Positions 1 through 64,000 of a DNA stretch of 64,000 bases are shown piece after piece (within the stretch, counting starts at the first letter, position 1; the number at the start of each line of letters is the position of its first letter). This DNA is from Daphnia carinata (lineage: Eukaryota; Arthropoda; Branchiopoda; Diplostraca; Daphniidae). The notes beneath the pieces were generated by a model that made no database searches, was not told where the DNA came from, and saw nothing but the letters and a program-made list of their open reading frames with translations. The DNA is taken from positions 2,852,001 through 2,916,000 of the forward strand of contig NC_081340.1 of NCBI RefSeq assembly GCF_022539665.2, in the 5' to 3' direction. The position numbers and the translations under genes are program-made.

Positions 1-74
1 GGTAACATAATGCCTTAAGAATATAGATAAATTCATTCGGTGGTTTATGTGTGTTTAAAACTCATCCTATTTAG

Positions 75-1366
75 GGAGCCGATCAGGCCGACCTAGATTG
101 CCCTGATACAGAATCAAAAGATTTGAAGGGCAGCGTTATCCGTGCTTTGGGAAAACACTGGAATGTAATCGTGACCTATTTCCATGCAGCTTTGACCCTT
201 GCGCAGTCGGCCACCAGTTTACACTCTGAGGATATTTTCCCTTTGGTATCCTTCCTATCGCTATGGCAATCGACCATTTCTGTCAAAGCAAATGTTTCCG
301 TGCTGGATTCGAAACCCTTCTACTCGCGAATGGAAGCATTGTTACCTATTATGACGCCTTCGCTTGACCCGATGATTTGGCGTGAAATGATTAATCTCTT
401 CAATGAAGTTCTCTGCTACGGATCGACGCTTGCTCTTCAGGACTTTTTGCCAGACGAGCCATGTAATCTGGCTCATTTGGTTATCCGCCACGTTAGGGTT
501 GAAAGGTTACTGGATCGCGCTCCGTTTCAGATCGGACAGAATTCTTCAACTAACCGATCATTGATGCAAAAACTCGTCCTGTTGGTCCTTAAAGCTGTAG
601 CTGTTACGGTCAAAGAAACTCGATCTGAGAGCTCAAGCCTTGAATCTGAATCTAATTCGGAATCGGGTCATTCTACGGACCCTCTACGCTCTGAGGATTC
701 GGAAGACCTACATGCTGATATGACTGTAATTTTGCGCAGCATCAAACAGGTTTTCCGAATAGTGGACGTCAGAATCAAATCCTGGCTTCCTTTTCATCCC
801 GAGACGACATTAAGCGAATGGATGGTGAAAATGTTTCATGATCAAGACGACGCGCTTATCGAAACAATGTTGTGCAGCTTGGATATAAATAATGGGCTGT
901 ACAGTAACTGTCGCGGGCTTAATGCTACTTCAAACTCGCTCCAAACAGGACTTTTGGATTTGAAAGGTAACAGTTTTAATATTTTGGTTGTTATGATTCT
1001 TTTAAATCGTGTATTTATTGTTTTTTTTTTCGTATTCGAATAGGGACGCTCAATCCTGTGCAGACATGGTTGAAATTTTTGGAAACTGTAGCATACGATA
1101 CAGACGTCTTGTTGGATTTACTGGTCTCCAACGAAACGTGCTTTCTATTATACCTCTTACGTCTTCTAAAATTCATTCGACGGAATTGGGAAGACTTCCT
1201 TTCAGTTCTTACTCATCGCCAATTAGAAGATGTCATGACTTGCTTTATTCGCTTGCGGATAGCCATCCGTCGTTTAGTTGCGAAGAATCTTTTCCCCTAC
1301 AATATCGGACCAATTGTGAAATTGCTTGAAAAATGTGAAGAGCTCTACGAAGGAAAAGAAAACTAA
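75..1366 (+). CDS. LINS1: Protein lines homolog (LINS1), C-terminal part; 5' end outside window
   Basis: Two exons are visible, 75-966 and 1044-1366, joined in phase 1 (AAAG/GTAACA donor, TTCGAATAG acceptor), giving 404 residues to the TAA at 1364. The first exon opens after a TTTAG acceptor at 73-74, and the window itself starts with GGTAACA, which may be the donor of the preceding exon. The C-terminal block, with TWLKFLETVAYD, DVLLDLLVSNETCFLLYLLR and a following LKFIRRNWEDF, is what I recognise from the Lines family, whose founding member is the Drosophila segment-polarity gene lines, acting with Wnt and Drumstick/Bowl. The middle is helical with a Ser/Glu-rich acidic stretch near residues 180-210 of the visible part. 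The N-terminal half is missing because of the window edge, so length cannot be compared. The assignment rests on the C-terminal motif and is fairly secure. Confidence 0.85.
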
Positions 1367-1893
1367 TGCGAACACAACCTTTTGCAAACCTGAAGTGTTA
1401 CTACATACGAAGAGATCAGCAGGTTATCCATATTCTGCACCTCAGCTATAGTTATAGAAACTACTTCGCTTTTTCGAATTGTTTAGATTGCTAGGATTCC
1501 TGGCTACTTCGCCTTGTTTTATTGAGTGGCAGGGAATTACGTGGGCTGCTTTATACACACATGTTCCGTATATGGTTGTTGTTGAACCATATGGTATTCA
1601 TCTTTGATATACATTGTACTCTCCTTTATTTTGTATTTGTAAATAGAATGTGGTTTTCGAAAGCTACTAACAGAAACTTTTCTGGCTTCCAGCCTTCACT
1701 ATGAATTTTTCGAGAATTTTTATTTAAAAATACAATTCTAAATTTAATTTTAACCATTCTATTGTTTTTCACGCTTTTTCATCTTCCCTTAAAATGAAGG
1801 GAAAAAAGCTGACACGTTGCGTTACATTGGTACCGTAATTTCGCGGTGAAGATATATATATTTCGCACAAAAAGTTAACATTCAAGAACAAAA
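1367..1893. other. Shared 3' region between convergent LINS1 and TRAPPC4
   Basis: About 530 bases between two stop codons on opposite strands. It holds the LINS1 3' UTR on the plus strand and the TRAPPC4 3' UTR on the minus strand. A 60-residue open frame at 1522-1704 has no recognisable content. Confidence 0.6.
1719..1724 (-). terminator. Candidate poly(A) signal of TRAPPC4
   Basis: AATAAA on the minus strand, about 170 bases beyond the TRAPPC4 stop codon. If used, the TRAPPC4 3' UTR overlaps the LINS1 3' UTR in antisense. Confidence 0.4.
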
Positions 1894-2666
1894 TTAAACG
1901 TTATTGACACCACCTTTTTCTTGTTCTAGCAAAAGCTGTAAATTTGATTCGAACTGTTCACATCTTATTGGCATTTCAAGGGAATAGAATGGGTTTTTTA
2001 AAGCAAAATCAGCATAGAGCTCGTAGACCCTCCGAAGGAGATGTTCTACATTCAACTGTTTTGGTTCTGCAACAATCAAAAACTTTATACCTTAGGAAAT
2101 ATAAAAAAAATATTAGCACTTAGAGGAATTCTATCATTATAATTGAGAATACCTGTTAATGTTTGGAAGCAATGTAGCTTGAATGTGTCAGCTTCCAGGA
2201 CTTCGATTCCAGAAGACTTTAATTCAGGACTTAATTGACTTGCAATTGCAAATAAGGGGTAGAACATACTGGCTATAGAAGAAGCTGACATAGTTATAAA
2301 ACATTTACATTTAAAAATTCAACCTTGCATACCTAAAAATATTTTTTCATTCGTGCTAAGTTTAGGCCTTCCAAATTTCAGACTGAGGGGAAAATTGGAC
2401 TGGTCAGCCAAGAAAGGAGTAACTTCTCGTCCATCATCTAGTAACATACCATTCAACTGAATCCCATTTATTGCTAAAAGGTGGTGTCCGACATTAATTC
2501 CGTCTTTCTGGCCAAAGGCAACAACAATTCGTTTGTTTTGCTCAACCAATTGAATATCTAGGGGATAAGTGAACGTCTTTTCTACTTCTATTTTAATGGA
2601 TGTGTGATCATATTGGTATATCAACCCTCCACTTTTAGACAGAATAAATATACTGTAAATTGCCAT
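1894..2666 (-). CDS. TRAPPC4: Trafficking protein particle complex subunit 4 (TRAPPC4/synbindin)
   Basis: Three exons, 2333-2666, 2153-2272 and 1894-2090, with introns of 60 and 62 bases, give 651 bases and a 216-residue protein; human TRAPPC4 is about 219. The start is the ATG at 2666 ([17 protein letters not shown]), matching the family start; the open frame extends upstream only through a TTG. Junctions close in phase: exon 1 ends FL plus G and exon 2 continues A-S-M-F-Y-P, the family's conserved LASMF block; exon 2 to 3 restores [13 protein letters not shown]. Other hallmarks are [27 protein letters not shown] and [23 protein letters not shown]4 is a longin-fold core subunit of the TRAPP complexes, the exchange factors for Rab1/Ypt1 (and Rab11) in ER-Golgi and later traffic. 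It appears complete and intact. Confidence 0.96.
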
Positions 2667-2879
2667 CTTTTTCAGAGATGGCACACCACGATTTTTCTCA
2701 AATGAACTATTATTACTCGTTAGCAAGGTGGAAATGCCCAACACGGGTTGTATTTGTATTGGTAAAATCTATTGCACTTCATGGGATGAGGCTTGAAGTG
2801 TCAGATCATGCTAGTACACCTCACGGTGAGGTTGCCACAATTATTTTTTCGATCAATTATTTTTCTTCCCCTTTCTTAT

Positions 2880-3950
2880 TTTTCAAATTCGAAATAAACT
2901 TAATTACCGTGATCAGCATTCAATTCTGAATTGATTTCATGTAACGTAAGCCAAAGTTGGTAAAAAATGAAAAAGCGGGTAGAGGGCGCTGTCGCGTACT
3001 GGCGCGCTAGTACATCATGCAGCACAAATATTCGATGTATTTAAATAACGGTTAACTTAATGAAAAAAATAACAATTTTCCGGGAATCAGCATTCAATTC
3101 TGAGTATATTATGTGATATTCAACCGATTCCAGTGATAGTCAATTTTTACAGGTTTTTGAAGCAATTTTCCCACGGTCATTTCCTTCGTTTATTTCAAAA
3201 ACTATAAGACCAATTGAAAAATAAACTTGATTTCCGTGATCAGCGTTCAATTCTGAATCGATTTCGCACAGTTTACGCCAAAATTGGCTAAAAATGAAAA
3301 AGTCGGAAGATAGCGCTGTCGCGTACTGGCGCGCTAGTTTTTTAAGCGCGATGCAGCACAAATATTCGGTATATTTACCAAACAGTTGACTTAATGAAAA
3401 AAATAACAATTTTCCCGGAATCCTCATTCAATTCTGAGTATATCCTGTGATTTTTACGCAATTCCAGTGAGTGTCAGTTTTTGCAGGTATAAATTTTAAG
3501 CCCGATAAAATAAGCCCGACTTGTGTTTTTGACGTTTAATTTAAAAACTATAAGGCCAATTGGAAAATAAATTTGATTTCCGTGGTAAGCATTCAATTAT
3601 GAATCGAAAACGTGTATTTTAAGCCAAATTTGTAATTTGGCCAAAAATGAGAAAGTGCAAAGGCTATAGCCTTCCCACTTTTGCCAAAATCGGCGAAAAA
3701 CAAAATCTTTTGGAATTCGACAAAAATCACACGGAATATTTGAATTCGAACGCTTATTTCGATTCCGTGATTAGTTTTCTCGTTAAAGTAGCCGTTTTTT
3801 TTATTTTAAGAAAACAAAGTGCTGTTTGCGCCCAAACTGTCTTTTTTGTTTGGTTTTTTTAAGTTTAGTCCCAAAAATTTAAAGCTAGTTGAAAAATAAA
3901 CTTGTTTGTTGTTAGCTGCAGTTTTCCCGATTATGTGGTAATTATATTCG
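2880..3950. repeat. Tandem array of a ~330 bp AT-rich repeat (array 1)
   Basis: At least three related units follow head to tail. The landmark CGTGATCAGC followed by TTCAATTCTGAATCGATTTC recurs at about 2908, 3235 and (diverged) 3581, spacings of 327 and 346 bases. Each unit carries AAAAATGAAAAAGT, then GTCGCGTACTGGCGCGCTAG, then GCAGCACAAATATTCG, then a segment ending CCCACGGTCA. The third unit is altered and contains AAGCCCGA motifs. A near-palindrome AAAGGCTATAGCCTT lies at about 3659-3673. Open frames inside it are by-products of AT-rich repeat sequence. The same family occurs at 39.6-41.9 kb. It may be a satellite or a non-autonomous transposon; no transposase is visible. Confidence 0.85.
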
Positions 3951-6106
3951 ATAATAGATGGCCAAACAGTGTAAGAAAATTGTAGCCTCCTACATAAATA
4001 TTAATGCGTTTAATGGACATTTTAATAGGAGAACTACGCATACTTTCGTAAGTGAAAGGAAACTAGACGTAAAGCAATTAATATATTATGTCCAGCCATC
4101 TAGATATTTTTTGAAAAGGCCAATGGTAAAAATAAAAATGTTGATGGCGGCGGCACGACAAGGTGACTTATGAGTAGGCGCTAATGCCGCCACTGGCCGA
4201 GGGTACTGAAAGTGATCAGGCCATCAGGTCAATAACGAAGGCAGCAGGTCAGACATAAAGTTTTAGAGCAGGTATCGTCGACGCGATGGCCTTTCTTTGA
4301 GCTTTGTCAACTGCGCTACGTGGAACGTACCGTCGGCCCGTTACTTGGTAGCTGCTCGAATGGGGCCGTGAGTGTTGATTAGACCCTTGATCGGCATCTC
4401 CTCTTAAACGTATTGGACTGAAATGGATGCAACAACAACATGAAAAACCTTACTTGTGCGTCTCCAGGTCACCTGATGTTCTCCCTATTTCTATGGTTGT
4501 ATGGTGTTCGAAAGTTTTTCGTCCCCCCCCCCCCCGCGTCCCTTTTGTTAGTTGTAAAACATCATATAAAGACCGTACGATGCGACTGACGAATACCTGA
4601 CGGTCAACATTTGAGGTAAAAGTTCTTTTTCTTTTCGTCCAATACGGCACCTAGACTCCGTATTGGATGTAGGTATATTTCAGCAATATGCCCGATGCCT
4701 ACCCCCTCTGCCATACTGCTACCTATTACTTTCGGAAGAAAAAAATGAGCTATTCAGTCTAGACGATTTAAAAATTTTATAGCTTGATATGGTCGTAGAA
4801 TGGTGAAAGCGCAGTTCTTTCATTTCCCCCTCTACAACTAAAGTCATTTTATCTCTTGTCATAATCCAATCAAAATTTATCATACCGGTCCCTTATTGTA
4901 TATCGTTTTATGCCTTGAACTATGTCACGTCTGGCTTACGACAATGACCGTCCCGCATTTATTATTTTTTTTTTTTTCGGTTTCACTTTTGATTGGATGT
5001 ATAAATGGAGTTCGTGCTTTTGATCAGTACCGAAAAAAGACCGTGCTAGGGCGTAAAATGGCCATCAAGTCCTTGAAACCAATATAGATCAGACAGTGTT
5101 TATAGTTTACTACATGCACACTAAAAAGATGTCGAGAGAAATCGACAGCATGAAATTGTTATTTCAATTTTTTTTCATTACACGCGGTATACAAAAATCT
5201 CTATCTCGCTGGAAAGCGTGCAGTTCTTTGCGGTAATCAGAATGTGTTGACATCTCGTCTTCTCAATCTAGGTAATAGTCACTCGTTGGACTCTGACATC
5301 TGGAGTCTAACATCAACGGGATTTTAAAAGCAATACACAGTGAGGTAGTAAATCGGTATTTAAAATTTCGATACAGAGCGTTGATATTTTGTTTGTTAGT
5401 TATTCTTTTCCATAAGCTTCTTGTACAATTGCGTATTTATGAAGGATCGTTGTGTAAAAAAAAAAAAGAAGCACACTAAACTATGTTAACGTGTCGAGTA
5501 GTTAATCATTCGATTTATTTGACAGCAAGAGTAGTCTTAATATTGGTGGTGTCGTCGTTTATCCATTGACTACCCATTAAAGGTTAATGTAACTATTCAA
5601 AACAGGAAGAAGAAATACAAGTAAAAATATAAATAAAATAAAATGCTTTTAGAAGGTATGTGACACAAAAAAGACCCGCTTTTTTAATCATTTCTTTTTA
5701 TGAATTTCAACAGGAATCGCATCCCAAATCAATAGACGGAAAGCTGACCGCATTAGACGTCAGACATATAATCAATGACTACTTTCCATATATTAAATTC
5801 GACAATGTCTTGGGTTTCGAAAGTAGCGTAGATCTTGAGGGAGGAAGAGCATAAAGGCATCACCGGTAGATTTCTATCTTCCCTTTGGATATCGAATGTA
5901 GGCATGACTGGTGTGCATTCATCCATTTTCCGCCTGTTCTCGTTCATTGCAGTCTACGAATCCTTTTTTTGTTAACAGAAGACGGAAAACTATTTCCAAA
6001 TTTATTGACGATAACAGAGGAAGGAAGCACTCCACTTGTGAACGTTCGAATGATATGCGTGACTTCCAAGAAATACCTTCGAGAAAAATGGCCTAATCTG
6101 ATTTAA
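3951..6106. other. Intergenic region, no recognised gene
   Basis: Several short open frames of 60-75 residues occur here (3958-4173, 5660-5854, 5885-6106, all plus strand). None shows a domain I recognise and no consistent splice chain links them. A run of 13 C lies at 4523-4535. The 5660-6106 stretch has a more protein-like composition than its surroundings and could be an eroded gene or transposon, but that is a guess. Confidence 0.5.
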
Positions 6107-8518
6107 CTGTGAAATTGTTGAAATCACTGGTAAATCATCCGAATCGGAATCCGATGGACATCATAGCCGAAGCCCGTGATGCGGATTTTAACGCATACAG
6201 AGGTAGAAAAAAGAGAGAGAAAAGAGAGACGACAGGGTAGTTTGCCTTCCCGTTAGGTGGTTATTCTCTACAGTTAAAGCCGGTAAATACTTGAATGAGA
6301 GAAGCACAAAAAAGGCATCTAAAAGAAGCAGTGCCCAGTAAAAATATATGTACAGCCTCTGATGCCCCTGTCTTCTTCTTCTCTGGGTACCATAAAACTT
6401 TGTAAGTTACCTTTTTTTCTTCTTTTTTCCCCCTCTTCGGCGATCACAAACCTTCGGCCTTTTCGGCACACTCCTTCTTCTCTAGTTCCCTTTGTCTACC
6501 CTCCTATAACCCTCACCTGAAAGACTGAGATTGCTTTAGATTCTTTTCAAAGATGACCTTACGGTAGCTCCGATGGTTTCTTTCCAACATTTTGATGTCT
6601 GTATTCGACTTTTAGTTTTTGTCCTCTTTTTCAGCGTTTTTCAAAACAATTTATCGTCGCTCCGTCCTAGTCGCATACCGTACCCAAATGTCACGCGCAA
6701 TAAGAAATGGCGAGCATTCAAATTCGGAAGGTAATTTTGAACGATCATAGATTGCTCTTCTTAGATCACGAAGCCTTTAAGAGCGGGAAATAACACGGAT
6801 TGATTTTGTCGCTATTTATTTTTTATTATTATTATCTTCCTGTTGCATGTCTGTCCATCAAAAAGCGAGAAGGAGAGGGAAGAGCACGCGAGGAGGATTG
6901 TCACCTGTCGGCCATTTCTTATTTCGCGCCATTTTGACTGATCGGAAAAGAGAGAGAGAGAGACCGTGGGGTATGAATTGTTTCTCACGCTTCGAAGACA
7001 GGTAGTTACTAAGAAGCTGATGACAGTACCAATAAACTATAGAAATGGTCGCTCCGTAACCGACTATAGAGAACTTAAGAGAGAGAGACGAGAGAAATCT
7101 ATTTTGTGTTAGCTTTTGAAGAAACAACAAGACAAAAAAAAAAGGGAAGAGCTTGACAAGAGCTAGCAAAAAGAACCTATTAAACAAGAAGGTTACAACT
7201 GGAAAGTTTTCTCAGAGGATAATCGACCGTAACGAAGTTACAAGTCAATGGCTTCTTTTCTTCTCCCCCACCCCCCCTCCTACTCCTCCACGTCTGCCCT
7301 TCTTATTTCCTGCCCGTTTTACCTGTAGAAAAACAAGTAAGTAACTCATAGACGGGCTAGTGCTACCTAAGGGTATAGACTACTAGGGAAAAAAGGAAGA
7401 AGAAAAAAGCCAAAAAAAAAAAAAAAAAAAAGAGTCAAAAAAGGGAGAAAAATGAGACTTTTGTAGGCCTTGCTTCTGTGAAGAAGATGTGTTCCAGTAG
7501 CTGCTAGGCGTTTATATGGACAACAAAATATCTTAATGTTTAAAACCTTTTTTTTTTTTTTTCTTTCCTCTATTGAGGGACAGGCATTTTTGTGACTGGT
7601 CCAGCTCTCAACTGCGGATAAAATGAGCCGTCACGCTCACTTTTTGAAAGACTCGTCATTTGGAAGCTTTGGGTTTACGGGTTAAAGAAAATAAAACTTC
7701 TGTCGAGAGGGAAAAAAAAAAAGGGAAAGAACAAGTTGCATTTTATTGCTCATCGTCCGCTTTCCGTTCCCCGGTAGCTCCTGCTGTAAATATTCATATT
7801 ATTAAAAACGAAAAGAAAAAAAAAAAATCCAAAGGTAAAATAAAAATAAATGCATGTGCAGTATATATATGGACAGGAATATTGAGTTTCGCTTTGAAAC
7901 GTAGCACTCGCTGGGCCCGTCTGTTCCGCTCAATTAGCCGATCGGACAGTTTCATCTAAAATAGTTTAGTTTTTCTTTTTCCTATTGAACAGCAGATCAC
8001 TCAGAGAAACTTAACTCAGTTTCAATTCGATGGCATTCGTGACACGGTTGAATATTTTTATGGCATCCTTACCCATTGGATCTGCTGGACGGAGTAAATT
8101 CATTTTTGCTCTCCCCCCCCCTTTACTTACCAGCCGGATGCCAGCCTACAAGAAAAGAATGTTTTTTTTGTTTTTTTTTTTATCAGAGCAATAACAACGC
8201 TATATATAGTAGAAAGAAGGTGGCCAAGATAAAATGCAGCATTTCGATCTCCAGTTCGGATTCTGGAATGGCAGAATCAGTAAAGCGAAACAGAACTTGT
8301 AGAGAAACTAAAAAGAAGGGAAAGAGAGAGAGAGAGAGAACGATGATTTCGTAGCTGGAGCGACTTGAACGTCGAAAAAGAAAAAAAAAAAAAAAAAAGG
8401 AATGCTTCCATTGCAGAGAGAAAGGCAAAAGGGAGATAACTCGAGTGGGGGCTGCATTATATCTACGTTGCTTGATAAACCAGGTGGAACGGACACGCCG
8501 CACGGCGTTTCCTTGTGG

Positions 8519-8520
<2 letters not shown>

Positions 8521-8560
<40 letters not shown>
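8521..8560. repeat. (CT)n microsatellite
   Basis: About 40 bases of uninterrupted TC dinucleotides. A shorter GA tract lies 200 bases upstream at 8325-8338. It accounts for the Ser-Leu and Arg-Glu repeats in the open frames that cross it. Confidence 0.95.
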
Positions 8561-8563
<3 letters not shown>

Positions 8564-9196
8564 GCTGGCACTTGTGGCCGTTTCTCCCTGCCTAAGTCTT
8601 TATGCTGATCCATCCAGTTGTAATTCAAGGACATAACAAAAGAGTTGCACTGTCTCGACTCTCTACTTGCCTTTCCTACCTCATCGCGTTTTATGAAGTT
8701 TTTCGTTTTTTTTTTTTACAATGCCACGGACGACGCGCTCGGCTGGACTGATACTCCACTGCAATAACGAAACAAGTCGGAATCGTCCTCGTGCATTACA
8801 CCGAATGACTGGACGGGAATGGATATCGATTCAGCCGACGCTCAGCGACTCGGCGTGACTCACACAGGGCCTTAAAAAAAGATAAATAAATAAATAAACA
8901 GTGTCATATATATAAGCTGATTTTGCTTATAACACCGACTGTGGCCATTTTGCAGGAGTATGGTTTTCAATTACAAATAAAAAAGGCAAGTAGAAATGAT
9001 TGAGTGGCAATGGCGGGGGAGAGGTACAGGCGCGAGTCATCTGTCGGTAGGAATAATCCAGTTATGAAATAGCAATTTTCGTTGAAGGAGGCGAAAAATA
9101 AATTAAACAAACAGGGTAAGGAAAGGATGGCGCCACCCTCAGCGGTTCAAGGTGCTCAGCGTGCTTTTCTTTTTTATTGTTTCTTAAAAAAAAAAA

Positions 9197-9223
9197 AACT
9201 TACCCACCGGACGTGGGTAAGTT
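9197..9223. repeat. Perfect 11-bp inverted repeat (hairpin)
   Basis: AACTTACCCAC and its exact reverse complement GTGGGTAAGTT flank a five-base loop (CGGAC). It follows a run of A. It lies about 2.8 kb downstream of the Delta stop and could form a stem-loop if transcribed. Confidence 0.7.
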
Positions 9224-10665
9224 ACGACAGAAAATTAGTGGCCCATTCAAACGATCGATCTTTTATCGTTCGACGATTGGCTCACAGTTCGTTGGGCTGG
9301 CCGCGGTCAACACACTTCCGTCTGGTTTTCTATAGCGCTGGCCCCCGCAACCAACCAACTTCTTTACCCAAAACATTGCACCTTGACCAACGAATGTTTC
9401 CAGCGCGTACGTGGATACCCCCAGTCTTGGCTTTCAAAAAAAAAAACTCTTTCACCCGAAGCTGTCCTCTCTACACACTTGGATTGAATGATATCGGCAT
9501 TGCCTTTGTAAGGAGAGAAGCTTGAACGACCGAGGGGGTTGCTTACGTTTCCGTGGTTCCGCATTCGAACACGGTATGCGTTCTTTCAAAAAAAAAAAAA
9601 AAAAAAAATATATGATTTCCAAGATATGATATCGTTGGAATTTCCTAGCATTAGAACAGAGACGTCGGAATACGTAGATTTCTTTTTGGTTTTGTTTTTG
9701 TTTCCTCTTTTGTATTTTTCAAATAGGGAAACGAAACAAAACAAAACGTGGGGAGGACCCAAGTGCGAGAGTATGCGACGTGCACCATTGTTCCTGCTGT
9801 GTGTTTCGGAAGATGGACCAGGGACCACCCTGAGCAGCAAGCACTCGAGAACCTTTCTGTATTTCTCGTCGTCTCTCAAGTGGATCGTACCGATAAAAAT
9901 GCGGGACCTCCAACGGACGCGTTCCTCGTCTCCGTTTACTTGTGACAAAAATCCGAAGAAATCGTTAAGCCAAAGACAAAAAAAAAAGAAAAAAACTTTT
10001 GGTGGCCTCCAATCAAAAAGAAATGTGACCGAGTCATTTGTATACATTGTGGCATCTTTGTATTCTTTTTTTTATTTTATTTTTTTTTTTGATATTATTT
10101 AATCCAAAATGTTTCGTTTTTTTTTTTCACTCACGCACATTTGTGACTCGTATGTACAAATTAATTACATACAAGAAATACATTTTGGGGGAGACCTCTT
10201 GATAAGGACTGACATTGACTTTACAAAGCAACGAGAACTAATTAGTCTACCACAACTGAAATTACAACATTTTTCACGTTGCAATTGTTGGGTGAACATT
10301 TTATTTATTTTATTTTATTTTATTTTTTTTTGCTTGCTCGTTATCGCAATTAAGCGGCTTTGAGGGGGCGGGAGTAAAACGAGAGAGAGAAAAGATGACT
10401 TAGCACAACAGGCAAAAAAAAAGGTGGGGGGGGGGAACATTCACGAACACGTACTGGAGAGATGGAAACATGAAGTCAGACTCGACTTTCCATCAGATAA
10501 TATAATAATATAAAGTGTTTAGTTTACAAAAATTTTGAAAAAAAAAAAAATTAATATTATTATTCCGCGGAGAAGGAAAAAAAAAGGTCAAAAGAATGAA
10601 AGAAGAAAATTAAGAATTGGTTCGTTTCGTCCTGAGATCCTCAATTCAATTCCGGAGGAGTTGGT

Positions 10666-10683
10666 GGGGGGGGGGGGGGGGGG
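10666..10683. repeat. G18 homopolymer
   Basis: Eighteen consecutive G on the plus strand, an exceptional run in an AT-rich region and prone to sequencing error or G-quadruplex formation. Confidence 0.9.
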
Positions 10684-12025
10684 TTGATAGATAGATGTAA
10701 CAGAAAATTATTTTTCAAGAAAAAAAAAAAAAAGAAAGAGTTGGGTGAAACATCTGTGTAGTTGTAAATTCACGATTACATAAAACATATCACACATTGT
10801 GTCAGAACAGGTTGAGAACAAGAAAAAAAAACTAGCAAATAATAATAATTAATAGTATTCGTAATAGTAAACAAGTATCCGGAGGATCATGTCCCTTTCT
10901 CGTCTGAGGAAAAATTAGATAGTCGGTGGAGAATTTTTTTTTTTTGAGGGACTGTGAATAGGTTGCAGAATTTTTTTTTAGGACACAGGGGGTGGAAAAA
11001 AAAATCAAAATGATTTTGGTCTCTTTGGACTGTGTGCAGAGAAAAAAAAATAAAAAAGGGGAAAACGGAGAAAAAAAATAAGAATAAAGACATTCACAAA
11101 TCAACAACTATTTTCAAAAATAGGCAAAAAAAAAAAAAACGAATATTTGTGAGGCAAATTATATGAAAACATTCGTCATGTTGCAAGTGGAGAAAAAACA
11201 ATTGGCGACGACTCTCTCTTCAGACCGATGTTGCGAGGACATCTTCGTGCTGCAAGGGAAACGGTCGTTTGTGTTCACTGAATAAAAAAGAAAAAACAAT
11301 AAAAAAAAAAGGGCAAATTAGATTTTGGAATCAAAGAGCTTGAGGCCATTTCTCACACTAGTCAACGCTATATACACACACACACACACACATTTTTGGT
11401 TGCTTTCACGTTAATGCAACAACCACCGGATTTGTGTCTAGTACTTTATAGCCGCCAGCTAAAATCCTCGCACTTGAAGGCGAACGAGTAAAAAAGAACA
11501 AAACAAAAAAAAAAAAGCCCCCCCCCTTAAAAAAACGTAACAAAATCAAATCAAAATCCCGCCCGGCGGGATAAGCTCCAGGCAACTTCACATCCTGTCT
11601 CTCTCTCTCTCTCTCTGCTACGTCTATATAGTCGCGTGTACGTGTGCGCGCGCGTAAGAAAAAAAAAAAAAAAGAAAGAATGAAGCCCAAAGAATAAAGA
11701 AAAGAAGAAACTAAGGGAGTACGAGCTTCCGGTGTTTGTGGTTCAACAGTCGTCTTGTGTTGTCTTTCACGGCCTCCGCAGTGTGCAATAGGACGTATAT
11801 AAAAACCCCAGCCGCTTCAGGGCATTTGGAAAGGCTTCCAGCTGCCTTCGGTATATTAACCATCCTCGAAAAACCACTAACCCCAGTGTGTGTATGTGTG
11901 CGTGATTTCTTATTTTTTTTTTTTTTTTAAACGAAAAGGGGGCACCAGATAAAAAGAAAAAGGCAACTACCCTAATGGTAATGGCGCAGAGCATTGAAAT
12001 AACTCATGGAAAAGTGTTATGATAT

Positions 12026-15000
12026 TTACCTCGGCGAAGATGAACACGTGACGCTGGGCGTGACGGAGAGTCTCTTATCCAGCGTGACGTAAGTTGGTTC
12101 GCAATTGGAAACCACCTCCTTCGATTGACACGAGGAGTTGAGCAGCTTGTCGCTGTTGAACGTCTCCACGTTGAGCGCTTTGCTCGTTCTGTGGATGTTG
12201 TACTGCTGTTGTTGCTGCTGCTGGTGGTGATGAGGCGACACGTCCTTCGTTTGAACGATGGCATATTCCGGCTCGTTGATCGATTTGCCTTTCGACGATG
12301 GGAAATCCAAAGTGTTGATGATGCGGTGCTCTTCCAGGCACTTGTCCATCTTGTCCATCTTCTTGCTGATTGAGTGGACAACGTTCTGCTCGTTTTGGCG
12401 CCGAGCTTCCTCGTCGGAACGGAGTTGCTCCTTTTGGCGACGCTTCTTCAAGCAGACGATGACGACGCAAGAGACGATGGCGATCAATGGGACAGCCGTC
12501 GAAATGGTGGCGATCATGACGATCTGCGCGACAGAGAGAGAAGCCTCAGAGGGCACGTTGCTCAAGCGAGAAGCGCTGCCCAGCACGGTTGGTGCCGTCG
12601 AATTGTTTTTGTGGGCAGCGTTGCGTTCGCATCGCAATCCCGAATATCCACGCGGGCAGACGCACTTGAATTCATTGATGCGATCCATGCAAGTGCCGCC
12701 GTTGAGGCACGGGCGGGTAGAGCACTCGTTGACTTCTTGGCTGCAGTCCTTGCCGGCGAAACCGGGTTTGCAAGTGCAGCGGTAGTCGTTCACTAGATCG
12801 TGACATTGGCCGCCATTCGAGCATGGTTTCGTTAGGCAGTCGTCCACGTTCGTTTGGCACAACGAGCCAGTGAAGCCTGGGACACAGAGGCAGCGGAACG
12901 AATTGACCAAGTCGGCGCACGAGCCTCCGTTCAAGCAGGGATTATCCGTTTGGCAGTCGTCAATGTCCGTCTGGCACAGGGGTCCCGTAAAACCGGCTGG
13001 GCAGATACATTTAAAACCATTGACCTTGTCGACACAGGAACCGCCGTTCTGGCAACGGTTGACAGCGCAGTCGTCAACCTTTTTTTTTTTTTCAAAACAA
13101 AAATCAAAGAGAAATAATCGGTCAGTATACAGGTATTTTTCTTTATGTTTATGTGTCTCATTTTATATCTCCCCTTACGATCTATTTAAATGAAAATAAT
13201 TTTTTACCTGGTGACCGCAGTTGGCGCCGTCAAAGCCGTCAGGGCAGAGGCACATGTATCCCTTGTCGGTCGTGTCCACACAGGTGGCTCCGTGAAGGCA
13301 TGGATTGTCGGAGCAAGTCTGTTGTGTAGAGGTCTCGCAGCGACGTCCGTGGAATCCAGCCGGGCAGTTGCAAGTAGCGTTCGTCTCGCCCTACATAAAC
13401 AAATGCGAAATTGAAATAATTAAAAATTGCCTTGTTCGTAAAAGAAAACAAAGAAAATTGACATACCGAACAGGTTCCGCCGTTGAGGCACGGGATGACG
13501 GTGCAATCGTCTTTGACCAACTCGCAGTCGGTTCCAGTGTACTCGGCCGGGCAGGTACAGGTGTAGGATCCCTGGCCAGTGTTGAAACAGGTGCCGCCAT
13601 TTTTGCAGGGTTTGTGATTGGTGCAGTAGTTAAGGTCCTGATTGCAAAATAAACCACCCCATCCTTCGTTGCAATAACATTGCCATGGTTGTTGGCACGA
13701 TCCATGAAGACAGCCTGGGTAGCGGATGCACTGGTCGCACAATTTCCCTTGCCATCCCAACTTGCATCTATTCAAATAGGAAAAAATATATTAGATTTCG
13801 AATGAAGAGCGGTGAATCGAAAATAGAAAATTGCAGAAAAAAACTTACAGGCATTCGTTGGGATCGTTGCAGAAGCCGTGCTCGTCGTGGCATCCAGGCA
13901 AGCAGATGGCTATAAATCGAATAACAAAAGCAAAAAGAATTTTTAGTTTTAAAGAACTGGCAAATCCATAAGACGTACTCTCAATAGGTTATGGAATTAA
14001 ATGGGATGATGAAAAAATATATATATAGAAGAGAAAGAAAGACAGCAGAAAAGAAGCGTGGGATCTGTCCAATGATGTACCGTTTCCAGGTGAATGGTTC
14101 CAATGCTCTTGCGCAGTACCTCAACTGTTGCATCCCCTCCTCTATCTCTCCCCCCCCCCTACCCCACCCTATTATCCGAATGTGATCCAACAGTGTGCAG
14201 ACACCCTTCTCGCAGTTTCTTTTGACATGGATTTAAATGGCTACAGCTGCGGGCTACCCGGCTTGGTCGCACACAAGCGCTAACGTATAGACGGGGGGGT
14301 TTTTTAAAAACTAGTGCAGATGTTCCGCAGCCAAGGGGGCAGATGGTGACCCGATCGACCCAAGTGGCAGATGCAACCCCCCTCTAAAAACCGGCAAGAC
14401 GGAGGGGAGCAAATGAAGGGGGGAGAAATAATAGAATAGAGGAAGAAGAGAAGGGACGTGAACACACAAAGCGGCAACCAACTGTTAGGAACCCCCCGTT
14501 CCCCCACAACACCTTTAGACGGTGGGAAAAATAAAAAAAAAAAAAGCCTTCAAGAAAGCCCCCCCCCTTCCTCTTCTTCTCCGCCCTCTTCCTCCTTCCC
14601 AAATCATGACAATTCACACATGATAAGAGATAAATCATATTTTTTTCTGTTTTCAATGATGGTGATCATATCAAGCGATTGCCACAAAGAAATTAAGCCA
14701 CGAATTTAATTTTTTTTTTCCGATGTTTTCTCTTGCAACAAAAGAAGAGCGAGCACGGTTAGCACAATATCATGATTGCGTGACGCCAACCGGTTACCTG
14801 GTCCCCAGAGCTGCTATCCCCATCCGAAGCTCGATCCCGACCACATAACCCCCAGGAGGTTGAAGGCGGGTCAAAGGTGACCACCATTGGGTATATCTTA
14901 ATTTCTTCCACCTTTAACGGGCATGAGAATGAGGCTGCAGGTGACTACCGCACGGCAGGGAACAGACAGACAGATAGTCACACACGGATATACGAAAAGA

Positions 15001-17506
15001 AAAAAAAACAGTAGAGAACTACCGTTTCTCCACGATGGAAAAAGGAAGAAGAAACAACAACAAACTCGGGTCGATAAGTTGATAAAGACAGCCATCTGAT
15101 TCGTCAGAAAGGAAACGATGATCGACCAAAGATGTCAAAATTCCCACGGATATGGCGACACAAGGAGGTGGTAGGGGGGAGTAGGGAAAAAATAAAACAA
15201 AAGAGAAAGGAAGGAAGCGCCCAAGATGGTTCGGTAACATGAGCCATCAACAGAGGAACCAGACGAGCTTCAGTCATCGAGTTCATTTAAGGAAAGTGTG
15301 GAGGGGGGAGTGTAGTTAATTTATTTATTTTTAGTCAATTAGTTTGTTTATATTCGGATAGTGTTTTACCTTTAGTGCAGTATTCGCCACTCCATCCGGG
15401 TAGGCACACTTTATCGCCGCTGGGTTCAGAGCAGGTGTAGTGGCCAAATTTGTCGTCGCGGGGGCGGCAAAGATTAGCGCATCCGTCGCCATAGTAATGC
15501 TCGTCGCATTTCACCCGGTAACTATAGTTCAAAGCGTGTAATCCATCGGCGGCTGAGTACGAGTCAGCTTTCCACGCGTTCGACGAGTCCATCCATCTCT
15601 GTGTGGCCATCTGCATCACCAGCACTTTGTCTACAAAAAAAAAATTCAAGATTTTATTTTTTAAAGCTCTATGAGAGTGGCATATGGTTGCTTCGAAGGT
15701 GATGGATAGATATAGCTGGAAGCCCTCTACGGTAGCATCAAGATTATCCCCAGGTTTTCTTTTTTCACAAGGCAGCGGAAGAGACGCCAGATGGCGTCCG
15801 GATGGGAACCCCCAGACCCCAAAAAAAAAGAACCTCTTGAACACACAGAGATACAACGGTATCGATTTTTTATTTTTTTACAACATCCCCATTATGCAGT
15901 TTAGTTGTTGAAAAATTTCAATTTCTAACCAAAAAAATGGCTACCCTTTTTTTTTCTTTTGTTTTAAAAAGGTTGGGAAATGAAAAAAAAAAAAAAGTTC
16001 ACACTTCTTCCCCAAGTCGTCTTGTCGAAAGTATCAAGAAAACGACAAAAGAATTAGGAAAAAATATATATATATATATCTACTGCCATGGGAAAATGCC
16101 CGAGGTGAATTAGAACGGTGCGAGTACCTAGAAAGAAAAAATCCAAACCTCCCCCTCTCTCACCCATTAAGAAATGGGTTTCTTTCGCTAGCTTTAAAGA
16201 GAAAGGGCGCTCGGACCACGTGAAAATGGACTCTTCCCATCCAGTAGAGCCGTCAAAAACCCAAAAAGAAACAAAAAAAGAAAAAAAAAAGAAGGGGAAA
16301 GAAAAACTTGTCAGCTCGACCGGAAATCTTAATTAAACTACACAACGAGCCTTCCCGTCGCAAAAATTGGGGGCCTCTTAAAGTCTACATAAGCTTATAA
16401 AGGTGGTACATGTGTGTGTTCACATGGTTAGCGCTGCCACGCAAGTAGCCGGTCATTTACACGTACACGATTGGTGTGTGTGTGTGTAGGTGGGCAGCGG
16501 TAAAAAAGAATAGAACCCCTTTACGTCCCACGTAAAAAAAACCGCCCATGATCTATCAACTGTGAAAGAACAAAAAAAAAAATTGAGAAGCCCAAAAGAA
16601 CAATACGGTTTTCCGAGGGAGTCCCAAAAGAAAGTCACACGCAAGACCGCAAAGACAGTGTGGGAAACAAACGAATTTTTATTGAAGTGTTTTAAATCTT
16701 CGGCAACGGACAAGAAACCGAAACACAGCGGGGTGACGCGCACACTTTGTGATTGCACCCACACCCCCTACGCGCTGCATCTATCGAACTTGTAACACCG
16801 TGTCCACCAACCGTTCCCACCCCCGCCCACCAAAACCGAAAATGTCAAATAAAGTTTAAAACCAAAAAAAAAAATGGAACACTTGGAGGAGGCCGCAAAA
16901 GATGTCAACTTTACAATAGAGAAAGAGTTAAGAATAATAAAAAAAACGAGTGATTTACCTGTAGTGTTGCTTGGCTGGTGATAGGCTTCGATGATCAGCG
17001 AGAAAGTGCCCTAGAAACAGGGGGGAGGAAAACAAAAAAAAGCGCCATTTTTTTCATTAGCGTCTACCCGGGACTAGAAAGGTGAGAAAGAAAATAGAGA
17101 GACTTACAGGCCAAGAGAACTCGAATGGCAATCGGACGGTATATCCATTGGTGACCGATGAATTAGAGTTGGTAGCGTTGGTAAAATCAAGCGAATTGTC
17201 GCCGAGTACGGGTGTTGAAAAATCGCCATAAGTGCACGCTCCAGACAAGTCGATGCTGGTCTGGTAGTGCTTGAGGCAGACCCGAAATTGCGTGCGGCAC
17301 GCTTCACTGCACCGGGCGCCGCCATTTGGCGACGACGACGATGCCTTGAATCCGTCGCAGCAATGACCTTTAGCATCGCGACCCAACTCATTTTGAAATC
17401 GGTCAAAACGCAATTCAAACACGCCAGATGATCTCACTTCCATCGTTGTCAAGGTAAAGATACTGAAAACGAGACACACGAGCGAAATCAATGACGACGC
17501 AGCCAT
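12026..17506 (-). CDS. Dl: Delta, DSL-family Notch ligand
   Basis: Seven exons (17108-17506, 16959-17010, 15370-15630, 13849-13909, 13467-13767, 13208-13390, 12026-13078) total 2310 bases and encode 769 residues; all phases close. Start MAASSLISL is in strong context (ACCATGG) and opens a signal peptide (about 1-22). The MNNL region runs about 25-150 (ending [13 protein letters not shown]), the DSL domain about 190-235 ([27 protein letters not shown]), then nine EGF repeats to about residue 570, the number known for Drosophila Delta. A transmembrane segment lies near 603-628 ([17 protein letters not shown]...), followed by basic KKRR and a cytoplasmic tail with EPEYAIVQ, a His/Gln run and [10 protein letters not shown]. 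Delta binds Notch on neighbouring cells to drive lateral inhibition. Introns 2 and 3 are long (1.3 and 1.5 kb), the others 76-129 bases. The last codons overlap a donor-like GGTAAAT, so a longer isoform is possible. Confidence 0.97.
13910..15369 (-). other. Delta intron 3
   Basis: An intron of 1460 bases between the DSL exon and the first EGF exon, long for this genome region and therefore a candidate for regulatory content. It contains the Su(H)-type octamer CGTGGGAA (minus strand, 15141-15148). No coding content is seen. Confidence 0.75.
15631..16958 (-). other. Delta intron 2
   Basis: An intron of 1328 bases between the short 52-base exon and the DSL exon. It contains a TGTGGGAA octamer at 16659-16666 and TA and CA/GT simple repeats. 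No coding content is recognised. Confidence 0.75.
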
Positions 17507-18077
17507 GGTCGTTTGCTAAAAAAAAAAAAAAAGTTCAGAGCAGGTCGTAGGTCAAATTGTCTTTTTAAGATTCACGCACGCAACACAAGGTGTACACTGA
17601 ACACACACACATATGCGCACACATACACACACACACTGCGAGTGTCGAAGTCGGACGGGGAAAAGGGGCTAAAGTGTGTCGATTGGTTGTCACTCGAAAT
17701 TATCCATCATCATCACGGTTCTTTAAAAAAAATTAAATGTGTGTTTTTTTTTTTTTTGAAGAAAGTGAAACTTGGTAATAAACTGACAGAGGCTTCTTTA
17801 GAGAGCGCAAACTGGTCAAACGAAAAATCGAATTGGAGAGAGAACAACGGACAAGTACATCCACTTGGTGCCGAGGATGGCGAAGAACTGACGATAGCGA
17901 GGGCCCTTCGGTCCGTACGGTGGTTTCCCGTCGTTGATCGATGCCTCCGCCAGGGCGGCGCTGCTGACCCGCCAGGTGGAGGAAGTCCTCAAAGTCCCTC
18001 CCCTCCTCCCATTCCACAGCGCATATAGACAGAGAGCAAAAAAAAATAGGAGAGAAGGAAAAAAAAAAGGGAAAGAC

Positions 18078-18104
18078 AAAAAAAAAAAAAAAAAAAAAAA
18101 AAAA
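18078..18104. repeat. A27 homopolymer
   Basis: The longest A run in the window on the plus strand; it is typical of the homopolymer-rich intergenic DNA upstream of Delta. Confidence 0.9.
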
Positions 18105-21100
18105 CACGAACAGAAGGAGAAGGAAATGGCTGAAGCAGAACCGGAAACTTCGGCGGTGGGTGCTAGTCCCCCCCCCTTCATTTATTTTTTGTCTTTTTCT
18201 TCAACTCCGCCCCAGTTCGTTATATGCAGACGCTGTAGACACGCAGAACGTAAAATAGAAAATAAAAAATAAATAAATAAAAACAAATTTTTAAAAATAA
18301 GCAAAACAACAATAGTTTCAATGATTACTCGAGCGCAGAACGGGCCATTCCTCTGTTGACATTTCCAAGTAGCCACATTTAGCAACTCGTTATCGCTCGG
18401 TGACAGAAGCCAATAACAAAAACCGATAGCTTAAAAACAGAAACGCTTCGTCGATAAGATAAAACCTGTTTTTTTTTTTTTTTTTTATCAGTCTTTAATA
18501 TGATGGCCAATTGGTATATGTATTTCTAACAGACGGCTGCTAAGTTGCGCAAACTCGTTTTCACCCCCAATTTTTATCTATCATTATTGCGCTTTCCAAA
18601 AGCTGACGGCCTGTGTGGTTCGACAGGGGCGAACGCAGTGGGACCTGGCGTTAACAAGCCACCGTTAGGATTGAGTTGTTTCGGACAGCCAAACCAAAAA
18701 AAGAATGTTTGAAACATTCAATTCCTGACGATCGCTGTCAACGTGAGAATGACAAGCAAGAAACTAAAAAAAAAAAAAATCAAAGAAGAAACGGATTTAG
18801 ATAAATCCCATCAAAAGGAGAGCGCCAATAAGAAAAAGACAAGAAAAATGGTCAACGTAAAATAAAATAAAATAAGAAAAAGGCTTCAATGATCGGTGAC
18901 CCCAGGTGAACCCTCTAATCCTACCCCTGGCTCTTGTCCAGTTTCGTTCTTAATGAATCCCGTGGCTCCCTGGCCATTGATCGACATCCGACACCCATCA
19001 TTCGATACACCCCCCTCTTCTCCATCTGAACTGGCTTGAATCAACACCATTAAAAAGTCATCCGACTGATTTCCTTTTTATTTCTTTATCTGTTTGGTTC
19101 TTCTTGATGCGGTAACCACTAACAAGCTAATCGCAAAGCGGGATGACAAGCGACGTAACAGGCCAAAACTCCAAATCCCTTTTCCACACTGTTTTCAGCT
19201 TTGTTGAAGATCATCGATCGTGTTCGTTAAGGAAAAAAAAACAACTCACACCAATGGTTTACACGTTGTTAACGCGTGCAGTGTTTGATTCATGGTCAAG
19301 AGACACGTGTGACCGGTTGACCACTGCGCGCCAAGCCGGAAATGGCCGACCAAAAACTTTGAATTCTCCCAGTCTCGTGCTTTTTGCCCGGTTTTGATTA
19401 GTTAATACAACTCATGGTTTTTTTTTTTTATTGACGTTCGCCCGCATTACGACCATCATTTCGCTGTTGTTTAAATTGCAATTAACGACGATGTTGTGTC
19501 ACGTTATTTTACCTTTTTCCGGGTGGCTTACGTAACGTTCAATCGCATTGCATTCTAACACGCCTTGTGATTGTTTTCAAATCATGGCTGACTTCATTGG
19601 CAACTGTTTTATTCATCAACTTTTTATTTGGTTAGTACTATTCATCAACGGGTTGACAAGAAAAAGCAACAAAAAAAAACACGTTTAAAATGGATGATTC
19701 TAGGACGAAGAACCATTTACTTTTCGAATCGCTTGGCTGATGGTGGTCGAAGGACGCTGCTTACGTCACAGCGTGGGGACGCCAACGATCAAATAAAAAA
19801 AAGCGCGCGCCGATTACGAGAGTGAACTGAAGGGCGAAGAGGGGGGGGGGAGAGAATAGATAGATCGAAAAACTCAAAGAGCATGTGTTACGGAACCAAA
19901 ACTAGACGCTTTCCCTATTGCAGCAGCTGCAGCAGTGGGTTACAGGGGAGCGAAAGGTGGTGGTGGTGGTGGATTTTCTGGTGACCATCTGCCCGTGTCC
20001 GGTGCTTGCAGCTGCCGCGCCCGCTTTTTTTTTTTTTTTTTCCCTCCCTACATGTTATATGCTGGCGTCTGCCTTGCTATCAGTGCTACAGTGCAGTGTG
20101 TAAGTATGTACCCAAGGCATCGTCGGAAGGAGATTGTCAAATGGCAGCAGCTGTTTAACGATTTCCGTCGCCAATTTTTTTTTTCTTTCTTTCTTGTTTC
20201 TCTAGACGCGTGCTGTTTCACATTCGCCAGCCGATGCGTATCATAATCACCTATTTTTTTTTTTTTTTTTTGTACTTTTCTTTTCGTTTTTTTTTTTTTT
20301 GCTTCGAAACCGCAAAGTCCTTGAAAACGTGATAGATAATGGCCGACTTCTTTTTTTTTTTGGGGGGGGTCTCGTACCCACAGTCATTGGCACGTTGATT
20401 CCCAATGAACAAGAAAAGTAAGACGAACACACACACACACACATACAAAAAAAAAAGTGAGAAATGGTGCACAGAATATTCATTATCTCTGTTTTCTCTC
20501 TCTACCTTCTGTCGTTTTGTCGTCTCCTTGTTCACAAAAGTTTTGTTTCAAAGCGAAACAGAAAATGATAAGTGACCTTGGTTGACCTAGGTCTCAGATC
20601 CAGTTTCCATCTTTTTTCTTTTCTAATTCCCCAGGGTCTTTTTTTTTTTTTTTCCTAATTCAGACGTGCATATCTACCTTTTCATGTGCAAATGTGATGA
20701 CTAGGTAAGAAAACTACCACCGACTCGACAACTCGGACCATGCAGCTTCGGCCATCTTGTGTTTTGGGTTTTCCTTTTTTTTTGACGTTTTTTTTAGCAC
20801 AGAAGCATTTGGGCCGGCTATTAGTCTGTTTCTCCTGTTTCTGGAAATATTTTGTAAACTTAACTCGATAATCAATTGCAGAGCGTGTGCACACCTTTAA
20901 TTTTCGAAATACCTTGTTCCTATCAACGATTTCCCACCGATATTTTCCAGATGAACAAGTAGGTTAACCAGAGAAAACTACAGAGAATTTCAAAAACGAA
21001 AAAAAAAAAAAAAAAGATGGTGGATTGGTCGATTACGAAAAGAGATTGTGCTGTAATGGCGACAGAGGGGGAGGTGTATTGAAAAAAAAATTTCAGGTTT

Positions 21101-24100
21101 TCACCTGCCCTTTTTATTTTTTCGTTCTCCGCCCCTATCGTATGGCCTTTCCATTGTCAAAAACTAAGACTGTGAAAACGAACCGGACCCAGATAAGAAA
21201 AGAAATGAAAATAGATTAGCGGGAATAATGATTACCGCTTCGTTGGAGTTAAGAAAACAACTTTTCGTTTTTTTTTTTTTTTTTTTTTTTGGCCTATAAT
21301 TTGGCGCTTTTTTTTTTTTTTTATCTGGAAAGTTTTCTTAGTGTCTATTGTGAACAAGCAATAATGTGCCAGACGAAATGATGTAGTTAAACTTAATTTT
21401 CTAATTTTTGTGTAGTGTTCAACGATTGTTACAACACGTGTCTGTTGTAGCAGACCTTGGAAAATCACTGGAATGATTGAGCTGCATGTCTTCGGTTCTT
21501 GTCTCTTTAGTTGATATTTTTCTTTCCTTCAATGAAGACATTTAAAAAGAAAAAAAAAACGCTTGGGGGAAAGCAGGTGAAGTGGGTTGAAAATAAAAAG
21601 AAAAGAAAAAAAAAAGCTAGATCATAAGATATTCAAGGCGTGTTTCCCCCCAGCGGACTGGCACGCGTCGCCCAGTTCTTTCTTTCCCCGTTGTCCTTCC
21701 CACGAGTCGAAAACTTATGTAGGAAGAATCGGCTGTTGGAAAGCAATTAACGAGCAGTTAAGACGGCAATCATGCACGCCAACATCGTGATCTGTGAGCT
21801 AAATATCTTTGTTGTTAACGGTCAATTGCGTTGACGTTACGAAACACACAATTCGACGTCAATTAGAAACTAACCCGTAGTCTCGTCTAGCATTTTTTTT
21901 TTTAGACGTTGTGTGTGTACAACGAGTTTTGTTCGACAGTTAGCAAAAGCTGTTTGAAGGGTGGAAAACGAAAAATCATAACAAAACGAGGGAGCTTGAA
22001 TAGTTAGGCCACATAACAGAGGTGAACATGGCATCACAAAAGTCGAACGAGTATTTTTAACAATTCAAGAGTTACGTTGCATGAATGTAGCCGGAAGTTT
22101 GGGGCCACTCTTTTCAATCGTTGTGAATACGAAGGGCTGGCAACGTAGTAAATCAATCAAAACATTACTTTTCACTTAAACTTAAAAAAAAAAAAACTAT
22201 ATATATGTATACATATAAAATGGCTTTGAATTATTTTGATTAATGCAATTGTCAATTTAAAACATTTGTGGGTGAAAGAAATCGTGAAAAAGAATAGTTC
22301 GTTTTCAAAGAAGTAGAACAACAGCAACGATGTTGGACAATAGCTTCGTTTGTGCAGTCGTGGCCACGAGGCGAAAGAAGTGATGCGCAGATTGACAGAA
22401 GTTTGGCACTTGACACACTTGATAAGGTTGCAGCAGGCTGTAAAAAAGAAATGCTTCCTTCTCATTCGTTTTTGTGTATAGAAATTCGAAGGCACGCCGG
22501 GATGCAGTGGCCGAAACTGGCCAAGCAGACAATCGCCGCCATTCGTCTGAAAGGACACGAGGCTCGCGCCCACCAAATTCAATTGTAAATATCAACTTCT
22601 TTTCATCTCGACATAGATATGAAAGAATCTTGCTTTATTTCTTTTCTTTTTTCTTCTTTTTCCTTTTATTATTATTTCGAATCGTTCAACGCACAGGCAA
22701 GCATGCTTCCCCCTCTAGACTTTTCCATTTTTTGTTGTGTGTGTGTGTGTGTGTCTCCCTTTCTTCCTTCAAAAAAAAAAGAAAGAGAAAAGAAAGAGAG
22801 GAAATCCGTCGGTTCTTTTGAACTGGGACACAGCAGCAGCAGTAGACTAGGCACACAGCACAGTAGCTACCTCGGGAGCAGATGGTTTACAAACACCCTG
22901 CTATAGACTCTTCTTCGAGGCAGCATAGGAGTACATACACGGCCTGTCCTGACCCCCACGCTGACCAGCGTTGGCCCAGGGTGCGACAGTGCGTCTGCGG
23001 GCCTCTCGAAATAATACGCTTTCCTTCTTCTTCTTCTCTTGTATTATTTTAAAAGCCCAGCATGGCGACTGGTAAGCGTAGTGAGAAAAAAATAACGCTC
23101 GAGTGAATCGGCACGTGTCTTCGTGTCACCTGGGCAAACATAAAAAAAACAAAACGATTTTTTCTTTTTGAACAACAACAACAAAAAAAAAATATGGGAA
23201 AGAGAAAGGAGCAGCATTTTGCATATGCCTTCTGTCCGTTTTCTATTTGATTTATTTATTTTTTTGCAAATTTAACTGACACGGCAATCTGAGCGACGTT
23301 TAAATGCGAATCAACAAACTGTTATGGAATAGGTGGTTAGATTTAATTTTTTTTAGTCTGCTATGATAATAAATCAAATGACATTGCCTTGGGTAACGTT
23401 TTAATCGTTGTACTTTCAATCTGAACGATTAGAACACGACAAATGCATAACTTCCCCAATTATCAATGTTGCACAGTATATAGTTATGTGATTATTAATC
23501 ACATGTGACTGACTTAAGCTTAACTAAATCATCTTGTATCTTCGACTAGTCATAAATTGTCCCTCTAGTCCAAGTTCGTACCGTGTTCTTCGATTCGGGG
23601 GGTTCTCTTGAGCCATAAGGGATAACAGGCCAAGGCTTGGGCGAAAGGAAAACGCGCACAAGGTGACGAATGAAGGAACAGTTGTCGAGCGTCCGACCAG
23701 TTAGAGAAACCACCTGGTCCCAGTTCTTCTCTCTATACTTTTTTTTTTTTTTTTTGCTCCCTTATTCTACGGAGTGCCTATAACAGAACGGCTAGTAGGA
23801 GACCCAAGTACATATAGACGATGAGTATACGATTCTTTGGGGGAAGACCCCTCTTTTCCCAAAGACTTTTTATATATTTAAAGAGCTCAAAAGACGTTTG
23901 CAATATGGAACTCTCGGCACTCGGCAGCAGTTCGAAAGGTTCAAAATTACCCACTCAGAGAGCCACCCTATGCTCTTTGTTGCTCTTTTATTTTTTTTTA
24001 TTTTTCACTTTTTTTTTTTCATTTTTATTTTTTTTTTCTGTGGTGTGTTCCGTCTGCTTCTGTTCTCATCAGAAAAGAGATGTGAAGAAAAAATAGGCTG

Positions 24101-27100
24101 AGCCATCTGCATAGCCAGTTGGTTAGTTGGGTGCATTAAAACGAGTTATAAGACTAATGATAATGCATTAGTTTGCTTGTTTGTTTCGTATGTGCCACCT
24201 TTTTGGAGACAGCAACAGCTCGTGATCGATGGATTTGATGACCATAAAATGAAAGAAAAATTAAAAAAAAAAAAACAAAAAAAAAAAAACAAGGGTGGAG
24301 ATAGACAGAAGAGATCAGCAGATCATCGTTGTCATCATCATTATATTGGGTATCGGTCATTATAGCCATCGCCACCATGAAAAGGGAAAAGGGTTAATGG
24401 CGAAAAAAAAAAAAATAAATAAAACATTCGAATCTTAGTCGACTCGGCTTCTTTTGACGTTTCGAACGATGATCAGGAGTTGCTTGTTTCACCTTCCTTA
24501 GCAGTGGGATGGTATTTGCTCATTAACAGGGACTTAACCAGTGGGAGATCTGAAATGTTTCCCTAACCGACTTGACTACCACCTTAGAGAAGGAGAGAGA
24601 ATGTATATGCACAGCCTCTGTATTTGGCCGTAGACAATATCCTTTTCTTGGCCGTATGGGTGGTGGAGGAGGAATTCTATTTTTGCGCTTCTCTTCAGCC
24701 TAAAAATGAATGGATGGGCGGAGTCGGTGTTCCTCAAAAAAAAAAAAAAAAAAGTGGTTGCAAATTTAAAAGGAATAATAAAAAAAAAATGTACATACGA
24801 CAAGCAAGAGACAAGCAGCGGCATTTTAACCTCTTAATGGAGTTTGACGTGGATCAAATCAGTCGCGAGTTTTCATCCGCCATCTTTTTTTCTGTAGGAT
24901 TCCCTTTTTTTTTTTTGTTGATGGGAACACACACACACACAGAGAAAAGGGCCACCATACACGGACTTTAACGGAGGTGATCGAATCCCCCAACAAATAG
25001 CGCGCTCTTCCAATACGCGCATCGAAGATCAGTGTCAAGCGTCAAACAATTGTTTTCCAAAGCATGAAAATGTCAGTTTTCCGGCTTAAATCAAGGAACG
25101 CATTCTCACACATCTTACAAGAGGATTTGAAAAAAAAAAATTAAGTAAAACTCAGAAAAAAAAATTATAATAAGTATGCCGACATTCTTGACTGTCTTCA
25201 GAAATCGCTCCATTAATCCCAATAATTCAATTGGAAGCGGATGCGCCATGACCGATTTGTACAAGATTTTGTATTTTTTTTTTTTTTTACAGCATTTGTA
25301 CACAGGACCTAGGGCACTCCCCCCCAAAAAAAAACAAGAGAAGAAAAAAAAAAAGAAGGAAGTAAATCATTTTTAATTTAAAACGATACACAGCCATTGC
25401 TTTCGGCAGTTTTCAGATCTCCATCATCGAAGAGCTACGTAACAAGAAACGGGTTGTGTCTTTTCTTTTCACGCCTTCATTTTTTTTTTTTTTTTAACAT
25501 TGAAAGGATAGACTTACTAGGCTCATCCGTCCAACGCCAGGAGTTCTTTGAAAATTCGCTTTATGTCGTATAACGACCTGACAAGATCGTGTGGCGTAAA
25601 CGAGCCAGTAGTCCAAAAGCAGCAAGCTGGGGAGCCTACAAGAAAAGGGTCACCTCTGACCCCTTTTTTTTTTTCTTCTTTCCTTTCTCCTTTTTTATGA
25701 AAAAAAAAAAAAGAATAGATGCGTATACACAATAAGGAAACCCTTTTTGAAAAAAAAAAAAAAAAAAACACATTTGGCTAAGATATATTTACAGTATGAT
25801 CATTTTTTATAGTCGTTAGTTTCTATGGCTTTAAAATCCGAACCCCTTTTTGATTGATTACCGTGCGCGCGTATTCAACGGATAAAAGTTGTGATAGTTC
25901 TCTTCTTCTCACTACAGTGGTAATTCAACAAATCTTGATGACCTGTGTGTTTGACACCTGGTTTTTTTTTTTTTCCCATGGTCCCTATATCTCTGCGTGT
26001 CTCCCCCTTTTTAGGTTTTCAATCGGCCAAACCCTTATGAATCGATAGTTGCATTTTTTTTTTTTTTTCAAAGAAAAAAGAGAAGAAGGAGAAAAAATAA
26101 AACGACAGATTGAACGCTGAACTTTTTACAGCTGCTTTCTTCATAAGGTCATGTGGCTTTAGTGTGTCCGACAGATGGCCGTAGACTTGACGTTTTTTTG
26201 GGAAATAAAAAAACATCTCGTTCACATAGAGAGAGGTCAGCTGAAAATCGTTTTAAAAGAAAAATACGAAATTTAAACGTACAGACTAAAATCTATGAAA
26301 CTGTGGGAAGAAATAAAAATAAAATAAACAATAATATTTCATTGAGAAAAAACAAAAATTGGAAAAGAGAATAGGGGCGTGGTATGGGAATGGGAATTAG
26401 CCCGGTAAATCGGGCCATTAACACCTGCTGTCTAATCGATTGATACGTAATTGATGTAACCGAGTTTCCCTTCAAACTACGAGGAATTCGTCTGCCAAGT
26501 AAGCGGCCCAAAAAAAAGGTGGGACTGGGTAAAAAGACAAAGTCAAACGGCCATGAGGACATTTTTTTTTTTTTTTTTTTTTTACCTATATAGCACCTTA
26601 CGACTCAGCGTGGGAAAATCAAAAATGGTTCCATACGGTAGGCGCATTAATCGGATCAACAACAAAAAAAAAAAAAAAAGAAAAAGAAACACAAAACTCG
26701 GTATGCAAAGCATTCAAGGAAAAAAAAAAAGCTAGAACTACATTTTTTGCTTCATCAAACAAAAACAGGAGAGACACACATGTGGTGTAATTGATTTTTT
26801 GGAAACTGCCGTCCGATTCCCTCTCTCTCTCTCTCTCCCACGCCGTTTCACGTGCACTTGCTAATTAGAATTTCCGACGTCGTTTGTTGGTTGCGAATGA
26901 AAGCAATTGTTTAACTGCTCGCATACATACAACGCTTGTGCGTTGTTTGGAATTTATTTTTTGCTGTAAGAGAAAGTTTTGTTATGGTAATTAAGATACG
27001 GTAGCAGAAAAAAGGACGGAAATGAGTGAGTATCCTGCTTGGCGATCGATTCGTTCTCCCAGCCAGTCAGTTTGTTATTGAGATAGCACAAAAAAATTTA

Positions 27101-30100
27101 CAAAAAAAACAAAAAACAACTGATAACCCACTGTTTTTCCCAATCCTGTCATCACACCTGCTCAACCCATCTATCTTTCTCTAGCCTTCATAAAAAATAA
27201 AATAGATAACAACAACAACTGTGCAGCTTACATATTGTAACAAGCTTTTGGCGAATATCACATTGACGACTGAACAGTTATACGACCTTGATTTCTCTTG
27301 CCAAACGAGTTCGTGGGGCAGTACTGTGATACGGATCGGATGCGCGTTATCATCAAAGCACAGCACAAAAAAAAAAAAATACGATTGCAAAGCAGATGTC
27401 ATACCTCCGCTGTGAACACGGACAAAAAAAAAAAAGAAAAAAACTAGGAAAAAAAAGAAAAGCAACGCGTGTACAATCGACACAGCTTTCACTGCTGAAT
27501 GGTGATGAAGTAAACACCCTTGCTCTTTCAGGTTTTTTTTTGTTTTTTTTTTCTACTGCCGGCTGCCAAAAAACAGCGTGCAGACCCTACTCTTTTTTTT
27601 TTTGTGGGGGGGGGGGACCCCTCTGTTCCGCCGTGTATTTACACTACCGGTATTCTAATGTTTGTACACGTTTGTTTATGGGGAGGAAAAGTGAAAGGGG
27701 GATACCTAGCGAAAAAATAATAAAACGTTAAAAAATAGCAACATTTTTAGTCAAATTTAAGCCAATTAAATAGACGAACCAAGAACGCAAAATGTTGTCT
27801 TTTAAATAACTAAAATTTCATGCAAATAATAAATGGAGAACGAAAAGTTTTCTAACTGAATTTTTTGGAAATTTCATTTCAGATTTTCTACCGTGAGAAA
27901 ACTGTGAAAGGTAAATTTCGCCTGCGTTAAGATATATGATCGTTACTTGTACTTGAAATTTTCTTTTTTTTTTTTTCGTAGAATAAGAAGCCTGAGTATC
28001 GTACTAAAGCGGCTCGTTTGTAGGGTTGACCCTTTTCATTCAACAGTGAATTGAAAATAGAAATGATAAAAAAACATGAATGAGCTGGACACCATACCGA
28101 TACATTCTTCTTTTCTTTTTTCCCTTTTTCTTTTTTGAAGATTCTTTTTTTAGGGAACTTCTTCATGGTGACAGGCTATTGAGAGAGGGACCCATTCGGA
28201 AAGGGTTCTTTTGTGATTTAGAGCTAGGGTTAGAGCCTCACGCCTCCGTGGGAAAAAAAAAAGAAACTTGCCACTACATCGAATCACTCTTACAAAACTC
28301 CAAATATGTCCGAAATAATGTAGGAAATCAAAGTTTTTGATTAGTTCCAAGCTGGTAGGTCCTCAATAGCCTCTATGGGCCTGCTGGATCCTGTCCTGAA
28401 AAAATATATATGTTATTAAAAAAAAAACAAAAAAAACAAGGAAGGAAGTTGAAAGGAGGCAGGTGCACGCCAGTTGCAAGGAAAGGAAAAGAAAAAAAAC
28501 AAAAAAAAAAACAGGCCATATTATCTTGGGCACGCGTCGCTAGTCAAGACGCACATCGTTTCGGCCGAGCGAACTCCTACACCGGGCAAACGCCATATAG
28601 CGGTCGAGTCCATCTTCAAGCTGCCTTTTCTCTCTCTCTCTCTCTCTCTCCTTCCTCTCCATTATTATCTTCTAATACACGGAGACATGTGTGCACGTTT
28701 GTCTGTTTCTTTGACCGCAAGGTCACGTGACACGACGCTATCGCTTGGCGATGGCAGCAAAACATTTACGGCCATTCAAAGTCATTAAGCAGTTTACCAA
28801 CTGCTTCCACCTTTTGTTTTTTTTTCTTTCTTTCGCCTTACCTTCGGATGGATCTCGAACATGTTCACCAATGGTTGGGTGTTAATTCTTAACATTTCTC
28901 CAGGTGCAAAGTAATTTTTTATATCTCTCCCGTTCGGACGCACAAACTGAGGTAGTAAGATGAATACTCCAGCGTGTTACTTGTTCCAGTTGAAGCCGGC
29001 TGATTAAAAAAAAAAAAATCCAATATCTTTTCGAACAAAACGCATAATTGGTTGATTGTGTGCATACATGACCGGCATAATGACATCCTGTCGGTGGCGT
29101 CGTTTAGCTGCCCCAAGATATGCAAATGGTTATGCCATTAGCTAGGTTTTTATCCTGCAAGGAAGAAGGAAAAGGTAAACAAGAAAGTTGGGAGGGATCC
29201 GTGTTGACGTGCCATAACGTCAGACTTTAACGGGGAAAGAAAATAAACGTTACGTTAAATGTTAACTATTTTTTTTAATTCTTTCGAAGATAATTTCTTA
29301 TACATGGAACACCATTTAGCAGCAAAAAAGGTTCAGTTGCAAAAGAAGTGAGTTTCGCTTGGTGGCCATTGTCAGAATCAAACGTAAACATCAGGTAAAA
29401 GATTTAACTCTAACATTTCTATTTCTAAAAGAGAAACGCATGTAATCAAGATGTCTTGTTGTCAGGAATTCGCTTCTGAAACATCGTTAATCGAAGGTAT
29501 GATGACGAACGAAATGCCCCTCCTCTGGCTTCTGATGGGAAACAAACTATTCGAAGCATGCCGAGGCATGCCGGCTTATGACCACGTTCAAGTGGCTTCT
29601 CGAGAGATTCAAAAGAGTGGAAAGGATCGCGGATCAAGCATTTTCACATACAAGAGAAGCTTGAATGGTTGCAAGGTATTCCGTCTCTCTTGACCAATTT
29701 GTTCCATCCGAGAGTGCGCTCATGGAACAGGCCAAAACGCTACTTGATACATCGTCTTTATTCTGTGTGTATATACGTATGTCGAAGGGGCTGAACAGAC
29801 GGAAGCTCAAAAGCTTTTTTATTTATTTATTTATTTTTTTAGATATAGGCTATTTTCTTATCCTTTGGTTGAAAGGGAGGAAAGTCTATCATCACCTTTC
29901 TCCCCCCCCCCCCCACGTCTTATTTACTAACTGAAAGAAAGATCTTTCTTACTCTTAAAGTGGCGGTAGTAGCTCGAAAAAAAAAATAGAATTTGGAGGA
30001 ACTCGGGGCTGACGAATCACAAATAGTTGACATTCCAAGATTTGTCATGTGATCACGATCTTTTGTGGTGGCCTTTAGATGCTTTGGGCACACGACGGCG

Positions 30101-33100
30101 TCATTGGTGAATGCATGAGCCCGAAACTATTTCGCCGCATGCCTTTTTCTCTGCCGCAAAAAAAAAAAAAAAAAACAAAAAAACATTCAACTTTGAGAAA
30201 AGATCCGCGTTGGAGATTTTCCGACTTGGAAATTGCTAGATCGAGCGTCGACCCGTCATGCTTAAAGAAAAGCAAAGGTATTCATTCCTTTGGTTGGGGG
30301 GGGGAGGTAGAACATTGCTAGGTAAATATTCGTGCCGTAATTAACGTACGTGTTTCGTTAAACAGAATGCGAAAGGTATGGGCAAAATATGTGCGAAACA
30401 CGATGGGTGGTATTTTTGTTTATTCGAAAACCGCCTTTTATCGGGTGCCAATCATATGCCAATTACCTTCGCAGCGTTTTTTCACGCATTTCAGAAACGA
30501 TTGACGAAGGCCAATCGTTCGTATGATGACGGCCGGACATTTCAAATGTGAATTCGAGCGCCTCTAACGTGGCCGAATGTTTCATTGATTTATTCGTGCA
30601 GAGCTGCGACAACGTTTCCGTGCATTTGTCGGTTGATCCGCTTTCCCAACACCAACGCCGACAATCAGCATAAAGCAATTGATGTTAAAAAAAAAAGGGC
30701 TGTTTATAAAATCTGAATTTAGGAAGCCTAACAGAAATTTGACGGTAATTTGACATTGAGCGTAACGGCGGCTGACTTGTGTCCCCCCCAACTGCAATAA
30801 CAAGCAAAGCGGTTTTTCGTCAGAGTGAAAGGGGTAAAAGAGATTGACGGAGGGGGAGGAAGGTGGAGGGTGTTAGGGTAGGAAGCCGTTGATTTTCGTC
30901 ATGAGTTTTGCTTTTCGTTTCATTAAATGTAAGACCTGATTCTGAATATTGATTTCTAGATCTCCTATGCATAGGGAGTTGGCAACTAGTAGACCACACG
31001 TACTTAAGTTCCGGTATTGTAGAACTCGGAACGTAATACGAGACCGGAAACATGGTTCCAGGTCATAGTTCGACCAGTTTCTTTTTTTTTTTTTTTTTTT
31101 CCGAAAGCCGTACGATCTACGAGATCGTAGCCTTCATACCGCGATAAGTCCACGTTATCAAAACTTAAAAATAAAAAAAAAATAAAAAAATATATGCTGC
31201 GTACGCAACGAAAAGCTGACGATTGGTAACCTCGCATTTCCGCTTCTGGCTGACGTAGACCCTCATATTTTTTTGGCCGGTTGAAAAGAACAGTGGCACA
31301 GGGAAGGCGCCGATACAATTGAAAGCGGGTGTCATATTTAAAAAAACAGCTGATCACAGGAGGTACCCGTGGTACTCATCTGGTCACACAGGAAATGTAG
31401 GTCCATTGACTGCTCCATTTGTGCTGGGAGACCGGCAAATTGTCTTCAAGAGGGAAAGCAACTGGCGAAGCAAAATGGCCCTGCTGCTGCTGGATGCTGA
31501 AAAGTCAAAAGTTCACGTAGGGCATGCGTTTGACTCGCATTCGCCATTATTCAAACGACCAAAAAAAAAAGGCAGCACAGCACGCGCCTAATGGTTCCGA
31601 GTCTCGAATTACTACACCACCGTCAAGGGCACCGAAGACAACGATGACAGACTTGGCAAGTTTTAAAAAAATTAAAAATTCCGGAGGCATTATCTGTAGG
31701 GTTCCCCTTTGTCATATTATTGAGCTATTGTCTTTTACGAGTGTTTGATCCACTTTCACTATTTTTTTTTTCGTCTTAAAAAAATGCACATCCGCAGGAT
31801 GAAGGTATTGTTTAGGAATCATAGAATAACAATAATGGCACGTTTCGTTCAGTTTGCTTTTATTCTGGGTTAAACCCAATACATCCTAAAGCATTTTGAT
31901 CAAATAAAATCGAAATTTAGTTGGTAGTTAATCGGGTGTTTGTTCTACGTCACATTGGTTGAATGAATTGAAATCCAAGTAAGATAGTCAATCAACGTCA
32001 TACTTTTCCAACATGTTTTTCATGGCTGATTATTCGTTTTTTTAGCTTTGAAGCTAATTAAATAAGCTAGTGTGTCAGCCTCCGGTTAGAAATTCATGGG
32101 CAACACGTGTGTACGAGTAGAGGGAGGAAGCTGTGGAGAGTGACGAAAATGACAGCCGTTTGTGGTCCAAGAAGCAACGTCAAACGTTCGACTCATTTTT
32201 TTTTTTTTTTTTTTTTGCTACGTTCATTGGGCGCGCGTCTCCTTCGACTGAAACTCAATCTACAAAAATGTTCCCCTCGGCACAGCGTCCAACTTCCGCT
32301 TACATGTGGTTACAGCTAAAGGACCCAACGTTTGGCGAAGAAGAGCAACGAGCGGGACCGACTGCCTGCAAACAGTTGAGCGTAATAAGACCAAGGCCTT
32401 CAGTTTGGCTTTAAACAACACTGTAACTCGACACCTTTTCTTCCCCACCCCCCCCCCTTCTAAATAGATGATAAACTATCCTCCAAGACAAACATTATGT
32501 AAAGATAAATCTTGTATCGGTTGCACTTGTCTTTATGTATATATAGCGGTGGGTGGACTAGATTTCTTCGTGATTTGTTTAGCAGCCTGATCTAACATTC
32601 GTTCTTGATGGAACAACTAGTGAAACCGGTTATGGCGTCTTTCTTATCGGAGGCAATTACCACCGCTATGGGCAACATTTTTTTGTTTAATGAAGGGTCA
32701 GCTTTTTTAACTTCGTCCGTGATGCTCTTTTAATAGAGCAGCAGTTATTTTAATACACTCCGTGGAATGAAGTGAACTGTAGTTTGTACGTTATTTTATT
32801 TTTTTTTTTTTTTACCTACACTATTTATAAATTTGGTGGTATCAGGTAGTTCTCGTATTGACTATCGGACGGTGTACGAGGTGGGTTTGTAGTCTTATAC
32901 ACCCTGACTTTCGGACTTGTTGTGGGGAAATGACCCAGACCAGAAAATAGTGCAGGGATAAAAGCTTCAGGGATTGTGTAACGGACGTCTAATGTTGCCT
33001 CATTTTCTCGTGTAGCAGAAAGGTAATTTCGAGGGCTTTCGATCGACCACAATCCTCGAAATCCAAACCACGCAATTGAATACCGAGAAAAGATAGTACC

Positions 33101-36100
33101 GTACTGCTCGCAAACCTGAAACAGTACAGCAAGGGATACAGCCTAATACGGTTACTGATACGACAGATTATGTTCACCGCGTACCCAACTTGAAATGAAA
33201 GCCTACAAATCAAACAAAAAATAAAATAATAAAATAGAAATAAAAAACACAAATAAAAGCTTCGAATGGCTGCCATGTCGGTGGCTACATGTGGTAAATC
33301 CTTTCTCAGCGCGCACGTGTTGTTCGCTGCAGGGAAGTTCCGAGAGTGCGCCTCGGACAACTGGACACCAAGGTCCGCTCGCCGGTGTCCAATTTCTATC
33401 ACCTCCGGAAACTACTTCCGTCGAGTCACATCGCTTCCGGCTCTATGGCTAAGCTTTGCCCTTACGACCTTTTGTTTCTTCTTCGGCGCTGTTCGGGGCC
33501 ATCTTGTTTGCCTTCACGCAGCGACCGTTCAATCGACAGCTCACAAAACGTTTTACTTCCATTTCGTTTTTTTTACGGCCGAACTGCAGCCGATCATTAA
33601 CTAATTACGAACTCTTAGCTTCAGCTGTGCTTCATTTTTTTTTTTTTGGTGATGTTTTCTTTGATATTTATTCAGCTCCCTTCGTCCCTCTTCAACATTT
33701 GCCCCCTGGAGCTGTGCCATTAGACCCCAATCAATCGTAGCCCACTGCGACCATAGAACCAAAGCTCAAATCCACCAAGACTTTTTACAGACGTACAAAT
33801 GAAAATCGAAATTCGGTGTTTTTGCTTGTATAGCGTTTTAATTCGAATTCAATGAGGTCACGACGCATTCAAATGGGTCGTAGCTGAGCATCAGGAGGCA
33901 TTCAATAGCCTGTAAAGCACACACAATAATAAAAAAAAAAAAAAAAACATTGACCCATTTCCCCTTTGGTCCGGGTTGATGTTGAGTGGGGCGGGTGAGA
34001 GATTGCGTGATTTCATCGAGACGGGCATCAGTTGCTGCCGGTTAACAAGCACTGACTACCGTGAAACGATCGGCAGATGGACTGAAGAAAACGGAGATAA
34101 TAGACATATATCAAATTGAACCCGCCTTATTTTACCACAATGCTTGGCTTGAATCAACTTTCCTGATGTTTTGATTGCCGTCTTGGGAAGGGGCGAGGGA
34201 AAATGTTAAAGCGAAGGGGATAATTTAGAGAACAACGAGGGAAGAAAAAAAAACTCGTTATTGAACTTAAAAATTCGATTAGCAGGTAAAGAGGCCATTT
34301 TTTCTCCCCTGGATGTTTTTTTTTTTCTTTTTCGAAAAAATAAAAAACGATTAAAAACAATTGAATTGCATCTTCCAGTAGAATAATGTGGGCTTTGTTA
34401 TACATTTTCGTTTGTGCGCATTGTAACTTTTCCCCATCGATCATTGTGTATTGCTTCGCCAATCGGTTCATTCTGAATTCGAAGTTGTATTTGAAAAACT
34501 AACGAAGAACACGATGGATTGTCTTGACCTTATGGTGAGGTCCGTATGTGTGCACCAACTGCTCGGTCCACACATACTCGTCATTGGATATTTCCGGTTC
34601 GTTTTGACGTTACAAAAAGATCTTCCGCAGCACAAGCCCTACCGAATGTCGAAAGGCAGTGAAGAGGATCGAAGCAGCATGGGATGTCATGGCGGATGGT
34701 GGTCCGAGAAGGAGCGCAGCCGAGCTGCAACAGCATTGCAAGGAGCAGGTGAATGCGTGCATTAATGACTTCCCCTTTCTTACATACGCACTTGCAGGTG
34801 GTTTCCAGACAAATACGAAATTCTCTCAAGAGTAACGCGATGAAAAATAACAAAACTTCTCCAGACCTCAAATGTACCTGTACACCACGCACCTTGGACA
34901 CTAACATTATGAAAGCGGAAGTTCTAGTTGGTTGGTTTATCTTAAACAGGTCCCCCCCCCTCTACCCCACGTAACTCCAATTTATAATCAAACTTTCCCT
35001 CCTGTTTTGTCTCTCTGACGTAAAACTGGGAAACTCGCTTACTTCATAGATAAACAAACAAGGCTACCATTTTCCGAAGAAGTTCAATTTCTAAGAAAAT
35101 GAGGAAATAATTGATTTGATTGAGCGAAACGTAAGCCAATAATACACATTGTTCGAATAGGGGAAGCATAACTCGTATGTTTTCCTAAAGCTGCTGCATT
35201 CTTAGAATTGTCCCTCCGCCATGCAGACAAAACTGGACAATTGTGGTCTTTTTTTTTTTCGGTTTGCTGTAAAAAAAAAAAAAAAAAACAAGAAAGAAAA
35301 TTCCCCTAGCAGTCGAAGGATAAACTGATGAACAAGAGGTTTTACTTATTCACTTTGTCTTGTATTCCTCTAGACACCGCATTGTGTCCCGGCCAAAGCT
35401 GAGCGTTGACCTGAGCTCAAGGATAGTGGCGTCGGCATCATAGGCCATCTCCAAAGAGTGAGATGTTGGGGAAGGAAGCGGACCAGAGAGCCGCCCTTCA
35501 CACAAAGGTATGTTCTTTCGCTGATATATTTTAATGATTTTTACCTGTCACTGTGTTCTACTTACTCTTGTTGGTGACTTCTTTCCAAAAACTTAGGATT
35601 GCACACAAGGGGATGGCGAATTTGAAAAATCTAGTAAAGAAAAAACAACAACAGCATAAGCTGGAAAAGACGACCTACCGCGTTGGTCCTCTTCCTCTTT
35701 CCTTTTTCTGGGCGGCTCATTATCGATATTTAACCGCCTAAGCTCTAAAAGCATGATGTGAAAAGGAAACTGATTCCCCAACGTCTTTGTCCTTACATTT
35801 TTTTTTTATTCTTTTGCTTTCATTTTAATTTTGGGGACAGGCCATTTTCGTTGCCATTAATCTTGAAGAATAGTAGAAATAAAAAATTACAGAATTAGTG
35901 CTGGATAGTCCGAGTCCATAGAAATGTTTAAAAAAAAAATAATAATAAATCAACAAAATTTTCAGCGCTTCAAATTAAATCCATTATGATATTCTGCGTT
36001 GCATTGTCGACATTCTTCGGGAAACATTGTCAGTCAGATATTATTTCGGAAATAGGTTTTCTTTTATCCCATCTCTGAAATTCCAACTGACCTGTCGCTA

Positions 36101-36419
36101 TGAAGCTGTATGGGTCTAGTCCATTTGTTCCCTGTAACTTAGATTACGTTTAGATGTCGTGCTATCTATAAGCTTTCACTCCCCTTCTTACAAGTGCTTC
36201 TAAAAATGAATTATATCATTCGAACTTGCAATACTTTTAGTTTAAGGTTGCAACTGATAACTATGAAAATGTTTAGCAGCAAAAGTGTTTAACATCTTGC
36301 AAACTAATCAACTTGAGACACGTTCTGCTTCACGCTAACAACGAACGTTCAAAATTTACGCATTGTCTAATTTTATAAGCAAATATTCCTTCAAAAATCC
36401 AACAAAAAGAAAAGGGAAA

Positions 36420-36830
36420 CTATTCAAAAATTACAGAAGAACGTATCATTTTTCGCACTCCGAAAAATAGTAACGTGATGGGATTGTATACGTTACAAGC
36501 TGTCGCCTGAATCTTTCCAGGCTCGCACGCAGGGCCATGTAGCCTGCTCATCATGGCTCTACTGTAAATGCATTTGGAAGTGTTAATGCAGTTCATGCAG
36601 TCGGTTAACAACAGAGGATTTAAGGTCTTGTCATCGCCTCTACTGCGCCAAGTCGTAAATAAACTAGCGTTACTGGATGCGACAAGAACAAACGACAGCC
36701 ACAGGCCACAGGTGGCCACGTACGTAGCGATGAGTAGTGCCAGTTGAAGTACTTGCTGGAAACCAACGACACGTCTACCAAACTGAGGTTTCTCCTTCTT
36801 TCTGCGAGCAAGATGTTGCTTACTTGTCAT
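36420..36830 (-). CDS. Hypothetical 136-residue membrane protein (doubtful)
   Basis: I do not recognise this open frame. It starts with an ATG at 36830, has a basic N terminus (RRKKEKPQFGRR), one strongly hydrophobic stretch (about residues 26-52, VLQLALLIATYVATCGLWLSF) and a Cys-containing C-terminal half (DCMNCINTSKC). It is the longest ATG-initiated frame of balanced composition in the 22 kb gap. No partner exons or regulatory context were identified, and a chance frame is quite possible. Confidence 0.2.
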   Translation of the reverse strand: MTSKQHLARRKKEKPQFGRRVVGFQQVLQLALLIATYVATCGLWLSFVLVASSNASLFTTWRSRGDDKTLNPLLLTDCMNCINTSKCIYSRAMMSRLHGPACEPGKIQATACNVYNPITLLFFGVRKMIRSSVIFE

Positions 36831-39589
36831 CGACTGGTTTCAAATGGTATAGCAAACATCGTGCTGGGTTTTGCTGAACATTTGCCGAATCTATCGTGGA
36901 GAAAACCACGTTCTGGTCAGGGACAGTTGGCCCGTGCCATAGACCCCAATGTCCTTGTTTTTTTTTGTTTTTTTCTAAATTTCCCACGAAAAAAAAAATC
37001 GATGCATCTGCCCGGGCTTAACGTGACCATATCTTACTGTATGGACGGCAATGCGTTTTGGTCAATTGCCACCTGGACTATTTTACTGCAAAAAAAAAAA
37101 AAACAGCAAACGAAGTGAAACCCATTCTTAGTTCTGGTGTATTCGAGTACCTTAAACTGAACACAAAAAAAAAAACGTTTTCAGTAAGCCAGCTGTGACC
37201 TAAAATATCTCAGTCTCCTGTCTAACTTGTTTGATTTTAAATATAAATAAATGTTTAAAAAAATAGATGTCTGCCCAGATAACACTTTCTGATCAGCTGG
37301 AACCAATGTCGATGTCCTCTTGAAGAATTCCCGTCATGCAAAAAAATGATCGAACATGAGCATTCTGTTTAAAGTACTCATGTTAGCATATTGGATGCCA
37401 TGTTCCGTTCAATAGAACAATTCCACAATGGCTGATGCGATAAACTATTGGAGAAAATAACCCCTGTGATGAAAGCAAACCTTTCAACAAACCTATTTCA
37501 TAAATTAGCAAGACGGTAAGGAAACAAGACATTCAATGGGAGGAACTAGTGAACTTCCGTTTTCCAACTAAAAAGAAAGGGACATATACTCCCTTTTCCG
37601 GTTTTTATAAAAGTGCAGGTGTGACTATCTGCATCGAAGTTGGCCGTAGTGGCCGTGCACAAACACTGAATTGGAAGGGTGAAAATCTATACCCTTCGTC
37701 AACTCCTCCCTCTAAGGTTCCTCCCTTGCTCCCCTCTCCCTCAATCTTTCCCTGTTACTGACTTTCCATTGAGAAAGCAAGTAAATCAGGGTAAGCTGAA
37801 TGGAAGCCTCCGTACACATTTCATTCATTGGCGGTATCTGCTAGCCGTTCAATACACGAACAAAAAAGCATGCTGATAGATAAGCATCCATGATTCTCCA
37901 TTTGTTATTGTAAATCATTGCCGTGTTGTGACACCCATCCGCATCATTCGTCATCGATTGCCCATCAATTTTATCACGTTTATTGATGTCGATGACAACT
38001 AGGCATTTATCCAGCCATAATAGCTTCACTCTTCCTTTACAAAACACCTGGGCTTGTACCGGTACACATTTAATCTGATTTTTGTGCAGGGAATGGATAC
38101 CCTTTCCAAACATATTTTTTGCTCGATGATCCGGTAATCGATTCTATTCCACGTTGCAACGTTGTTGTTATCTAGCGAGATAGCCTGCTCTTTTGTCATG
38201 CCGGAAGTGGCTCACCGACCGTTGGTTGTCTTGGTAGCAATGTCCCGAAATCCAACCGTTGGCACAAACACGTTTCGCCAATGAATTCCTTATCTACGCT
38301 TTCTTGGGAAATTTTTCGGGAAGTTGAAAACAATTTCGAAATGTTGCGAATATAGAATTCTTTTTCTAGTACTTGGACCTTGGACAGTTAAATGATAACC
38401 ACAATGGACACAGTTGTGAAATGGGAGTTGTTTGGACCTTTAAAGAAAGCATCTTATATTGCTCAGTTGCCATTAATGCAGTCCTCGCCACACATATTGC
38501 TTTCTCAGTTCGGAGTTTCGGTGTGCTGTTATTTTGCTTCCTTTGAGGCACACGTGTCTTTATTTTCATCTGTTTACCCTAAGCCACGCCTCATCCCTTA
38601 AAAAAGAAAAAAAAAAAAGAAAAGAAAACTTCATCGCAAATAAGATGATCGCATTAAAAAAAGTCAAACTCCTGTCATATTTTACAAACCAATGTGTTTG
38701 GAGGAAGTACGTGGAAGAATGGAGGCATACAAAAAGAGGGAGACTGATCAACCGAGGGACGCGAGGAGCTCTGTCTACTGAGTAACTTGAGATTTCCGGA
38801 AGGGAAGCTATATACCGACGATATTTTTTTTTGTTTGCTATGCTTTCGGCATCCTCAGACAGTTGTAAGGAAAAAAAAAACGAGAAATCCTAGGGGGAGA
38901 AAAAAAAATACTTCAGAACATTTAGCCGTTATGGGATTACATTTTATTTAGCTAATCAATCGCCAAATAAAAAAAGGATAAATGGGTTATTATAAAGTAG
39001 AATAACAAAGACTGAGTGTAAGTGATAAGCAATAAGGGAACGGCATTACGGAGCTAGGAATATTTTTAAGTTTTCATTGTGAATGATGTGAAGAAAAAAG
39101 CTTTTCTTTTCTTTGCCTCGGATGGAGTGGCTATACTTTCCAAAAATTTTTCTTGATTCAGATAATCTCTCCCTAGCTCGAGATCCTATGTAAAGTTGGC
39201 TGTTCAAAACAGATAGCATGCACTTAAGAAATATGTCTACGAAGGAATTGCCTATAGCATGTTGACCATTTCTTCGATACAGGCCTACACGTTCCAGCGG
39301 AAGTTGAACAATGGTATTGGCACAAAAGGCACGTGTTCACATCCAAATTTCTACTGACATTACTGCTTTTTCCCTCTTGTTGATTTTCTCTCTACAGTAC
39401 TCCGTTTGTTTAGTAACGATAAGGAGATGGTCATTTGATATTGCACTGGGTTAGGGATCATAGTTGTTCATGATTCAATTATGATTAGAAGCAGGAGAGA
39501 TGTTTTTATGGCAACCGATAGAAGGAAAAGAATGTGTAGACCAAACATGCCACTCCGATCAATTTTTAATTTTGAGCGGCGATCTGATA

Positions 39590-41900
39590 AATTTCTGGGT
39601 TTTTTTTATTCACCGAATATTTGTGCTCCACCACGCTAGTTTTTAAAGCGCTAGCATAAAACATCAAAGTTATTCGTTACCTTTAATCAACAACTGACCT
39701 GACGATAAACAAATAAATGCCAATTCAGAATAAAAGGCATTAATGTGATTCCGAGAAAATTACTATTTTTTCATTAAGTCAATCGTTTTTTAAATACACC
39801 TAATATTTCTGCTGCATCGCGCTAAAAACTAACGCGCCAGCACGCACTAGTACTTTACTCCCACTTTTTCATTTTTGGTTAAATTTGACTTAAAATACAT
39901 GAAATCAATTGAAAATTGAATGATAATCATGGAAATCAAGTTTATTTTTCAATCGGCTTTATGGCTTTGGAGTTAAACGTCAAAAACGAAAAAATAAGAA
40001 TTGTCGGGCTTATTTAGTCGGGCTTAAAAATTTTTTCTGCAAAAACTGACACTCATCGGAATTGGTTGAGTATCAAAGGATATACTCAAAATTGAATGCT
40101 GATTTCGAGAGAATTACTATTTTTTTCAAAAAATCAATCGTTTTTGAAATACATCTAATATTTTTGCTGCATCGAGCTAAAATCGCTAAAAAGCGCCAGT
40201 ACGCGACGGCGCTATTTTCCGACTTTTTCATTTTTGACCAAACTTGGTTTAAAATACATGAAATCGATTCAGAATGGAATGCCAATTTCGAATATAAAAT
40301 TTATTTTTCAATTGGATTTATAGTTTTTGAAATAAACGAAGAAAACGACCGTGGGAAAATTGCATCAAAAACCTGCAAAAATTGACACTCGTTGGAATTG
40401 GTTGAAAATTTCACATTGTACTCAAAATTGAATGCTGATGACGGGAAAATTGTTATTTTTTTCATTTAGTAAACCATTTTTTTAATACACCGAATACTTG
40501 TGCTGTATCGCGCTAAATGCTAGCGCGCCAGTACGTGATAGCGCCTTGTACTTTTTTCATTTTTACCCAAATTTTTTACGGTTAATTCAAAAAGTAGAAG
40601 CCTAATATAAAAATATACCCCATTTTCGTGATCAGCGATCAATTTGTAATCGGAATGATGTATTTTTAATGAAATCTAGGATTTGAAGAAAATTGAAAAA
40701 GTGAGAAGGCTACAGCCTTCTTACTTTTTCAATTTTGGCAAAATTTTTGATTTCGCTTTAAATACTTGGTTTCGATGCAGAATTGAACGGGCATCACGAA
40801 TATATGGATTGTTTTCTCGTGGGACTCATGGTTTTTGAATAAAACGTAAGAAACGATGAAGTTGGGTTTAAAAAATAAGCCCGACAAAATAAATAAGCCC
40901 GACTTTATATTTAAATGAGATTATTTCACAAACGGCTTACTCGACAAAAAAACAAATGGCTTTTTTTGAATCAGCGTTAAAATTGGGTTATGCTGTGTGA
41001 TTTTCATTGCATTCCAGGAGATTTCCATTTTTTCGGATTTTAAAATTTAATTTAATTTTGACAAAATTTTATATTTCGCTTTAAATACATGGTTTCGATG
41101 CAGAATCGAACGGGCATCACGAATATGAGAGTTGTTTTCTCGTGGGACGCATACTTTTTGAATAAAACGTAAAAAACGGTGTAAAAAAGTATGGCTAAAA
41201 CAATAAGCCCGACTTTATCTTTCGGGCTTAAAAATCTTTCCTATTAAAAAACAATATCATTAATTCGAGATAACTATATATGATTCTGATTCAAAAATAA
41301 CAAAGGAAAAGGAAAATGGAATTTATTTTTAGGTAGAATCTATAGTTTTGGAGTAATCTAAAATATAAAATTAGTATGTGTGCGAATCGAAACTATTACT
41401 AGCGTGACATATCAAATTATTCAAAAACCATAAACTTCACGAATCATAAACATACCATAAACTTTCGAATCAATTTCATGTATTTTAAGTTAAATTTGAC
41501 AAAAAATGAAAAAGTAGAAGGAAAGCACTGGTACGTACTGGCGCGCTAGTTTTTAGCGCGATGCAGCACAAATATTCGGCGTATTAAAAAACCGTTGACT
41601 TTATGAAAAAAATAATAATTTTCCCGGAATCAGCATTCAATTTTGAATATATCCTGTGATTTTCACCCAATTCTAGTGAATGTCAATTTTTGCAGGTTTT
41701 TGAGGCAATTTTCCCACGGTCATTTTCTTCGTTTATTTCAAAAACTATGAAGCCAATTGAAAAATAAATTAGATATTCGAAATTGGCATTCAATTCTGGA
41801 TCGATTTCATGTATTTTAAACCAAGTTTGGCCAAAAATGAAAATGTCGAAAAATAGCGGTGTCGCGTACTGGCGCGCTCATATTTTAATGCGCTAGCGTA
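39590..41900. repeat. Rearranged array of the ~330 bp repeat, both orientations (array 2)
   Basis: Units of the family seen at 2.9-3.9 kb recur here. Copies from about 39600 to 40560 are inverted relative to array 1 (CGAATATTTGTGC, then CTAGTTTTTAAAGCG; later ACTTTTTCATTTTTGACC). Around 40690-40740 orientation flips at a near-perfect palindrome. A block beginning TTCGCTTTAAATAC is directly duplicated at about 40755 and 41085. From about 41460 to 41880 units run in the array 1 orientation, with GTACTGGCGCGCTAG and CCCACGGTCATTTTCTTCG. AAGCCCGAC motifs recur at 40006-40025, 40880-40903 and 41206-41228. The 107-residue frame at 40062-40385 and similar ones are repeat-derived, not genes. Confidence 0.85.
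40694..40740. repeat. Palindromic junction inside array 2
   Basis: AAAATTGAAAAAGTGAGAAG followed by GCT is mirrored, after a 1-2 base centre, by AGCCTTCTTACTTTTTCAAT followed by TTT, with one mismatch per arm of about 23 bases. It is the point at which the repeat units change orientation. A shorter version of the same palindrome exists in array 1 at about 3650-3685. Confidence 0.8.
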
Positions 41901-42197
41901 TTACTTCGGTAACTCCCGTACAAAAAACAAAGTAAAAAAATATGTATGTATACAGTATATGTATAGACATGACAACCCCCTATATAGCTCAGCGCGTCAC
42001 AAAGAAAAATTTGACAAGAAATTTCTAGAAGGACTAACTATTCCGTGGCCAATTTGTGTATTAAATCTAATTTGTCACTAAAAATATCGCATAGGAAAAT
42101 GGGATGATAAATATTTCCAGGCTGTGGTGGTCGTGGTGGTAACAGCTGATTTTGCATTTAGCAAAATGACACCAGTCAAGATTTTCGTTTTTCGGGC

Positions 42198-45100
42198 TTA
42201 CGCAAGTTTAGGGCTTGTAAATTCGGTGAAATCCAATGTTGACGACAAATTATATTGTTGCCAAGGATTCTTTTCTTTCTCCTTCATGTCTTCTTTTTCC
42301 AAACGCGCTTTGGTTCGCTTTATTTGTCTTAGTCGTTCAAGCCAGTTTGAAGCGTATGGGTAGTTAGACTTGGACTGTAGGATAAGCGCAGCAAGCTGAA
42401 TCAGTTGATATTAAAGATACATTTTCATTAACGAAGTGCAATATTACTTAGCAAAATTATTATAAATAAATTATTTACATTGCTGTGAAAAGCCATCTGT
42501 CGGCTGAGCAAAGCAACATTTCGATCAGAAACCAACTTGGGCTCAACCGGGCCACCCATCAGTTCGTGTAAATCCTCTCGGCACTTCAATGTCACTCGAT
42601 GCGTGGCATGATCAAGTGGTTCGACAACCACGCAAGCATGGTTGAACTGTCCCTGGTTCCAGATTTTATTAGAAATGTTACGGAGAAACGGTCAACAAGG
42701 CAGCGCGTAAGATAGTAATTGTGTTGTCGCAAGTACTCACTCGAATGGTGTTCATTTGGTGATCTTCGCCGCTATCATTATAAACAATTGTAACATAATT
42801 GTTACCAATATGCCGTTTTTTATTAGTACACGCAGGGTCGTTGGGTTTGGTAGGCATAAGTGTAGCAACGTGGAAAATGACTTGCAGGACGTCATCTTTC
42901 CAGAGGTAGGCGAATTTCCCATCTTCGCCGCTTACTTCGAGGCCACCAATATATGTACCGCGAGTGTCAATTTCGTTGAGGCTGATCAACTGACCAAGTT
43001 TATGTAGGAACTCCATGTACCGTACACTGCCATGTTCGTTGGCGAGAATTTCAGCTTCTTTGCCTGCTTGTCCTTTGCCAATGTACAAAACTCCAATTTT
43101 GTGCGTCTCATAGGGAGGGATGCGATCTAAGTTTTTTATAGCGGTGAGGATGTTATTAGGTACGAGAACAGGAGGTGAGACGGCGTCAGACCCCTCTTTA
43201 TTAACAGAGTGTGTCGTAACCGCAGAGGTCATCGGCGAATAATACAACTGAAGGAAAATAAAACTGCAAAGCAGGAAGCCAAAGATGTTGGTTGAAAAAA
43301 TACTTTGAGTAGGTTGATGATAATTGAGCTCACCTGGGATTTGATCCTGACGATGCATTCGCATCCTTCAATGAGGGATCAGCATTGCTTATGCTTCTTT
43401 TTACGTTGGGGTCTAGGTTACTGCGTCTCTGCATATTCAAAGCAGGCATAGTGTAAACTCGATCTCGCGGATGCGGCTGAAGATCGCTGGCATCATCTGC
43501 TTTGGCTCCTTCTACTTCTTTACTCTCTTCAGGAATCGCCTCACAACTCTTGCGCGATGACGAAGGAAGCTCTTTCAAGGACGTTTGTCTAGTCATAACA
43601 GGTCGTTCACGACTTTCGTCATCTATAGGTGGCCCATCTTTAACTTCAGTTTCTGACTCGCATCGGTCTTAACAAAATGTTTTTGAAATAGGATTAAGTT
43701 TTGAATACGTTTCTTTGAAAAAGTAACGAATAACTATCTCACCCTCTCGACTAGGGGCGCTCCTTAAGGAAGCAGACGCTGAAACTGAACGATCCAATTT
43801 CGGATGGCCGCTTGCTTCTTTATGAGCACCAAGTTTTGGTATTAACACAGTCGCTAAATTAGGTAGGGGTTCTTCTGACGCGTCACTCAATAAGAAAACG
43901 TCGTTCACATTCTGGGGAGGATTAAGCAGGCGTGTCACCCAACTTGTATCACCGGTTGGGCGACGAATGTGGATTTTTGCCCAACCAGAACAGTAACAAA
44001 CGCAAGGGATTTGAATAACGGCCGTTTTGGTATCAGGTTCTAAAAATTAATGTGTTTTTAAACAAACGATTCCTATTTCAGAAACGACGTAATGTGTACC
44101 TTGCAGATCGCGGTTCCCATCATCCATGTCAATTGTTAGCCTACGATCGTCAATTGAACTCTTGTGACGTGATCTTAGTTTAGCCTGAATATCTTCTGAA
44201 GTGCGATTTTCAATACCATGCCAAGGTATCTCACCGGAGGACAAAGCCGCAGGCGACATAGCTGAACGATGGCGACGTCGGTATCCACTAAGTTCCGAAA
44301 CAGCTGGCGAAAGGGGCTCATCATTTTCACTCACTAGTTTTAATTACATAAATTTTTCGCTATTAATGAAACTTTAAAATAGATTTACCTGGAACTGAAG
44401 TTTCCTCTGGCCCCAACTTGCACACCAAGGAACACCGATCACACAGTCCACGATGGTTGGCTACACGTAGGCAAGGGCTCGTGGTTATTGTGACCAATTT
44501 ATGGCCTATCAACCACGTTTGACTGGGGCCATCCTGTAAAATATACGAAAACGTCAGCTGATCGTAAAAGAATGATTTTCGACACCACCTATTACCTTTA
44601 AAAGTTTTGCGACAGTGTCCGATTGTTGGGCATAAGGGGCACTATTTCCATACGTGTAACGAGACATGAGATCAGCGCACGTTTCCATCAATTCACGATG
44701 AAACATGATACGAGTTTCGTCTTGGGTGACTTTGGAAGTGTCTCCTGCCCCCGTGGAGCGTAGGTTGTTGCTACCACCACGTCGTGCATCGTGGCTGGAA
44801 AAGCTGCCACTTCTTACCCTGCTAGATGAATCTTCGGTAATACTTTGACCACTTGCTGATTGATTTTGAACCATTTGGCTCATGCCTTCCTCACAAGGGA
44901 TGAGGACATTATTTTTAAATCCTTTAACAATGTAGCAAACAAAGTTCTTCCTCAAAGGAAGCTTACAAGACAGAAACCATAAAGAGACCACATGGTGCGC
45001 CAAGGATACAACGTAATGGTTAAACTGTAAAAATAACAAACATATTAAATTTGGCAGATGCACAAAATAACTAAAGCACAAAAATGTTAAAAAAATTACT

Positions 45101-48100
45101 TTGAAGGGATTGATGAAAGGCAGCGTTATGGCAAAAATGCTCAGGTACTGTTCTTCCACAAAGGATGAATATACTTCAGGAAGGCGGTTGAGCGTCGAAA
45201 GAAATTCGAGGATATTCGGTGCAATCGAAACGGTTGCCGAAATCTTGGACAAGCTAAGCAGAACTCCCGGGAGTAGCTTATACATTGTTTCTTTCATTTC
45301 CAGGGCAGATATTGTAAGGGCAACCACACAAGTTTTAGCCGTATCTGTAAATAGTTTTAAGCAGAGCACTTTAGTATAATAATAGATACTATTTTTACCG
45401 TATGTCAAAGAGATACTGTTACGCAATCTGCATTAAACTTTTGTAGTTATGGGTGTGTGCGAATGTAAAACCTTTATATTTCAGTCCGATTTCAAGGCAT
45501 TTCACAAGTTTTTGTTGGGTGTCCGGCTTAAGGTAAGCATGGTAAGACGCCAAAGATGTCAGAACGCGAAAGACATAAAGCTGGAACTCGGAACGCGAAA
45601 ACTTGGGTGGCGCATTTCTCAACGTTTCCGGATTGTTAAGATTGACATCGCTGATCAACGAGCATAGTGCCTTTCCCACATAGTCAATGTCTGTGTTATG
45701 CCGAGAAAGAACTAATGCCTTGTTATTGAGAACCTAACAGAGAAAAAGACAAATAAGCTGGTTAAAGTGTCTATGTTTAAACTAAAACCAAATAAAGCAA
45801 ACACACACACAAAAAAAAGGCGGGGGATAGATGTTGGATTTTGATACTCACACGTGGAATTTTTTCAAGAACTAATTTCAAAACCCTCCAATCTCTTTCC
45901 TGAGTGAGACACCGAATCACTGCAACGCAAGCTTCTCCGAGCGACATCTGGGTGACTTGGGCAAATGACGTTGAGCTAGGGTCGTCTGTAGCACTGCGTA
46001 CTTCCTTGCGGCTAGTACCACCGACACGTTCTCCATGTTTGTGATCTATCAAAATGTACGGGCTGTATCGTGGTAGCAGGGCATATCCCAGCCGATAGTC
46101 ACCTAACAAAATGCACTACGTTAGTTATGCAACTGGTAGCTCTCAGACATATTATCATTACCATCTCCTGTGATATTAAGAATAAAATCGAATACAGCGA
46201 GCTTTGTAGAGAGCGCGAATTCAAAGTAGATGGGTTTTTCGTAGTGCAAATTCGCGTGGCGCACCAGTGTCTTATAAATTTGTACAGCGTGCAGCGACGG
46301 TAATTGGTACATTTTAACAAGGAAGAGTTCGATCAGTCCGTTTGTACATTTAACCACATCGCCAAGTTCTTCCTCGCTCGGAATGTTGACTATGTCACCG
46401 TGATCCATATTAAATGGCCGTTCCATTATTCTTTCAAGGACGTCCAATAAGCCGGTGCAATGCTTAGAATTACAGTGGCGACAAAGAGAGATAATTAAAT
46501 CCACCGCTTTCTCCCGGACCGACACTTCATGCTCCATGTGGAGATTCTGGAACAGGGGAAGCAACACTAGTTCTAGGAGCTCTTCGTCGTGTAGTCTTCT
46601 TTGCGTGACGACAATGGATTCAATCATGGCCAATATTCTAAATCGCGGTTGAATCCGCTTTTCTTCTACATAGAATCTACAACAAAGACAAATATTTTAG
46701 TGGTTTCATTAAATGCACTTTTTAGTTTTCTTTTTAATTACTTAGTTCTAGTATACCTTTGTATGAATTTGTTCAGATTAGAAATCCAATTTGGCTGGCT
46801 GGGTTTAATTTTTTCCACCTGATAATTCATCAAGAGGACTACCGACGATTCACTTAGGTAAGGTAAACCCCTTTCCACCGTAGCGAAAAACAGTTCCATT
46901 GACCCCGTATAAACACCTTTTTCAACTAGATCTTGCACATCGCAGAGTATTTCCAAAAACATCTGTCGGACTTTTGGATACTCATCACCAAACTGAAGAA
47001 AATGCTCCAAGATCTCCAAAATCCAATCCCAGGCAAGCCCTACTAAATTTGGGCCATCTAGTCGAACTAGTTTTTGCAATGTAAGACCAGTCTCAAAAAC
47101 GACGAGAGGATTTTTGTTGTGTTTTAGCGCTTCGCTCAATGCCGGTAATACAACAGCAGAGGGGCAATTAGGACAGTTGGCTGGTCGATCCGACCAGAGC
47201 ACCATACCCATGAAAAAGATTCCTCCTCTTAGAACAGATGGGTCTTCTGATGTCTGCAAGCTGTGAATTAGGGTATATAAGGTGCTTGTTCCAAGGTGTG
47301 TCCCAATTAGATTTCGCATGATTTTCCAAGAAAGACTGCTGTAACTGGAAACGTTGACCAAACGGCACAAGGTTGAGGTAAAAACCACGATCGATTCATT
47401 AGGAAGGTTGCTATAGCAGATGATCGCATCGAAGACCGATATAATCAATAAAATTTCTTCGGGATCGGGGCTAGAAATTGCCAATCCACATAAGGTACTA
47501 ACAACACCACCAATCATGTTTCCATCCACATAGGCAGAATTGAACTTGATGACATTCAAAAGAAAAGGTAAAAATTGTTTCAACAATTGTAGCTGAGACA
47601 CTTGTGGAAGGAATTGCAACAAAAAGCTTCCAATAGATTCTTCCAAGTACAGCAAATCTTTCCCATTGTCAGTCATTGCTTTGAGCAGTTCAATAAGTAT
47701 GAAGTCATCTTCGTTGAACTGAGATTCTTTCACTATATCAAAGATGTAGACTCGGAGCATTCCAAGGCGTTCATACTGGCCAGTAATAAGGTTCTTGAGG
47801 AACATAAGAGCTGTTTGTCTTTCTTCAGTTGAGCTGATGACAAATAAATCATTGATCAGCAGCCACAAAGTCTCAGCACCATCATCTTCAATTCTTTTGG
47901 TTGCAACTTCTTCACCTATTTCTTGTAGAATCTTCAGTCTCTGTGCCACAGGTATCTCACAAGTAAGTGACCTCTGCACATCTCTACTCAAAATAAATTT
48001 TTCTACTTTGAGGCGAGGAAATGACCCACAGGTTTGGCTTTGTGATGATGCAGGGGATTTAGAAGAAAACTTGAAGAATTGCTTCAGTTTTTCCGGGAAA

Positions 48101-48123
48101 GTCTTATCTTTGTTGTTACTCAT
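42198..48123 (-). CDS. TSC2: Tuberin (TSC2), Rheb GTPase-activating protein
   Basis: Thirteen exons (46757-48123, 46162-46676, 45852-46102, 45472-45733, 45100-45344, 44596-45024, 44389-44533, 44100-44333, 43743-44039, 43334-43667, 42741-43263, 42479-42652, 42198-42395) sum to 4974 bases, 1657 residues; every junction phase fits (human tuberin about 1807). The ATG at 48123 (MSNNKDKTF) is the only ATG start. The tuberin HEAT-like N domain covers the first several hundred residues (NLITGQYERLGMLRVYIFD, FLSTLNRLPEVYSSFVEEQY). The Rap/Ran-GAP domain spans about 1360-1590 (NPSFIFLQLYYSP, PYETHKIGVLYIG, NEHGSVRY, ATLMPTK) and keeps the asparagine thumb at about 1514 in RHIGN and YNDSGED. The protein ends LDFTEFTSPKLA, like the vertebrate DFTEFV end. 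With TSC1, tuberin turns off Rheb and so restrains TORC1. An Akt-type R-V-R-S-G-S site near residue 954 sits where human S939 lies. Confidence 0.97.
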
Positions 48124-49436
48124 TTTATGTGACTTCTTCGTCGGCGGAAAACCGTCCCACTTCAATTAAAGATGATTGATGGAGCCTCTTGGATCCGTTT
48201 GACATGGGAGGCAGTCAATGTTCATATAATATACGGTCAATTGTTATTTTAAGACGAGGTCAATGTCAAAAACTCTGGTGCAACGTAAGGGTATGTAAAC
48301 ACCGAATGGGCGAAAAAGGGTGAATCCAGTCGTTCTTTACAATGGGAAACAAGGAACATCACTTAACGATTTGAGCAGAAGAGAACGTTTTAGTTCGTCT
48401 GCACCGTACTTCACTACAAGTATACCACATACTGGAATGTGACAACCCCAGCATGATCTCGTTAGGGATTGGCTCCGAGCCAATCGGGGTAAGCTCGTAT
48501 TTTCGCCCCGCCCCGGTTGATGAAATGGCCCCCATTTATGCCCCGAATGGCTTTTTTCAGGGCAGAAACCACGGCTAGAGGCAATAGGGATCCCTAGATA
48601 ATGTTCATGGCTATTTAGCAAATTTAGCGATTATCCTCACGCCAATCGGGTAGCTTTTTCAGTGATCTGTTGGATCATGTGGGTTTTCGGTGCGGGTCTG
48701 GCAGATGACCGATCAACCATTTTTCAACCCATGGGTAAACATATCTAAACCGGGTCATGACCAAAAAAGGATCCTGATCTAAGAACCAGTTACACCGCTT
48801 CCTATCCCTTTTACCCCGACTTCTGCCCCGACTTCTCTCCAAAAATGTGACCACTGTTCTAATTTCATTCAATATATAGTTCTATGGTTCTGCTTTTGTA
48901 AAACTCATTAAAAGAATAATGCACAAACCCAAACTTTCCTTTTGTTATTAGCTTTTTTTATTGAACCGATTTCAATCTGGCATCTGGCAACGTAGCAAAG
49001 AAGTATCAAGGAAGAAAAGGAGATGGATAACTCCATACTAAGAAAACGTGAGCAGTTTGTTGCCAATTTTCAGCTGATATTAACGCCATCCTACGACTGG
49101 GAGGAACATTTCTGTACATTCCCCATTCCTTTCTGTAATCTCAGAAGCGTAATTTGGACGCGAAGCCATTTATAAATTTTTTCATTATGCTTCTATCAGT
49201 GGTAAATTAGTTAATGGTTGAGGGGATAGTAGTCGTACCAAGCCATAGCCATAGCCATAGTAGTCACCAATAACCTGAGTAAATAAAATCAAAAACATAC
49301 AATACGATCTATGTACTGCTTTTTCCCGACGCTAGACAGCGCCGATGCTCTTTAAATTTTTCTCTCTATGGTCTTGCCCATCTCCCTTTCATCTCTGGGA
49401 AGTACTGGATACTGAATTGCGTGCCAATTTTTGAAA
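48124..49436. promoter_or_regulatory. Divergent intergenic region between TSC2 and CENP-M
   Basis: About 1.3 kb separates two start codons on opposite strands and should hold both promoters and 5' UTRs. A 94-residue minus-strand frame (48337-48621) and a 65-residue one (48675-48872) are not recognisable. A triple AGCCAT hexamer lies near 49240-49260. Confidence 0.45.
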
Positions 49437-50167
49437 ATGGAGGATACTCCAACAAATCGAAGGAAAAGGAGTGTTAAAGAAAAATCGACATTGCCTCTCG
49501 TTTCTCGAGCTGGGATAAATCAGCTAACTTTCAGAATATTGGTAATTGAATAGTTTTCCAAAGTTTTGTTGTTAAAGATTAATAAAACACTACTCGATCG
49601 TAGCTTACTGGCCCAGAAAACGTCATACCAGCTCTTGCCAGACAAATGAAAAAATGCATCATTGAAACACATAACATTAAAGATGTTATGATTCATTACT
49701 CAGTTTCACTTAACAAAGAGATTGCTCTGAATTTACGCGATACAGGTTTGCATGGCATTGTTTTTTGTGCAGATGCTTCAAAATCAACAACCATACCAAG
49801 TATCCAGGAAACACTTAAATATTTGGATTTTGACTTAATATCGACTTCATTATTTATTCTCAACCTTGTTCAACCATCTCTATCTGTGTTTTCTTCTGTG
49901 GCTGATTGGATTGAAAAGCTTTCAATTGCATATAACACTCCTGTCATAAATATTGTTTATGAAGTAAGTAGAGGAAAAAAAAAAAAAAAAAAACCTATTC
50001 TAATTAACTTTTGACCATATTCAATCTTGCAGCATGAAGAAAGTGTGAACTTTGGAATTGACCGTGTTTGTACAGCAGCCTTGCGTAGAGCCAGATTCAT
50101 ATATGGCTATGAACATCCAAATTTAAATGAAGTAAATTTTCTTCAGCTTTGTGATTCTTCTAACTGA
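49437..50167 (+). CDS. CENPM: CENP-M-like kinetochore protein
   Basis: Three exons, 49437-49541, 49604-49963 and 50033-50167, sum to 600 bases and encode 199 residues (human CENP-M about 180); all junctions are phase 0. After a basic N-terminal extension, the first strand reads TFRIL-LTGPENVIPALARQM, which lines up with the vertebrate pattern ATILLVGTEDALLQQLADSM. The middle HGIVFCADASKSTTIPSIQE and TLKYLDFDLI correspond to LIVFVVN...NTEESLRHVD, and KLSIAYNTPVINIVYE to KLAHTYQSPLLYCDLE; the end PNLNEVNFLQL matches the GVSALNLLSL helix. CENP-M is a small-GTPase-fold protein without nucleotide-binding motifs that stabilises CENP-I/H/K at centromeres; no P-loop is seen here either. I aligned it by eye from memory of the family, so a profile search is needed for certainty. 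It is convergent with the serpin gene. Confidence 0.7.
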
Positions 50168-50238
50168 TTTTGTGTGTACCATAATAAGTTTTACTTAAAC
50201 ATTGTTGGCTTCTAACACAACAAAGAACAAAGCTCACA

Positions 50239-50244
50239 AATAAA
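50239..50244 (+). terminator. Candidate poly(A) signal of CENP-M gene
   Basis: AATAAA 72 bases after the stop codon at 50167, well placed to end this transcript before the convergent serpin gene. Confidence 0.55.
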
Positions 50245-50364
50245 GTATTTTTCGAGAAGCTGATATCTGCACATTACCTTGAATTTTTTGCATTCCTAAT
50301 TGGTTACTACCCAAATCAAGTACTTTAATTTTCCACCACATAAGTACTGGTTTTGTAGCCAAGG

Positions 50365-50370
50365 TTTATT
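50365..50370 (-). terminator. Candidate poly(A) signal of serpin (distal last exon)
   Basis: Minus-strand AATAAA about 270 bases beyond the distal serpin stop at 50640. It would serve the transcript ending in the -PPSS exon. Confidence 0.4.
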
Positions 50371-50639
50371 AGCACACGGATGCCCGACTATTCTTTCTAA
50401 AACAAAAAACAAAACAAAACAGAAGATCCGTACGTGAACCAAAGGGGGATTTTTTCGTAGGTTTGTGTATTAGTTTCTCTTTGGGATTAAATGGATTACA
50501 TAGGACTATAGGATTATTAGGAAATCGTAAGCATTCACATTCCAAAGGAATGTATGTAATACAGTGTGCAGCTTTGTTGATTTTCACGCGTGCATAAAAG
50601 TTTAGAATAAGGCCATAACTGCCAAATGACTAAAAGAAT

Positions 50640-50788
50640 TTAACTGGATGGAGGCTGAGCCAAACGTCCAGAAAATAGGATCATTTTAGTTGTATTGTCG
50701 CGGATGAAGTAATAAAAAGGGTGATCAGCGACGAACGGTGCAGGTGGTTCCACGGGTAGCATCATCATACGTGTCATCATAACGGCAC
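50640..50788 (-). other. Serpin alternative last exon B: Met/Arg loop, no ER-retrieval tail
   Basis: Acceptor TTTAATATAG/GTGCCG has the same phase as exon A. The loop reads A-V-M-M-T-R-M-M-M; by the spacing used for exon A, P1 is Met405 with Arg404 at P2, though a protease could also use the Arg. The exon stops after LAQPPSS with no retrieval signal. The two exons are only 152 bases apart and both end in stop codons, so they are alternatives, not a series. Confidence 0.85.
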
Positions 50789-53181
50789 CTATATTAAAGT
50801 TTAAAAAGCTTTCTAAAATTAAGGCAGAAATTCACTATTCACATTTGATACGCTTATTCCACTAACTAACGGCTACCGTGCTGAATCCTAAAACCAAAAC
50901 AAGGCTCCCTGAAGTGGATTTTGGAGAGGAAAACTTATTTTTACAGCTCATCGTTATGACGGTCAGGTGTCATTTCGGGATCGAAACGAATAAAACGTGG
51001 TGCAACAAGGCGTCCAAGGAAGATCCACGTGCCGGTACCGTTGTCTCGTAAGAACCACATGAATGGGTGGTTGGCAATAAAGGGTTCCGCTAACTGATCT
51101 TCCATAACATGCAATGACCGCTTCATTCTAGTAGTACTACCTGTTTCGCCGATCCAAACCAACGTGAAAAGCAATAGTAAGCATAACGAAAATTTGCCAA
51201 GCATATCACAATAAAACAAGCAACAACCAAAGCATATTGACATTTGCAAAACCATTCGATAAACAGTCTGTACTGTCTGTGTGCAGTAAGGGAAGAAAAT
51301 GCACGTTATGGTTACGACGACTACTATTTGGATACGAAAAATTCACGCTCTTCTCCAGCTGAGATTTTACACCGCCCAAAATCTTATTGGTTTTAAAAAA
51401 TAGAACTATCACGAATATAGTAGCTAGCCATCAAAATAGTACGACGCTTTTCTCTTCATTTAAAACAAAAAAGAAACTAACTGACCTGTAGCCGCTGCAG
51501 CTTCACTTCCTTCTTCGTTGACATCAATGAATGACTTGTGGAATATATTGGAGACGTAAAGGTCTTTCTCTCCGGATATACCCGAAAAATCAGCAGATTT
51601 CTCGTCAAAGATATCTGATATCCCCATGCTGATTAGAATATCCTTTAGTTTAACGTCCGCTTCTAGTTTGAATTTTGGTAGAGAAACATGAAGTTTAGCA
51701 CTACGCATTTCCACATTGGAATCATCCAAAGAAGTTTCATGCAATTTGGCTTCCAATTCCGGCAACCCGTCGACTTTGTTCGGGAGAACGATAAACATGC
51801 TCAATTTGCGGCCCTGAATTTTTACAGAGTAAAGCTTTAAAAAATTTTAATATAATATTTTTTTAAGGTTTGAACAACCACATAAGGTAGCTCCAACATA
51901 CGAGCATCCAGACTCTCAATGTATCCACTTCGAAAATCGGCATCAATATGCATCATATTAACATCAATCTTTTTATCTTTGGATCCGATATAAAAAGGCT
52001 CCATTAAAGTCAGAGTTGAATCGAATTTCCGCATCCAATTTCCTTTGAAGTATATGGCATTGACCAGCACAAGTTTGGTCAAATAATTGACGGATCCTTT
52101 TTACGATAGTTTCGAGAAATGTCAGTATAAACACATAATAGACAAGGTTGGTTCAAAGGCAAGAAAAAACCTTCAGGGAGAAGATCCTTAATTTTGTGTT
52201 GTGTAAATTCTTCCACCCACTGGTTGATTTTCACACGAGACGCATCGACAGCAAAATCAACGCTCTGCCCTTCCGCTCCATAATTTTCTTTTAAATTTCG
52301 CTGGAAATCGTCAAGTAGCTGATACTTATCGGCCACGTACAACTGATTAGCAGCTTCGAGAGTGAAATTTCCGTCGCCCTTTGTCCAGAGCGATTTTAAT
52401 GTTATCCATGAATGAAGAATATACTTTTTATTTATATTATTGTTTTTAGGTTTTCACCCCTTACCTTCATGCTTTGAATGAGGCTGCCTATTATTCTATC
52501 ACTATTTTCATTTTCCTTTTCAAAATTTGTAAGTCCCATTGACTTTTTTAATTGCAAAGCTGTATTGTCTCTGGCACCTACTCCTACCATACTCAAAACA
52601 GCAGCAACACTAAAAGGAGAAATAAAAACATTGTCTGTTGGGGCATATTGCTTTCCTACAGCCTGTTAAGCGAAATAATAGATAATAGGAAATAAAAATG
52701 AATATGGAATTTATCAATACAAACAACTTTTAATTTTACCTGAAATAATGTAACTGAAAATTTTTGAAGTGCAGCTGCAGCTTTAGCTTGATCAGCAATA
52801 GTTGGTGGATTTGTGGAGATTGACGCCATTGTGGGAATATGGTATAGACAGATCACTAGAAAAGCAGTAGTTGCCACACAAGATAAAGTACCTGCAACAG
52901 AAGAAATTATACCTCACCACAAATCATGCAATTTTATTTTATTATTATTGGGTAATTTGTAAACAGAGTAATATAATACAGACATCTACAGTATGAAAGC
53001 GTTTAAAAAAGAATACTTTATAGTTTCAATGGAGGCAATGCACTGACAGTCTGATATGACTGCACCTTTAAGTGAAACACACAAAAAACTCACGTATCAG
53101 TGACTGAAAAGGTGAGTCACTTGAAACGGAACCGGAACTACCATCAAGTGGCTGATAGTGACGGTGCGCAGGCTGCGTCAT
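50640..53181 (-). CDS. Inhibitory serpin with two alternative reactive-loop last exons
   Basis: Common exons 53094-53181, 52740-52891, 52465-52662, 52171-52378, 51879-52096 and 51486-51813 join in phase to either of two last exons: 50941-51140 (463-residue protein) or 50640-50788 (446). The serpin fold is clear: NVFISPFSVAAVLSMV, TLEAANQLYV, TKLVLVNAIYFKGNW, MFIVLPN, and the inhibitory hinge NEEGSEAAAATG ending at residue 398, where the choice is made. Proximal exon: loop STTRMKRS, body FIANHPFMWFLRDN, and C terminus RHNDEL. Distal exon: loop AVMMTRMMM, body FVADHPFYYFIRDN, end LAQPPSS. Trapping serpins are cleaved at P1 and lock the protease covalently; R-x-K-R before Ser fits furin-like convertases. 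Exon 1 adds 29 polar residues before a hydrophobic segment (residues 31-50), so the N terminus may be a signal anchor; an internal Met at 52829 is an alternative start. Confidence 0.92.
50941..51140 (-). other. Serpin alternative last exon A: furin-type loop plus ER-retrieval tail
   Basis: Acceptor GAAACAG/GTAGTA, phase 1, matches the donor of the hinge exon (ACAG/GTCAGT). It encodes S-T-T-R-M-K-R-S after the hinge, then the serpin C-terminal strands, and stops after -DRHNDEL. The spacing from the hinge Gly to R-M-K-R puts Arg at P1 and the basic tetrad at P4-P1. The terminal DEL is of the KDEL/HDEL class although Asn at -4 is not the commonest residue. Confidence 0.85.
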
Positions 53182-53502
53182 GTCAAAACAACGCCAAGGC
53201 TGCCGTGCTACAAAATATTCTTAAGGAGTTCGCGTACTCTTGCCAGATGGAACATGGAAAACGTAATAATATAGCAAGTAGCAACTATTAAAGATAACCT
53301 ATGACTAAGTCCAAATATGCTTCCAACAGCTGATAGCGAATTAGCGGAATGGCGATTAACTTTCGAACTTCCAAGTTTCCATAATAAATCACTCAAACGT
53401 TTGTTTCGGATACTGTTTAGCTTTACCTTCATTTGATTTGAAGTTTGAAATTCTGTGTGTTCAGCACAACTGCTGCAAATAAGCTTTCGAATCAAAACAA
53501 AA
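53182..53502. promoter_or_regulatory. Bidirectional promoter region, serpin / HAUS5
   Basis: Only 321 bases separate the serpin ATG (minus strand) from the HAUS5 ATG (plus strand). Both 5' UTRs and core promoters must fit here unless one begins inside the other gene. A 95-residue minus-strand frame crosses the interval but shows no known domain. Confidence 0.6.
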
Positions 53503-56011
53503 ATGTGTGATGTTGATCAAGTAGCAAAGGCTTTAGAAAAATGGGCCGTGGAGGAAATGGGATTTCGTAATATTCAAAAGAAAAATGGGATTGACACAAA
53601 CAAATCTACGGATTTAAGCGGGTAAACTATTCTTGTTCTTTGTAGTTTGACGTGTACATTGTTGTTTTATACGTCAACCGTCAGCTAGTTGTTCATATAA
53701 TTCTTCACCTAAAATTGTTTTTCCAATCACCTCATCCTTTTCAAGGATATGCCTTGGACCCATGGCTGACATTTGGATGTATGTTATAAAACATGTGAAA
53801 AGTGAAACAACTGTTCAGACTATTAAAGGAAACCTGAGTCTTCATTCAAGAGCCCAAATCGAGGTTGCAATTTTGTGAATGATTGTGTTCATCTTTAACT
53901 TAAACTAGATTTTTCTTTGACATTTGTGTAGGATCCCCAAAAGGTTAACCTTGTCACCCAAAAGGAAAAGCTAAAACAGGAAATTGCTGATCTGAGAAAA
54001 ACGAATGCTGTCCTTTATGATAGTTTAACAGAAGCAAAAACATCAATGCAAAAACAAGAAACTGAGTTAAGGAAGAAAAAGCTTGCATTTAGAGATTTGA
54101 AAAGATCATCGGTCCTGCTAAATTTAGTGAAAGACAATATTGAAGATAATATAAAATCACTGAATAAGAATGGCAAAGAAATAGAAAAACAATTTCTGTC
54201 TCTTGCACCTCAGCTTGAGAATGAGACAGATCTTGAGCGATATAAAATTGATGTTGAAAATATGTGCAAACTAATGCAGAATTCATTGAATGAACTGTTG
54301 AATGAAGAACCAAATATTGAGAAAGTCAATGCTACCAAAATGTCTGTTGGAAATCATTTAGCAACCCTGCTGGAAACCCTTCCTCATCCTCTCTTCATGA
54401 AATTGATTCAAGAACAGCAGGCAGCAGCTGTTTTAGCCATAAATCACAAGGATTTCCGTTTACCTCAGCAAAGTAATACGGCGCCCGATTTTATTCCAGA
54501 TAATGTGCAACCCTTACAGAAACTGCTGTACGAAATTTCTTGGTATCATACTGAAACTGCAGCACGTGCGGAAGCTGCAAAAAAACAAGCCATACCATTA
54601 AAACAGGAATTGGAAAAAATGAAAGCAAAAATATTGCAATCTTTGCATATGCGTTTTGATGCCGAAGATCCAAAACTGGCCGATGAACAATTTAAAGCGA
54701 TTGAAATGGAAATCCAGCTTGCGAGCCGTAAAGGTGCAATAGAGTCCCTGAGAACAAATTTAGAGGAGCTGGAAAACTTCTGCACCCGTTACGAGGCTCG
54801 ACAGGCTGATATTGAACAAAAGATTCGTACTATTGAAAGCAACAGCCGACTTTCAGACCACCTCACTGCTTTAATTTGCACATTGGCTAGGAAGCGCGCC
54901 AATAGTCCAGATCTTCTGCAGCAATTAGTTAACCAATCGCAGCGGATGGTGAACGAAGATTTCTCCACCGTTCATAATACATTAGGTAATTTTATGGAGT
55001 CATCCAAGTGCAACTTCGTCGAAAAGGAAATGGAGTTGTACCGTCAGCTGCAACCTTCTCAGCTATTTAATGTCCGCATGGACACGTAATGCCACACGTT
55101 TTCATTTTTCGTTGAAAGACACATTCATTTTCCTCTCTTATTTAGGAAGCTTGTGCCTGTAAACCGCCTGTCATTACATCGACTTTTACTGACAGGCGAC
55201 TCGGATGTGTCAGGAAATCATCTTGAAAAGGCTCTGAAGTGCCTAGGTATTGCTTCCACCCTACCTGTTTTTCGAGTCTTAGAGAGGGTCGGGGAAAAAC
55301 AGTTAGAAATGCGAAAAATGCAGCAAGCTCTAAAGTGGCATGAAACCAGGAATTCGGAGATGATAGAAAAACATGGACTAGTCTGGCTCGAAAATGGAGC
55401 TCTTCATTATAAAGGTTTACATTTTTTCCCTCCATTGTTAGAAATTACTAACGTTCGTGCCAGCTTATATATATATATATATATATATTTTACCATAAGA
55501 GCTAGCAAAGATGTTAGATGATAGTTGGAATGCACAAAAGACAGCTATATCACCTTCCTTGGAATTACGCCGTAAGAGGATGGAAGAAGCTCTGAAATAC
55601 ATCGCAGATGTCGACGTCGCACTGCATGAATGGTAATAGTTTTTCACTTCTCCATATATATATTATTTTTTCGCAATTTTTTCCTATCTGCTGTCCAGTA
55701 CAAATGATCTCTTTTGTTTATCAAATTGAAATTGCCCTCACGTGCCCCCATTATGTTTTAGAAATGCCGTAAACCGTAACCTTGCCATACGATTCACGGT
55801 GCTAATGGCCTCATTACTTTTCGTTTGATCAAAAGCCTTCTGTCCTTTTTTTTTGTTATAATTGAATCACTAACAGGTGTTGGTATACTTTAGGTGCAAC
55901 GAACCAGCTAAGTTTATTGACACAGGCCGCACTGTCAATGGGAAAACGCTTGACCAGTGGAATGTCGAATGGAAAAAATCCCTTACTTTGTGCCGCAAAA
56001 AAGCCCCGTAG
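53503..56011 (+). CDS. HAUS5: HAUS augmin-like complex subunit 5
   Basis: Six exons (53503-53621, 53746-53863, 53932-55085, 55146-55414, 55506-55632, 55894-56011) sum to 1905 bases and encode 634 residues; human HAUS5 is 633. Phases close at every junction. The N terminus carries the family signature: KWAVEEMG, then ICLGPMADIWMYVIKHVKSE and TTVQTIKGNL, as in human WAVEEMG...CLGQGADIWAYILQHVHS...TVKKIRGNL. The rest is long alpha-helical coiled coil (for example residues 85-175 and 260-350), as expected of an augmin subunit. Augmin recruits gamma-tubulin to existing spindle microtubules and so branches them during mitosis. The splice sites TATAAAG/GTTTAC and ATCGAG/GTTGCA are weak donors but the frames demand them. 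The gene looks complete; it shares a promoter interval with the serpin and converges on the Mae-like gene. Confidence 0.92.
55466..55488. repeat. (TA)n microsatellite in HAUS5 intron 4
   Basis: About 23 bases of alternating TA in the 91-base intron between the fourth and fifth HAUS5 exons, close to the acceptor at 55504-55505. Confidence 0.9.
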
Positions 56012-56019
56012 ATAATAAC

Positions 56020-56025
56020 ATTAAA
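56020..56025 (+). terminator. Possible poly(A) signal of HAUS5
   Basis: ATTAAA variant nine bases after the stop codon; close, but no better signal is evident before the convergent gene at 56403. Confidence 0.25.
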
Positions 56026-56402
56026 AGGAATGGTTAATACATGTATTTTCACTTGTTCAAACAGTGCTGTTCGCAATTCTGTCTGACTGATAACTGTACG
56101 GTGACTAGCCAACCCACGTGACGATCCGGTATAAGTTAGTCACTCGTATCCACTGCAACTTTACATTGAATTTGTACCTGAGCCCAGTATCCATGCACTA
56201 TACAATATACATGAAATAAGCGAGAAGATATGCAAAATGAAAGAAAGGCCAAAAATCGTTTTAAAGGGTAGATACAAAACGTACGCATTATTGGAGCAAT
56301 TTTGGGTATCGACTAGTTTAGCTGCCTTGAAACAAGAATCCAATCCTATTTACGTTAAAACAAGTTTTGAAAATAGACTGATTTGTAGACACCATCCATT
56401 TA

Positions 56403-56979
56403 CTAGGCGTGTTGGGGCAATAGATTTTTGGATGAGTATAGAGCGGACGAAAGTCGCATTTGAAAATCTTTGTACAGTAATTTTCCGCCGAGGGGTACGC
56501 GCTGCACGAACATCTCTACGTTCATTAAGCACAATGCTTTGCCGTTCATGTGAAACCGGTCACTGCTTATTGGAGGAAGACTATGCTGGTTTTGCATCGT
56601 TGATCTAAAAATAGGTAAACAAAATTATTCGTTAGTTCAACAATACTCTACTAGAAGAAACTTTAGATAGAAGACTTACAGCCACACTATTACTTCTTCT
56701 CTGGACCAAGACCGTGGATCTGTAAATCGATACAAAGTGGAGCCAAGAATCATGTTCTGTAATATTCTTAATTGCAAATACATTTAGTCGTAAAAAAAAA
56801 CAAATCGTAAATGGTTATTTTGCTTTAACACAATGAATGTCTATCATGATGTTAGTCGATTATTTACCTTGCGGCAATGCGTAGAACTGGTTTGATAACT
56901 CTTTGTTGAGGTAGTCCGAATTTAGTTTAACTTCGCTGGGCCAAACGGTAGTGTGCATTTCAAACATTGGAGTGTACAT
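56403..56979 (-). CDS. edl: Pointed (SAM/PNT) domain-only protein, Mae/Edl-like
   Basis: Exons 56680-56756 and 56403-56604 join in phase and encode a PNT domain that runs to the stop: TDPRSWSREEVIVWL, then LPPISSDRFHMNGKALCLMN and FVQRVPLGGKLLYKDFQMRL. No ETS DNA-binding domain follows, which is the layout of Drosophila Mae/Edl, a regulator that binds the PNT domains of Yan and Pointed and depolymerises Yan downstream of Ras/MAPK. An upstream exon (ATG at 56979, 56868-56979, MYTPMFEMHTTVWPSEVKL...) looks coding and has a good donor, but it ends in phase 1 while the PNT exon is entered in phase 0. Either translation begins at the ATG inside the PNT exon (91 residues), or an exon or base is missing. 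A noncoding 5' exon ending TTCA/GTAAGC is likely at about 57145-57200. The domain call is firm; orthology and N terminus are less so. Confidence 0.72.
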
Positions 56980-59951
56980 CGCTGGAGAATTGGCAAGGGC
57001 TTCCCTGAGCTAGGATTCACGGCAAGACCAAATATTCCTTGTAATTACTTTGCTTAGTAATTGAGCAAGCGCGTTGACAAATGTTGTGTATATCCAAACA
57101 AGGAAGCCAACAAAGATGTTTTTGACAAGAGAGCAAAAAGCTTACTGAAGCTCCACGGAGAACTTTCAGCTCATTATATGCTCCTTCGGTGCAAGTTACG
57201 CCCCTAGCACAGACTTAGTTCTCATTCCTCCCCCACCACAAACCTGGCCTTCATTTTTTTTGTGGTGGTCCTCCCTTCCTTTTTCAATGAATGAGCGGAA
57301 AGTCCACACATCTGTCACTCCCGCTTCCGTAGGGTTCTATGGGAAGGAGAGAGCTCCAAAATAAAAGAAAAAAAAAGGAGAACAACTTGGGCACACGTTT
57401 CAAGGGCTTCATTTATTGGCTGTTGGTTGCGTACAAAAGAAAAATACTAGTTGACTTGCAGGCATCGTGGCAGATGTCGGAGAAGCTAAAGAAAAAGTAT
57501 GGGATTAAGATAAATAATATTTGTTTAAAGCCAAGTTTTGTACGATATCAGAGTTTTTACATAGGCTTGAGGTAGAATGCCCTGTTGTCTGCACTAAACA
57601 TATCACTTTCAATTGTTTAAAAGGAATTACTACTTTCAGCCTGGTATGAAAATAGGAAAAGGGAAATGTTTAGACGGGGATGTTGTTGAATAACAACCCC
57701 AAGAGATTTTAAACATTTAGTTTACATATGAACAGTTAAATTTCTTTATAAACAGAGTGCAGCTCGACACTTTTCAGTGGGCACAAAAAAAGCCTTTTAG
57801 AGCTCTATCTCACTGTGAAAGCCTTGGGTGGTGGTCTGGCGCGAGACCTCAACAAAGCCCGTAAAGGTGTTTCACTTCCCCTCCAGTCAGCGCGCGCGCG
57901 CGAATGGAAACGGATGCGGAAGACAGCTGTAAAATCAAGCGACAAAAACTCCTGCCGGCCCACCAAAACTAAAGTACCCGCCGACTTCCTTTCGCACAAC
58001 AAACATCCTGTATATGGTTCTTCACCCATATAGTAAAGGCTCGTATTTTTCTCTTTGCATTATCTCTCTGTGTTACTACCTGTATAGAAAAGGTATAATG
58101 CTAACTTTTATAAAAATCGATAGTATTTAATATGCAAAACTCTACGAAATTTATTTAAGAGATTCGTTTCAAGAGCGATAATACCATCGATTTCGTAGCT
58201 ATTCCAAGATTTGTTGGGCTAACATCGTAACCACTTGTTAATTTTCAAATATCATTTTTAATAGATTGCTATTGTCGTGAATGCTGGGCATTTGATAAAT
58301 AATTTGTGTTGCGTAAATTTTCTAGTTGCTTGACGGCCGGATATTGGTCACATTTTCCCGAGGAAACGTTAGGGGAGCGACTTCCGGGATAATGGGGTTC
58401 ACAGTGTGGGGAAGAAGAGTCTTGATATACTTCGTACACATGTGGGCATTGAACACGTTCGACTCCCTTCCCCATTTTGGTCCCTTTTCATGGTAAAGCG
58501 GGCTGGCAACCCTATGGTTCTTCTTACACGAGACGGCACAAGCTCTTCCATCCGCCTGAGCTAACAAATTCAGACAAACAGGGAAAGATAGACAAAACCC
58601 ACGAGCGATATGGTTGGAGGTACAGCCTGAAGGGTGGAAAAGTTGAAGGGGACTCGGCACGCGATAATTGAATACATTGCAGTAAAAGCTCACACCACCT
58701 TCAAACAAACGTGTTTCTCAGCTGCCTCCCTTACCTTCGCTTCATCTGTTTCCGAAAGGAAGCAGGTCGCCAAAAACAAGCTCTTGTCATCACTATAGTT
58801 AAGCAAGCCTTAATCGTATTGTGCGAAATATTTTCGGAAAAAAAATCTAAACATACTGTACATAAAAATTTTAAACACACCAGTGCTTAAAACTCATTTT
58901 GCAATATGTTATTGTGCTGTGTCATCATATTACATACCAGTCGCAGACATTTATCTTACTCAGTTGTTTTCTTTCTTCTTCTAAACCGCTATCCACTCGC
59001 ATAGCTGACAAAGTGATATATAAGCGATATTATAGCGTTCAGCATAATATATCCCCTCAAAATCACGCGATAAGGTTCATGCATGTGAAGTTGAAATTCA
59101 TATGGTAAACAAAAACATTAGGAAAACAAAAAAAAAAAAAAAACTCTATACAATTACTGAATTTCGAATTACTCTGAAGTTTTTCCTTATTTTTGGCCAT
59201 TTAAATACATACTCTATCACTCGTACGATTTGGACTTGTTCCTTACAGGTTGGTACAGTAAGTGACATGTTTACGTTAAAGAACATTGATATTGAATGTT
59301 TGGAAGTTACAAAAACGTATTTTATCTGCATCCATAGCAAAGATGTAGAAACTACGGCTTCTAAACAATTTCCGCCGCCTTATTCATTTAATGAATAGCC
59401 TTATTGAAATTTATAATCAATTGAGACAGCTGAATAGATAGTGAGTTGCCTGATGCTTCATGATTTTCCGAAGCATGTTGCAAATTCCCGTAAAATATTT
59501 CGAAGATATATATATATTTTATAATGTGAGCATTTTGTAATCAAAGGGCTGAATTTGCCCTAGCTACTGGTCCATCGCCTACCATTTCATTTTTTTCGGT
59601 AAGGTTCCGGTTTGTCAATTGGTTTTGGAGAGCTGACAACAGTGACGTAGATCTTGTGTATAAAACTGCTGTATTCATATGGCCGCTCATTTTTTTAGTA
59701 CCACAAACGAGTCGGAGTTTAGTGATATCTAGCGACCGACTACGGAAGGTACTGTGCTTGTTCAGATCAACAAATTGCAGTTTCAAATGCGACATTTAGA
59801 ACTTGACCGCCACGCGTCTCTTAAAACGTTGCAACTTCCCTAGTCCATAGGGAACGAGACGGATGATGCCGGCCTGAAATATCAAGTAGATAGTGATATT
59901 GTCAACCAAAGACTGAAGTTGTTCTGAATTAAGACGGTGTGAAAATAAAAA
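56980..59951. other. Intergenic region between Mae-like gene and SIK
   Basis: About 3 kb. The first few hundred bases hold the 5' UTR exon(s) and promoter of the minus-strand gene. Unrecognised open frames occur at 57339-57575 (+), 57815-58033 (+), 58322-58708 (-) and 59541-59990 (-); none has a domain I know. A TA tract lies near 59505-59517. The SIK promoter should be in the last few hundred bases. Confidence 0.5.

Positions 59952-64000
<4,049 letters not shown>

Follow-up and report, generated by a model that had tools for sequence, protein, structure and literature searches.

A Daphnia serpin gene with two alternative reactive-loop exons is a probable counterpart of Drosophila Spn42Da

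A 64,000-nucleotide stretch of Daphnia carinata DNA (contig NC_081340.1, positions 2,852,001 to 2,916,000; hereafter the window) carries on its minus strand a serpin gene in which six common exons can be followed by either of two phase-compatible terminal exons, A and B. The first supplies a furin-type loop with an ER-type C-terminus and the second an Arg-Met loop. As read from the DNA, the architecture is that of a Spn42Da/Spn4-type gene, and we put the probability that it is the Daphnia counterpart of Drosophila Spn42Da, with two bait loops on one body, at roughly 80%.

Exon 1 (53094..53181) encodes the start Met and an N-terminal tail (MTQPAHRHYQPLDGSSGSVSSDSPFQSLI) and matches NCBI protein P0001 exactly, while exon 2 (52740..52891) encodes the hydrophobic leader (TLSCVATTAFLVICLYHIP) and, after it, a Met (MASIS...) in the good context ACAATGG that is a possible start for a cytosolic form. 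Serpin core is encoded by exon 3 (52465..52662), exon 4 (52171..52378), exon 5 (51879..52096), whose donor at 51878 agrees with P0001, and exon 6 (51486..51813), the hinge exon, which finishes with the residues EEGSEAAAAT and a donor GT at 51485 common to both forms. Terminal exon A (50941..51140; acceptor AAACAG↓GTAGTA, stop TAA at 50943-50941) reads GSTTRMKRSLHVMEDQ...RHNDEL and comprises the loop GSTTRMKR↓SLHV, the s4B/s5B strands and an extension to HNDEL (arrows mark splice junctions or scissile bonds). Terminal exon B (50640..50788; acceptor AATATAG↓GTGCCG, stop at 50642-50640) reads GAVMMTRMMMLPVEP...AQPPSS and comprises the loop GAVMMTR↓MMML and the s4B/s5B strands; it was earlier described as an M-T-R-M-M loop without a retrieval signal, which agrees with its PPSS end. 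Both hinge junctions are open and in phase (ACA G↓GT), giving products of 463 (isoform A) and 446 (isoform B) residues.

The isoform A model agrees in every residue with the NCBI protein annotated as "leukocyte elastase inhibitor-like isoform X1" (P0001, 463 aa). Together with the exon map, this identity bears out the sequence-only reading of one serpin gene with two alternative terminal exons in the same phase. Since, in addition, each of the loops is met again in other daphnids and among environmental proteins of the branchiopod side (here and below, "branchiopod side" and "decapod side" denote the placement of environmental proteins in our serpin body tree), the loops are more than chance. 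A search of the minus strand from 53200 to 47500 with an F-x-x-x-H-P-F type pattern returned only the A and B cassettes and no third loop exon.

Isoform A matches Pfam Serpin (PF00079) with 369.2 bits over residues 70-445. Its AlphaFold model (mean pLDDT 83.2, loop and tail below 50) has a predicted helix at 24-47 corresponding to the leader, and the solved folds that it matched were serpins, the best being 4GA7 (TMt 0.92); 4P0F, the Spn42Da structure, is absent among the 50 fold matches listed. Ranking solved serpins with the last 175 residues of isoform A placed 4P0F seventh, behind the serpin of 9J91, human serpins B3/B4 and B1, among others, and ranking with the hinge-plus-exon-A piece placed it fourth. 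Over the sequence as a whole, other solved serpins come closer than Spn42Da. The spacing from W to FKGxW, which bears on the two-residue indel after position 173 that Kumar and Ragg use as a mark of neuroserpin orthologues, is 37 residues by eye count here, in SERPINB1 and in Spn42Da; alpha1-antitrypsin has a shorter one. The hinge agrees with the inhibitory-serpin consensus printed in PMC2770083.

Exon A's loop GSTTRMKR↓S aligns without gaps with GMAVRRKR↓A of Spn42Da (PDB 4P0F), with KR on P2-P1 in both. In Spn42Da K341 is P2 and the variably spliced region runs from G335 on (PMC4006314), so R342 is P1, and in this register R-M-K-R of exon A occupies P4-P1. The canonical count from the hinge Gly (P15) puts the same four residues one position past the usual one; the earlier statement that they lie exactly at P4-P1 is thus right for the Spn42Da register and off by one residue in the canonical count. 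Both Daphnia terminal exons begin, at residue level, in the same Gly codon as the Spn42Da variable region, the Gly after AAAAT. Spn4A combines the RRKR loop, furin inhibition and an HDEL end (PMC4147316), and the sequences of exons A and B uphold the parallel drawn with it, namely a furin-type loop that goes with an ER-type tail, beside a second loop that has none. Exon B's TRM aligns gap-free with SGMIAISRM of neuroserpin, and [T/S]RM loops are found in 8 of 21 branchiopod-side rows as well as in some other crustaceans.

Under our main reading, one metastable serpin body (exons 1-6) would be joined to either bait loop through the acceptor at 51140 or that at 50788. Isoform A, with R-M-K-R↓S, would trap furin/kexin-type proprotein convertases as a suicide inhibitor; when translation begins at the upstream start, its leader would direct it to the secretory pathway, where NDEL would slow its exit from the early compartments. 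Isoform B, with M-T-R↓M-M, would inhibit trypsin-like Arg-specific proteases and be secreted when it carries the leader, and initiation at the internal Met of exon 2 would yield cytosolic forms. We infer the splicing in vivo from the gene model, and likewise infer inhibition and localisation of the isoforms. Candidate targets exist in the genome, in which six sites, spread over contigs C1, C2, C3 and C4, give P-domain (convertase-type) matches, with Peptidase_S8 matches nearby.

The tail of exon A had been taken for an ER-retrieval signal. The HNDEL end is confirmed and retrieval is plausible, but the last four residues are NDEL rather than HDEL and fall outside the pattern [KRHQSA][DENQ]EL. 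The Daphnia KDEL receptor is encoded on contig C9 and has the stretches TTRYLDLLTN and MEVLW, and we take it to keep the gatekeeper residues matching human D50, N54, E117 and W120. With NDEL outside the classical pattern and a receptor with the usual gatekeepers, retrieval may be weak; residence of isoform A in the early pathway is plausible from its sequence. That pattern is the classical one of PROSITE, and some signals fall outside it (PMC4476131). In human cells the receptor retrieves KDEL, RDEL and HDEL and does not retrieve ADEL or DDEL (PMC8248988, which makes no mention of NDEL), and a Theileria HSP90 is described as ending in S/NDEL (PMC5333456).

The sequence-only reading further proposed that specificity and localisation are switched together by one splice choice. 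This is not fully borne out, since ER entry also needs the hydrophobic leader of exon 2, so localisation is not a matter of one splice choice alone, and daphnid records occur both with and without the leader, those of D. pulex and D. galeata starting at the internal Met. Two choices probably govern target and compartment, as in Drosophila, where Spn42Da has forms with and without a signal peptide (PMC4006314).

A reading compatible with the main one, to which we give somewhat less than an even chance, is that isoform A is a Golgi or secretory-granule convertase inhibitor and not an ER resident, its NDEL having drifted from an RDEL/KDEL-type end with retrieval weakened or lost. Such drift fits the RDEL ends of other branchiopod-side A tails (P0008, P0011, P0014), given that both Daphnia A tails found end in NDEL, and it fits the unchanged gatekeepers of the Daphnia receptor; a precedent for the destination is vertebrate neuroserpin, whose FEEL end directs passengers primarily to the Golgi and which itself resides in dense core vesicles in regulated-pathway cells (PMC2556349). 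It sits less well with the persistence of NDEL in two Daphnia species despite a changed linker before the tail, or with a wheat PDI-family protein whose NDEL end is called similar to KDEL (PMC4355359). If NDEL is weak, RDEL (other branchiopod-side proteins), HDEL (fly) and NDEL (Daphnia) would form a natural series for a target and compartment set by splicing.

The coupling of loop and tail was surveyed in 206 different proteins from two protein searches (the best 120 of 4,219 and the best 120 of 2,946 over threshold); two without the hinge pattern were dropped from loop counts, leaving 204. Among the 206 sampled proteins a [K/R]R[S/A] loop is present in 23, an xxEL end in 38 and both in 20. 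These 20 comprise two daphnids, three branchiopod-side proteins, a termite and its termite-like relative P0159, a cricket, a crab and one decapod-side protein, together with proteins of two molluscs, two acorn worms, one sea cucumber, one sea star and lancelets (two), and two further proteins. P0159, which lies outside the tree, is called termite-like for its 79% identity to P0109. With the strict pattern [KRHQSA][DENQ]EL, 21 sampled proteins are tailed, 14 of them among the 23 [K/R]R[S/A] rows; strictness misses Daphnia, termite and cricket, and the flea protein ends in RDEF. On the 66-body tree, loop and loosely defined tail (xxEL) changed the same way in 9.5 of 15 independent pairs on average and in opposite ways in none (sign test, p ~0.002). 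The [K/R]R loop and the xxEL end are associated across Bilateria. The coupling that had been proposed for an inhibitor in crustaceans is present in Daphnia but not specific to crustaceans, being found in the fly and, as a KR loop with a KDEL-type tail, in deuterostomes.

Within these loops there is a split by length. All 10 sampled insect and branchiopod-side [K/R]R↓[S/A] loops (Drosophila, flea, cricket, termite and the termite-like environmental protein; two Daphnia and three branchiopod-side environmental proteins) have eight residues from the hinge Thr to P1 and Arg at P4, and in 8 of the 10 Ser-Leu follows P1. The other 14 sampled [K/R]R loops (crab, a decapod-side environmental protein, two molluscs, two acorn worms, sea cucumber, sea star, four lancelet rows, two ER-tailed and two tailless, and two further proteins) all have seven residues with Ile, Met or Leu at P4, and none is long with P4 Arg. 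The Spn42Da row was added to this survey by hand. As defined, [K/R]R before S or A, the loop pattern passes over loops ending in Lys, the limpet KRKRV loops (P0037, P0040) and the Artemia loop GIKIEKK↓S, a seven-residue dibasic loop without a tail from an animal that falls on the branchiopod side of the tree, which went uncounted for having Lys at P1. In the literature searched, neither this Daphnia gene nor the seven- versus eight-residue split was found described, which is weak evidence of novelty as subscription papers lay mostly outside its coverage.

A residue gained together with P4 Arg is the pattern expected of a character gained once, and for the insect and branchiopod furin-type loops homology is, on sequence, more likely than convergence. 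The alternatives of deep conservation and convergence, both left standing by the sequence-only reading, thus shift towards conservation through the eight-residue P4-Arg loops and the loop-tail association, with the body tree and the strand part of exon A giving no support. The body tree (63 of the 206 proteins and three typed cores, 66 in all) contains clades of branchiopods (18 rows, 100/99), insects with Spn42Da (10 rows, 100/98) and decapods (12 rows, 100/100). The phylogeny against insect Spn42Da that had been suggested as a check thus places Spn42Da within the insects; insects and branchiopods are not recovered together, and constraining them to do so costs 8.27 log units (p-AU 0.088), so that on their union the tree neither rejects nor supports. 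Within the branchiopod, insect and decapod clades alike, bodies with A-type tails stand among bodies with other tails, which is what a single gene with alternative tails would be expected to give.

Homology was also sought in the strand part of exon A, and the attempt was set aside. Scores against A-type and non-A rows were 67.7 and 73.7 for P0001, 64.1 and 69.9 for P0003, and 61.8 and 66.3 for P0008, all going against homology, in a comparison of these three query proteins with 15 A and 153 non-A rows outside branchiopods in which the A-type P0165 was counted as non-A and the flea stretch was badly placed.

Convergence would mean that the furin-type loops and ER-type tails of Daphnia and Drosophila arose separately on related bodies, by repeated selection on a fast-evolving loop exon, and we regard it as improbable. 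Whether arthropod Spn4 and the deuterostome ER-type serpins share ancestry or converged was not settled by Kumar and Ragg (2008), who could not exclude homoplasy for Spn4 (PMC2556349); the arthropod status was called "recently becoming clear" in PeerJ in 2015, with citation of the fly structure (PMC4476131). Separate origins would be in keeping with the failure of the body tree to join insects and branchiopods, the lack of homology support from the strands and the seven-residue KK loop of Artemia. They would have to account, however, for a loop one residue longer with P4 Arg in 10 of 10 insect and branchiopod-side cases against 0 of 14 others sampled, for the recurrent Ser-Leu after P1, and for an exon boundary at the same Gly in Daphnia and Spn42Da.

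Common descent of the insect and branchiopod loops can be extended into a history of two steps, which we hold at about even odds. An ancient bilaterian loop, [I/M/L]xKR↓S, that would suit convertases cutting at dibasic sites, would have been combined with a KDEL-like tail; the ancestor of insects and branchiopods would then have gained the residue and P4 Arg, making a furin-consensus bait, the Arg-Met splice alternative would have been kept, and the Daphnia tail would have drifted to NDEL, from the ER towards the Golgi. If this is true, the 2008 question is answered for arthropod Spn4 as homology and not homoplasy. The loop register of Daphnia, with its extra residue and P4 Arg, offers a simple testable character for common descent.

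Records in relatives divide between the two loops. Those found for D. magna (isoform X2) and D. pulex (isoform X2) have the B loop, and that of D. galeata has the A loop and likewise ends in HNDEL; the exon A region used alone as a query matches only D. carinata and D. galeata. Among branchiopod-side environmental proteins, P0013, P0015 and P0028 have bodies 94-97% identical, differing loops and near-identical strand endings, a pattern of either loop-only swapping or very young duplicates. An internal Met after the leader is visible in most leader-bearing branchiopod-side proteins, and in P0005, P0009, P0012-P0014 and P0016 it closely follows the leader (TMAS, TMSS, AMAE and similar). As a general signature of dual starts a conserved internal Met was rejected, its frequency being 19/32 in leader-bearing pancrustacean proteins (34 inspected, two without a leader by the measure used) and 22/44 in other leader-bearing serpins, with 0.38 expected from Met frequency; within the branchiopod-side rows it is a lead only.

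The sole AATAAA between 51140 and 50000 lies at 50365..50370 on the minus strand (an ATTAAA is at 50329), downstream of both terminal exons and so possibly shared by them. Exon A has its own stop, and the sole donor-like match after it falls inside exon B. The simplest reading of these features is a choice of acceptor with a shared 3′ end, in which the A message would keep the B region untranslated. That exon A is unused with the hinge exon, or a rarely used remnant, might be argued from the modest pyrimidine tract before its acceptor and from there being neither AATAAA nor ATTAAA between exons A and B, but this is very improbable given that NCBI isoform X1, an annotated model, is exactly the hinge-A splice, that D. 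galeata has the same exon, and that two environmental contigs of 1,855 bp (P0014) and 2,019 bp (P0011) carry, in a single frame, a serpin body with its hinge, an A-type loop and RDEL.

Several other genes lie around the serpin. On the plus strand, an open frame starts at 53503 and probably serves as exon 1 of a gene whose 53932-55089 part gives a weak HAUS5-like match (21.9 bits, below the cut-off of 25.6; whole interval 53503-55089); as it stands head to head with the serpin, with 321 bases between the starts, the two may share a promoter region. A 475-residue open frame on the minus strand (46738-48165) matches DUF3384 with 229.6 bits, a domain that we take to be the N-terminal part of tuberin (TSC2), and a protein kinase exon on the plus strand (60220-60462; Pkinase, 57.5 bits) resembles SIK/AMPK-related kinases. 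Two more serpin genes lie about 29 and 49 kb away on the same contig, C10 (2926500-2936000 and 2948500-2957500); the nearer has its hinge intron at about the same place, with one terminal exon found nearby.

Orthology to neuroserpin through head-to-head linkage with PDCD10 was considered and rejected, the sole PDCD10 match lying on contig C8 and the serpin on C10; for the fly, too, close PDCD10 linkage is reported to be absent (PMC2556349). Of the other neuroserpin marks, KR before the scissile bond and an ER-type tail, RMKR↓S is present and NDEL is of the xDEL kind though not classical. Lancelet Spn-1 (NMMKR↓S, KDEL) and sea urchin Spn-1 (TMTKR↓S, HEEL) are assigned to the neuroserpin lineage by PDCD10 linkage (PMC2556349). 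Like the Daphnia gene they have a KR↓S loop, a KDEL-like tail and a leader; unlike it they adjoin PDCD10, the lancelet loop is one residue shorter and lacks P4 Arg, and no alternative loop of Spn-1 is known from PMC2556349. Several lancelet records (P0057-P0059, P0061-P0063, P0082, P0093, P0095, P0103, P0106 and P0107) have similar endings with the loops KMRMM, MMKRS, MMTRC and RARMM; they are mostly isoforms X3 to X14, several are on one contig, two have KR and no ER tail, and they probably stem from one lancelet gene whose serpin body can take many different loops. Vertebrate neuroserpin (SERPINI1) has a loop, SRM, in gap-free agreement with TRM of Daphnia exon B, and differs in its FEEL tail and its gene structure (PMC2556349).

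Serpin-1 of Manduca sexta and PpSerpin-1 of a parasitoid wasp resemble the Daphnia gene in having one body with several loops from alternative exons; the terms furin, HDEL and retention are absent from the paper on the wasp gene. Among the closest known systems is Spn42Da (Spn4) of Drosophila melanogaster, whose isoforms A and B share with Daphnia a common core, alternative loop exons, a variable part beginning at the same Gly, R-x-K-R at P4-P1 in the same register, an ER-type C-terminus on the furin-type isoform, and forms with and without a leader. Convertase inhibition is demonstrated in published work for fly Spn42Da only, the Daphnia gene being known here from sequence. The fly has four loop exons and Daphnia two found, and the furin-type isoform combines RRKR↓A with HDEL in the fly and RMKR↓S with NDEL in Daphnia. 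The Daphnia gene would be a two-exon, probably two-start version of the fly system, in an animal that serves toxicologists and geneticists.
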